A stretch of 64,000 nucleotides of DNA from Odiellus spinosus (taxonomy: Eukaryota; Arthropoda; Arachnida; Opiliones; Phalangiidae). Positions 1 to 64,000 of the stretch are shown here, one piece after another. Numbering within the stretch: position 1 is the stretch's first letter; the number at the start of each line of letters is the position of its first letter. Below the pieces are notes generated by a model that saw nothing but the letters and a program-made list of their open reading frames with translations, had not been told where the DNA came from and did not search any database. Location of the stretch: positions 7,860,190-7,924,189 of the forward strand of contig OY987236.1 in the NCBI GenBank assembly GCA_963920705.1, in the 5' to 3' direction. Both the position numbers and the translations under genes were made by a program.

Positions 1-1334
1 GTTAAAATTCAAAGCCACTTCCCGAATGTTTTATTGCTCAAACATGGGTTATTTTTCGAAGCAGATTCTATTAAAAAATACTTCATTTTTCTCTTCACCC
101 TATCTTTATTTTAAATCAATTATTTATTTCAAAGTTAGGCCTAAATTTTTGTTCAAAATTAGGATGAAATGGAGTTTCATGAAATCCAATTTTAAATTGA
201 GGAGCGTTTTCATAAAGATTGTTGAAATTTATATACATATGTCAAAGAAGAAAATTACCGCGACAGTAAAAATACGTATTTCATAATCGCCATAAAATAA
301 GAATTCCCACGTCATCAATATGGTCGGGAAGCTATTGTAGTCTTGTAGAACTTTCAGTTTATTCTCACGCGTTCTGGCACGTGAAAAGGTCGCTTTCGCG
401 GGGTCTTTTTCGTAAAAGTACAGTACTTAATCCAGAAAATTACCTTTCGTATGAAAATTATCGTTAGTTATGTTCCACAAATAAACTACGTCATTTATCG
501 GAAAAAATTACAAATATTTTTGACATTTTCATTTTGAACGCGTCAAGCCAGACGTTTACAATTTTTAATATGGCGTTTTAGAAGTATTTTAAAAATTAAA
601 AAAAAAAAATTAAAAAAATGGAAACAGCCTTTATTGAAACTGTACGGTCGTAACCAGAAGAATTGTTTTTTTTTACTGTTGTTGATCCCATAGACAGGTC
701 TGCATACTCTTAATCTTAAGTCTCAGTATGACTCCTTCATAGCCTCCCTTTTCGAACAGGCGTATATTTTTTAGTTTGGATAGTGTTAAAAATAGAAAAA
801 TAATTGATCCGGTACTCACTTCGAGCTTGTTTGAGAAGAGTTCATAATCAAAGGTACTACTTTTATTCCCCATTTAGTTTAAGGTTGCTTATTACTCCGC
901 GGTATCATTGACTCTCTTAATTTTTCATAATCATGTAAATTACGGTTCAATTCGAATTTTTTTATTCTCTCGATTGAGGCTAAACCTCCGCCTAAACTCT
1001 GGTTCAAAAGCAATTTGAATAATAGCGTAATCATGGGGCGGATTGCTACAAAATGTTAAGTCTCTTAGGAATAAAGTAATTTTTGCAAAATGTTTTTGAA
1101 AATTGGGTAGTTTTTCCGAGAATAAACCCTCGATCTGAAACGATTTTGGGTAATCTCTTTATTCTTGAATGATTCATTTCAAGTTTCTAATTGAATTTTT
1201 AATCGTTTTTAAGGTTTTTTTTATTGGTTTTTGATATGGTTAACGTTTTCCTAGGAATTTTATGAGTCTCATGTTTATTGTGTGACCCACACTAAGCCTT
1301 GTATAAATGACCCTCTTTATAGAGGGGACACAAA
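1..1334. other. Non-coding, no supported feature
   Basis: AT-rich text with a decayed TTAA-MITE end near 90-110. Short frames at 26-286 (+) and 673-873 (-) have no signature. Confidence 0.6.
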
Positions 1335-1598
1335 AGCTGCGTTCAAACTAAGCCTTGGAATCGATTTAAACCGTTTCCAAACGTTTCGTTTGAGTCGTGT
1401 GAACGGGAAACTGTATTTTCTCGAATCGATTTGATTCAATTTCTCGAAACTGCTTCGGGAACCAGTTTCATATCGATTCGGTTTCAACAACCGATGGTTG
1501 AAGCTACGATAAATCGGTTAAAACGATTCCTGACGATTTGAATAACGGTTTTATTTTTCACTTACAAATCATTAAGAAATTATAGTGTGACCTTAGCT
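1335..1598. mobile_element. AGCTGCG/AGCTACG palindromic MITE, degraded copy
   Basis: It begins AGCTGCGTTCAAACTAAGCC and ends TAGTGTGACCTTAGCT. The interior has the family's repeated AATCGATTT, GTGTGAACGGGAAAC and CGAAACTGCTTCGGGAACC blocks. The GTGAACACGTGACG segment is deleted and the right part has decayed. Confidence 0.75.
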
Positions 1599-1980
1599 TT
1601 TATTTTAAGACGTTTTCAAATCGGTTCCAATGTTTTAAAGCTAATGATTCCATTTTGGGTTAAATTGAAGAATAGCTGCCTCACCTCAAATAGATTCCTT
1701 GGTTATTTTTGCCTATTTCAACACAAATCATATTTAATACAAAATCATTAAAATCATTTAAAAAAATTGCATAACTTATAATTGGGCATGCCGTTTTGAT
1801 GATCGCATAATTAGTTATGACGCCAAGTATTACTATTTTCGCTATATAGGTTAGGTTATTTTAGACTGTTTAATTTTTAATTTTAATATTTTCTAACGAT
1901 AGTATTTTTTCTTAGAAATTAATGTACTCCGAGTCAAATCCAAGCCCTATATTCATTGGATAATCAATTATAAATTTCTG

Positions 1981-2050
1981 TGACGTCACGTACTCCTAAT
2001 CACGCGCGTATATAAACTTACGACGTCAACAGCCTTTCCACCTAATTGGT
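1981..2050 (+). promoter_or_regulatory. CRE plus TATA promoter-like site
   Basis: TGACGTCACG at 1981-1990 is followed by GTATATAAAC at 2008-2017 and CGACGTCAAC at 2021-2030. CRE about 25 bases before TATA is a common animal promoter layout. No coding start with support follows within 500 bases. Confidence 0.3.
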
Positions 2051-2497
2051 GTTAGGGATAATATTTATTCTTGTAGACCGTTTTTCCAATTAACTCACTA
2101 ACTACGAATTCGAGTCTAAAATAATTAGTGACAGTTTTATGGTCCGCGTAATTCAAGATTAATAATGTAACTAATGAGAAGTTTATCACCACGAAGAGGT
2201 AGAGAAACTTTGTATATAGCAGTATACAACCTTATTTAGAGTAAAGATTTCCTTAGAGATGGTTTTTTAAAGGGAGGATGAAGATTAAAAAAAAAGACTT
2301 GTTCGCGTATTAAAACTTGCGAAAATATCGGAAAAGATTCTGATTTTTGTATTCAATTTAAATGGAAATCTTAGACTAATCAAAACACTCCCCACCTTTG
2401 GCTTCATTTTCAAAGAGTATGCCGCAGCAAGTGTCACTTGATTAGTTTTACTTTTAATTAAATACCAAAAGATTCTTAATTTTAATAATATTAAAAT

Positions 2498-2625
2498 CAG
2501 AAGCCGATGAATCCCTGATCCATATAGCGCTCTTCTCTATTTGGGGTAAATTTTTCCTCTTTTTACTAGCTCGCGAGGGACCTATTCATACTACAAAAAA
2601 TTGTAAATTCTCTATCTCTTCTGGA
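2498..2625. mobile_element. CAGAAGCC-ended MITE, old left-half remnant
   Basis: CAGAAGCCGATGAATCCCTG followed by CATATAGCGCTCTTCTCT and GGGACCTATTCATACT parallels the left half of the complete copies with many substitutions. The right half is missing. Confidence 0.6.
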
Positions 2626-3146
2626 GGAAGGGCTTCGAGACATGTAAGATGCCAATCCTCTTTAAAAGAAGGATCCAGAGCCTTAGCGTTCCCACGCGTT
2701 CGATACTTTCAAGGACAAACTTGGGATTTTGTCTTTTAGATATAGGATCCGGCTAGTTTCAGCTCCCTTAAATTCCATTCTAAATATGTGTTATATTTAT
2801 CTTCAAGTGGAAATTGCGTGCTTCTTTGAGTAAAAACATTGTGTGTTCAACTGCCTCTACTGATTCCATTTTTTCAAAACTTAACTTCAACTTAGAATAA
2901 TGAAGTTGGTGAGAACCTGAACCTATCGTTTTTTACCTCCCACAAAATAAGAAAATCATGGTGTGTTTTTTCACGGTATCAAATGAAATAAACTCTTCTG
3001 CTCCTAGCCAATGAAGTACACCCACAAACATTTTTCCCAGTAAGGTTACTTTTGGCGTGACAGTCGATTGATCGAATTTCAACTCTCGCACCGCAAATAA
3101 CTAAATACCGTACAAATATCGGGTTTTTTTTTAAACTTAACCCCAT

Positions 3147-3483
3147 CAGAAGCCGATGAAACCCTCCTTTGAAGTCTACTACTCTAATGTTCCATATAGC
3201 GCGCCTCTGTGTATGGGTAAAATTCCCAATTTTACGAGATCGGAGGGGTCCTACTTCATACTCCCTGTCTACGGAAAATTGGAAATTCTCTCTCTCCACA
3301 AACGTCGACGTTTTTTGGACGAACTCCAAGGCTGCTAGAGATATTCGCTCGACTAGCTCCCGCTCCGAAAACATCTACCGTTAGGAGGCGTTCGAATCGC
3401 GTTTTTTGAAACTAACCCATACAGAGAGGGGTAGACAAGACCAGGGAGTAATAGACTTCAAAGGAGGGTTTCATCGGCTTCTG
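3147..3483. mobile_element. CAGAAGCC-ended MITE, complete, 7-bp target duplication
   Basis: It starts CAGAAGCCGATGAAACCC and ends with the exact mirror GGGTTTCATCGGCTTCTG; the inverted match extends through CTTTGAAGTCTA. It is flanked on both sides by ACCCCAT (3140-3146 and 3484-3490), a perfect 7-bp target duplication. The interior has conserved blocks (CATATAGCGC, GGAAATTCTCTCTCTCCAC, CGTCGACGTTTTTTGGACG). Overlapping open frames on both strands are repeat by-products. A 7-bp duplication with 5'-CA ends would suit the P or hAT-like groups, but I cannot decide. Confidence 0.9.
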
Positions 3484-3534
3484 ACCCCATGCATTAGACA
3501 GGAGTAAACTAAACCCGAAAATAGACTTCAAAGG

Positions 3535-3591
3535 ATGGCTTCTGGAAAATTCGATAAAAAAAATCACTTTTTCTCTTCACCCTCCCTTTAA
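3535..3591. mobile_element. TTAA MITE right-end fragment
   Basis: TTCGATAAAAAAAATCAC, then CTCTTCACCCTCCCTTTAA, matches the terminal ~55 bases of a TTAA element. A similar, more decayed end (CTCTTCACCCTATCTTTA) lies near 90-110. Confidence 0.45.
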
Positions 3592-4144
3592 TGTTAAATT
3601 TTACGATAAGCAAGGTTGAGGAGCACTATAGTAAATGTCTCACGTAGATTATGCAACACTATTGAGGCTATACTAAGGTTACATCTTTATATCGAATAAG
3701 GTTTATACAATATATTAATACACGCTGTCAAATTAAGAGGGAATCCGATGGAAGAGAAATTGTCCGATTATTACGCGTCAAGATTTCTCGACTATATATT
3801 AATGGTTTTCAATATATTTTGTCATCTATTCTACATAGGGCTTTTAAACAATTAACCTTAATTTTCGTCTTAAAATCAATTATTATAGATAGAATTTCGG
3901 CCTAATATTCCGTTGTCACTAGTGATCTATTTGACCCGTAAAGTTATTCAATATTTCAATTAGGTTCGATAATGTTTCTTGGGTTTAATAAGTCTAATTT
4001 ATATATTACGTTTGAATAAATTCTGCATTAATAACAGATCACCAAATATTCTGTTAACATATTACATTGAATTTAAGTGTATTTTCATTTTAAATACTGT
4101 CTTCAAAATTTAGAGGGAGGATTAAGAGAAAAATGCTTCTTCTA

Positions 4145-4514
4145 TTAAAGGGAGAATGCAACCTAACAGCAAGTGATTTTTACCGATTCATTATCGTTAA
4201 AATAGGCCTAATACATCAGTGAGAAAAACTCCAAACAACTATTAAACTAGAAATAAATTTAAAACTAACCTTGAAAATAGGCTTAGGGAAATTCATGGAC
4301 ATCATGACTTTCTTTGCATTAAAGGATCAGCAACTAATGAGTAAAGGCCAGTTATAATGGTGAGAACTCCATGAGACTTCCAATTTAACATTCAATTGGT
4401 CGCTGACCCATCATTGCGAAGAAATTCAGCATCTCCATGAATTCAGCTAAGCCTATTTTCCCGATAAATTTTAAATTTATTTCTAGGATAGTTTAATATA
4501 TGTTTGTAAAAACG
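4145..4514. mobile_element. TTAA foldback MITE, left end intact, right end lost
   Basis: It starts TTAAAGGGAGAATGCAACC and continues with the family arm (AGTGATTTT, AATAGGCCTAAT, AATAAATTTAAAAC). The centre carries the 'catggacatcatgac' to 'agcatctccatgaattcagc' inverted repeat that typifies this family. The mirrored terminus is missing beyond about 4514, so the copy is truncated. No coding capacity. Confidence 0.8.
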
Positions 4515-5026
4515 TGTTTCCCATTTTTTTGGGAAAATTATGAAATTGTCTCCTAATAATTGTTATCCATGAAAACTGCTATGATCACTTGATAAAATTA
4601 GTTCTGTTAAAGTTAGCTTCGTATTGTACACGTTAATTTTTTCATTTACACAAAAAGACTCGCCCCAAAATAGAAAATGTTTCTTCTAATAAATTAATAT
4701 TTGGAAACTTGAATCGTTATTTTAGTATCCCTTTAATCAGCGCATAGCATCGTGAATTTCGCTTTGGATCCTATAAGACCTTGGGAGTAAAAATTGGGAA
4801 TCGAAATGTTTTAGATATTTATGTAAGCTAAAAATCTTTTTTTTCAAGAGAGCCAAAAATCCCATTGAAAATAGATAAATTTTTTTCGTACTCTATTTTG
4901 TAAAACTATATTCGACGTTTTTTCCATAAACCTACGTTGCTATCTTTAGAACTTAAAAGTGGTTGCGTGTTCTAGACTAGTATGTCTGTCCCCGCTTGTT
5001 TGTTCTCAGGAGAGTTTGGGAACATC

Positions 5027-5138
5027 TTATTTATATACAGTGTACAGGAAGTAGAGTAAGGGAAGTGGGAATCTAACTGAGAATGTCGTCTGTCAGTTTT
5101 ATTTCCGTCATATCCTTATTTTTTTTCTTTAACGGGTG
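5027..5138 (+). other. TATA-like site followed by a short signal-peptide-like frame
   Basis: TTATTTATATACAG at about 5027-5040 precedes ATG at 5083, which encodes MSSVSFISVISLFFFFNG before TGA. GG-GTGACC at the end could be a donor, making this a signal-peptide exon. The run of Phe comes from a T-rich stretch, so chance is likely. Confidence 0.15.
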
Positions 5139-5384
5139 ACCGAACAAGTCTCCGTATAAAAGCTTAGAGGAATTAGGTAGAGGAGTCGCCAACTTCTCCA
5201 ACTATCTCTGATTCCATAGTTTAAGAATAGATTAACTTAAAAAATCTGCCTTAAACTGGCTTTTCACTGGGAAAAATAAAAATAAAAAACTTTACAAAAT
5301 CGGAACTTTTTTGGGTTTCTACCAAAAGTCTAAAACCGTTAAATCGATACGTTCCGAACTGCCTTCAAAGCGACAAAAGCTTAG

Positions 5385-5681
5385 AGCTACGGTCACACTA
5401 GCATTTCTTAATCGATTTGAAACGGTAAAATCAAACCGATATTCAAATCGCCAGGAATCGTTTTAAGCGTCACGTGTTCACGCATTTTCTTTATAAATCG
5501 ATTTATCGTACCTTCATCCATTGGTTGTTGAAACCGAATCGGTATGAAACTGGTTCCCGAAGTAGTTTCGAGAAATCGAATCAAATCAATTCGATAAAAG
5601 ACGGTTTCCCATTCACACTATTCCAGCGAAAAGTTTTTAAAACGGTATAAATCGATTCCAGGGCATAGTATGAACGCAGTT
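5385..5681. mobile_element. AGCTACG palindromic MITE, complete
   Basis: It starts AGCTACGGTCACACTAGC and ends CATAGTATGAACGCAGT, in reverse orientation relative to the 1.3-kb copy. It contains CGTCACGTGTTCACGC and GGTTGTTGAAACCGAATCGG. No coding frame of its own. Confidence 0.8.
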
Positions 5682-6748
5682 CTTAAGGAGGTGAGATACA
5701 TTTGCCCAAAATCTTAAAAATAAAGCGAATAAAATTCTATTTGATATCACAAATGATTTCTGTAATCGTAATGAACGCCAATAGTTTAGTATTTTTGGAT
5801 AGACACCCGTAATTTTGAAAAGGCGTTAATCCTTGGCTACGGCCAAACCATTTTTAGGAAATAACTATCTTATGACGAGATTTTGAGGAGAAAGGAAAAC
5901 ACTTTTTTACCTTTTCTGCTGATTTTCCACCCACTGAATCGCAAGAAAAACTAACCAGTCTCTTTTGAACTTTTAGATTAGGTTTTTTCCAACTCTTCAC
6001 AAAACGGTGAATGATAAAAAGTTACAATTTTAAATACTTTGTAACTTCTGATATTTTAAAGTCAGAAGGAGAAAGGAACGTTTAACATTTTGATATTTCA
6101 TTTTTTGAGGAGATTATTTATTTGAACCATTGCAAACCGGCCAAATTGAAGGGAAAATGCTCAACTGGCAACCCTGAAAGTTTGAAGCTCTGGGCTCAGT
6201 GATCTTGACAACCCCTGAAAACTGTCTGTCGTTGATTTTCCATATAATTCCTCCAAGATAAAACCTCCTTATGACTTGTCTCTCATTTTCCTTAGATACA
6301 CTCTTGAAAGTCGTATAAATCGGCATAGAGAAACAGGTTTTTTACTGAAAAATTAGGTCCAATCTAAGGTTGTAACTCTTTTTTTTTATAGTCTTTTCCG
6401 ATGTCTTGGTTTATTATTATTTTTTATTTATTTTTTCTTATTGACCTCCTTTACTTTCGACGGATGACTTTCTGAAGGTATATTGAAACGAATGATACAT
6501 TTTGTTGTTTACAATTAAAATTCGTGCATATAGGGAAGAGTGTGGTTTTTTAGATTTAAACCGAGAATATAAATATACAGTTTGTTTAAAAAATGGTGGG
6601 TAGGACCGAGCTACAATGGGTTCTATGGATTATTTTAAGTCGAAAATTTATTATTTATTAAATTTTTAGATCAAATGCTATATTTTATATAACTATATTC
6701 TTGCCTTCGAACTTTGTAGGTGCTAAAAGTTTGACCCAGTGACCCCAA

Positions 6749-7301
6749 ACTTTTAAACCGTTTCAAAACGTTTCGCTAGAGTCGTGTAAATAGGAATCCG
6801 CCTTTTCTAGAATCGATTTGATTAGATTTCTCGAAACTGCTTCGGGAACCATTTTCATACCGATTCGGTTTCAACAACCGAATAAATCTATTTATAAAGA
6901 TAATGCGTGAACACGTGACGCTTAAAACAATTCCTAGCGATTTGAATATCAGTTTAGCTACGGTCACACTAGCATTTCTTAATCGATTTGAAACGGTAAA
7001 ATCAAACCGATATTCAAATGCTAGAAATCGTTTTGAGCGTCACGTGTTCACACATTATCTGTATAAATCGATTTATCGTAGCTTCATGTATCGGTTGTTG
7101 AAACCGAATCGGTACGAAATTGGTTCCCGAAGCAGTTTCGAGAAATCGAATCAAATCGATTCGAGAAAAGACGGTTTCCCGTTCACACGACTCTAGCTAA
7201 ACGTTTTGAAACGGTTTAAATCGATTCCAAGGCCTAGTATGAACGCAGCTTTTGATTTTACCGTTTCAAATCGATTAAGAAATGCTATTGGAACCGTAGC
7301 T
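6749..7301. mobile_element. Palindromic MITE (outer copy) interrupted by a second copy
   Basis: The outer element runs from TTTTAAACCGTTTCAAAACG (left end lost) to GGAACCGTAGCT at 7301. It is split after GAATATCAGTTT, and its sequence resumes as TTTGATTTTACCG after the inserted element at 6956-7250. Joined, it matches the 46.4-kb copy. The frames of 97 and 76 codons here are repeat by-products. Confidence 0.8.
6956..7250. mobile_element. Palindromic MITE nested inside an older copy, 3-bp target duplication
   Basis: It extends from AGCTACGGTCACACTAG to GTATGAACGCAGCT, in inverted orientation relative to its host copy. TTT is present on both sides (6953-6955, 7251-7253) where the uninterrupted family sequence has a single TTT (CGGTTTGATTTT), so the ends and a 3-bp duplication can be read directly. 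Confidence 0.85.
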
Positions 7302-8001
7302 AAATTGACCTTTCCAAAACGATTTTGTTTTATGGAGAATTTCGGTGTAGTGCACTTAAAAACCTCCGCGCTTCTGGGGTTACATTTTATTTTTAAAGAA
7401 CCTTTTATTTTGCGAATTTCAATTGATTCCTTTTAAACAAAGTCAAAGGGGAGACATTGTAAACTTTATATAACAGCGAAACTTTTAGTTATCCGTATTA
7501 TAATCTCGTGGGATTTTTCACCGCCCTTATTTTCCGCGAACCAGTATACCTAAATCCTTTTTCCATTTTTACTCTTCCGCTGGGAAATGGCGGTGGAATT
7601 AAATATTAGATAGTGAAGGAAACTTTGGATATATGTCGTCTGTGTATATTGGTGTGTATTATTTTAGCTTTATACTCCTGTTCCCTGAGAGATAGAACGT
7701 TTTCGTAATTCTCCTCGTCTACGCTTTCGATATTACTCAAAATAAATTTTAATTTAGGTAGGAATGTAGGTTAATCAGATATTGGTCCGATTTGTTTTCC
7801 TTATAAAGTTAATATTTTATATAACCCCTCTGTTTTCTCGGTCCACATAAGGTTGAAATATTGGCCACCCTCTCGGGTTTTCGAATTCTGAAATTTTTAG
7901 TGCTGTTTACTATAATTTGATATGGGGATATTCCGTAAAGAAAGCCGTGTATGTTTAATTCCAATTAAACGAAGGCTGAAGAGGAAAATATGAATTGAGA
8001 A

Positions 8002-8024
8002 AATATATATATATATATATATAT
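8002..8024. repeat. AT dinucleotide microsatellite
   Basis: Alternating AT over about 22 bases. A similar tract lies at 16609-16629, and a GA tract at about 33990-34003. Confidence 0.95.
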
Positions 8025-8080
8025 TTGGCATTCAATTAACAGGAGAACCTCCGACTAATCTAAAGACTCCTCACCTAAGA

Positions 8081-8488
8081 ACGAGATTTAGCGTTAGTGA
8101 CAGACACAGATATTGTTACATAGAGAATATTACTGTATATTTTGATTTTGAAGCAGAGATATCCGCTCTTTACGTCATTGTTTTATGCTTGAAACAAACT
8201 ATCATCCAAGGGACACAATTATGCGCGCGAAAATAACGAGATTTAGCGTTAGTGACAGACACAGACATTGTTACATGGATAATACTACTGTATATTTTGA
8301 TTTTGAAGCAGAGATATCCGCTCTTTACGTCATTGTTTTATACTTGAAACAAACCATCATCATTTAGGAACACAATTATGCGTGTGAAAATAATGAAGAA
8401 CGAGATTTAGCGTTAGTGACAGACAGATATTGTTACATAGAGAATAATACTGTTTATATTGATTTTAATGCAGAGATATCCGCTCGTA
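8081..8488. repeat. Tandem repeat, two full and one partial ~155-164 bp units
   Basis: Units start with ACGAGATTTAGCGTTAGTG at 8081, 8236 and 8400 (the last is partial). All contain GACAGACACAGA or its shortened form, ATATTGTTACATAG-like words and GCAGAGATATCCGCTC. Units differ by small substitutions and a short insertion. A 60-codon frame in unit 2 is not conserved as coding. Confidence 0.85.
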
Positions 8489-9504
8489 TTGTCGAGCACA
8501 AAAAGGGCAAGTAAAGCGGGAAAGGCGGAATCTACGTTTTCAGGAAAATAAAACATTTATTCGGTCACGTGACAAGTTTCCTGCTTCCACTTCCCAATCT
8601 CGCTCCTCTGGTGGCTAGAAATAAAATTTAGTCCGTTGTCAATTTTTTTTCCTCCATTCCCACATCTTCTCTGTATTTATTAACGTTGAATTTACTAAAA
8701 TTAGAATCCATGGTAGAGTAGTATTAAAAAATATATAGATATAAAAGGAAGAAACGCATACGGAGATTCAAGGAATTAAGTTTTTTTTGTTAAAAACTGT
8801 TAACTGTGGCGAGAAAGCTTTCAACCTCGTAAGGCCTTGAAAAATCGCTTTACACGCCCTTTAATAGAGATATCTTAGCTCTGAGACTATACATATAACA
8901 TCAAATGCGTAACTCTGGATGAGACTCCATGATCAAAGTGAAAATCGAAGGATAGAGGGATGGAGTTTAAAACATCTTCAAAACGTAGTTTATGTATATA
9001 TGTATATGCATCTCGTATCTTCCTATCTCAATGGTACTGTAGAGACTGTCCAATTTCCCAATTCAATCAAATTAAAACTTAAATTCGTCGCCAGAGAGAA
9101 GCCACTCACCTTTTAAATTGGAAATCTTCCTACGCTCGAACTAATTCAAATTCCCTTGTATTCAAGTTCACTCGAGTGTCATTTCCTTCAAAATCATGCA
9201 GTGTAATTTCACTATATACTGGTATGAATTACCATGAGTCAGAAATAGTTCAAAGTGAAGAAAAAAAAAAAAAAGTTGTGACTTTTTATTTTTATTGTAC
9301 GTAATTCAGAGAAGGAGAATACATAAGCATTTTATAACCTACTATTTTAAATCTTCCCTCGGAATAACGTGGAAAGAGCGCGAAAAATGATTTCGTAGGC
9401 TTTATAGAATTTGGAAAGCACTGGAAATCGTGTCAAATGGAACTGAGCATTCCTGAGTTGGGCATGTACTGGTTTGAAGGGAGTGTGAAAAATGATAATT
9501 TCCT

Positions 9505-9590
9505 TTAAAGGAGTAACAAGTTATTTTTAATAGATTTGAACTGTTAAATTAGGCGTAAAAACCGTATCAAAATTCCTAAAGTCCTATGAA
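9505..9590. mobile_element. TTAA element left-end fragment
   Basis: TTAAAGGAGTAACAAGTTATTTTTAATAG (one break allowed) and AACTGTTAAATTAGGCGTAAAAACC match the left arm of the element at 23209. No matching right end is clear, although CACCCTCCCTTTA near 9768 could be one. A ~30-base direct duplication (TTCCTAAAG...GAAATCT) follows at 9571 and 9601. Confidence 0.4.
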
Positions 9591-10418
9591 ATCTAAAAAA
9601 TCTTCCTAAAGTTCTTTGAAATCTCCAAATTTCTCTGAAAAATGGCTTTAAAATATAGGAATATCTTTTAATAGTGGTTTGTAATTCCATAACCTCGAAT
9701 TTCTATTGATAAAACCTGCGAGTGTCATGTTTAAGACCTATTTGAATTTGTAAAACCTATTTCACCCTCCCTTTATATATATAAGAATGGAATTCAAATT
9801 TTATATAGGCATAAGTTAGCTTATTCCCCGCCATATTCGTTTACCCGCGCGAATTATTCTTCAAACACAAATGGTACGGAGAAGATAAGTGTATATGGGG
9901 ATTCCGGTCGCGAATGATAAAACCGCTATTTTGGTCTCTCAAATGCCGCGCGGTCTTCCATACAAAAGCGAAGCTATACGGAGTGCTTGAAAAATGAGGG
10001 ATTTGTCTGCCGGCGTATATCAAATAGTGCCAAGGCCTTAAGAGTCTGTGGGGAAGGGTATAAAATACCCCGAAAATTCCTTAAAAATTCCATTCTACAC
10101 CCTCGGGTCTGGCTACCTGTAATATCACCGGAGAAGTATGAGCCTATAAAGTTGGATACAATTTAAACTATCTTTCGGGGGCGATGCAAAATGGTTCTGA
10201 CACGCGGATACGGATGAGTTAAAAGGCTAAAAATAGTCCAAATAGCCGATAAAATACAGAGGGGAAAGGGAGGGGAATACGATGCAAGCTGGCCAGAAAT
10301 CGAATTAGATCGATGAAATCGCTAGGAACACGAACATACAGAAGTGTGAAAGTGTATAGTGCATCAGAATTTTATAAAACGTGTAGTCAAGAAAGGATAG
10401 AAGTTACGCTGGGAATTT

Positions 10419-10816
10419 TTAAAGTGAGAATGCGACCTGACAATGCGATCCATTCTTTGTCATTTAAGTAGGCCTAACCCACCAATAATGTTTTACAAAC
10501 AAATATTAAACGAGTAATAAATTAAAAATAGGCTTACCTGAATGTTTTCGCATTGATGGATCTGCAACCAATGAACATAGGCCAATCGTTAAGGCGAGAT
10601 CTCCGTGAGACTATCAATAAAATTCGATTAATCGCTGGTCCATCAGTGTGAAGAAAATTAGGATATCAATGAATCCAGCTAAGCCTATTTTGCGTTTTAA
10701 ATTTATTTCAAGTTTAATATTTGTTTGTATTTTATTTTTTTACTGATGGATTAAGCCTATTTAAACGAATAAGAAATCGATAAAAAAAGCACTTGTTAGT
10801 TGCATTCTCACTTTAA
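10419..10816. mobile_element. TTAA foldback MITE, complete copy
   Basis: The ends are TTAAAGTGAGAATGCGACC and its mirror GCATTCTCACTTTAA, bounded by TTAA at 10419 and 10813. Both ends share the same G-to-T change relative to the family (AGTGAG for AGGGAG), so the two arms co-vary and mark a subfamily. The centre holds the 'gcattgatggatctgcaacc' / 'gcgaagaaa' foldback core found in the copies near 16.8, 21.8 and 59.1 kb. Confidence 0.85.
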
Positions 10817-13800
10817 GCAACATGGTTTTTTTATAGTAATAGCTTTGGAGTAGTGAGAAACTTATAATGTTTTTGAACAGTTGCTAAATCTGTTTCTGAT
10901 AAGATTTATTTCTTTCTACAGGGAATCTAGAGCGTCTTATTTCGCCTGTTGGATTGTGTGCGTTTCAATCATCTTGGATTAACAGCCTCGAATCATCGAA
11001 TTTCCCTAATTCAACGTGGATTTCCAATCTCGACATATGTTTTTCAGAATGTAAGTCCATATTTTATGGTTTTTAATTTTAATTTTCATCAGTAATCGAA
11101 TTGAACTGGTAGATTGATAGAATACCGATGTCTTTACTTAGTTAATTGGTTTAATTAACCTTGCAAATTTGGTTTAGCGCCGCAGTATGATAAACCCTGA
11201 CGAAAAATAGGTTAAACTGTACATTTTTAACAAACCTACATGAATTATTTTTATTGTCATTGTAAATATGAAATTTGATAAGCCTTGCCTCCAGTGGAGA
11301 GTTAACAAATATGAAATAATCCGAATTCCTTCATAATTTTTTAATTAGTTTAATATTTAATTAATTAAAGAGCCGAGTGATATTAATCCAAGATTAAACA
11401 CTTTCTCAACGCGCTTGTCTTAATTTGATATACCTTAATTGGATTGGCGTTCGTGTTAAACCCTTGGAATTAATAAAAGTATAAAGCTTTTCGCTGTACG
11501 CTTTTGTAATTAAACATTCCCCGTAAAAGGAGAAGGGGGGTCCTTAACCCCAAATTAACCAGTACGTGCAAATCCAAATATATATGTACGGAAAGGCTGG
11601 AAAGCTAAGCCTTATCTCCTACAGAATTTACTTTATTTACGTCACTATTCGTCCTTTTTTGTTTCTTTTCCAAAAACTAACTTAACATAAATCTCTTGAG
11701 CTTCTTAATTCTGATGACGGAAAAGTATATAACCAGAAACTAACGGCGAACAAGAAATCGGAATTAAGGAGAACCGCTCTGTAACTTTGTCCAAACAGAT
11801 AGGGGGAATATTATTAATATTAAAGAATAATTAGGACTAAATGCCAGTGTGTTTTTAGTGCATGAATATATGCCTGTTTCGGTGACTGATAGAGTAGTAT
11901 CGGAATAGAGGGGATAAAGTGTATCCCTCCCCCTGATAACTAAAGAGTGTGACGTTGCAATACGTAATGATGAAATTAATCTATTGAAGGAAATGGTGTT
12001 ATTTATTATATCTGATGGCATTTGCTACGAACATATGAGAAACCTCCTTTTATAGGGAAGCGTAAAGGATTCCATTTTAGAAACCTTAAAACTCGGTAAC
12101 AACAAGATTACGTTGCTGAGTATCTAAGACACTATCTTTCCGTAACAATTGATAATTATTACTTAATTTACTACTGTAAGGAGGTTAATTATTATATTTT
12201 CGAAGGTTTATAGCTTTCATTTCATTCCTGCCCTAGGACCAATCAGATTCCCTCCTCTTAAACGTCATGACTGACGATTTGATATCATATTGGTTCAGAC
12301 TGATAGGAATTGATATACCATTTTAGATGAATTCCCCGAGATATCACGAAATGTAGTTAATCAGTACTATTTTTACATTATGAGGTTTAATATTGAAAGT
12401 TTCGATCTTAATGTGGAAAGTTTATCGCCGTAAAACCTGCTATTAAATAGATATTAGATCAAAAATTGATAATTTGATGATGATAATACCGCAAACATTT
12501 TGTACTTATAACATCCCTTGTAACGCAACGCACTTATAGGGTCTTCAATAACTTGTGTTATAGTTAATTCAAACTCCGTAATATATAGACCAAGAAATAA
12601 ACTTGTGTAGATAAAACGTTGCGAAAGGATATTAGGATAAACTGTGTAGATTTGGTCCCTGGTATTAAAGGATTAGTCACACCGTGGGACCATGCAGGTT
12701 CTTATTTTTTTTTTCGCGCTACTTAGAAAACCTTGGTGTCTCTGGTGAAACGAATTGCCCAATTTTTATCTGCACTGAAAGGTTTTGGTTGTCTTTGTTT
12801 ACTCAATGGAATACTTTTAGGCCTATTGCTTCTCGAACCCGATTTCGGACATTTTTTTTTATCTTTCTGCAAACAACATTCGTCGATTTTTGCTTCTAAG
12901 ACCTAATAATAATAATAAATTATTAAAGATATGCTACCTATTTTGAGAGATTTACCGAGTATGTCCTATCTTCATCCTGATTTAGGCCTAGTTACTTCTA
13001 GCGTTTATATATTTACTAAAGTATAATTCCTTGAATGAAGTTCAGATTTATTTAAAATTTTATTTTAAAGGGCCTTGATATAATTATTCCCTCTTATTTG
13101 GTTGGTAAACGTCGTATTCTTGTTTCATATCTTGCTTCTCATTGGTCTCTTGATGACAAATGTCAGATCTTTTAAATGTACAAACAACATAGGTCATTTT
13201 TATGGCCAATAGATATGGGTCAACAGATCCCGCGGTCCAGGAGAGGTTTGATTTTTCTGTTATCGTTTTTTTATTTGAATATATATGAGGGAACAAGATT
13301 TATCGTTACGCCATTGCAAATGGGATTACATTATCCTCAAAACCTTCCCATAAACTCGCTTTTCTCATTGGCAAAAAGCAAAACGATGATTTTAGGGTTT
13401 TTTTTTAAGCTATTATCAAGGGAAATCAAAAAAAAATTATTCTTAATGGATTTTTATAGACTTTAGGCCGAAACATGATCTTCAAGACTAACTTTGTATC
13501 TACATTTGTTTACTAACTAAATGTAACTTCTAAAAATACATTAGTATTGGGAAATTAAAGTTAGGGTTAAGGAGGTTTGAGTATATTGAAACGTATGTAG
13601 GCAACCTTTTATATAAACCAATTGGTGTTTCGAAAACCATCTCTTGGGGGGGAGGGGGCAAAACAAAAAACCTATCCTTCAAATTGAAACTAGAAACAAT
13701 TCCCCATCCTTTCTTAACGTATTTGTCGCCCGTGTATTTTTATAGTATTCCCTTTTAAGACTTAAGCTCTTCTCAAATTTTCCAGCGCTTTTAATGTTTA

Positions 13801-14283
13801 GGGGTCGCCTATTTACCCCTTCGAATTCTTCTTTTATTCGTAAAAGGCTTAGCGTCTCGATAAGTTCTGTTTTTCTTTGTGTAGTTGAAATTATAATGTA
13901 ATCTTTAAAAGGACCCGTTGAAACCATGGTAACCCTGATCTTATATTCGCGACCATTATCCAAGTATTTGCGACCTCAGCGTATAGATAATAGAAAGGAG
14001 AAAGGCTAGAGCAAATGTTTTCTACCTTAGTATTTTTCCTCCTATTTTTTTCTTGTCATACAGACGCTGTAACAAACTCACTAACCGGAAATAGTATGGA
14101 AAATCCAAAAAGTAGAACTTGAAATTTATTCCTCTTTCTCTGGTTCAACCATGAAATAATGATTCGGCTCTTTTTGAAATGTGATCGAGTTAGGCTTAAC
14201 GAACGAGGCTTAACGAACAATTCATTTTTCTTCTTATAACCTAAAACGATATTATATATTCTTCTTACCACCTCGCGTCAGTT
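10817..14283. other. Non-coding stretch, no supported gene
   Basis: Frames of 70-96 codons (for example 13679-13963 minus and 13176-13466 plus) show no motif. A G-run (GGGGGGG A GGGGG) lies at 13646-13658. Short direct and inverted words GAACGAGGCTTAACGAAC occur near 14200. Confidence 0.5.
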
Positions 14284-14560
14284 AGGATTAGAGATCTACC
14301 TATACGTTAGGCTAGAGTTTTAAATGAAACTAAAATTCAAAGAGTTAAGCCTCGTTCTCTAAGCCTACTTTTTAAAATAAAGATCCAAAATAGCTGTTAC
14401 GATCGATGGTAACAGGTATTTTTGATCTTTAATTAAATGTATGTATAGAATGAATGACTAAGCTCTTTATTTTAAAAAGTAGGATTTGCGAACGAGGCTT
14501 AACACTTTGAATTCTAGTTTTATTCAAAACTCTACCCTCGTGTAGGTGGAACCCTAATCC
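14284..14560. repeat. Inverted-repeat element with ~90-100 bp arms
   Basis: The left arm (GGATTAGAGATCTACC, AACTAAAATTCAAAGAG, TTAAGCCTCGTTC, CTACTTTTTAAAATAAAG) is mirrored by the right arm ending GTAGGTGGAACCCTAATCC. The loop of about 80 bases has no feature. Related TTAAGCCTCGTTCG words occur just upstream (14190-14225, inverted) and near 63887. Confidence 0.7.
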
Positions 14561-15472
14561 TATACCGACGTAAAAAATGTTTCTAGAATGTTTAAAAGCT
14601 GTTTAAAAGTTTTAGAAAAACGAAATTGTTTTTGTATTTCCCTTGGCTCTTTGTTTTCATCTTAAGACATATCGCGAACGCCTGTTTCGGTTTCGCGTAA
14701 TTCCCAGAAACAATTTATCTTTCTCAGAGTTCCTTGATATTGGATAGAAGGTTGACCCACTCCGTATCGAATAATTCTGAATTCTGTGAATATATTTTGC
14801 CCAAAAACCTTTATTCTTGTAGTCGTGTAGCGAGTTGAAACTTTCGAACTGGAGAATAAAATTAGGTTTCAAATGGTAAAGATAGGGTGCGTGCTTGTAG
14901 CGTTCAGATATAATTTATGTAGGGACTTCAACCTGAAAGTTTAAATGTTTAAACGAGTAATTATTTAGATATAATTGTACATTCATTCTCGTTATTATCA
15001 GAACAAAAGTAGCCTCTTTAATTTATTCATAATTGATTTTGTAGATAACAACTTCGCAGTCAGTTTCCCTCCCCAATTGGGCTTTTTTTTCGAAGGCTGT
15101 TGCGCTAAAATGTCATAGGGCTGATTTATAAAGTTGGACTAGTCAAATTTTGGTCAATTCAGCTAAATTTCATCCCTTTTGTCCAACATATTGTTGCCCC
15201 ATGGCAATATCTCTTTAGTGTAATCGTTCTTCGTCTAATTTCTCAGACTCAATTATCATAGAAACCAAAAGAGTAGAAGAGAAATGAAAGGGAATATAGA
15301 TTATGTCGCGCTTAATTACTACATGGTACTTGATTTTTCCTGCCTTTCGTTCTATTGCTTCTAACTCATTAAGCAGACTATAATTAACAATTTTTTTCTT
15401 AGTAAAACGTTCCGACTAATTTAAGACTAAAAGAAGATATAAAAATCACTTCAAACGATAAGTTCACTGCAA

Positions 15473-15542
15473 AATCAATGGTACAAGAACGTGTACAATG
15501 AGAAAAAGACCCAAACAATGAAACAAAAATCTGACCAATGAG
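15473..15542. promoter_or_regulatory. Four CAATG motifs at exact 20-base spacing
   Basis: ATCAATG, TACAATG, AACAATG and ACCAATG end at 15480, 15500, 15520 and 15540. The first three fit the SOX/HMG consensus WWCAAWG; the fourth is CCAAT-like. The 20-base period (about two helical turns) places them on one face of the DNA. It could also be a worn 20-bp tandem repeat. Confidence 0.3.
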
Positions 15543-15772
15543 AATAAATACGGCGTGGTAAAAAAAAACTCTTCGTTGTATTACTGGCAATTATCATTAT
15601 CAAAAACGAGTGCCAGAAAAGCAGATTTACTAAAACGGTTTTTCAAATTTATCCATGGTAGAAAGCTGAATAGAGTTCGAGGTTAAGGTTCATTTCATTG
15701 CTTCTTTAAAAGTGGTACTGTCACCATAGGGTTATGGTACTTTTAGCTTATTCGTATTATTAATAATCTATA

Positions 15773-16023
15773 TACGAGATCGGAGGGGTCCTACTTCATA
15801 CCCCCTGTCTACGCAAAATTGGAAATTCTCTCTCTCCACAAACGACGACGTTTTTTTGACGAACTCCAAGGCTGCTAGAGATATTCGCTCGACGAACTCC
15901 CGCTCCGAAAATATCTACCGTTAGGAAGCGTACGAATCGCGCTTTTTGAAACTAACCCATACATAGAGGGGTAGACAAGACCCGGGAGTAATAGACTTCA
16001 AAGGAAGGTTTCATCGGCTTCTG
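15773..16023. mobile_element. CAGAAGCC-ended MITE, left end truncated
   Basis: Homology starts at TACGAGATCGGAGGGGTCC, about 85 bases into the unit, and runs to the intact right end GGTTTCATCGGCTTCTG. The sequence is close to the 3.1-kb copy. Confidence 0.85.
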
Positions 16024-16741
16024 TCGATAGTAAAATTATAGCGGCTTCAAATTCCAAAATTACTTCACAAATTCCGTTTGTCTTGGTGAGATAATATGAC
16101 AGAATCACTTTAAACTCTCTCCTATAAGACTAAGAAGAACTACAAGGCGGAATATGGTTTAAAGACCAAAGCTAACGTAGCTTTATTCGGCAGGTTTGAT
16201 TCTATAGCTAGCTCTTAAAATAGATGTTCTGGCCATTCTTTCGGCTCGTTAGCTTAATTTAGTAGGTCATTTCAGTCCGTCGCCGCCGCCACCGCTTCCA
16301 AAGAGAATGGAAAAATAAATGCCAAATTTAAGGGACGAAGTTTCTTTTCAGCGCTCGTAAGGTTGCTTCGGGGTGGAACAATAACTATGGGAAATCTATA
16401 GGTTATATAACAAAGATTGCTCCACGTTTCCTCGTCAGTTCGCCCCCGTCTGAAGCAACCTTGAGAGAGCTCGAAAAGAGAAAAACCTTTTTTACCAATT
16501 CCGTTTGAGTTCAATTTTTTTGCTATAGATTTACTAAAAATTGTGATGATTGCTGTTTTGTTTGAAAATAAGCGTTTTTCGATTTGTTCGGAATATTTTA
16601 ATATTAAAATATATATATATATATATATTGTAATCAAAACTTGAAACCCATTTTCGATCTATCAACGCACGATTTATTAAATTCCAATTTCGCTAGGACT
16701 AAATCTCTATTTAAACCTTTTCTACCTGATGTGATGCTGTC

Positions 16742-17114
16742 GTCGGTTCCTTATCGATTAAATAGACCTAATCTACCACCATTAAAATATACAAACAAAT
16801 ATTAAACTTGAAAAAAATTTGAAACTTACCCGGAAAATAGGCTTAGTTTGATTCATGGAGATTCTGAATTTCTTCGCGTTGATGGGTGGTTAGCGACCAA
16901 TGAGCAAAGCCCGTTGTTAAGGCGAGATCTCCATGAGACTTTCAACAAAATTTGATTGGTCGCTGACCCAACAATCCGAAGAAGTTCAGCATCTCTATGA
17001 ATCCAGCTAAGCCTATTTTATTAGTTTGTAATTTTTTTACTGGTGAGTTAGGTCTATTTAAACGATAAGGAATCGATAAAAAAAATCACTTGTTAGGTTG
17101 CATTCTCCCTTTAA
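16742..17114. mobile_element. TTAA foldback MITE, left end truncated
   Basis: Homology begins inside the left arm (GGTTCCTTATCGATTAAATAG) and runs to an intact right end, GGTTGCATTCTCCCTTTAA at 17111-17114. The centre contains GATTGGTCGCTGACCC and its partner, as in other members. About 25 terminal bases are missing on the left. Confidence 0.8.
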
Positions 17115-17799
17115 ATTAACGACAAGATCAAATTTGGAGATAAAAATTAAAAATTCGTTTGAAATTAAATGGAAAGTCATTTCAGGAACTAAATTGCTCG
17201 CGAAACGATTAAAATATACAAATATCTAATTAAATTTAACGGACTATACAGTATATATTATATTAATCTTAGACATAGATTGTTGGCACAATTGAAATGC
17301 GTAAGTTTATATTTCCATCTGTATGGATTATATCAAACTCCAATATTATTTTAACAATATAACAACTTTCGCTTCGTAAATTTTCAATTTCGCCAACATT
17401 CAGATATTTGAAATAACGACATTCTTCTGTAGACTTGATAAACAAGTAAAAATACTCGGTCAATATTTCCCTTTTCGGTCTTTTAAGTTTCGTGAAGAAA
17501 AATAGCCCTAAATTTCAATAAGAATCGAATTTGATATGGCCCCGTAAGGACTTGAACCTTTAAAAAGTAGACTATTTTTGGAATATTTTCAGGGTTTTGA
17601 AGAGGTAGGATTTAAAATGGAAATAATATTATAGAAAATGATACTTAGAAAGAAAATGTATAAAGGTTTTCCGAATGATAAGTTTAACTTGAGGCTAGGC
17701 TGTCACTATTTTTTTCAAATGCATATGGATTATATTTTTAGTTTTATTATACTATTAAAACTACATATTCAAAGTTTTATACCTCTGGGTTGACACTTT

Positions 17800-17905
17800 T
17801 TAAAGTGAGAATGCAAGTGATTTTTATCGAGTCCTTGTTTAAATGGCCCTAATCTATATAGTTTTATTAGAACAAATATTAAACCAGAAATAAGTTTAAA
17901 AATCA
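17800..17905. mobile_element. TTAA foldback MITE, solo left arm
   Basis: TTAAAGTGAGAATGCAAG followed by GTGATTTTTATCGAG and a diverged arm ending AGAAATAAGTTTAAAA matches the left ~100 bases of the family and then stops. The T in AGTGAG links it to the subfamily of the copy at 10.4 kb. Confidence 0.65.
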
Positions 17906-18789
17906 ATAGGATTCATTGAGAAAGCGAAAGAATCAACTCTATAATAGCCACGCGACCATAGTCTTATCTTTTTTTATAATTAAACAATTCGTAGAGATTA
18001 CAGATCACGATTAACTTTGAACTATTTGCTATTTCGAGATACAAATATAATTGAAATGAACTTACGAAACTTGTTGTATTTTTTAGTATATCTACTTCCG
18101 GTCAGATCCGTTTAATGACATAACATTAATGTTATTTTTTGGTCGTTTTATATCTCTTATCTCGCATTTTATTGGCTTAAAGTGAACTCGAAAAGGAAGT
18201 TATATTATTGCCCAAATTATTTATTATAGACTAATATTGAGCATGAATAGTGTGAACTATATTGTACTATAATATATTATATTGTAATATTTGACCAATC
18301 ACTTTGCTCCTTTTGTTTTAACACGCGTTTGCAGAATTTAAGGCTACAAATATTCGATTAAAATTGATAACTTTCCTTTTCATCTTCCCTCTAGGTTTTG
18401 ACATTAAAATAATCTAAATCGCGTTACTGCGCGGGTAATTTAAAAATATGATGGAACTTTTAGGTGTTATTTTTAAGGATCCCTTTTTACACATAAAACC
18501 AAACTGATACCCCGAATAAAACAGCGTAAAGATCAGAGACGAGCTACTCTTTCAGTATAATCTTTTGCACGTAACGCGTGTCACCATGAAGAAAAATAAA
18601 ATTTTATCTCTGTAAGAATTTTAAATACAGGAAGGGAAATATTTTAGTCAGCTGAACCAGTTTTTTATTCAGGGTGAGAGAGGAAGCCCTTAAGATTCAC
18701 AAAACGGGTGATTCGCTCCTAGCCCTACTCACAGAGGGGGAAATAACGTTTTGTCTAGGCACTGTCACAGAGGAGAGATGAGACAGATT

Positions 18790-19060
18790 AATAGATGATT
18801 ATATAAATAGCTCAGTTCGGCTTGATCAACTTGTTAGTTTAGCGGCCGCGTCACTGTAGACGTCACTCATCCTCTAGAGTTCCTGATGTATAAAGAGCGC
18901 AGGCGCGGAGAAAGCAGGCGTTAAGCTTGAGAGTAAAACTAGAGATCTTTAGAATTTTGTCATTCTGACGTCATTCTGACTGCGGGCGCCGTGCTTCTGC
19001 ACAAGAAACGTCACAGGTGACGTCGACGCTCAACTTACAAAAAAGGACTCCTCCCTTTTA
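18790..19060 (+). promoter_or_regulatory. CRE-rich, CpG-containing promoter-like patch
   Basis: TATATAAATAG at 18800-18810 is followed by a GC-richer stretch with a NotI word (GCGGCCGC, 18842-18849), GACGTCAC at 18859-18866, a palindromic TGACGTCA at 18966-18973, AACGTCAC at 19008-19015 and GTGACGTCGAC at 19017-19027. A second TATA-like TTTTATATATTTAT follows near 19057. A short hydrophobic frame (MSFLVECFLLIHGG) starts at 19120 but stops after 17 codons. Looks like a cAMP/ATF-responsive promoter or enhancer; the gene is unknown. Confidence 0.4.
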
Positions 19061-19507
19061 TATATTTATCTATTCTGGCGGGAGGGTTTGGTAAAACTAG
19101 TTTTGCCGTGACAGGAAGGATGTCCTTTCTGGTGGAATGTTTCCTATTGATCCACGGTGGTCCTTACTCCTGATAAATATTAGTAACTTCATTCATGTTC
19201 AGGAGATATAAATATCCCAAATTAAACTTTACCATCAAAAATATTTTAAATTCAATTAATATAATATAATTTACATAATTATTATGATTTCGATATGCCA
19301 CTATCCACTTAATTGACTCCATAATGATCGACAAGGAATTTTTACAGTTGATTGTCTTTCTAAATTATCGAAAATGACATGGGTCAGTTTAGGTTAGATT
19401 TTTTTTTTTTTAACTAGATTAATTTTCATCGAACATTTGGGAGTCGATTAAAGGAACCATGAGCTCTCTATTATTCATCCAAGGTAAAACTTTCTAAACT
19501 ATAATAG

Positions 19508-19822
19508 CAAGAATCCATTCAGGTTCCATAAGAATATGGGAGGGCCGCGATTCAATAACCATCCTTCCAAACTTTGTAGCAAAGTTTGTCTGCTTCGAAT
19601 CGATTTTTCAAGTAAATCGCTCCTGCCATCTATTATTAACCCGCGCCACTAACGACCTTGACATAATATTTTGGGTAATAAAAATGGAGCCGACCGAAAA
19701 AAGATCTAAGCGTACAAATGTTGGTTAAATTGCAGACGAACTTTTGTTACAAAGTTTGGGAGGATGGTACCAGAGGCTAAAGCTATGCTCCCATATTCTT
19801 ATGGAACCTGAATGGATTCTTG
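19508..19822. mobile_element. CAAGAATCC-ended inverted-repeat element, 315 bp
   Basis: CAAGAATCCATTCAGGTTCC at the left is mirrored by GGAACCTGAATGGATTCTTG at the right, and the match continues through ATAAGAATATGGGA. A second inner pair is CCATCCTTCCAAACTTTG / CAAAGTTTGGGAGGATGG. Flanks ATAATAG and GTTATAG agree at 5 of 7 bases, a possible decayed 7-bp duplication. A short ATG frame (MEPTEKRSKRTNVG) near 19685 stops early and may be a leftover gene start. Confidence 0.75.
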
Positions 19823-20188
19823 GTTATAGAGCCACGATCAGGTATTTAGGAATTGGAGGGTTAAATGTCACGGGGTAATTCTTCTCTGCGTAGAAAAAAG
19901 AAAACAAATTAAGGTATGATAATAAAGTTGACAGAAATTTTGAAATAAATGTGTTTGTAAAAACTGAGGGAAAAACTTGAGGGTATTTTTTGAGGCGAGA
20001 AAGCCTTGTGTATATGAGATTTTTCTTTTTGGTGTACGAGATATGTGAAAAAAATACTCAAATTTCCAAGCCCTAAATCCTACTCACTTGGAATGGAATT
20101 ACGGCTGTAAGAAAAAATAAGTCCTGGGTCCAAAATTTTGCAAAAAGCGTAGTCCTATGACGCGTAGAAATATTATCTTCCGTATGTA

Positions 20189-20525
20189 CAGAAGCCGATG
20201 AAACCCTCCTTTGAAGTCTATTACTCCCGGGTCTTGTCTACCCCTCTCTGTATGGGTTAGTTTCAAAAAGCGCGATTCGTACGCCTCCTAACGGTAGATA
20301 TTTTCGGAGCGGGAGTTCGTCGAGCGAAAATCTCTAGCAGCCTTGGAGTTCGTTAAAAAAACGTCGTCGTTTGTGGAGAGAGAGAATTTCCAATTTTCCG
20401 TAGACAGGGGGTATGAAATAGGACCCCTCTGATCTCGTAAAATTGTGAATTTTACCCATACAGAGAGGAGCGCTATATGGAACATTAGAGTAGTAGACTT
20501 CAAAGGAGGGTTTCATCGGCTTCTG
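20189..20525. mobile_element. CAGAAGCC-ended MITE, complete, reverse orientation
   Basis: Same 337-bp unit as at 3147, in the opposite orientation (inner block TTCGGAGCGGGAGTTCGTCG at the left). It is flanked by GTATGTA at 20182-20188 and 20526-20532, a perfect 7-bp target duplication. Confidence 0.9.
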
Positions 20526-21055
20526 GTATGTAGTATTTTAAAAGTGTCTATAATTTTATTTTTCCGTTTTTATAAGAAGAATTTGTAATAGCTAGGTACT
20601 TTAATTTTTATATATTTTGACGTGATAAGGTCTTAACGTAAACTTCCGGTATATAGAACTTTATTTTTTTTTCATAAATCAGTTGAATAAATAGCGAAAG
20701 CTGAAGTGAAGTAATACGCATTAATAAACCTTGTGGGGATTAAAAGTAGTTCAGCAAATCTATCTCGAAAACTTGTACGGTTGTTTCGGGGGTCTTTTTT
20801 TTTCTACTTTTTTATAGGGGCTATTGACTTTATCGTCTTTGCCAAACAGAAATTTTGGTATCGCCGCTAATGGTCAAACGAGGCGTGGGTGAAGCTTTTT
20901 CGTGGAAATAAGACGAATGAAGTTAAGATATAGCGAAAGGAAATAATAGGAGAAGTGTATCATTAATCTAATTGTAACAAAAGTCTGACTACCCTGAGTA
21001 CTGGGAGATCATTTAAAGTAAGCACGCAACCAGACTCATTTCTGACCTTGTCAAA

Positions 21056-21158
21056 AGCTGCGTTCATACTTTAGGCCTTGGAATCGATTTAAACCGTTTC
21101 AAAACGTTTCGCTGGAGTCGTGTGAACGGGAAACCGTCTACTATCGAATCGATAGAAT
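21056..21158. mobile_element. AGCTGCG palindromic MITE, left fragment
   Basis: AGCTGCGTTCATACTTTAGG through GGAGTCGTGTGAACGGGAAAC matches the left third of the family and breaks off after TATCGAATCGATAG. Confidence 0.75.
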
Positions 21159-21707
21159 ATTGAAAAGTAAAACCGACGTCACAGCCTCGCTGTTTTTTTT
21201 TTTCAACGAGTCGAATCAGGTCATTGTCTACCTTCTCATATTCAAATGTACTTCTGGGTATAATTTAACTAACTTTGAAGCTGTAAATTATTAAGGAAAA
21301 TGGAAGAAGTTACGTTATCGATCCAAATATATATTCTCCCCGCTTTTCACTCTATTGCTTCTAAGCGAGAATTAGTGTATAAACCTTCGTAAGAGAAATT
21401 CTGATGAACGTGCGAATAGAAATACATTTTCTCTACCCTATTCGCTCTATTCGCTAATGTTCCATGGATAAAATGATATTTTTTTTTATTTATTTATTTT
21501 TTTTTTTTTTTTTGTACCGCAAATAATGTTTGATGATCATCCTTTAGTGCGGTCCGCAAATTATTGAGGTCTTCTCAATCGCTCTAGGGATATCAAAGAC
21601 AGTCTATATAGGTTAAATATTCCACGTTAGTTGGAAAATACTATATTCATTTATATAAATCCGCCGTAGACATAATTCAAACTGAACTTATTCAACCAAA
21701 CATAAAT

Positions 21708-22098
21708 GATTTTTTTGAAATAGGCCTAATCCACTAGTCAAAAAAATTACAGACAAATATTAAACTAGAAATAAATTTTAAACTTACCCGGAAATTAGGC
21801 TTAGCTAGATTCATGGAATTCCGGAATTTCTTCGAATTGATGGGTCATCGACCAATGAGCATAGGTCCATCGTTAAGGCGAGATCTCCATGATACTACTA
21901 ATAACAATCGAATGATCCTTCAATGTGAAGAAATTCAGGATATCCATGAATCCAGCTAAGCCTATTTTTCGGCTAAGCTTCAAATTGATTTTTAGTTTCA
22001 TATTTGCTTGTAATTTTCTTTATTAGTGGATTAGGCCTATTTAAACGAAAAGTAATAGATAAAAAATCACTGGTAGTTAGGTTGCATTCTTCCTTTAA
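21708..22098. mobile_element. TTAA foldback MITE, left end degraded
   Basis: Arm homology (AATAGGCCTAATCCACTAG) starts near 21718 and the right end GGTTGCATTCTTCCTTTAA is intact, with TTAA at 22095-22098. The foldback core (ATTGATGGGTCATCGACC) is present with a deletion in the right half. The sequence just outside TTAA (AATTCAGAATGGATTCATTTTC, read with one break) is repeated in diverged form near 22211-22250, so the element sits beside an older local duplication. Confidence 0.75.
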
Positions 22099-23208
22099 TG
22101 AAATTCAGAATGGATTCATTTTCGGTGATGTCTGTTTCCCAAGAAGTATAGACAAATTTATCGGTAATAATAAATCAATAGTAAATTAAGTTATTGAATT
22201 TCATTCACCCTTTAATGATGATTTTGAATGGACCCAATTTCGGAGATGTCTATCTTCGATCTAAGTAAATTAACAACGCTCGAACTCCAAGGAATCCATT
22301 ATATCAAATTTACTCTACTAACCTTGCTTCTCGACAACGACTTATATTAGGTCTTGTAATTGTTTTATCATTCAAAAAGCAGTTCCTTACATCAAAGCAA
22401 TTTAAGAGGTCATTCAACTTCATAAAAATTAGAAAATTATTCCTAAATTGATGTTTTTTTACTTCTTTCCCCCACCCCTTGTCGTAATTTCCTCAACTGG
22501 TCGATTAAGTATAATTCCCTTACGGTCAATTCGCTTAATAACACGACATAAAGAGATACTTTGCCTAAATTTAGCTTCTCTGGTTCTGGTAAAATCTTTT
22601 GTTCGCTAGGCCTAATGTCTATATTGACCAGAACGTTCAGAAAAGAGGCGCAAAGGGAGAGAAAAAGCCGTATTATGAGAAGTAAAAACTAGGATATTGT
22701 AGTTCTATCTTTTTTACCTTTTTCCCGGTTCATATATTACCTCAAGACCAAAGTCTAAAAGCAAGTAACTCCATTTTTACCTAAGTTTTAAAAATTTAAA
22801 CTTCAAAAATCCGTATGTTTTGAAACTTTGTTTACAGTTCGCTAGAATAAATAATTATCTGAAACCTTTATTTTAGTTTTAATTAAATTCTCGAATTCGC
22901 GAGGCCGGATTCTGTTTTACTCATATTAATTAAACATTAATTTTAAATTAAAATGAAACCTGCTGGTTTTTTTCAATAAATAAAAATGTATTAAGATTTT
23001 CTAAAACCTTTAAGGCATATAATCGATTCCATCACGTATGTACAATCTCAAGGTATGGTAAACCTTCAGACAGGAATCTTTAACATTCCACGTCATGCAA
23101 GCAGGAGGTAAAATTGATTATATCAACTAGGGAAATTAATTAATAATGCCGATTAAATTTTAATTATACTCCTGTTTAAGAAGACTCGGTATTTCAAATA
23201 CATACCCT

Positions 23209-24062
23209 TTAAAGGGATACAAGACTGTGATAACAAGTTACTTTTAATTATTTTTAAACTGTTAAAATATGCGTAAAACCATTTCAAAACTCGCCAAAGG
23301 TGTCGTGGTAATTTACAATTATCAAAGTCGAGAACTAGACTCGCTAAGCCTAAATTTGTTTCAAGTAAATATTAGGCTGTAAAACTCAGTGGCTGATGTA
23401 TAAAAATTTCTAACAAATGCCTCCTTCGGTTCACGCACCATTTTAAAGACAAACTTTCATTTTCAGCAGCAATCAAGTCCTTTTGGAATAAATTGTGTAA
23501 TTTATTCGTGCCTAATTTCGCAACTTTGCTAATTATCTTCGAGCTACCACAAAACCTTTGACAAGTTTTGATAATGTTTCAAGGTCAGGGTGACCACTTT
23601 TCCCATATTTTCTATTTTTTTCCTATATTTTCACCTCCTTCCTATTTTCTCCTATAATTTAATGGCAATTCCTATAATCTCCTATATTTCTACTCAAAAT
23701 CTCTAGTTAAGGGTAAAGTTATAAATCATACTTTCAGCTGTGGCTGTATAAGATTATTTTAGCTTAACTCTACATTTTCCAGTTAAAATAGTCTGTAAAA
23801 TTCCATACTATTTAAGCAATTTTATCATCTTAATATCATGTTTAAACCGGTGGCGAGAGTTGTGATGCCATAATAAACATGGTTCCTACTTTTAATTATT
23901 TTCCTATTTTCTCATATATTTTACACTTATTTCTTCCTATATTTCGCAAAGAAATTTCCTATATTTCCTATATAGGCTTTTCAAATTTTCAGTTTTCACC
24001 CTGCAAGGCATATTTTACCAGTTTAAATCGATTAGAAATAACTTAATCTAGTATCCCTTTAA
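23209..24062. mobile_element. TTAA element of about 850 bp with a pyrimidine-rich interior
   Basis: The ends are TTAAAGGGATACAAGACTG and, inward from the right, TTAAAGGGATACTAGATTAAG. Left and right internal parts match the element at 39.0 kb (CTCGCTAAGCCTAAATTTG; TTTCAGCAGCAATCAAGTCC). Between 23595 and 23980 lies an extra segment rich in CCTATA/TTTCCTAT words on the plus strand, probably a separate insertion or expanded repeat. Confidence 0.65.
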
Positions 24063-24599
24063 GTAAATTTTTTTATTTGCTCGAAACTCGATTAGATATA
24101 ACTTAGTAGTTTTTATTTGCACGAAACTGTAAGAAACAGTTGCTTTTAGCTTTCAGGTGTCGATGTGGTATGTTTCCGATTATATATATATGAACCTAAA
24201 TCGTTTAGCCAATAAGTGCAACGAAGGAGAAATGTATATAAGCTTAATATCGATGTAATACGTAACATTCCTCCCCCAACCCCCGAAGTCCGAAGTCCGG
24301 TTCCTTCCTTTTCATTTCTCTCATCGGCAAGCTCTCTCCCCCCTTTGTTTTCTTAGGATATGAGCATATACTCGAACAATATAAGACCTACTATGTCTTT
24401 ACGCCAACTGGAATAATATTTTCTTTATGGTTATATCGATATATCGTAATGTAAAGAATAATATATAGCTAGTAATTGCGCTGTCGTCTATTTATATTAC
24501 CGCATGAAGAATATTAATTAAAGGAAGAATGAATGTCGTTAGATCTATTTAGATTTTCGTTAAACGCATGTTGGTAAACATATTTTAAAACAGACGTAC

Positions 24600-24784
24600 A
24601 TGCTTTTAAAATCTTTAAGCCTAATTGAAAAACTATACATATTATTCCTTCCAAAATCGTTAAGCCTAATTTGAAACTATGCACATTCATGCTTCCAAAA
24701 TCGTTTAGCCTAATTTGAAACTATGCACATTCATGCTTCCAAAATCGATAAGCCTACTTTGAAAAAATGCAATTCATGCTCCGA
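24600..24784. repeat. Tandem repeat of about 44 bp, four units
   Basis: Units have the form AAAATCGTTAAGCCTAATTTG plus AACTATGCACATTCATGCTTCC. The two middle units are nearly identical and the outer ones have decayed. The TAAGCCTAATTT word continues irregularly to about 25320. Confidence 0.8.
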
Positions 24785-25832
24785 CAGATCGTTAATGGTA
24801 GTTTCCAACGATGCATAAACACTTTCCAATGTTTAAGTATATTCTGTTAAGTATAATTTACGTTATCTTCTAAAGACGCCGAGTTTTATAAGAAGTACAT
24901 TAACATTTCCCTAAGTCAAAGTACATTAACACATTTCAAATTTGGTAAGCCTATTTTCAAAGTCATTACAGTCGATAAATTCTATCTATTAACGCCTGTC
25001 AAAAACGCTGAGTCAAACATGATTCGTAAAACTGTAAGCCTTTTTTTAGATTGTGGTATTAACACTTCTCAATGTCAACCGATTAGCCTAGTTTCAGTTG
25101 CGGCTTTAACACTACCGAAATAGTATTAATTAGCTAGATACACAATCCAACGTTGACGTACAATATAAAATATTTTTATCCCTGACTTCCACCACATGAG
25201 CCCAATTAATAATGTCAATGATTAAAACTTCCCAAAGTCGATCGCTAAGCCTAATTTCAAATATACATTCGCGCCAACGAAGTCACTAAGCCCAATTTTC
25301 AAAAATATTTGCGGTTATAGCCTAATCTCCATCCAAAAGTCAAACTTGGGTCAAAAAACAAGCTTAAAATATTCATTGAACCGTAGCAAAAGTTTACCCG
25401 TGAAGTTTTGGAAGATTTTTGGGTGAATAACTTTGCTTTATTTAACTTTCTATGACTATACTAATCGCGTTATAAGGGAACCTGTAATCCTCTTTGGGCT
25501 TTAAAACTCTATTATAGTAACGAATACATGTAGAGTATTTATTATATAGAAATGGATGCTTTTTGCCTGTCTCACTCTATATGTACTTATTTGAATACCA
25601 CCTTTATTCTCCTATAAAATAGCGAAGCTACTCTTAAGAAAATCAATCACGAGTAAGGAAGAGAATCTATGTCTATACGAAAAAGGGGTATTGTTTTGCT
25701 AAGGAAAAATATAAAAGAGTGCGTGAGGGGGTTTTTCAATTAAGTAGAAGCTGTCCTTATCGATAATTAGAAGCTTGTTTCTGCGCTTCTTTAAAGGCAA
25801 AATCTTACCCAAAAAGATATGGTTTGCGAGCT

Positions 25833-26253
25833 TTAAAGGGAGAATGAAGCTCGACAGCGAGTGATTTTTCTTTCAATTAAAAATAGTTTTAACTAGGCAT
25901 AACGAAATTAAAACTATTCACTAGTAAACTAAATACAAGAAAATATTAAGGTAGAAATCAATTTATTTATTCGAAAAGTAGGCTTAACATGAATTCACGG
26001 ATAGTATAATATTTCGGAGTCTCCGTTTCCAACAAGCAAAAGCGCGCACATTTTAAGCCTAATTTGAAACGTTCCGTTGGAATAAAGCGCGCACTTCTCG
26101 CCTGATTCGTCGGAGACTTGATAATTAACGACGGAAATATCTAAACTCTCCAGGATCCCTATTAAGCCTTTCAGAGTTAGTTTTAATATTGGTTTGAAAC
26201 GAACAGGAAACTTTAAAAAAATCACTGATTGTCGAGTTTAACTCTCACTTTAA
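25833..26253. mobile_element. TTAA element, diverged relative of the foldback family
   Basis: It is bounded by TTAA at 25833 and 26250. The left end TTAAAGGGAGAATGAAGCTCG mirrors the right end, read inward as TTAAAGTGAGAGTTAAACTCG. Subterminal GACAGCGAGTGATTTTTC pairs with AAAAATCACTGATTGTC. Internal arms contain AAAGTAGGCTTAACATGAATTC, like the common family, but the centre (GCGCGCAC blocks at both sides) is distinct. The 76-codon minus frame inside is not a gene. Confidence 0.7.
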
Positions 26254-29200
26254 AAGCTACGAGTTGATCAATAATTTAATTTCAAGTGTTGTTTTAAGAT
26301 TCTGTCAAAAATATATTAAATTGTGACTTCAAGCGAGAGAAGAGTATTATTAATTCCAATATTTAAATTTCGTTATTACGAATTTATTTATGGAATTTCA
26401 ATTTCTTTGGTTGAATTTTACGGTAGTTGTCTATTTTTTAAGCCAAAAACTTGAATTTCGGCGAGACTTTCCCACTTTTTTTGGGCCTATCTGGTCGCTT
26501 ATTTCTTTATCGTGACTAGTTTTAATTAAGATGAGAGCCAGGGTCTGTTCCGGAGTGATAATACAAGAACAACGTCTAATTGGATCAAGTTTCAAGTTTT
26601 CTGCATCGTCGCCACTCGTAGTATTTAATGTCAAAAACTCTCGACTACGTTTCTGTACAGCTGCGAAAAGGGTTTAATTGGGGGGAAATGGGAATTAACC
26701 TTAAACAGAAGTACATACCTACTTCCAGAGGAAGTAGGTAAGCCCCCCTTTGACTAGTGGGAGATCACCCTTGAACTTAAAAACCGAGCTCGGGTCACAC
26801 AATTTTGAATCTAGCCAATTAGAGAAAGGCAACTTTGATACCGATATTCTGAGGTACCTGCGGTGAAGATTTTACCTCAAGTTTGATTCTGGCATTCTGC
26901 TTTTGCGTTTAACTTTTAGCAACTTTATTTAATCAGTCTATAGTGAATAGGTTTGCGCAGCGTAACAGAACGTATCGAGAAACAAGTGATAAAAACTTTC
27001 AAACAAACTTTAAGAGTAAAAGCAACGGAATTCAAATTACTATTGTGCCCATATCACCTTCCTGCTGTTACTATTTATTCTTGAATGCTGTTGTACCGCA
27101 CGTAGAGCACTTTTACAGGGGTGTTATAGAAAGTACACGATATATTTTGCCCCTACGAGCTGGTCTCTATCCTGAGCATCGAAGCGCGCAGGCTAGAACA
27201 CTTCTACAGGTGCAGATAAGAAAACACTGTTCGAAAGCTTTATATCGAAGACTATAAGGATTTGTAGCTGAAATTTCTTAATTTTCGCGGCTCTTAGAGC
27301 CTGATAAGTTTCAACTATAATCCAGTGTATCTTTTTCAGCGAAATCAACCTCTTAATAAAAAGCAAAAACCCTGTAAGTTTCGCTTGATAAAACCTTATT
27401 AAGAACCCCTTTTACGCCTGGGTGAAACAAATTTGCTCGTGTTTGTGTGTATAACAGTGAGATGTATATATCTTACACGACCTGTACAATGCACGCCTCC
27501 GAGGCTTAACGCTTTCGACGCCTTAACGCCTGTATACAAAGGTTCGTAATGACTCCCTATCTTTGACGGCCGCTACAGCTTGTCACTTCTAAGATAGAAG
27601 GCCCGCCAAGCTTAATAGTTAGTAAATAGAAGCCACAAGATTGTTCACGCAACCCTTTTACCTATGGACTAGTCCAAACTGTTACGTTGCCTGTATCTTT
27701 TCTTTTGGTCGAGAGAAATAGGAGTCTTTGTTTTTGATCTTGGCCAAGGCCTAGCTGCAACAGATGCCTAATATCTCGCGGGAAAAAAATGATACGTATT
27801 CCTATTGCTCCATTTTTTTTTAGGACCCTGACTTTTTTCCCGCCAAAAACTATATCATATGGCGCAATTTATACCCTGATCGCAAACGTAAGATCATACT
27901 TTTATGGATAATTGCTTTTATTCTTAAGAAACCTCCAAATGAAAATATCAAAAATATAATTTTTTCCGATGACGTGGTTTATTTTTAGAAGTTAATTAGC
28001 GATAAGATCTATACGAAAGGTATACTTTCTGGGTTAAGACACCTCGAAAGCTACCGTACCACGTGAATTAACTATGGACTTTACAAATGGCCACGCGACC
28101 ATAGTGATGACGTAGTATTACGGGCAATTTTTATTTTAAACATTTGAGAATGGTGAATATAAAATGTATTTTTAATTAATATGAAATAAGTAATTTTAAA
28201 TCGTTTTATACCAATCCATTTGGAGTTTTTGAAAAATCCATAATAGCCTCTTTTTAATATAAAAAACAATTATATAATTTATTTAGATAATATTATAAGA
28301 AGATTACTATATAAATAAGACAGATTATATCAGAAACGAATAAATATATGACGGTAGAAATAAAATACGCTACTTTTAGAGAAAAAAAAACCAAGAAAAC
28401 AAGGGTTTATCATCAAAAAAATGCTTTTTTTAAGGGTGGTTAGGGTTATTTATGTATTGTTGTAATTTAGTAGAATTTTCACGTTTTGGTTATAAAGAGA
28501 ATAACCATTTTTCAAAGAATAAGAGGAATGAACGTTATTTCTTCTATTTAAGCTGTTTTTTCAGCCATTTTTTAGATGGGCTTCTTCCTTTAGCACGTAT
28601 GTACTAAAGTTTAGAGTCTATCCAAATGTAGGAGGCAATTGCTCGGGGCTTCCTTGATGATGATTTTATTCCTTTCTTCTTCGAAATAATGTTATTTCTC
28701 CAAGCCTTCTCGTCATAATTTTTCAAGATGAATTTTTTATAAGCCTTCAAAAGCTTTCGCGTGACCGGAAATGATATTAAGCCATAACCCTTAGCGCGTG
28801 CTTTTCCTAGAAGTAATTTTATTCAAGAAAATTTCAAAGTTCAATTTTTGACGTTTTGAGTATTTTTTTGAAACTATTGTTATTTTCTAAAATATGTATT
28901 TTACTGTCGGGATAATTTTTTTTCCGTGACATATGTATTGGCAAAAGTCTGTAGCTTAATACTGTAAGCAAAAGTCCAAGGTAGACGTACTAGCTCATCA
29001 CCCCTGAAAGCTTCACTTGAAGAACAATATGACCTCCAATATGACAAACAATATAATTTAAATTTAAGCTCAAACTTCCCCTTTAACTTTTTTCTATAGT
29101 CTACAATTTTGCTAATTACTGTCGATCCAGCATAGATTAGGGCTTAAAAGTTTTAAAATTTCGAAAGTTATATAATACTTTTGTTAGCGATTAGTAACGG

Positions 29201-29712
29201 TGGCTCAACCTAGAAATGATTTCCGAAATTTCTAATCAGCCTTCAAAATAGTTCTATCCATTTCAAACAGAACAGAAATTCAACGTAATTACGAATAACG
29301 GTTCGATACGAGCTTTCTAAATCCCTTGTTAATTAAATCGCTTCAAGATGAAGCTCTATTGAATTCTTGAAATGAGATTTTATACTCCCTTGTTATATAA
29401 AAAAAAAGTTAATTTAAATATGTAATTATGGTCATTAAGAATATAATCCATCATTATACGCACTTGTTAAGACTCTGGTTTAACCATAATTTGACTTTAA
29501 TTTACAATATTAAAGGACAAGTGCCATAAATATTAAATGAGTGATGCTGTCACTGATTTCTAAGGAAAACGAATATATTTGAGAGCATTTTTCTCACCAA
29601 ACTTTCTGTCTGACTCGAGTGATTTGACTCTTCCTCGATATTTTGAGTCGGGAGAGAGGGAAGGAATTTAGGCGGGCCGCGCTTGGCTATATTTTCTTCC
29701 CTCCCAACTACA
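26254..29712. other. Non-coding stretch with weak dispersed repeats
   Basis: The 104-codon plus frame at 26943 contains an imperfect internal duplication (GTAGAGCACTTTTACAGG / CTAGAACACTTCTACAGG) and no domain. GGCCACGCGACCATAG near 28088 recurs at about 17946, and ATGACGTAGTATT follows there and near 52000, so a diffuse old repeat exists. No gene supported. Confidence 0.45.
26717..26739. other. Perfect 10-bp hairpin
   Basis: ACCTACTTCC, a 3-base loop AGA, then GGAAGTAGGT. It is isolated and not followed by a T-run, so no terminator or RNA-gene role is implied. Confidence 0.6.
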
Positions 29713-29822
29713 AAATTTCTCCAAAGAGTGGCGCTACCGATTTCATTATTTACGCCGACTCCGGCCGCTAGAGAGTCTCGAATAAGAATCTGCCGGTACA
29801 TTTACCTGGACCTTTGCTGATA
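29713..29822. mobile_element. Second copy of the CTATCAGC MITE, left end lost
   Basis: AAATTTCTCCAAAGAGTGGC through CTGCCGGTACATTTACC to CCTTTGCTGATA matches the 30.6-kb element. The left terminal repeat is absent. An 83-codon minus frame passes through it and is not supported as a gene. Confidence 0.6.
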
Positions 29823-30550
29823 ATATTAAGCTACTGGGCGTTGTTTACTTTTCTGGAATAAAATGATGGACTTATGGCTAAGAGAAAATGGTCTTAGATG
29901 TTCGGGGAAAACCTGATATGGTCAGGGAACTTTAAATGGCAAATTTTATATAAACCCTGCTCGAAATACGAAGTTGAATTATGGCCATGAGAGGAAACCT
30001 AATCCGGTACGAATTCCAAATAAATCTAACCTGCAACTTACGGAAACATTTACTCTAAGCAAGCTTGTATACTGGTATAGCTCTTTAGCCCTTGGGAAGA
30101 TGGACACAATATCTGTTTTCACTGAGCACGGATCCGCGACGGCACGCGAATTTGCCGAGTTTTCGTTGTAATTTTTTATTCTTTTTTTTTTCACCACTGG
30201 GAATCCGGGCGCAGTGGAAATGGACTCTTCAAGTGACCAAAAACCTCTTCATTTATATATACACCATACCTTTTTGACCTCCATCTCCATTTGTTTTAAT
30301 TAAGTGACTTATAGACCTTAAAACAAAGCGAGTTTCTCCATCGTAAATTTTTCACCCATTTCCCAAGAGGTGACGTACGAGAATTGTAAAAGAGTTGCAG
30401 TTGCAGTAAATTTCCAGCCTTTGGTAAATTTATGATTAGAAGCGTATGAGAACCGGAAGTGCACAGGCTTACATATCCTAAAGTGAAACCTCTATCCAAT
30501 TATTAAATTGTACGGATAGTTAATTTTGAACAATGCCCCGTAGCTTTATA

Positions 30551-30685
30551 CTATCAGCAAAGGGCCAGGAAATTTCTCCAAAGAGTGGCGCTTCCGGTTT
30601 AACTATTTACATCTACCACTTCCGCTAGAGTGTCTACTCTCGAACCAGAATCTGCCGGTACATTTACCCGAACCTTTGCTGATAG
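30551..30685. mobile_element. CTATCAGCAAAGG-ended short MITE
   Basis: CTATCAGCAAAGG at 30551 is mirrored by CCTTTGCTGATAG at 30673-30685. The interior TTCTCCAAAGAGTGGCGC, TCCGCTAGAGTGTC and CTGCCGGTACATTTACC is shared with a second copy at 29713-29822. Confidence 0.7.
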
Positions 30686-32217
30686 ATCTTATTTGGAACC
30701 ACGTTGGAGGATTTATTATTGTTTAAAACGCCGCCAAATGGAGGTGAACTTGGACATCTTTTTAGCAATTGTGTTCAGGTTTAATACGAAAATTTTTAAA
30801 TTATAAATTACTATTTTGGTAATTTAACTGGAGTAATCCTTAAATTACCATTACCCTTATAATTTACCAATTTAGAACTGCACACTTTACCCGAGTAAAG
30901 GATTCAGTGCTCGACCATTTTCCTATTTTCTTGTAATGTAACCCATCTATTTCCTTCTGATAATATTCTCCTGTTATACCGACTACTTTTTGCCCTACGA
31001 GGTTTTACATTTTGTATCAATCCACCTCAGGTTTGATTATTACGCCAATTTATTTTGAACACGAGTGTAAATTCGTAAAACTATAATCGTTAACTTAATG
31101 GGCAGATGGGATTCCTAATTAAGTAGCCACTTAATTTAGCTCTCTGTTAATAAAGCTCTCGGTATATTTGAACTCATTTAGATGACTTATAGTCGTCATC
31201 AACTTATAATCATAGATTTTAATTAAAGGTCAAGCTATGTAGTTCATTTTGGACTCTCATTTGAAAGTCTATTTATACAACCCCCCTTTTCCATTTTCCC
31301 GGAAAATAATAATATTGTTTTTTGGGATTGGGGAAATCGTTGTTCCGTTTTTGCTGCAGGGATGAAAACAAAATAAAGTCCTTTAGATAAGGGACCCTTG
31401 GGACTCCTTTTTTTCTTCCCCCTCTTACTGCGCTTATGATTTAGTGATAGTTAGTCATTTCTAGATGGTCTTTCTGCCAGACCCCGGCAATTACCGCTGG
31501 AAGGTTCATTTTTAACCCTTAGTCAATATATCTCTTGTATGATTTTTGCGAAGCTAAGCCTTGGCCCTTATTTCTATGACCCGAGAGTAAAAATAATGTA
31601 ACTCGATATAGACTTGGTTTCGCTTGAAAAATTCAATTCTTTAAAGTTTACGAATGATGTAAGGTAAGAAAGACTAGAAATAATAACACCAAATTGGTTC
31701 AGAAATGAAATTGAAGATCAAAAAATTCCAAGGATTTTTTTTGTTTAACTCGTAAAAATATCAGATAGACCGAAAATTGAAATTTTCAAACGTCAATCAT
31801 GAAATAAATTTAACCAAATTTTAAGATTTATTATGATCAGAATCAAACTGAAATTTCGATGCGTATAATAAACTGAGCTATCTCTTATCCATCTATTGAA
31901 TTGGGAATATATTTTCTTCTAGAGATCCATTTATATCCAACAGTTCGCCGATCATTTCTCAAAAATACGGGAATGACTCGCATCGTTATCACTTAAGTTA
32001 TTCAGAGAAAGGTGGCTTGTATACGTCACGCGCGTCATATACCTTATAGCGAGTTTCACTGGGTTTTCAGATAGAGAAATCACTCTGAGATCAAGTTTTA
32101 TATTCCATTGGGAGAGTCAGAGCATTCATACGAATGTACAATCTTTTAAAGCAAAAATCACAATAGTTACTTAGAGAGGACGAGTAAGAATAAACTATAG
32201 AAGGCGCAAAAGATAGT
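30686..32217. other. Non-coding stretch, nothing recognised
   Basis: AT-rich sequence without repeats that match other parts of the window and without supported frames. Confidence 0.5.
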
Positions 32218-32636
32218 TTAAAGGGAGAATGCAACCTAACAACAAGTGATTTTTTTTTTTTTCCGATTCCTTATCGTTTAAATAGTCCTAATCCACAGTA
32301 AAAAAATACAAACAAATATTAGAAATAAGATTAAAACTTACCATCAAAATTCATGGAGATATCCTGAGCTCCCCGTATATGGACTAAAGACCAATGAAAT
32401 TGATCATGGAGATCCTGCATTCCCTATGTAAGAGCCATTGATCAATGTCATTGGTTGCTAGTCCTTATACTCGGAGTTCAGGTGATCTCCATGAATCCAG
32501 CTAAGCCTATTTTGATGGCAGGTTTTAAATTTATTTCAAGTTTAATATTTGTTATTAATTTTTTATTGTTGGATTAGGCCTATTTAAACGATAAGGGATC
32601 GATAAAAAAGCAATTTAGGTTGCATTCTTCCTTTAA
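32218..32636. mobile_element. TTAA foldback MITE, complete copy, alternative centre
   Basis: Both TTAA-bounded ends are present (TTAAAGGGAGAATGCAACC at the left, GTTGCATTCTTCCTTTAA at the right). The arms match the family, but the central ~150 bases differ: they carry CTCCCCGTATATGGAC and GATCAATGTCATTGG blocks shared with the copies at 45.4 and 51.6 kb. The family therefore has conserved arms and exchangeable centres. Confidence 0.85.
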
Positions 32637-33237
32637 GACCGCATTTATTTTCGAAAATTAGGGTCTAAAACGGCCAATGTACTTCGAGATGTGTTTCGGG
32701 CTAGTTTAAATTAAATTAATTATGAAGTAGAACTCAAACCCAGCTGATCGTGACATTGGTAAATAATATATACGTTGTTTTTGTTTTGAAGTGACGAAAT
32801 TAACTCCACCCTTTTACTTAATGTATCATTTTGAATCGCTTTCCATTTTTAATAGAGCAATTTGATATGAGGGCGCGGGTTTCGTAAATTATTTTTCGAT
32901 CCTAATTTCTTTATGATAAATGTCTCTCTAATTACCAAAATTTTTTTCTCCGGGAACCTTTTGATTAATGATATATATTTCAATATATAAGCCATTTGAA
33001 TTAAAAATAAACGCGGAAGCGAGTCTTAGTCAATTGTTTAGATAATATAAATATTTAACATTATGTTTATTATTTAAAGCTATAGATTCTAGAAAATTCA
33101 GCTATAATTAATTAAATTTCAGTTATTGGTGTAGTATTGTTTTAATACCTTATTTCCGGGTATTATATTATGTACGAACTTCCGTATTTTAAGCTGATTA
33201 ACAAAGTATTAAAATGATAATGAAGACGAAAAACATT

Positions 33238-33563
33238 AAAGAACTTATCCGGAAAATAGGCTTAGATGGATTCATGGAGATCCTGAATTTCTTCACATTA
33301 ATGGATCAGCGACCAACGAGCAAAGGCTCGTCGTTAAGGCGAGATTTAAAAGAGACTTCCAGTAACATTCGATTGGTTGCTTTCCTATCAATGCGAAGAA
33401 ATTCAGGTGATCTTAATGAATCCAGCTAAGCCTATTTTCCGGGTAAGTTTTAATTTTATTTCTAGTTTAATATTTGTTTTTAAATTTATTTACTGTCGGA
33501 TTAGGCCGATTTAAACGATAAGGAATCGTTGAAAAATCACTTTATGTTGCATTCACCCTTTAA
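33238..33563. mobile_element. TTAA foldback MITE, left arm missing
   Basis: Homology starts in the inner left arm (CTTATCCGGAAAATAGGCTTAG) and reaches an intact right terminus, TTGCATTCACCCTTTAA at 33560-33563. The centre is the common type (AATGGATCAGCGACCAACGAG). A 71-codon open frame across it is a by-product of the repeat. Confidence 0.75.
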
Positions 33564-34467
33564 GGACTTTAAATGAGAGACAGCTTTGAAGTTTATTAGA
33601 CTACATTTTATAAAAATACTCCAATCAAAAGAGAACCTTTTGACAGTGATTAATAAATCTCCTCTACTAGAAAAAAATTAACAGGGTTTATGTATCCCTC
33701 AGCTTTACCTTCCTTCGTACTGTAAATAAATCAGAAATATTAGTTTCCTATATGTTATTGAAGATTAGGTCTTATTTTTAATCATATTTTCCTTGATCTC
33801 TTAAGATGGTCATCTAGATCCCTTGAGCTTAAATCATCAACGAGCCCATCTAGCATGCAGTGACGCGCACCTGCTTATTTGCTTTCCATTTAGTATGTTG
33901 AGTTGATAACTTAGTATGAGATCAAACATTCTCGGGATGGACGCTATTCTTAATTCCCACGGGGATCGAGAGACGTCGGTGTTTGTGATGAGAGAGAGAG
34001 AGAGATGGAAAGGGAGCAAATTCGTTCCAATTTTTTTTTTAGCGCGGCGATGCCAACCTTAATAATGTTCTTAATGGGATTTAGCTCTTTCCCTAGAAAT
34101 AATCACTTCGTTAAGTACATTTAATTAGTTTAGTTTTTTCATCTTTCAGTCTCTCATTTACTCGATCTCGTGTCTCTTCCTCTTGAAACACTGTTTACTC
34201 GATAAAATATGTCGTAAGAAAAATTACGTAAAGAAATATGAAGAGGAAATTAGTTATTCACGACTTTGATTTCTTACCAGACGAATCTTAACAATGTTTC
34301 GAAATTAGCTTTTATTATCGTAACTAATAAAAGTTAAATGAATTATAATATATATATTATGTTTCGTTTGTAAGTAGATTTAGTCTTATAGTTTTACCAC
34401 ACGTTGGTTCAGTTTTAAACTTCATTAGAAGGGTGAGGAAAAATTGGAGGCTATATTGTTAATTTCT

Positions 34468-34658
34468 ACACAGTCAAAAATCAATTCTATAATTTATAAA
34501 ATCAAATTTTATAAAACCAATTAAATTAATATTTTGGTACACAATCAAAAATCAATTTAACAATTTATTTTATAAACTAATTAATAAATTAATATTTTCT
34601 TACACAGTCAAAAATTAATTTAACTATTCTGAAACCAATTATTAACTATTTTTTTACA
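34468..34658. repeat. Tandem repeat, three units of about 55-75 bp
   Basis: Units begin ACACAGTCAAAAATCAAT, ACACAATCAAAAATCAAT and ACACAGTCAAAAATTAAT at 34468, 34539 and 34602, followed by AT-rich text with ACCAATTAAATTAATATTTT or variants. Confidence 0.75.
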
Positions 34659-35373
34659 TTCAACAATTATACCCTATCTATATATAGAGCCAAAATTTTA
34701 AACTTTTTATTACTTTGTGTGCTAAAAGTACAAATTCGTTTGCAAAATAAGCAGACGATATTTAATGGTGATTTCTATCCATTAACTTTAGCCAGGAAGG
34801 TCTTATCGGCCTATTTTTAGGCGCACGTATAATCATTTTTAAAAGTTTAATGGGGTGGGTGACATGTTTTAGGTCCCAAACCTCCTTTAAAAAAGTCCCC
34901 AAAGACTAAGCCTTAGAAGTACTGACATTCTTTTAACTGGAACAAAGATTATACCCCTTATAGCCGCTCTCGACTTTTTTCGAAGACTACTTTTATTATC
35001 TATGAAATGTAGCATTATATATTAATCCGCCACGGCTTTGGCTATGTAATTACAAACCTGATAGCGAACAAAAAGTGGAGATCAGTAAAATACTACTTCG
35101 TGCAAAGAAAAGTGTCATAAAATCGAGACCAAAAAGGAATAGTAATTCGCTAATTAGTCATCCAGTCAGAGTTCTTCCCGCGGTTGTTTTAGTTTTAGCT
35201 TTTGTTCTAGTTTTAAAGGACGAGTCTTAGTTTAAATTAAAGGTTTTTCATTACCAATTAACTCTCTGAGATATTTACTAAGTTTTAAGTTATAATTAAT
35301 ATCTACAAGCAAAAACGAGTTGATCAATCCCCAAAGAACCTTGAAGCAACCAACTTCGATCAGAGTCCTGGAC

Positions 35374-35514
35374 TACTTCATCGTAAAACGGCGTCTGCTT
35401 ATTTATTCCTCACCCCCACTTCACCACAACCAACTCAGCTTTTGCGTTGAACAGAGTTGGCCGTGCAGGTGGGCGTGGTCAATAAATAAGCAGACGTCGT
35501 TTTACGATAAAGTA
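35374..35514. mobile_element. Short MITE with TACTTCATCG ends
   Basis: TACTTCATCGTAAAACGGCG then TCTGCTTATTTATT at the left is mirrored by AATAAATAAGCAGACGTCG then TTTTACGATAAAGTA at the right, about 34 bp with few mismatches, separated by about 70 bp containing CACCCCCACTTC and GGTGGGCGTGG. The target duplication is unclear. Confidence 0.65.
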
Positions 35515-36299
35515 TGCTAGGATGAAATCGGAGTTTCTTATATGGAGTTGCAATTCTATCTTGCTGCTAGAATATGTTGTTAGTCCAAACTTCAATTGAA
35601 ATAAGACTTGTTCTTAAAGCTTTTAGTCTTTGTATGAAAAAAAAAGGAAAGTTTTACTACTAAAAACAAAGAACTTGTAAAAGAATTACGGACGGATAGA
35701 GAGAAAATCAAAGCGGAAAGAAAAAATCTCCAAATTTGTTCTCTCGGAAAATTTATCCGCCAACTGATTCCATTGTATGGAGTATCTTTCGATGTGATAA
35801 AAGAAACACAGCGATTGTGTAGTGAGATAAAAGACGTTGGTATTCGATATAACCCATCTAATTCTTGCTATTGTCGATCTTTAGTTTAATTTCTTATTCC
35901 AAGATCTTTGAAAAAAGTTTTATTACCCTGAATAGTGGAAATATAGGATCTCTCTCATTAAAATTCAAGGTTTTCGTTTTTCAAAATATTGAAAAATACT
36001 ATAATTTCAACAAATACTGTCCACTTCTATTGAATTCAGGTTTTTACCTTTCCTCTGGGCGTTAGGGAAACACTCCAGTTTCGGTGTCCAAAACAGGACA
36101 AATAATTTCCCAGAAAGTTAACAAAACCCCATATTTAAAGATCCACTCGTCAATGATCTTAAAGGAATGGTGCGGTGTTAAAATATTTTTGCTGCAAACC
36201 CTTTAGTTAAACTCAAAACCAATTTTTCAAGTGTTAAAAAAATTTAAAATTAAGTATATTTTTAAATAAACAATTAAAACAAATTACATTGAGGGCACA

Positions 36300-36583
36300 T
36301 AGGCGCCCGTATGAAGCTTTCCTGTAAAGCAAGAGCGCATTCGATACGTCACTTCAAGGTTTTTATTTCGGCAATAATCTGATTGGCCAAAGTAACTTGG
36401 CTCAGCTTTTACTCAATGGTAAAGTTGACTACTACGCGCTTGAACGTTAAATCGACGACAGGTTATAACGGCAGTGCTCGCCAGTCTAACGAACGGGACG
36501 CCGACTGAAGGAGCATCTAACCCCGGTAAGCTGTAGCCTAGGCCTAACTCCGTCGGCGATTCGGACTCTCGGAGAGTATCGTC
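36300..36583 (+). promoter_or_regulatory. Putative internal promoter of the transposon's plus-strand gene
   Basis: This stretch is clearly more GC-rich than its surroundings. It contains an inverted CCAAT box (GATTGGCCAA near 36382), a GGTTATAACGG motif with an AACGG core (near 36461-36471), and several CpG-containing words just before the ATG at 36584. There is no clear TATA box. The position immediately upstream of a transposon gene start, within the element's ends, is what suggests a promoter. Confidence 0.35.
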
Positions 36584-36730
36584 ATGCCGCGAATAGATCC
36601 GTTTGAAGTTGAACCAGTGTACACGGAAGAAGAACTTTTAATTAGAGATAGACTACAGGAAGAGCGTAATAATAATGACGGTATCGAAAATTTAATTGAC
36701 ATAGACCAGATGAAAGAAAATTGCACCTGA
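36584..36730 (+). pseudogene. N-terminal fragment resembling P2X7-C-domain (ballast-type) proteins
   Basis: ATG at 36584 opens a 48-codon frame ending in TGA at 36728-36730. It is acidic and charged: a PFEVEPVYTEEEL stretch near the N-terminus is followed by an arginine/glutamate-rich segment and an Asn run. Many invertebrate predictions annotated 'P2X purinoceptor 7-like' begin in a similar way before their cysteine-rich zinc domain. I recall this pattern from memory and cannot align it here. The frame stops where the sequence meets the converging THAP exon (last shared bases about 36725-36730), so the cysteine-rich domain is absent. The upstream 36300-36580 stretch is GC-richer and has an ATTGG box and TAACGG motifs, as a promoter would. 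Alternative: a chance frame, since 48 codons is short. Confidence 0.4.
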
Positions 36731-36918
36731 CAAACTCTGTAATCCAACTTCTTCGTAGGCAAAGGCTTAGTATAATACGCGGCTTTCACTGTTTCTTTAG
36801 CATATTTTAGCCATTTTGACGCGAGTTCGGGGTACTTTAAATGATCAGGAACCGTATAAAAACTTAGTCCAAACCGAGAACTAAAATTTTTGCATTCTTT
36901 TATAATACAACTTGGCAT
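36727..36918 (-). CDS. THAP zinc-finger domain, first exon (partial gene)
   Basis: Starting at the ATG at 36918, 64 codons read as an N-terminal THAP domain, the C2CH zinc-dependent DNA-binding module of P-element and Kolobok-type transposases and of THAP proteins. It opens with Met-Pro-Ser-Cys. Zinc-ligand cysteines are at residues 4 and 9, a FYTVP stretch (the usual phe/pro region) at 20-24, the invariant tryptophan at 36, and the third cysteine at 63. The histidine expected three residues later is missing if one reads on: the codon is CAA (Gln). However, codon 64 (CAG) is followed directly by GTGCAA, a plausible donor, so the ligand probably lay in the next exon. Cys9 to Cys63 is near the upper spacing limit for THAP. 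The frame runs on to 36544 but becomes unlike THAP after the donor. Upstream (minus strand, about 36920-37030) there are two CCAAT boxes. No later exon remains in the element. Confidence 0.65.
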
Positions 36919-37080
36919 TTTGAACTTTCTTTAAAACAACACCGATTAAAAAACGAAGGATTCTAGACTTTACTGTCTCAGACTCTCTCCCCTCGGAGTC
37001 TCATTTCATTGGTTTATAAGTTATTTCTATTGGCCTATCAGATTGCTAGCCTGGCCAAGCACGACAGAGAAGTTTAGAAT
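36919..37080 (-). promoter_or_regulatory. Putative promoter and 5' UTR of the THAP exon
   Basis: Reading the minus strand toward the THAP ATG, there are two CCAAT motifs (in GGCCAATAG and AACCAATGA) followed by about 100 bases with an out-of-phase CT/GA-rich stretch and a leader ending AAAGTTCAAA before ATG. No TATA box is obvious. The call rests on position and on the paired CCAAT boxes. Confidence 0.3.
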
Positions 37081-37875
37081 TAGGGGCAAAAGGGCCACGT
37101 CAATACTAAATTTATTTTTAACTATAAAATTATTATTATTATTAAAAATTAATTTTGAGTTATAAATTTCTGTTGCCAAGAGTGCTATTGACCCTTAGAG
37201 GCAAAAAAACTTTATGGGTGAACCATTCCTTTAAGTCCCGTTTTCAATCAAGGTTTTTTCGTGCTTTTGCTGTCTCTTTTCGAAGACAAGCTTAATATCA
37301 TTCATTTATTATTAATTTATAATTAATTCATTTAGATATTCGCTTCTCTGTCATTTGAAGCCTCTTAACGTGAATTAAGATTTAAGCTATAAACATTCTT
37401 TTAATGTTGTAATTATCTCTGCATTAGAATTAAGTTCATTATTGGTTATAGACCGAGACGAGAAACAGATAAATATTTAAATATAATTAATTTTCGTTCG
37501 AAAATTGAAAATAAAATACATTTTTACCCGGATTTGATCCTTCCAAGGGACTCTAGGCTGTAATAATCAGAAAGAAGATTTTTGTTGGATAGGTTTGTGT
37601 TCCGAAACGGATAAGTTACCCTAGAACCATACAATAAGAATAAAAAGCAAGAAAAAAAATCAACTATACGGCTGAGATATCGTATTTGTTTTACAATTTG
37701 TGCACGGCTTGTTTCGAACGTTTGAGGATAGGATAGAGGGGAGGCACTTAAAAACATCTGGTACTATTTTTAAAACGACTTTTCAAATATACCATGTAGC
37801 ACCAAACGTAGCCACCGATTTTCTTCATCCATTATTTTGTCGCTCCGTTTGATACGAAAGACCAAAAGAATGGTT

Positions 37876-37878
<3 letters not shown>

Positions 37879-37909
<31 letters not shown>
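37879..37909. repeat. Poly-T run of 31
   Basis: Uninterrupted T tract. Other homopolymers are A20 at 38287-38306, A22 at 48107-48128, C12 at 60489-60500 and a T-rich tract at 21480-21513. None is accompanied by recognisable retroelement sequence. Confidence 0.95.
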
Positions 37910-38439
37910 CTCCAGTACTCTTTACCGGTTAAATTCGTATATTACGTCACATGACCATACAATGAAGCAATATTAGGGGAAGGAGAGTTAAGAGGAATAA
38001 ATGGGCTAGAAATTCAACACCTATATGGTACTAGGCTAGGGTTCTAGGTGCAGCAATTTCCAACTGATATCAACTTTGTCTTCTAACCTATTCCGCGATC
38101 AGAAAATGTTTTGTTGGATTGTAAGACAAATTGAGTTTTTTTTTTTTTTTGTGTTCTGTTTAGTTTTATCATTTTATAGTTTGGTGTGCTTATTTCATTC
38201 TTTACCACTCGAGTTAGGTCATTTCTTATATTACTATACTGAATAGTTTACTAATTAACGGAGCCCCAAGAGCATATTTCGTATAGAAAAAAAAAAAAAA
38301 AAAAAAGTTTATTTAAATTGCAAATTCCTTTTCAACTTCTTTATAAGTATTACAATTTGATAAAATTAAGTTTTGTTGAACCAGGAATTCATATATAAAT
38401 TTAGGAATGTTTGTCTTATTGCCTTTACTTTATTACAAG

Positions 38440-38471
38440 CAGAAGCCGATGAAGGGTTTAATTGGCTTCTG
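38440..38471. mobile_element. 32-bp remnant: both ends of a CAGAAGCC MITE joined
   Basis: CAGAAGCCGATGAA is followed directly by GGGTTTAATTGGCTTCTG, so the left and right termini are fused with the whole interior removed. Flanking TTACAAG and TTCCAAG (6 of 7 identical) look like the original 7-bp target duplication. Confidence 0.65.
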
Positions 38472-38960
38472 TTCCAAGTAATTTGGCTAGGAAGTTCTCC
38501 ACCCCTCCACTTGTAACAAAATGAATTTCTTATATCTTATTGGCGTTGCTGACGTGAGTGGCAAAAAAATGAATTTGGTAACCCTGATTACGACCCCGGT
38601 TTCGCCTAAGGAAAATGGGACCCACGTCCTCTTTCCTACCCACCTCATAGAAGGGGATCCTGTTTCGGTTAATGCACCTACATGTACGACTCGAAACGTA
38701 TACCGCGAGTTTTTGAGGAACGTCTATCATTGGCTAAACACTATTTCCTGGGGAACGAACACAATTTTACTGGTTAACTTATAGTGAGTTAAACTCATTC
38801 TAAACTCATTCTAAATTCATTAATACGATGCATTTTTTAAAACCATTGAAAGAATAACAGAGCTTTTGGGGTCTTTAGAATATTATGAAGAAATTAAACT
38901 ATATTCTGTACGTTGAAGAAAAAAATAGATGAGAAAGCTGTTAACTCGTGCGTGTTATTT

Positions 38961-39490
38961 TTAAAGGGATACTAGACTCTAATAAAAAAAAATTGATCAC
39001 TTTTATCTTTTAAAATAATCGTCAAAGGTTTCGCTAAGCCTAAATTCGTCAAGAAATTTTTTTAGACAGGTTTGAGTTTGCTGTCTCCAATGAAATATCA
39101 TATAAAAATGGCGCATGACCCAATTTTACAAAGCGCCCTATTTCTAATAAACATTTCATTTCAAAGACGAACTCTCATTGGATTATCAGCAGTTGAGTCC
39201 TTTTGAAATAAATTTAAAATTTCTTTAAGCCTAATTACTTGATAATTAACCGCGAAACCTCTGAATTTTATAATGGTTTAAAGGGACTATCTGCGATTTT
39301 TAAATCCCTTCATAGTCGCCATCTTTTCTAGCAGACGACGTTGACCATATCAACTTTTACAGTCAAAGCTAGGCTGTGCGCATAAGGGAAGAGCTTTTTA
39401 AAGAGCGCATTTCTGAGCAGACGGTGCCTTTAAGGCATTCAAAAATCAATTTAAATTAATTTGTTTCAAGAGTCTAGTGTATCCCTTTAA
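38961..39490. mobile_element. TTAA element with TTAAAGGGATACTAGACTC ends
   Basis: The left end TTAAAGGGATACTAGACTC mirrors the right end AGAGTCTAGTGTATCCCTTTAA (short mismatch inside). Internal blocks 'ggtttcgctaagcctaaattc' and 'cagcagttgagtccttttgaaat' recur in the elements at 23.2 and 44.1 kb. A smaller TTAA element (39278-39433) is inserted within it. Confidence 0.75.
39278..39433. mobile_element. Nested 156-bp TTAA element
   Basis: TTAAAGGGACTATCTGC at the left and, read inward at the right, TTAAAGGCACCGTCTGC are matching inverted ends, 14 of 17 identical, each starting with TTAA. It lies wholly inside the 38961-39490 element and so is the younger insertion. The interior (AGCAGACGACGTTGACC, AGTCAAAGCTAGGCTGTGCG) has no coding frame. 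Confidence 0.65.
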
Positions 39491-39968
39491 TATTAAACCT
39501 CATCTGTTCTGTAAAATTTAAATAAGTCAACATTTAATAATTTCGTAGTCAAATATATTTCAGAACGGAAGAAATTAATAATCTCTAAAGAATTTTAAAT
39601 TAACATAATTTTTAGCTTCATTGAACCAATTTTTAAAAATAATCCGTAGTTTAGCGCAAATTGTTACCCAAACGATCGAAACCTAAGGCGGAATAATACG
39701 CAGTGCTAAATCTCATTGAGAAAAAAGTAGATTTGTAAACTAGTAGCGAACCGGTATGTTTCGTTCCACTGGCTTAAAGCAATGTGGTGAGACATATCAA
39801 CGTTATTTACTATTTCTATTTCTCCCCGCCAATAATTCTATTATTTCAAAATATGTAGACGAAGTCTTTTAAAACGTTATCTGACTGGAATTAAGCCAAA
39901 TTATTTTCGCTTCAAATATTTTAAATGTTAAGAAAATAATGCAACTTGGTCAATTTAAAAATTTCAAC

Positions 39969-40408
39969 TTAAAGGGAGGATGCAACCTAACAACAAGTGT
40001 TTTTTTATCGATTCCTTATTGTTTAAATAGGCCTAATCCACTATTTAAAAAATTTACAAACAAATATTAAACTAGAAATAAATTTAAAACTTACCCTGAA
40101 AATAGGCTTAGTGGGATTCATGGAGCTCCTGATTTCCTCGCTTGAAAGGTCTAGCGACCAATCGCACGCGACGTAAGTCTCGTGGAGATCTCGCGTGAAC
40201 GACGGGCCTTTGCTCATTGGTCGCTAGACCTTACACGGACGCAATTCAGGATCTCCATGAATCCCCCTAAGCCTATTTTCAGGGTAAGTTTTAAATTTAT
40301 TTCTAGTTTAATATTTGTATTGTAAATTTTTATCGGTGGATTAGGCCTATTTAAACGATAAGGAATCGATAAAAAATCACTTGTAATTAGGTTGCATTCT
40401 CCCTTTAA
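39969..40408. mobile_element. TTAA foldback MITE, complete, third type of centre
   Basis: The ends are TTAAAGGGAGGATGCAACC and GGTTGCATTCTCCCTTTAA, with TTAA at 39969 and 40405. The arms match the family. The centre (about 40140-40240) contains TCTAGCGACCAATCGCACG, CTCGTGGAGATCTCGCG and GACGGGCC, which differ from the other two centre types but still fold back on themselves. Confidence 0.85.
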
Positions 40409-41885
40409 GGAAATATAAAAGGTTTAATTTAAATAGGTTTAGGTCTAAAAGGAGTATGAAAAGAAAAATGATTTTTAATCGATTCATTTAACTAACCCTA
40501 AATCGCTAATTAAAGGGATACTAAGCTACGTTCGCACTAGAGACTTTGTATTAATTCGAATTAATTTCTAAAGTTTGGTAAAATTTTAATTAAAGTAAAT
40601 ATAAATTCGGACCAATCATATTATTTCAACCTTCAACACAGTGCTTGTAATGTTCTAACATTAAAGTATACATAGGCCTGCATTCGTTTGATGCCCAACG
40701 TCTTTAGGCGTCAAACGCCGGCCTATTCTTTTAAGCGCTGTTGAAGCCTGAAATAATATGAATGGTCCGAGAATATATTAAAAAGGTGTTCCCCTTTAGC
40801 TCCAAGTTTCACTTTATAAACAGATCAAAACGTACGAAAAGGTATTGCAGTAATTTATAATTAATTATCAAAGTCAAGTACTGGTCGGTAGCCAAATCCT
40901 TAACTTAATTATAGTTCGCTTCTACACAGAACGGCTGGGGGATTCAAAAGAGTTTCCATTCTTTATCTTTTCTTTGATTCATGCAATCCCGTTATGAATT
41001 ATTTGATTAAACAATTAGATTCGCCTTACAAAGCATTGCCGTAATTGCGTACGTAAATAAATCGAGTAATCTCGTATACGCTTCTGTTTGCAGTGTAATT
41101 AATCCCTAATTAATCAGATGATACATTTCTTTAACTACACAGTCTTATGCTTTATTAAACATATTTTACTTTTTCCCTTTAATAAGATTGAACACTTTCA
41201 CTTCCTCTTGAACTAATATAAACTAATATAAACGAATATAGAAAAATATATCTTATATAAGAGTCCCCTGATCTTCTTTTTCTTTAATTTCGAAAGTCGA
41301 AATCCAATTTTCACGGAAGGATCATTTTCAAAGCTCGGGATAAGTCGAGAAATTCTTCTTTTTTTCTTCTAAATTTCTTTTTGCGATGTTTTTGTCACTA
41401 TCTGAACTTTTCCTTAGCTTATTTCCTTATTTTTTTTCCCCCCACTGCGAAACAAATTTCTATTTTTCTTTGTTTTTAATACAAAATTCAACCAGCACTT
41501 CTAACAGATGTCGGGGATACCAGCGCTCGGCTTGGACCTAATTTCCATAAGATTAAAGAGTCTTATTATTAAAGGAAAGAAAAAGAAAGTTCATATTTTT
41601 TTCGCCTCGAGCTACTTTCAATTCTTTCGCAGTTCCCAAGTCAGTTTTGGAGATTTCAACACGTTCAATTGTCTCTCTCAAGAGTTCCATGTATAAAGGC
41701 ATGAGATAGAATAGCAAACATTTCTTAAATCAACTGGTCTAAGTTTAAATTTAATAATAAATTAGTAATTTTTATAAATTTCGTTTAGTTACTAGTCCTA
41801 ATTCAAATTCTAAATTAGGCCTAAAATGGTGACACATTTTATTTTGGAACCTTCCACTTTTTCAGGCTTAGAATTTAGGCCTAAT

Positions 41886-42167
41886 CAAGAAGGATCAGAT
41901 AAGGAGAGGAAAAGTATGAACGGCGCGGCTCCTACTGCGTCGGCCTAAAATCACACTCTGGGAGAACGGGGGTAGAGATGCTTCATGGTAAATTGTTGTC
42001 ACGTGGGTAAAACGAATCCTTTATGAGGCGCGCTAGCTAGCGACCACGTGACAACAGTTTACCTCGAGAATTTCCTATCCCCCCCTTTCCACCCGAGTGG
42101 GAGGTTGGCTCTTCTCTCTCTAACTCAACGCAGCCCCACTTTTCCTCTCCTTATCTGATCCTTCTTG
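41886..42167. mobile_element. CAAGAAGG-ended MITE, complete, 7-bp target duplication
   Basis: It begins CAAGAAGGATCAGATAAGG and ends with the mirror CCTTATCTGATCCTTCTTG. It is flanked by GCCTAAT at 41879-41885 and 42168-42174, a perfect 7-bp duplication. The inside holds a second inverted pair around two CACGTG cores (TTGTTGTCACGTGGG and CGACCACGTGACAACAG). The orientation is opposite to the other two copies. No coding frame. Confidence 0.92.
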
Positions 42168-45100
42168 GCCTAATTAAGGTCAAGTGGGCAACGGATATTA
42201 GTCTACTTTCTAGGATGGTAGTCTACTTATCGCCCTGTATTGATAGCACATAATCATGGAGAGGAGAAAGCTGATTTATAATTCTATAATGAAATACGAA
42301 AAGAGAAATAGCCTATGTGTAGATTTCAAGGGACCTTGAACACAAACGAAAGGTACCAAAAAATCCTCTCAAATGTGTCTTCAAATAACTGATGATCAAA
42401 AAAAGACCAGCATGGGGTCTCTAAGTTATCAGCCTTTGCCAGAAAAAATCCTCAAAAAGCAAAGAATAACGAATAATTAAGATTTGAAGACGTTAAATAT
42501 GCCTACAATTTATTCAAACACCATGGGACATGAGCCAATAATCATTCCAAGTATGTACTTGAAGTACTATCTTCTCTTGTTACCAATACATTAGCAGTCA
42601 ACGTCACTTGAGACTAGGAATATATAGGTAGAAAGGTATTTCAGCCTTTGTAAGTTATCTCGGGTGATAGTGACGTCGTGTTACTTACAAAGAAGCGGAA
42701 AAAAATTATTGGAAAAAAAATCTCCTCGACTCAATCGCGATGAGATTTCGAAGGATGAAGGGAAAAGAAGCTGAGAAGAAAAGGATACGCTCTTGAGCTT
42801 CCTAAAAGATCGAATCCCCGGATGAGAGCCCGAAAGGGTGAGCGAAAAAAGATGAAGGTGGCAAACTTAGCGAAAATCATTCGAGCGGGAATAATGGATG
42901 CGACATAATTTTCATCCGCTTACGTCACGCTTCACTACTTAAATCCAAACCATCCTTCCCGTCTTCTTATAGATATAGTATAGCCAATCAAAATCGAGAA
43001 CTCTCCTTTTACGCTTCATTATCGATATATTTTTATTTTTTTGGTTTAGAACGAGGGAAAAACCACAAATTTATATTCTTTATATCTGTAGGTAATGTCC
43101 TCTGAAGGCAAACAATGGCAAAAGTAATTGGTGTTTATAATTAATAATCGTATGGCACCATGCGCCAGAGTTTTATACTTTCTTTTAAAAAGGTTCACAA
43201 CTGAAACCAAAGATTTTAGAATTTCTTTTTTCCTAACTATGGAGTCACGTTTCGGTTTTAAAATCCAACGGGAAGTGAATACGACGTGCTTAATTTACAT
43301 TAGGGAAAACCTGACCCATTCTGTGAAAGAAAGTAGAAAATTGCAGCGTCATTATGCTAAAACCTTTTGCTCTGTAAAATAGGCGAAATTCTTTCAACGC
43401 GCATCTTTGGCTAACCTTTTTTTTATTCTTCTTCTTCCACGTATTCATCTGTTTACATCCATACATCTTCCTTTCTTTTGCGTGCGCTTGTATGTTTTTA
43501 TTTTCTAAAATTAAAGAGGAGTTAGCATAGACTATTTTATATCCAATGATGTTTAACATTGTGTACAAATCCGCCTTAGGTCTGATCATTTTGCCAATTC
43601 TGAACAGTTTTTTTAAAGCACTTTATAGTATATTTATGTTGGATAGTCGATCGTCAAAAAAAATGCTTTAGAATAAGAAAAAAAATCCAAGAGGTGTGAA
43701 TATTTACTATTATTCTTCGTATTTATAAATTTTAAAATGTAATTCCTACATTTTTACAGAAACCCATGAATATTTTAATTCAAGGTAATACCTTCACCCA
43801 TTTCTAGCGCAATCCAAATATTAAATTTGTGCTATTACCCTTCAAAAATTAGTTTTATTTTGAAATTAATAATCGAATTTGTTACATGGCATAATACCCT
43901 TTTCAGACGAGGCGTAACTAGCCGTTTTATTCAGATTTAAGCGAGATTTAATCATGATTAACAAGTTCTTTACAAAATTACCTTTGATAGCGACCACGAG
44001 TGTGTGTTTCCCTTCAATTTAAAGATAATTTAACTCGCGAAACTAAATATACTTAACTTTAAAGTTAAACATCGTAAGTAAAAAATATTATAGCCTCTCC
44101 TAAGACGCTAAGCCCAAATAAATTAAATTCAAACTCGAGTTAAATTTCAAGCGACGTATTTGTAATAAAAACGCGCTCTTCTTTACTCATTTTCAATGAA
44201 GTACTCTCAATAGCATCAGCAATTGAGTTCTCTTGAAATAAAGTTGAAATTTCTTTTGATAATGTTTTTAGACATCTTAACAGTGTAAATATATTAAAAA
44301 AGTTTTTAGAGTTAAGTTCCCTTTTTGAAGTAAGAGACTGTTCGAATCCTGCCGTACATGGATTCATTTAATTTCAAAAACATTTTGGTTCTAATAAATT
44401 TTCGAATTATGGTACCTGATACTATTATATTTTGTACCAGACTTCTACCCACAATAGGCAGACAGTTGAGTCTTGAAGGGGGCCCATTTTAAATTATGTC
44501 TGAGCTCTGAAGCCTAACAGACTCGTGCAGTGCGAACCAACTTACTATTCGTTATAAAAACAAGAAAAACAGTGTCACTCTCCCTTTAATAATAAAATCC
44601 TATAAAAAGTAACTGCTCACGCGGTATTATTTTATTGCGGTAGACCTTTAAATTTGGTTTTGTTGGTTGCTCGGCCGTCCTAGTAACATTTTATTATATC
44701 ACGATTTCCAGCAGTATATTTTAACGCGTGTTTCAAAGTCATAAAACTTGCGTTGCGATAATTCTACCACAAATTCCTATTTAATACCAAAACGCTTGTC
44801 CCTAGCCCTAACCTACGATTCCAAACCCTTTCTTTATAAATAACTAACTTGACTAATGCCAACCAATCTTGTAAATTTTTTATTTACGAGATTGGTTGCC
44901 ATGGAAACGCGGAATGTTTATCATTGGAGCATCCTCGCTTTATCTTTTCAAACGTTTCGGACTTTGTTTTGTTTATTTTTCTTCTATCTTGAGTGGATTT
45001 TGTAATTACAACATCACGTACCGCTCTTCAGGCAATTTTGGGTCTTTCTTTTAACCATTTTGCGGTTACATTCGTGCACTTTTAGCTTGATTAATCAACC

Positions 45101-45407
45101 CTTCACCAACCAACAACTTATGTCAGAGTTTATCTTACCCTATAGGATTACAATTTGATGTTTAATTATACTCTAAGTGTAAGAGAAAATTTCTTCTCAA
45201 ATAACTAGTTGTAATTAAATTAAATAGCTCGGTCAGAATTTATATATAGACTAGAATTTATACTAGATTGCGATTTAATATAACATAATTTATTACATTT
45301 TCACGAGAATGACTTCAATAGAGATTTAATAGAATTAAATTTAAAATTTTTAGAATATTTTAAAATCCATTTTCTTTGCGTATTTATCTAGAGACATTAG
45401 AAAGACA
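42168..45407. other. Non-coding stretch, no supported gene
   Basis: Apart from the 44.1-kb repeat fragment, I find only chance frames on both strands (43128-43589). A B-box-like GTTCGAATC at 44341 does not belong to a foldable tRNA. Confidence 0.5.
44140..44345. mobile_element. Internal fragment of the GATACTAG-type TTAA element
   Basis: Blocks TTCTTTACTCATTTTCAATG, GCATCAGCAATTGAGTTC and TGAAATAAAGTTGAAATTTC parallel the interior of the elements at 23.4 and 39.2 kb. The termini are not recognisable. The 75-codon minus-strand frame here is therefore repeat sequence. Confidence 0.4.
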
Positions 45408-45591
45408 TGGTCATTGGTGGCTAGTCCTTGTATGGGGAGTTCAGGTGATCTCCATGAATCCAGCTAAGCCTATTTTGATAGTCAGTTTTAAATTTATATC
45501 TAGTTTAATATTTGATTTAATTTTTTACTGTTGGATTAGGCTTAGTTAAAGGAATCGATAAAAAAATCTCTTTGTTTCATTCTCCCTTTAA
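45408..45591. mobile_element. TTAA foldback MITE, right half only
   Basis: CATTGGTGGCTAGTCCTTG through TCCATGAATCCAGCTAAGCC and a right arm ending TCATTCTCCCTTTAA match the right halves of the copies at 32.2 and 51.6 kb. The left half is absent. Confidence 0.75.
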
Positions 45592-46378
45592 ACTCTGTTC
45601 TAAATGTAATTACTAATTGAGCTACAAACATATAAAAAATAATACATATCCTTAAAAGCGCAGTGCTGCCTCCTACATCGTATAGTTAATATATTAAACA
45701 CCGAAAACATTAAATTCAATTAAATACTAAAAGATAAGTTAAATTTTATTATCTATTAAATAAAAAATTGACACGAATGTTATTATGATAGTACCTCTAA
45801 ATATAACCATATCCCTTATAGATGTCATGATTAAAGTGCTTTTTTAACAACAGAAAAAATATATATAAACGAATGAACTCCATTAAAAAGGTTTTGTTTT
45901 TTTGGCTTTGGCTCGTAAAAACCGGTATTAGAACTGTTCGACATTTTTAAATGAACATGCTTTAGAAAGTTGGCGCGTATACGAACCATATTCGAGTAAA
46001 ACCCTCTTATCTCCTTCCCATAGCTTTTAATTTTGTTAACGTGAATAATACGAACATTTGGATGAAATTCTCGAACTCGTCCTAACCAACCGGTGAAAAC
46101 ATTTTAATGGTGTCTTATAGAAAAGAAATAAAAGCCACTCTAAAACTCTTCTAAAAAGGATCAAACGTAATTCTTAGGTTTTAAGGTATATCTTGGAACT
46201 CTATAAGAAAGTTAATGGACATACTAATGTATGTAGTAAAAATCGCCTAAGGATTTCGGCGAGTTAACTTCCTCTACGTTATACACTAATAGTTACTGTA
46301 AACAAAATATCAATACAATTAGCAAGAGATAAATACAATATCACCATACTTCTATAGTTTTGTCTAACGAAAATCTAA

Positions 46379-46674
46379 AGTCGCGTTCATACTAGACCTT
46401 GGAATCGATTTAAACCGTTTCAAAACGTTTCCCTATTGTCGTGTGAACGGAAAATCGTCTTTTCTCGATTCGATTTGATTCGATTTCTCGAAACTGCTTC
46501 GAGAACCAGTTTCATACCGATTCGGTTTCAACAACCGATAGATGAAGATACAATAAATCGATTTATAAAGATAGTGCGTGAACACGTGACGCTTAAATCG
46601 ATTCCCGGCGATTTGAATATCGGTTTGATTTCACCGTTTCAAATCGATTAAGAAATGCTAGTGTGATCGTAGCT
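46379..46674. mobile_element. AGCTGCG palindromic MITE, complete, TAA duplication
   Basis: It runs from AGTCGCGTTCATACTAGACC to GCTAGTGTGATCGTAGCT and has TAA on both sides (46376-46378, 46675-46677). The interior includes GTGCGTGAACACGTGACGC. A 71-codon plus-strand frame across it is not a gene. Confidence 0.85.
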
Positions 46675-46677
46675 TAA

Positions 46678-48473
46678 TTCTACTACTCTACGCTTTCTTT
46701 TCGTGCGAGAACTACTTGGGTGAGGATGTGGTGGGTGTCGTCATTTTATCCCGATATATCTTCTACTCATTGATTGGTCAGTTCCGCGTTGTTATAGAAA
46801 AGTAGGGCTCGCTTTTAACCCTTCTCTGATATGATACTCGATTCCTAGAACAGAAAATAGTGATTTTTCAATATCGTCATTTGCGTTGACGTCATTTTGG
46901 GTAACCAATAAGGTACCAAAGCCGATTTGACTGTGATTTAAAGGGATGGGTCAGATTAGAAATGTAAAGTTGGCTAGAAATCGTCTAGATGTAGGTAATT
47001 AATTGATTCTTGGTTTTAATATAATTGTTTTCGGTATTTATTTTTTGTCGTCCTCATATTAAATTGAAATCTCATCAAGATATACGGTAGACCTTTTAGT
47101 TGTTTTGATTTCATTGGCTAAAAGCTTATTAGGTAGCCAAATTGTTCTTAAAAGCTAATTTAGTAAATTCATCTCTTCTTTTTGTTTCCTTTATACGCGC
47201 TTCAAAGAATAATATAAGCTCATTTTATATTTTTTAGTTCTTCTTTTATCGGAAACTTAAGTCAAAGGACAAATCTCGTTAAAATTAATCGTTAGTAAAC
47301 CATCGAGTTCAAAAAAAAAATTCAAACCTTATTTTGAAAAATTATATTGTGCCAATGTCGTAAATATATTCTGGAAATAGGATTATAGTAATAAGGTTAA
47401 AAATCATTTTAGAGCAAAACCAAATACACCATTCGATAGAGCGTTAAATTTAGGCCTTTTTAACCCCTTTATTTTATTTTATTTATTTTTTTTTCAGTCA
47501 TGTTCACATTTAAATGGCCTAAACTACCTTGATTGATATTTATTTTAGCCCTATATTTGAAATTATAAAAGAACTTACATTAACATGTCCTTAATGACTC
47601 CAAACACAAATAACTATAGACAATTTGAAACTTTAAACTTTGACCTCTTTTAGACATTTGTTCAAAAAGTTTTATATTATAAATAGTTGATATTATAAAA
47701 GTTGTGGGTGCACATCTTGTTCAAATGTTGCAAACTACGTCACGAAATCACGTGGCGTTAAGGTTATACAGGGCAGTTATTTCCGTTTTCATAAAAAGCT
47801 AGAGGTCAAACGGCCCATAAGTCATTCGGGAGAGAGCCGACTTTGAGAACTGACACGGATATAGAAAAAATAAGTTTAATGAATTGTTAAAATTTAAATT
47901 CATCAATTGTATTTTCGCGTGAAATATATCGACTGTATTTAAATCCGAGATTTCGTAAACTATCACGACTTAAGACTTTTCCTTTAAATTGATCAGTAAC
48001 CGTGTGATTTCTATTTTGGCCAAAAACCGTAAAAGCCCTTTCTGATTTTTGTTTCGTTTTTCTAAACTTTGACTCGAAAGGATTTCTCTTTGTGTTTCAT
48101 CGATTTAAAAAAAAAAAAAAAAAAAAAACTAACTGACTCTTAAAATGTGTGGATGTTTTTTGTTGTTAACAATTAGATTGGATCGAATCCACTTTGACTT
48201 TTTTTTTACATCAAAAGAAAAAAAAGTAGTAGGTTTTTTGGTTTTAGAAAAAACTTTATCGATTTTACTCAGTCTGAATTATTTTCTACTTTTATCTTGG
48301 TTCACAAGAGTCGCGAAACGAGGAGCAGACGAGCAGGCTCGGATTAATGAAAAACTCCCAATTTTAAGGAGGAAATTACTTTTCTTGGGCCTATTTGACT
48401 AATATTTTATTAACTTTTATTTAACTTGTGCCCCAAAATACAATCAATTGTCCCCGGCCCTAGCTCCACTTAA
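46678..48473. other. Non-coding stretch, no supported gene
   Basis: A TTAAAGGGATGGGTCAG word at about 46939 looks like one end of a TTAA element, with no partner found. The 85-codon frame at 48145 is Phe/Leu-rich, low-complexity reading of T-rich DNA. Confidence 0.45.
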
Positions 48474-48480
48474 TCCAGAC

Positions 48481-48772
48481 CAAGAAGGATCAGATAAGGA
48501 GAGGAAAAGTGGGGCTGCGTTGAGTTAGAGAGAGAAGAGCCAACCTCCCACTCGGGTGGAAAGGGGGGATAGGAAATTCTCGAGGTAAACTGTTGTCACG
48601 TGGTCGCTAGCTAGCGCGTCTCATAAAGGATTCGTTTTACCCACGTGACAACAATTTACCACGAAGCATCTCTACCCCCGTCTGTCCCCCGTTCTCCCAG
48701 AGTGGGAGTTTAGGCCGACGCAGTAGGAGCCGCGCCGTTCCCACTTTTCCTCTCCTTATCTGATCCTTCTTG
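48481..48772. mobile_element. CAAGAAGG-ended MITE, complete, 7-bp target duplication
   Basis: It has the same ends and interior as the 41.9-kb copy and differs from it at few positions. It is flanked by TCCAGAC at 48474-48480 and 48773-48779, a perfect match. CACGTG cores are at 48597-48602 and 48642-48647. Confidence 0.92.
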
Positions 48773-49344
48773 TCCAGACCAACTTAGGAGCGAAGATAAC
48801 TAAGTGCCCACATTCAAGATTGTTCATTAAATACTTTAAAGGGGTCAAAAAACCAAGATAGAAAGATAAGAGCAAAAAAAATCAAATGTATAGTTTTCTA
48901 CGGGCAAAATGACAAAACAAAAAGATGGCATATCGAAAGATTTGTGAAATTCTATGAAGGTATATTTCAAATTGACCCTCCCCACAAGTGTCGCCGCCGT
49001 ATGGCAAAAATCAGAAATATCACGATTTTTCGCGCCTTTTCATAAAATTTAATGCAATTGAATTTCGCGCGCTTTTTTCGAAATTTAGCTAATTTCTATC
49101 GTGAATTATAAATTGCGCGAAAATTGTTCATTTCCCCTTTTCGTTTTTAAATTCATATTTCTAGTTTGAAATTAATTATTTAGGTTCATTTAGGCTTCAT
49201 AATTTTTGTATTGTTTTTATATTTATGACATTTAAATTTCACATTTCACTTTCCCTTTAAATGACCAATATCTATAAATCGAGATACAAGGGGATTTCGT
49301 TTTTTTTGGGTGTATATACATCGAATCACTATTAAGGTTATCTT

Positions 49345-49534
49345 AGCCGCGTTCACATTATAGAATTTAAAAAACGTTTTTGACCTTTTTGGAAAGATCA
49401 AATTTAAAAATAATTTGAGGTCAATTGTAAAGATAATTTGTGAAAAAAAAATGTATTATTTGCTTAAAAATTCGGTTTGAACGGATTCGAAATAGTTTGA
49501 AAACGATTTCAAAGTGTCTAGTGTGAACTTAGCT
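49345..49534. mobile_element. Short diverged relative of the AGCTACG MITE
   Basis: The left end AGCCGCGTTCACATTATAG mirrors the right end GTCTAGTGTGAACTTAGCT. Subterminal AAAAAACGTTTTT and GAAAACGATTTCAAAG pair in part. The interior is AT-rich and unlike the ~300-bp members, so it is a separate subfamily of about 190 bp. A related solo end (AGCTACGTTCGCACTAG) lies at 40522-40540. Confidence 0.6.
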
Positions 49535-51605
49535 ATAGTTATGTCTTCATCGCATATTGCGAACCGATTATTTCCCGTGAAATTTGGACGGATAAAATTA
49601 TAGTCTATGGCTATTATCCTTCGATAAAACAATAGAGATTCGTTGGGCCCGAATTAGGGTCAGTGTCACGGATAGGCGTGGTTCATTTTGACGCCAGGGT
49701 GAGAGATAGAGAGAAAAAATAATTAATACTCCCTCATCACGCCTAAATCTAAATGGCTTAATCCGCGAAGATTGAGGATGTCACCGCGCAGTGTCTACCA
49801 CTTTATATAGAGTCTCTAGTAATTACTGAGGTGTTGAGAATATATTCTGTTAAAATAGGAGCCGTTTTAAAATAGCAACAAGGATCTCCCACAGTTTATC
49901 AAGTTTTGTTAAAGTGCTAGTAAGACTTAATTTTGGGCACGGTATTTCCTTTATTTTTAATTGTAGTGCGGCTAATTCTAAGATCAAGGCTTAGTGAGTT
50001 AAGTTTGATAATTTAACATCTAAATAGGGAGAGAAAACACCTAAAATTGTCCATATTAAGCGTCGTGTAGCGGCAAACAGTGCAGGCTAAATTCTGTAAC
50101 TAACAAAAACTCAAACGTGTCTTCCGAGCCTTAGAATATAGCCAAGGCTTAGCTTTTTGTGTTAAAAAAAAGACATAGTGAGTGCATTAATTCCAAATAT
50201 TTAGCTTGTTCGACGTATTTTCATTCCTTTTTTTAAAATACAACACTGAGTGGCACTATCACTTTAATTATTTATTAGAAAAATAGCAGCCACCTTAGAT
50301 GCGAAACCGAGAGGTATATTGTGCTCTTCTTAATAACAAAGATATTAATCTTATGAGGAAATTATGCTTCCATATGAAACTCTTTTGATACGGGGGTTAT
50401 CTTTAAAGGTATTGTGAATTGTTGTAACAGGAAGGAATGCTGGACAAAATGTACATAAATTTAAATTAAGTTAGATTAAATTAATAATTACATTTAACAC
50501 GATATTATACTAACGAAAAAACAAATATGAAACCATGATCAAATTAATCGAGCCTTCATCGTTACAGATCTCGCCATCTATTGAAAATCTTACGAACTTA
50601 TCTCGATTGAATTTGAATTTCACTTTCCCTTGAAACCCGTATAATCCACCATGGTATAGATAGTTTTAAACCCCGTGGAAAAACCCTTTCATTGTTAAAT
50701 TGGGCGTAAATCTTTCAGATTACTTTTTTCTTCTACAATATATATGCATATATGTAACAAATGTAAAGAAAAAAAGAAATTGAGAAAGCTCCCCTTTATT
50801 TCGAAACCTTTGTTATAAAGTTATACACCTAACCTTCTCCCTTTTTCAATTTTTCAAGTTTAGAATAGAAATAAAAATCTCTGGGATAAACTTTAATAAG
50901 TTAACCTAGAAAGTTTTCAAAGCGGAGCGATTAGACCCATGAGCATGGTTTTATTCATCAACTTTTGGGTTTCCGTAGCAACTAAGTTGCTAAAAATCAA
51001 CATTTATTCTCTCAGGAGTTTCAAATTACTTAGAGATTTTAAAATAATTTTCTTTTTTGAGGACGGAAAATAAAAAAAAAATTCCAATCTTTATTTTTTT
51101 CCGAATAAAGTAATTTTGGGTAATTTAGAAAGCCGAGAGGGAATTTTTGGCAAATGATAATTATAGTTATGATGATCACATTTGGTCGATCGAAGAAAGA
51201 AAGAAAAAAAACTAGTTTTTCCTAAAATTAAGGGGCCCTTAACGAGAGTCATCTTCAGATTTTCGGAAAAGGAGCCAAATTACTTTGCAAAAGAAGGGGA
51301 ACTCCATGCAGATTTGGTTCTTTAGCTATATACATTACTGCCCCCTTATACGTGTCTCATCTTCTGATTGCGTGTAATTTTTCCAGCTAATTTGGGCCTT
51401 TTATCTGTCTATATATTCAAATTAGGTTTCGCACTCTTGTGTGTAGGCGTAAAGGGCTGTAATTGAACTCGTGGCGCAATGTTCTTTACGATCATTAATT
51501 TACCAAATTTTGATTGATAGTTTTAAGCTTCTCGAGGGCATAACATGCAGTTCAAGGGATAATGAAGCTTATTTATTAAGATATCCCTTCTCTCCCTTGA
51601 TCCTG
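49535..51605. other. Non-coding stretch, nothing recognised
   Basis: AT-rich text with isolated poly-A and poly-T tracts and no repeat family, motif or frame that I can support. Confidence 0.5.
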
Positions 51606-51928
51606 TTAAAGGGAGAATGCAAACTAACAACAAGTGATTTTTTAATCGATTCCTTATCGTTTAAATAGGCCTAATCTAACAGTAAAAAAATTTACAAACA
51701 AATATTAAACTAAAAACTTACCATCAAACTAGGCTTAGCTGTATTCATGGAGATATACGGTACTCCCCGTATAAGGAAAGCGACCAATGACATTGATCAT
51801 ATCGATCTTGCATTTCCCATATAAGAGCTATCGATCAATGTCATTGGTCGCTAGTTCTTATATGGGGAGTTAAGCTGATCTCCATGAATCCAGCTAAGCC
51901 TATTTTACTGGTAAGTTTTATTTCTAGT
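51606..51928. mobile_element. TTAA foldback MITE, right end truncated, alternative centre
   Basis: It begins with TTAAAGGGAGAATGCAAAC at 51606 and has the ACTCCCCGTATAAGG / TTATATGGGGAGTTAAGC centre of the 32.2-kb type. It ends abruptly after TTTATTTCTAGTTTA near 51928, where unrelated sequence with a CACGTG motif begins. Confidence 0.8.
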
Positions 51929-53032
51929 TTAAATCGAAAGCAACCGTATCACGTGCCAAGACGCGCTAGATTCAACTGTAGCTCTATAACAGCCTTAATG
52001 ATATGACGTAGTATTGCGAGAAAGTTTTGTTTTAAAAAAATAGAAAATACGTAATTTTTTAATCATTATTTAACGATATTTCTGAAAATCCTACTCGTAT
52101 TCTATTTGGATCTATTGAAAAGTCACTTTAATTAAATGTAAATTAACTAGAAACGAAATTTACCTCAAGTTCTATTTGTTCACATAATCAATATTTAGTT
52201 TTAATGCTTAATTAATTTCTAACATTTGATTAACTAAGCTTAATTTTAGTCTTAATATTAGATAGTAAATATTTAATTACATTTTGTTTATATTAATTAA
52301 ATTACGAAAAAAAATATCATTTCGCAATTGGGCCTTTTTCTATTTTACAAATGCTAATTGAAAAACTAATCAACATTAACCTAGGAGGTGAATTACAATT
52401 GTAGTTCGTGGAAAAATTCCAAACGTATATGTTCGAATTCTATTAAGATTACAAAATATTTTATTTAATCCATTAAAAAAAGGGTTAATACAAAAGATAA
52501 CGAAAATAAAAAAGTGGGGAAAAAAATAATCAAGTGCCAAGTTCGCGGGCAACACTGATAAGTGACATTACGATATTTTTTTTGAAATCATAGAAAAAAG
52601 AAAATCGAAATTTTCTATCGATAGCTTGAATATAAATGTTAGGGAGTAAACTTTTTTTTTTTTCCGATCTGGTGTCTCGACTCGCGATCCAGAAAAGTTT
52701 AAATTTCAATGGATTGTTACATAAATTATATTCTGATGTGAATCATTTAAAGTTTCGGGAAATGTAATAGAAAGGTCGATATCGATGACAGCTTCCAAAT
52801 TTAATATTTGTTAGGCCTAAAGTGGGTGTTGACTTTACACGATGACGTCTAGTTTTCAGTCAAATTGCTCGTTATCAGCAATCTAATTCTAAAAGAAATG
52901 GAGATCGGTTACAAACTAGTTAGAGGTAAATCAAATTATCTTAAGAACTGATAGATATATACTTATAAATAGACAACTGAGAACAATTCATCTCTCAAAG
53001 ACCTTTCCAAAAATGTTGACCTTAAGAGTCAC

Positions 53033-53368
53033 CAGAAGCCGATGAAACCCTCCTTTGAAGTCTACTACTCCAATGTTCCATATAGTGCTCCTCTCTGTAT
53101 GGGTAAAATTCCCAATTTTACGAGTTAGAAGGGGTGCTACTTCATCCCCCTGTCTACGGAAAATTGGAAATTCTCTCTCTCCACAAACGACGACGTTTTT
53201 TGGACGAACTCCAAGGCTGCTAGAGATATTCGCTCGACGAGCTCCCGCTCCGAAAACATCTACCGTTAGGAGGCGTACGAATCGCGCCCTTTGAGAATAA
53301 CCCATACAGAGAGGGGTAGACAAGACCCGGGAGTAATAGACTTCTAATGAGGGTTTCATCGGCTTCTG
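53033..53368. mobile_element. CAGAAGCC-ended MITE, complete
   Basis: The 336-bp copy has both ends (CAGAAGCCGATGAAACCC; ATGAGGGTTTCATCGGCTTCTG with one changed base). Flanks AGAGTCAC and ATAGAGTG do not form a clean duplication, so one side has decayed. The longest open frame in the window (176 codons, minus, 52988-53518) merely reads through this repeat and its flanks. Confidence 0.85.
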
Positions 53369-53942
53369 ATAGAGTGAAATATAGACAGAGTGGTGGATGA
53401 CGTGACCACTACCCGTTTTAGTTCTACAGTTTTCCCACCAGATGGAATTAATGATTATCCCAATTAAGCCCCGTAGTCCCAGGGGTTTAACCCCTCTATT
53501 ATTTATTTCGAGTAACATTTTAGCTAGTATGACGTCACATAACGTGACTTCTCGACTTGGTCTGTATTTTACTCTGATATTAATTAATCATAGGCCTAAA
53601 AAGGAGTGACCTTTCAGGTCATCTACGAAATTATAACGTCACATATCGTCTAATGACAATACTCTAAATTATTTAAATTACTTTTTTACGTGTTATAAGT
53701 AACGTATTCTAATAATCAAAGAGAAATTGCTGGATCTAACCAATGAAGGTGTAATTATGTCTTTATACAATAAATAAGTAAAGGAAGGGGAAAGCTGTTT
53801 GTTGAGTTTTAACTCTATATGGCGGAGTGTTCTAAGTTTGACCTGAATCAGCGGCATTCATTTGAATCTTGAATTTACGTTAGTCCGGTTCCTCTCGCTC
53901 GATCGCTACAATCAGCTCCCCAGAATCAGTTCGTGGACGAGT

Positions 53943-54135
53943 TGTATTTATACACCTCTCTCACTCCTTGCCTAGCTTCGTTCACTGAAGATAGATATTA
54001 AAAAACTTTTAAAAGTTTCTTGTTTTGCGGAAAACATACGAGGAACTTAATTGTTGCGCTGTTATTTAATAGAAGTCTTAAATAATAATATATCTGGTGA
54101 TTTTTAACAAGATTGTTACCGGTAACCCATTCGTA
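53943..54135 (+). promoter_or_regulatory. Candidate core promoter and 5' UTR (TATA plus initiator)
   Basis: A TATA-like TGTATTTATACACC lies at 53943-53956 and an initiator-like TTCACTGA about 30 bases after it (53981-53988). This spacing is normal for animal TATA promoters. The ~120-150-base leader then runs to the ATG at 54136. The upstream text (CCTCTCGCTCGATCGC) is GC-richer than the surroundings. Confidence 0.45.
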
Positions 54136-54196
54136 ATGGATAAAGCTACGAGGTTAGCTTTCGTATCTCCCATCGTTTTGCTAGCAATTTTTACTA
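54136..54196 (+). CDS. Signal-peptide first exon of an unidentified secreted or membrane protein
   Basis: ATG at 54136 encodes MDKATRLAFVSPIVLLAIFT, a short basic N-region then a hydrophobic core, typical of a signal peptide. Coding is interrupted at 54197 by GTAAGT, a near-ideal splice donor, leaving a phase-1 exon end. The leader and promoter just upstream fit a first exon. I could not identify exon 2: a candidate acceptor TTCTAG near 54896 gives an open but AT-biased frame that I do not trust. The gene probably continues to the right, perhaps beyond the window. The product family is unknown. Confidence 0.5.
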
Positions 54197-57100
54197 GTAA
54201 GTTTTTTGTTTCTTCACTTGTTTTTTGATTTAAAATGGTGATGGTTTAATTGCTTTTAGTTTTACAACCCTAATTTGTTTTATGGGTCCGTTTTAATTGA
54301 GTTTTTGCCCTACAATATCGATTGCCAAAAATTTTGTGTGGTTACATTTTAGGTTTGAGTTGAGCTTAGTGCGCAGCTAATGCAGATTTGGTTATTGCAG
54401 TGAATGCAATGTAAATTGCATGTGTATTCATGTAATACTGTTTGTAATTCATTTTACAGTACTAATTAACTTAAAAAGAAAATATTTCGTAGATTATTAG
54501 TTTAACTTTTTTCAAATAGCAAGCAGACAAGATTTTGTATAATTTTGTTTTAACTATACCGCTATTTTGAACTTTGAGCCTTAGCAAAATTGATCTCGGA
54601 TGTGTGGCGAATTCAATTAAATTAACTTGTTACTTGTTCAGTTTTATTAGTTAATGATTTAGTAATTTAGTGAGAAGACAAGTAGGTTATATCGAAATTT
54701 GTAACTTATTTAAAAGTACTTTATGTACTTTGGCTATTATCGAAGTTTTAACCACTTAAATCGTACAAAAAAAATTTAAAATTAGTTATTGCTTATCAAT
54801 CTTCGAGTAAACAGGACTATATTTTTTTTATCACACCACAAACACAGCTAATTCTAAAATTAACATATTTCTTCATATAAAAAAATCCTTCTAGGTTTTA
54901 ATACAATAATTAGTGTAATATTAATATCAAAGATTATTGCGAAACAAATTTCATCATTTGATAATAACCAAATATTTCCTTTAAAAGTTTATATTTTAAT
55001 ACAGCTAATACCGATATAAATTGTCTAATAGAACAACACCCAAAACCAAACCTTTCCATACATTAAAATTATAACTAACCCAGCCTTGAAGGCGATAAAA
55101 CATTAAAAAAATATAATAAAAAAATAGTTATGAAAGGATATCAGAAACAGGTTTTTTTAAATGCAAATAAAATTAGTTTGTGAAAACCACCCTATTTAGC
55201 CTTCTCCTATATATCTTAAACACCTCTTATTTTCAATTTTAAATTCTAGGTTAAATTTAATTGCTATATTTTTAAAAATCTTAATTATAATTCTTCAGTT
55301 AAAAAAATGCTTATGATGTTACCATCTTCTATGAGTTTTATCATAGTGTATCAATCCATCTTAGCTCTATCTATATTAATTAATGTGACAATTAAATTTA
55401 AAGAGATCAATGTGTTTAATGGAAAATTAATAATTCCACCCAGACGCGATTAAATTCAAGTAAATTAGCTATAATTTTTTTTAAATATATATAAGAAATA
55501 TAATTCAAGACAGGTTCAAATCTGATTAACCCTATTCCAAACACGTACCTACGTCATGGTTTTTTAGGAAGTCCAGAAGCGTTTTTTTCATTCACGTCCC
55601 TCTAAAATTCTAAAATGCCAGAGTCCACTTTCACTATACTAAAATTTAATTCAGATGTAACTTGCAATATATTTAATGTTGAGGAGCGTTAATATGAAAT
55701 GTTACTACTCGTAGGGGATTATGTAGTTGCAGTAAAATCCTAAGACGAGTATAGCATCTTTACGATAAACTGATCAAAGGGGGCCATTTCATTTTAAAGG
55801 GAATATGGAGTAACTTTAAAACATATTCATGTTTCCTAGTTTGTTTGACCAAGACCAATAAATTCAGATAGTTACAGAACCATAGTTGATGACGCACTCT
55901 ACACTATAATCAGCGGGTGCGGTTTTAGATTTAAACTCTCTTTTAAGCCTAGTTGGATAATTCTTCTGTAATTGTACAGAATTTTCTATAATTATAATTA
56001 TTATTGTAAGGTACATTTATCATATTTCATGCTACCTTTAAAAAAAAAGAAAATTTATTATAGCTAGGGGAAACTTTTTACGTAACTATAAAATTTACAG
56101 CTTGTTCAGCCTGCAGCGCTAAAGACTCGATTTCTTTAAAATTTGTTTCTCTAGAAGTTTAAGTTTTTAAGGACAAGAATACTTTGACGAAATTATCTTT
56201 TTACCATTTCTTTTGGGGGTTTTTAGGCTTGGGTAAAATTTGTAAGCTCCAGAAAGAGACCCATTATCGTCAAAATAGGACCACAAATATGTAAGGTTTC
56301 TTATTTGATCATGCGTGTTCGTGCTAAAACGTCTATATTGAATACGTATTAAATTCAATCGTGACGTCATACAGGACCTATTATTTTCAAATTTAAGTCT
56401 TATTGGCCTTATTTAAACCATATATAGAGTATTGACCGAGTGGAAGTTGTGATTACATCACTACTTAAAGAATATTTCTTGAAATTCACGTAAAAATTAA
56501 GGAGTTAATTTTCTGATTAGACGAGACTTATCCAGGGGTGTCGGAAGTTAATTTTAAGGGGATTGGCTGAATAAGTTGGCTAAGGGTTAAGTTACCCCTG
56601 GTCCGACGGTCGAGGGGGCTTGAGGCCACCCTGACCCTGGGGTTAAGTTATAGAATAAGCGAATAAGCATTCAATCCACCTGGTGAAAAACTGTTAAGTA
56701 AATAAACTTATCGAAGAGACAAAACACGTAACTTTAGTTGGTCTGATTCATTTAAAGATCTCTTCTATTTCTTAAAAACGTTACTCTTAAATAACATAAA
56801 GTAACTTAGTGTCACTTAACCTTTAAAAAATTCCTCAATTCGAACGTCAAGATAATTTATCAATTTGTAAACTATTTGTGTTATCTGCCTGTGGATGTCG
56901 TTCTCAAAACATTTGATATTTTAGCAGTTCTCTTTTGTTTCCAAACAAAAGGTTTATTTATAAGAACGAAAGAATAAGATGATGATGTACCATGCACTCA
57001 TTATTCATAAATAAATAAAAATATATAAAAATAGTTGGATTTTGAAAGTAGTGCGAGGTAGAATTTCTTTCATGTTTCCATATGCAAATTAAAAAGTTAA

Positions 57101-57300
57101 ATTATTCGCTTATATCTTGGAGGGTTAACCGGAAGTTATATATACATAAAGATCGGTTTATATACAACGAAGTAAAATGTATTCAGCAGAGAAATGATAT
57201 TAGAAAGAGTCCCATTCCCACTTAAAACAAACTCCTTCAGTATTTTAATTATGACAGTACGGTGAATATTTTTCTCTTTTTCAAGTACATTAAAGTGTAA
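54197..57300 (+). other. Probable intron or intergenic DNA after the signal-peptide exon
   Basis: It begins with GTAAGT and is very AT-rich, with only short frames. A GC-richer patch at about 56530-56640 (AGGGGTGTCGGAAG ... ACCCCTGGTCCGAC, partial inverted match) stands out but is not identified. Confidence 0.35.
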
Positions 57301-57426
57301 ATGAGGAATTTGTTAGCCTTCCTAGCTTTCATTGCTATAGCCCTGTATCATATTGGTTCCTCCTTATCTAGTCGTGACGTTATTAACGAAACCCAGAACA
57401 TTACAAAAAGGTTAGAGAAAAATTAA
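57301..57426 (+). CDS. Candidate 41-residue secreted peptide (or signal-peptide exon)
   Basis: ATG at 57301 to TAA at 57424-57426. The N-terminus MRNLLAFLAFIAIALYHIGS is a strong hydrophobic signal-peptide candidate, followed by SSLSSRDVINETQNITKR, with two N-glycosylation sequons (NET, NIT) and a Lys-Arg pair before LEKN and the stop. It could be a small secreted peptide cut at Lys-Arg, or a first exon: AAAAAG-GTTAGAG is a weak donor at 57410-57411. TATA-like TTTATATACA lies at about 57158. No homologue is recognised. Confidence 0.4.
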   Translation: MRNLLAFLAFIAIALYHIGSSLSSRDVINETQNITKRLEKN

Positions 57427-57520
57427 CCAAGGCCTGAATGCTCCTTTTGTATTTTCATAAATTCGGGTAATTTGTTTCTCACAAGTGCAGTATAATGAGG
57501 CAAAGATGTTAGAACAAGAT

Positions 57521-57760
57521 GGGTCGTAGGCCACGGTTGTTACGCAACGTGACGACGAGTTAGTGGTTTTCGCGTGTTCAGTTGAAACTGAGGCCGATTT
57601 GACTCTAAAAAGCTGGGTTTTAAAAAGAAAATCTTGTAGAAATAGATCTAGAAAACCAAGTAAGAATATATACATGAAAGTTAACATGATATGTGGCCAT
57701 AGAGTTAATATGCTACGTCTTTCCAAGGAAAGAGTAACGGCAAACAACCTATCTTGTTAA
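57521..57760 (+). CDS. Unrecognised four-cysteine coding-like segment (possible exon)
   Basis: An open frame without an ATG near its start runs from just after TAG at about 57532 to TAA at 57758. It reads QRDDELVVFACSVETEADL and then a basic stretch (KRKSCRNRSRKPSKN), with cysteines after FA, KS, MI and at the end of the frame. A possible donor AGA-GTAACG lies at 57731-57736, facing a clean acceptor TTTTTTTCGCCTTTGATAG at 57793, which would give a ~60-base intron. However, the phases do not join this frame to the next one, so the gene model is not solved. The opposite strand also has a 111-codon frame (57412-57747). Confidence 0.25.
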
Positions 57761-57791
57761 TGAAGGGAAGCGTATTTTTTTCGCCTTTGAT

Positions 57792-57998
57792 AGTGGGGTG
57801 GCGTGGGCGGCGGACATTAGTATTGATAGCTTTAGTGACGAAAAAACAAGATTTGGCGCAATTACAAATATATTAAAGACATACGATGACATAAATAGAG
57901 ACTTTGGGCGTTTGTTTATGAAGTTGGAGCAGACGATTCTGGCAAGAACTAGAAAATCATTGGTACCCAGGTGCCTGTATGCGCTCTTTCAATATTGA
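57792..57998 (+). CDS. Unrecognised helical coding-like segment (possible exon)
   Basis: Open frame following the acceptor-like TTTTTTTCGCCTTTGATAG. From residue 5 it reads DISIDSFSDEKTRFGAITNI then LKTYDDINRDFGRLFMKLEQ, an amphipathic-looking charged helix, ending at TGA near 57998. CAG-GTGCCT near 57968 could be a donor. With the two segments upstream it might form a small secreted-protein gene, but no consistent splicing was found. Chance is a real alternative. Confidence 0.25.
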   Translation, partial: SGVAWAADISIDSFSDEKTRFGAITNILKTYDDINRDFGRLFMKLEQTILARTRKSLVPRCLYALFQY

Positions 57999-58798
57999 AT
58001 CTATATTTTTTTACTCCCTGTTGAAACTGCATGCGTCCGGACGATGCATATTTATTAATTAACTTGGAATTGGACATCTTATGTAATCTATACAGCGAAT
58101 GATAATATCGTTAAACCTCATTTTACAATTATTGAGTTGAAGTAAGCTTATATCGTTTTCAGTAACAATTTAATAAGTTAATCTGATAAATCTGTCGCCT
58201 CAATTTTTGGAAGATATTTTTAAAATTTTGAAATTTTAAAACCTTGGTGAGGGGGTTTGTAAGATGACATTGACTTAAATTATTCTTGAAGTATAATTTT
58301 GAAATACTTGATATAGTTTTGAAGTTTTAATATTTAATACAGATCGAATTTTTCAATTAGCGAAAATTTAGAGTAAAATGTCTTTAAGCTCCTGGTTTAA
58401 AAATATTTGGGCCAAGTTAGTATTACGAAATTGGTTTCTTTTACTCTCGGGAAGATGAGATGTATATTTCTAGAGTCATTTGACACTCTAAAGTAGTTCA
58501 TTATGCTAAAAACTAAGACGGGGTTTTAACTTTGAGACTTTTAACACGGATTCGTATCCTCGCTCTCTATAGCATTAGTCGCTAGCGATACCCAAGTCGA
58601 TCTATTTTATCTCCTATTTTTAAGGTCACTCACGTGGGGCGTTGGTTGAATTATTTTTTATTTTACTTGTCGAAATATTTCAACTCATTAAGGGTTTCTT
58701 ATAATATAGCCTAGATTTTTACCAAACACTTTTCTATAAAAATCTGTTGAGTTTCTTGTCATAGGAAACCCACGTTACTAATTAAAATACCTTGCATT

Positions 58799-58884
58799 TT
58801 AAAGGTATACTAGAATAAGATAAAGTTATTTTTAATTGATTTAAACTTTTAAAATATACCTTTTAGAGTATAGTATCCCTTTAA
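58799..58884. mobile_element. 86-bp TTAA mini-element
   Basis: TTAAAGGTATACTAGAATAAG at the left mirrors AGAGTATAGTATCCCTTTAA at the right. The interior matches the left arm of the 23.2- and 9.5-kb elements (AGTTATTTTTAATTGATTT). It is the smallest two-ended member of the GATACTAG group. Confidence 0.65.
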
Positions 58885-59318
58885 AGGGAGAATGCAACCT
58901 AATAACCAGCGCCTTTTTATCGATTCCTTATCGTTTAAATAGGCCTAATCCACCAGTAAAAAATCAAAAACAAATTTAAACTAGAAATAAAAACTTGGCA
59001 CGAAAAAAGGCTTAGCTGAATTCATGGAGATCTTGAATTTCTTTGCATTGTTGAGTTAGTGACCAAATCTAACATTATTGGAAGATTCATGGAGATCTCG
59101 CCTTAACGACTGACCTCTTCTCATTGGTCGCTGACCCATCAATGCGAAGAAATTCATGATCTTCATGAATCCTGCTAAGCCTATTTTCCGGGTAAGTTTT
59201 AAATTTATATCTAGTTTAATATTTGTTTGTAAGTTTTTTTACTGGTGGATTAGGCCTATTTAAACTATAAAGAATATATAAAAATATCATTTGTTGTTAG
59301 TTTGCATTCGTCCCTTAA
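58881..59318. mobile_element. TTAA foldback MITE, complete, sharing its TTAA with another element
   Basis: The left end TTAAAGGGAGAATGCAACC starts in the TTAA at 58881-58884, which is also the right end of a small 86-bp element. The right end TTTGCATTCGTCCCTTAA finishes at 59318. The centre is the common type (TGGTCGCTGACCCATCAATG). Confidence 0.85.
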
Positions 59319-59829
59319 AAATTTCAAACATATCAGAGATCGAGAGAGTCAAAATAGGCCATCAAAGATAATTAAAAATCCACGTTAAACAAAAAATTAT
59401 GGGCAACTTAATCATCTCTGGAAATATTTACTTTGTTACTTGCGCATTAATTTCGGTATACAGTTGATTTCATTTTGAAGATATCGGAAAAATATTGAGC
59501 ATAGAAAACTTCTAATATTTATTGAGGACATTAAGGGGAAAGAAATTAAGATTTAAAATCTAGGGGAGTATTAATTTTCGATTAAATTTTCTCTCTAAGT
59601 TGTCAATATGTGGGTGAATGTTTAGGGTTTATGCAAATTAATATAGCCATAAAATATATATGATACGTAATGGAATAATTATTACTTCGTTAAAATATAA
59701 CGAGGATAACTATTACAGTATCACTTCATTTAACTTTATAATTAAACGTTTGTATACTGCGACTAAAATGTGGGTTAAAAGTGATGGTGATATTTTAATT
59801 TATTCGAACGACGAAAGCTAATTTCAATA

Positions 59830-60062
59830 AATCTGGGAATTTGTAGACGGGAAATAAATTTTAAACGGGGCAATTTGTTGACAGAAAAAAATTTAAATCA
59901 AGGAATTTGTAAATTTTAAATCTGGGAATAAATTAATTTGTCTCCCAAAATCAATTTTAACTAAGAATTGTATTGAGAAAACAAATTTTAAATCAGGGAA
60001 TCTGAAGGACTGGAAATAAATTTTAAATCAGGGAATTTGTAGGTAGAAAATAAATTTCAATA
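59830..60062. repeat. Degenerate tandem repeat of about 35-40 bp
   Basis: Variants of AATCAGGGAATTTGTAG followed by GAAATAAATTTTAA recur about six times (for example at 59833, 59986, 60026). Units vary in length and the array is old. Confidence 0.7.
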
Positions 60063-60812
60063 CCATTCTAAATAGACCACCTCCAGTTCTCCTAAACTTT
60101 AAAAGCTCTTAATGAAAATTTAATTGGGATGATCAAATTTCATCACAGGAGTGTCATGTTTAAAGTAAAATATTTTTGAAAACCGTTATAACGTAACCCA
60201 TAATGACGTCATAGCTATTTAGGTAATGTACGGGCGTATGTGAGTTTACAAGAAAGTTTACGAAGATTTTTTGGGTCCGCCCTGTTAGTGAAACCAAAAA
60301 CCCCGTGTTCCAGAAAAATGTTTCTTAGAAAATACGTGGCCTCATATGACAAATTTGTTCGAAAAATAAAATGAAATTATTTCGGTTTTGAAGGTTAGTA
60401 TTTTAAGATTAACGCAGTCTTTTCATTCAAGTTCAAAATTTAACTTCAATTTTCATTGAAAATACCAGTTTTGGTAATGCCAACCTAGCCCCCCCCCCCC
60501 TTCATAACTTGGAATAAATTAATCATATCAATTTCAAAAATGTAAGTTATAAAACCTACACATTTAATTATCAAAAATATCAAGGTAATTATAAAAAAAT
60601 GTCATTAACAGTTGGAAATGAAACTTTATTTTTAATTAATACGGTGGCAATATTAATTTTGAATTTAAATATTACTAATTAGGCATAGCAGTATACGAAC
60701 GATTGGTTAACCACTTTCGAAAATTACGTACAATTTTTAACTAGATTCAATTCCAGCGAACTTTAGAGAGCCAATCAAGTGGACCCAAATCGTATTTTAT
60801 AGTTAGTAAAGT

Positions 60813-61102
60813 CAAGAAGGATCAGATAAGGAGAGGAAAAGTGGGGCTGCGTTGAGTTAGAGAGAGAAGAGCCAACCTCCCACTCGGGTGGAAAGGGGGA
60901 TAGGAAATTCTCGAGGTAAACTGTTGTCACGTGGTCACTAGCGTCGTTGGCTACTACGAAGCTGATAAAGGATCCGTTTTACCCACGTGACAACATTTTA
61001 CACGAAACGTCTCTACCCCCGTTCTCCAAGAGTGGGAGTTTAGGCCGACGCAGTAGGAACCGCGCCGTCCCCACTTTTCCTCTCCTTATTTGATCCTTCT
61101 TG
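60813..61102. mobile_element. CAAGAAGG-ended MITE, complete, 7-bp target duplication
   Basis: Third complete copy, flanked by GTAAAGT at 60806-60812 and 61103-61109. It differs from the 48.5-kb copy mainly in the centre (CACTAGCGTCGTTGGCTAC) and by a short deletion near CCCCCGTTCTCC. Perfect duplications at all three sites argue for recent insertion. Confidence 0.92.
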
Positions 61103-62339
61103 GTAAAGTTAGCTTAATTGTGGCAATGCATTTTATAGGTAAAAACAGTTTCAGAGATATTTCCATCTCTGTATTTTCGCGCCTTTTTCATGACCTTCTC
61201 CCCCCTTTAGATGTCGTCTGCTTAAATAAGAATCCCTTAATTTTTCAGTTGATTTTTGCGTCATTTCCAATGTAGCTCTCATGCAGAGTAGTCTTTAATA
61301 ATATTAGTTAAATTATATTAAACTAATGCTTTATAAATAAAAGTTAAACTTAATAATTAAGCACGCGTTATGCCTTAAAAAAAACAAACGAACTTCTATC
61401 TAGTGAAAACTCTAAAACATTTTTTTTAAATATTTTCAAATTTAAAAAAAAATTAAATTATCAGTTGTCAACCTAACAAGGTATGTGTGCGTGTAAAGCA
61501 GGAACATTCTAGTTATTTGATTCGTGGCTTGGGCGGGGTCGGCATATTTTACTTTGCAATATAAAAAAATCCAGTTAGATTTCCCCTTGCGGTATAAAAT
61601 ATTTCTTCCCCTCGCGGTTAAAGATAATATCATAGTTATAATAAAAATATTTAAACGTCGGAAGTAAAATGTGGCGAGCTATTAGCCTTGAAATCACTTA
61701 TTTTATCCATTATCAAAAAACCACAAAAAAAAAATGTTCAGACGCAAGGGAGAATGTAACCATCAAGGAAAATTCTTAAATATTTCAGGGTATTTGGCAA
61801 TTTTTATTTGGATTATAGGCCTAGAAATACGAGCTTTTTTTAAATCAATTTCGAGTCATGTATCACTAAGCCTAATTTATATTTTTGAACAAATTTAAAA
61901 TTACTTGAATAACTACGTCTATATTTAGTGTAGCCGAGTAAAATTCTAGTATAAGGCTTAACGAAGGTGGATTACCACGCTTGCATAATTAACTTTAACG
62001 GATTTAAGGTATGAAGTAGGCTTAGCAACTATGTATGGGATTAGTTTAATTCAAAAATAATTATATTTTAGATTTGTATTTGGGGTTTAGAACCTTTTAG
62101 CAAGGACTCATTTCTTCACCTATTATATAAACCTGTTGTGTATTCCCGTGTAGACAACAAGGTCGATTCAGTTTAGTAATAGCCATTTAAGTACTAATCT
62201 ATGATATCCTTATTTTCAAATGGTTTGTTATCAGATGCATCTTTTTAAAGATTTATTACAAACATCCTCTCATACTCGATACACATTCGTGAAACTTTTA
62301 ATTAAAAAAATACAATTCCATAAGAATTGGCTTTAAACT

Positions 62340-62504
62340 ACAAGGTCTAGCTCAGAGAATTCGCCTCGGGATAAAAAGGTTAAGCCAGAGTACGCTATAA
62401 TTATTATCAGAGGTGTGAGAAAACGAATAGTAGACAAATTTTGTTACAAAGTATGCATTACATGGTCTTATGTACAAGAAATATGTATTACTTTTAGTCG
62501 CTAG
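62340..62504 (+). pseudogene. Copy A of the duplicated coding-like segment
   Basis: Open frame without an ATG (about 54 codons) ending at TAG 62502-62504, parallel to the coding-like part of the neighbouring copy B. Compared with B it lacks three residues after PEYA and three after VC, and has changes toward Ile, Lys and Tyr. Whether it is an exon or a dead duplicate cannot be told here. Confidence 0.3.
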
Positions 62505-62703
62505 TTTTTATTCTTCACCAAAGCCTTGCTCAGGGAATTTGCCTCGGGATGAAAAGGTTAAGCCAGAGTACGCTCCAGTGAGTCCAGTTATTATCAGAGG
62601 TGTGAGAAAACGAATAGCAGACGAATTTGGCTTCAAAGTATGCGATGATGTATGCATTACACGTTCTTATGTACTTGAATTTGTTCTTGCTTCTACTCGC
62701 TAA
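62470..62703 (+). CDS. Unrecognised small frame in a duplicated exon-like segment
   Basis: I do not recognise this protein. ATG at 62470 to TAA at 62703 gives 77 codons. The first ~20 (hydrophobic LLLVASFY) lie in the tail of copy A. The rest, from about residue 19, lies in copy B and reads PRDEKVKPEYAPVSPV, IIRGVRKRIADEFGFKVCDD and so on to a C-terminal STR. Copy A keeps the same reading frame over the matching stretch (PRDKKVKPEYA...IIRGVRKRIVDKF...YKVC) and also ends at a stop. The two length differences between A and B are 9 bases each, so the frame is preserved. The third copy has stops. This suggests a once-coding exon; the joined 77-codon frame itself may not be the true product. Confidence 0.35.
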   Translation: MYKKYVLLLVASFYSSPKPCSGNLPRDEKVKPEYAPVSPVIIRGVRKRIADEFGFKVCDDVCITRSYVLEFVLASTR

Positions 62704-64000
62704 TTATTATTCTTCACCAAGTCTAGATTTATATTCCATACCACTTCCAGCTTGAAGTTACGAAATCTACCTTTATCTCTGTGATTTGTGATTTAACCTT
62801 GCCCAACCTTTGCTCTTGCTCTCAACTCAAGGTTGAATTTACTTCATATTTCTATCGCTTCTATTTAAGTTGATAAAATGGGAATAAAATAGATCGGATT
62901 GATACACTATATCAAATTTCATAGGGACAAAAAGTAGTATCATGAACTCATTTATGCAACTAAGAACATGGGAGCAAAGATACTCTAAACCTATCCTTGC
63001 ATAATTGATACACCTTCGTAAATATATTTAATCGAAAAAAAGTAAATTCCATAAATATTTCCCTAAAACTAGATCTAGCTAAGAAGTAAATGTAGTATAG
63101 CAGCACCAATTAGGTGTGAAAAAGTGAATAGCAGACAAATTTTGACTGCAAAGTATGCGAAGGTGGTACCAACTAGGCTACTACCCTTGGTTTATACTGT
63201 ATTCACAGGGTTCTTTGTACTACAAGACCAATATTTCAACTTAAGCTGCGAATTAATTTGCTAAGCCTAATAATTACAAAATGTTAACAAGAAACAAACC
63301 AGATGTTGGTAAATAGTTAACCGAATAAAAGCTAGCTTTAGCATGAAATATCTTCGTTAACTCGATTCATCTTTCCTTTAAAGTTTAAATAAATAATCAA
63401 TGTGGACTGCTGCCAACCAGGAAACTAATATAGTTTCAAATTAGAAATGTAATAGGGTTCAGACACCGGTAATATGAAGTCTGGTGAACACGCTAGTTTT
63501 ATATATACCGCATCAAATAACAATGAAAAAAAGTTTTTAGTGGGAAATTTTAAACTGCAAGAAAAAAATTAAACTTTTCAAGCGTATCCTTTTTATTTTA
63601 ATAGAAAATAGTTTGGAATTTTTTTAAGAACTCTCCGTATTATTGTTCCGTCTCAAAAAAACCTGGTTCGACACGTTTTTCAATCGTCTTATATGTGACT
63701 ATATCTCGATGTGGTTTTTATTATCGTGGGAGTTTTTTTGTTGTTAAAGAATAAGTATCACAAGTCTTACTTATTAAAAGATCTTGGTTTTTAGATTTAG
63801 AATTGAAAGAAATTCGATATGCAATGAACGCAAGGGCAATTCTAGCAGCGGGTCAGAGTTTAAATGTTCCGTTTTCGCTGCTCGTTAAGCCTCGTTCGTA
63901 AATAAATGACGTCACTGTCTTTAGGACCAATAATCACCAACTTTAGACGAGACAAGCACTACAAAATTTACAATTTCTAGACCTTTTGTATATTTTCTAT

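Follow-up and report, generated by a model that had tools for sequence, protein, structure and literature searches.

An internally deleted Kolobok-type element of Odiellus spinosus with the first parts of a THAP-transposase gene and a KolX gene

The TTAA-bounded element and its gene fragments

The window, meaning the whole 64,000-nt stretch of the Odiellus spinosus genome that was analysed, contains an element bounded by TTAA that carries the beginnings of two converging genes (Table 1). The element is a young, internally deleted non-autonomous member of a large family. Its termini read TTAA followed by AGGAATGGT at one end and ACCATTCCT followed by TTAA at the other, of the form 5'-RR/YY-3'; the inverted ends on TTAA that an earlier note on this DNA had pointed out were recovered as exact 13-nt copies. 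A 35-nt imperfect inverted repeat, together with an inner 18-nt pair, supports these ends as the true termini.

Table 1. Coordinates of the element and its parts in the window
Feature	Position	Strand	Basis
Whole non-autonomous Kolobok-type element	36159..37234		TTAA to TTAA, 1076 bp; identity with a 12.1-kb copy 566/571 at its KolX end and 516/534 at its THAP end
Left TTAA target-site copy	36159..36162		Sequence; single TTAA at empty sites of two other copies
Left terminal inverted repeat TTAAAGGAATGGT	36159..36171	+	13 nt exact including TTAA; as 36158-36192, 35 nt at 77%
Subterminal inverted repeat, left arm	36210..36227	+	18 nt, 89%
KolX gene 5' fragment	36584..36730	+	48 codons and a junction-made stop; precedes the ballast domain; 100% identity to the 12.1-kb copy's 217-aa frame
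Deletion junction	36722..36729		8-bp TGCACCTG, on both sides in the long copy
THAP-transposase gene 5' fragment	36722..36918	-	THAP domain cut off ahead of the C2CH His
Subterminal inverted repeat, right arm	37144..37161	-	Pairs with 36210..36227
Right terminal inverted repeat	37222..37234	-	Reverse complement of TTAAAGGAATGGT
Right TTAA target-site copy	37231..37234		Sequence

On the minus strand, a frame opening with Met at 36918 has Cys4, Cys9, Trp36, and Cys63, and scores 23.0 bits against the THAP family (PF05485), just below the cut-off of 23.9. This fragment, the plus-strand frame of 48 codons, and the tail-to-tail meeting of the two at 36722-36729 are real, as the earlier note had read them. 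Taken alone, the 48 codons matched no Pfam family at E 1, because the ballast domain begins at about the end of the fragment; their identity as P2X7-C-like therefore rests on a longer relative. Neither fragment would be expected to make a working protein, since the final His of the THAP domain is missing and the KolX part ends short of the ballast domain.

The sequence that flanks the element on the right (37231-37378) is itself a dispersed repeat. Fifteen of 41 other matches to it start at or near the TTAA that adjoins the element (40 of 179 candidates scored), a pattern that may place the window copy on the margin of an older TTAA repeat. Elsewhere in the window, a tandem repeat with a 44-bp unit (4.5 copies) occupies 24599-24795, a tRNA search found none, and the sole frame of at least 150 aa (52991-53587) had no Pfam match at E 1.

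A long relative, deletion junctions, and the family in the genome

Among the candidates scored, both gene fragments lie in longer frames at one place, C1:2191584-2203692, a 12.1-kb copy (12,109 bp) with the same ends as the window element. There the THAP frame goes on to CQVHFSDDCF without an intron and then into transposase frames; the 48 codons, on the opposite strand, are the start of a 217-aa frame. Pfam models identify a complete THAP domain with its C2CH ligands (PF05485, 41.0 bits against a cut-off of 23.9) and a Mutator-like transposase (PF20700, 44.9 bits against 26.5). The copy carries two converging genes, one for a THAP-domain transposase, putatively of DDE type, and the other for KolX, a P2X7-ballast protein. 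The search for longer copies with the same ends that the earlier note had proposed was successful in this respect, and the full element with two genes that it expected is what the long copy contains. The next-closest transposase match was 60% identical (100 of 269 candidates scored).

A nested Ty3/Gypsy-like element with gag- and pol-like frames splits the long copy (positions 1146-8480 of locus L069; C1:2192545-2199879). Its 318-bp direct repeats are 100% identical, which suggests a recent interruption of the transposase gene. The retroelement was left in place and each piece of the copy was searched separately; subtraction gives a Kolobok portion of about 4.8 kb. No intact parent was seen, the one long family copy found being that split by the retroelement.

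Comparison with this copy locates a deletion scar in the window element: the 8-bp TGCACCTG stands on both sides in the long copy where the parts are joined in the window. The splice donor that had been proposed after the THAP "exon" does not hold, as the GT that follows CAG is part of the deletion junction and the frame of the long copy runs on as CQVHF. Across 30 distinct copies with junctions to the same parent, 26 have the window's junction, three a second (1046-1047 bp), and one a third (846 bp); the 846-bp class has lost more of both genes than the window class. One further locus (L077, C18:3232300-3234700; copy at C18:3232664, 1704 bp) has the window's junction and, next to it, an insert of about 620 bp, the edges of which show an 8-bp overlap, as a target duplication would give.

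The family is widespread in the 443-Mb genome. Its 13-nt end motif occurs at 594 sites (293 forward, 301 reverse), as compared with 23 (14 and 9) for a control, the pattern read backwards. Within the first 100 of the 594 sites, 76 form 38 inverted pairs and 24 are unpaired; end-to-end lengths of the pairs are 846 bp (13 pairs), 1076 bp (12), 1056 bp (three), and 844 bp (two), with eight single lengths that include 12,109 bp. The window's 64-residue THAP fragment has at least 150 genome matches (257 candidates, 150 of them scored), 137 of these 150 being at least 95% identical, and its 48-codon frame has at least 149 (150 of 226 candidates scored). Copies differ by a mean of 0.55% (maximum 1.21%) among 16 fetched copies of 1075-1077 bp and by 0.68% (maximum 2.43%) among 26 with the window's junction, figures biased towards similar copies because those fetched were mostly best matches.

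A duplicated TTAA target is indicated by the window ends and by empty sites of two other copies. Comparison of 37 flank pairs within the fetched loci, some of them from overlapping loci, gave empty sites with a single TTAA at two loci, L039 (with its neighbour L040) and L068; each match is gap-free over 244 nt with one mismatch (243/244), and both lie inside local repeats. Five loci (L005, L050, L056, L063, and L065) gave partial or weaker matches across the insertion site, and no empty site for the window copy's own flanks was found in the genome. L039 and L040 (C2:28204127 and C2:28209757) hold 1047-bp-class copies with the same flanks in short-tandem-repeat arrays, and the two were perhaps duplicated together.

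Pieces of both genes are present at four further loci (L071, L072, L075, and L076). L075 joins THAP and transposase in one 838-aa frame (THAP 44.2 bits), with a KolX first-part frame opposite; its 793-aa transposase reached no Pfam transposase cut-off (best 18.7 bits, against 27.6). L076 has 20-nt identical inverted ends 4.2 kb apart, and its transposase frames are broken. In both L075 and L076, the first-part KolX frame matched no Pfam family at E 1 and is called KolX by likeness to the element's own. L071 has 18-nt ends TTAAAGGGTTACCGACAG, with scores of 58.9 bits for THAP and 36.2 bits for P2RX7_C, and L072 has P2RX7_C matches of 26.5 and 31.8 bits, a transposase match, and a THAP-like frame. 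In the 12.1-kb copy and L075, the transposase blocks DGRFDS, TDRHIQ, DVWH, and ESYHS were picked out by eye, in an alignment (A2) that is poor outside conserved blocks; the catalytic residues within them are putative.

Two of these loci merit separate description. L071 1027-5629 (C2:16220026-16224628) represents a 4.6-kb family with both genes; pairs of transposase and P2RX7_C matches with its 1506-base separation occur 10 times, an identity of spacing from which the family has probably expanded recently. At L072 2201-8815 (C1:15085200-15091814), fragments of a Kolobok-like family with two genes form a large inverted duplication.

KolX as a P2X7-ballast protein and its transposase neighbours

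Of the two profile checks proposed in the earlier note, that for THAP succeeded in the long copy, and that for P2RX7_C fell short: the element's KolX scored 18.4 and 19.1 bits, below the curated cut-off of 23.5. Given this weak score, a separate profile was built that left out the element's KolX and drew on nine further P2RX7_C frames from this genome. Against it the element's KolX reached 49.2 bits (best domain 46.6, residues 83-186), as compared with 15.0 bits for the best of 3000 shuffled controls. The likeness to P2X7-C claimed for the plus-strand gene is therefore found in the longer relative and not in the 48 codons alone, and the inference of a two-gene element with one P2X7-C-like gene is supported.

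All seven zinc cysteines are present in the element's KolX. In a ten-row alignment (A3), Cys49, Cys52, Cys82, Cys103, and Cys173 are invariant and Cys47 and Cys83 are each found in nine of ten rows (L010 has Arg at Cys47, and L011 a gap at Cys83). A second alignment, of 25 distinct rows, has Cys47 in 21, Cys49, Cys83, and Cys103 in 23, and Cys173 in all 25, with Cys52 and Cys82 of the element opposite gaps. Because the two alignments disagree, two of the cysteine columns are alignment-dependent. Querying the PDB with the ten-row profile, which is dominated by the nine rows other than the element's KolX, returned four distinct sequences at E up to 1, all of them P2X7 (best E 6e-23); positions 9-127 of the 127 in the profile align with P2X7 residues 469-591, cysteine pattern included. 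A single-sequence search of the PDB with the element's KolX found nothing.

The EPVYTEEEL-type start read in the earlier note found no support as a general mark of KolX: the motif EP.[YF]...E was found at none of 30 other P2RX7_C loci, in sequence reaching about 1500 bases upstream only. First parts of KolX from L070, L075, and L076 show pairwise dN of 0.36-0.40 and dS of at least 2.5, the latter near saturation (infinite for one pair) and unreliable. Set against this dS, the dN values suggest that KolX is under purifying selection.

Genome-wide, 93 P2RX7_C matches (150 of 159 candidates scored) merged into 89 places, and 114 Kolobok-like transposase matches into 75. A Kolobok-like transposase match lies within 3 kb of 38 of the 89 P2RX7_C places (37 convergent), within 6 kb of 44 (42 convergent, that is, tail to tail), and within 12 kb of 49 (44 convergent); the chance expectation for co-location within 6 kb is about 0.2% of places. 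Control transposases, 39 PF20700 places outside the Kolobok-like set, had a P2RX7_C place within 6 kb in no case and within 12 kb in one. The co-located places are often copies of one family; within 6 kb there are 24 different separations, 22 of them convergent, some neighbouring values of which may still represent one family. The count misses the subfamily of L075 and L076, because their KolX first-part frames match no Pfam family. P2RX7_C places adjoin Kolobok-like transposases far more often than expected by chance. The earlier suggestion that "P2X7-like" predictions are transposon genes is supported in this genome by the 44 places within 6 kb of a transposase match; counting against it in detail, 40 of the 89 had no transposase match within 12 kb.

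PF20700 was also considered as a general Kolobok detector and rejected, only two of its 41 merged places falling at the Kolobok-like set.

Origin of the element and comparison with known systems

Passages of Kojima & Bao (2022; PMC9587614) describe Kol0 Kolobok elements as encoding a transposase and KolX, give 5'-RR and YY-3' termini as a Kolobok criterion, and report KolX, which matches the cytoplasmic ballast of P2X7, as the source of that ballast, with P2X7 and probably Nanor deriving from KolX. The family studied here likewise has KolX as its second protein, with P2X7 ballast sequence and the seven zinc cysteines. We hold with high confidence that the window element belongs to the KolX-bearing Kol0 lineage of Kolobok, as a young non-autonomous DNA transposon formed by internal deletion of a two-gene parent; the superfamily assignment is drawn from the TTAA target, the termini, the THAP domain, the motif blocks, and KolX.

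The proposed parent would have had TTAAAGGAATGGT at its ends and, between them, a THAP-domain transposase gene, putatively of DDE type, running inward from one end and a KolX gene running inward from the other. Sequence comparison shows that a deletion between two 8-bp copies of TGCACCTG left only the two ends, the sequence preceding each gene, and each gene's first codons; it probably arose by incomplete repair of an excision gap. Family biology and the clean TTAA empty sites suggest that the derivative was then moved in trans by the parent's transposase, cut and paste into TTAA. It spread to well over a hundred copies.

A piggyBac-type element would also use TTAA, and we consider such an assignment very improbable. 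In passages of PMC9587614, the 5'-RR/YY-3' form of the ends (TTAA-AGG..CCT-TTAA) is that of Kolobok as opposed to piggyBac, and piggyBac versions of KolX are without most of the seven cysteines found in the element's own. The THAP domain on the transposase gene and the score with the Mutator-like transposase model also argue against piggyBac.

The THAP gene start and the stretch upstream of it are kept in the 1076- and 1046-bp classes, as might be expected if the derivative had been retained for making a truncated THAP repressor. The P-element derivative KP makes a truncated repressor. Such retention is nonetheless highly unlikely here: the truncated domain is without its last zinc ligand, and the 846-bp class is about as common despite the deeper cuts (13 versus 12 listed pairs). 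Least probable of all, to the point of being negligible, is that a spliced exon of a host THAP gene extending beyond the ends lies between inverted repeats by coincidence; the fragment alone does resemble an exon followed by GT, but 137 of its 150 scored genome matches are at least 95% identical, the frame continues unbroken past the supposed donor inside the long copy and in L075, and the junction is a deletion scar.

Under the preferred reading, an internally deleted Kolobok element, the family shows a two-gene DNA transposon decaying through internal deletions into short parasites of itself. The link between KolX and P2X7 was already published in 2022 (Kojima & Bao, PMC9587614); new here are one family, its deletion scars, and a genome-wide co-location count. 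That count, made in one whole genome, is independently in line with the published view of the end domain of a major inflammatory receptor as a transposon protein, and it serves as a warning that invertebrate "P2X7-like" gene predictions can be transposon genes. Ballast genes across animals have been described, with a proposed ancestral synteny, in passages of Rump et al. (2020; PMC7016195), the main text of which has no match to "transpos". We offer as a tentative and rather doubtful extension that KolX is a co-adapted partner required by these transposases, and that current or former transposon genes make up nearly all free-standing invertebrate P2X7-like ballast genes, those of the "ancestral synteny" in Rump et al. 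(2020) among them. The need for such a partner, if true, would explain why diverged families keep KolX facing the transposase, seemingly under purifying selection.

Among known systems, Kol0 elements of the Kolobok-1_XT type, as described in passages of PMC9587614, share with this family the TTAA target, RR..YY ends, and KolX, and probably also a DDE-type transposase with a DxxH block. Here, by contrast, the genes are tail to tail, the orientation of KolX being absent from the passages of that paper compared, and the transposase carries THAP, a word that does not occur in its main text. Xenopus T2-MITEs are defined by a TTAA target and terminal AGGRR (PMC6004289, in part), and the window element has AGGAA and TTAA at both ends; it resembles T2-MITE/XKol elements in being non-autonomous, and the Xenopus Kolobok transposases described there have DDE, THAP, and H2CH. 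The window element differs in keeping the starts of both genes. With the C-terminal ballast of P2X7 (Pfam P2RX7_C; the ZCD of Rump et al., 2020, PMC7016195, in the passages compared), the KolX profile aligns and shares the cysteine pattern, whereas KolX is encoded inside a transposon and stands without the channel part.
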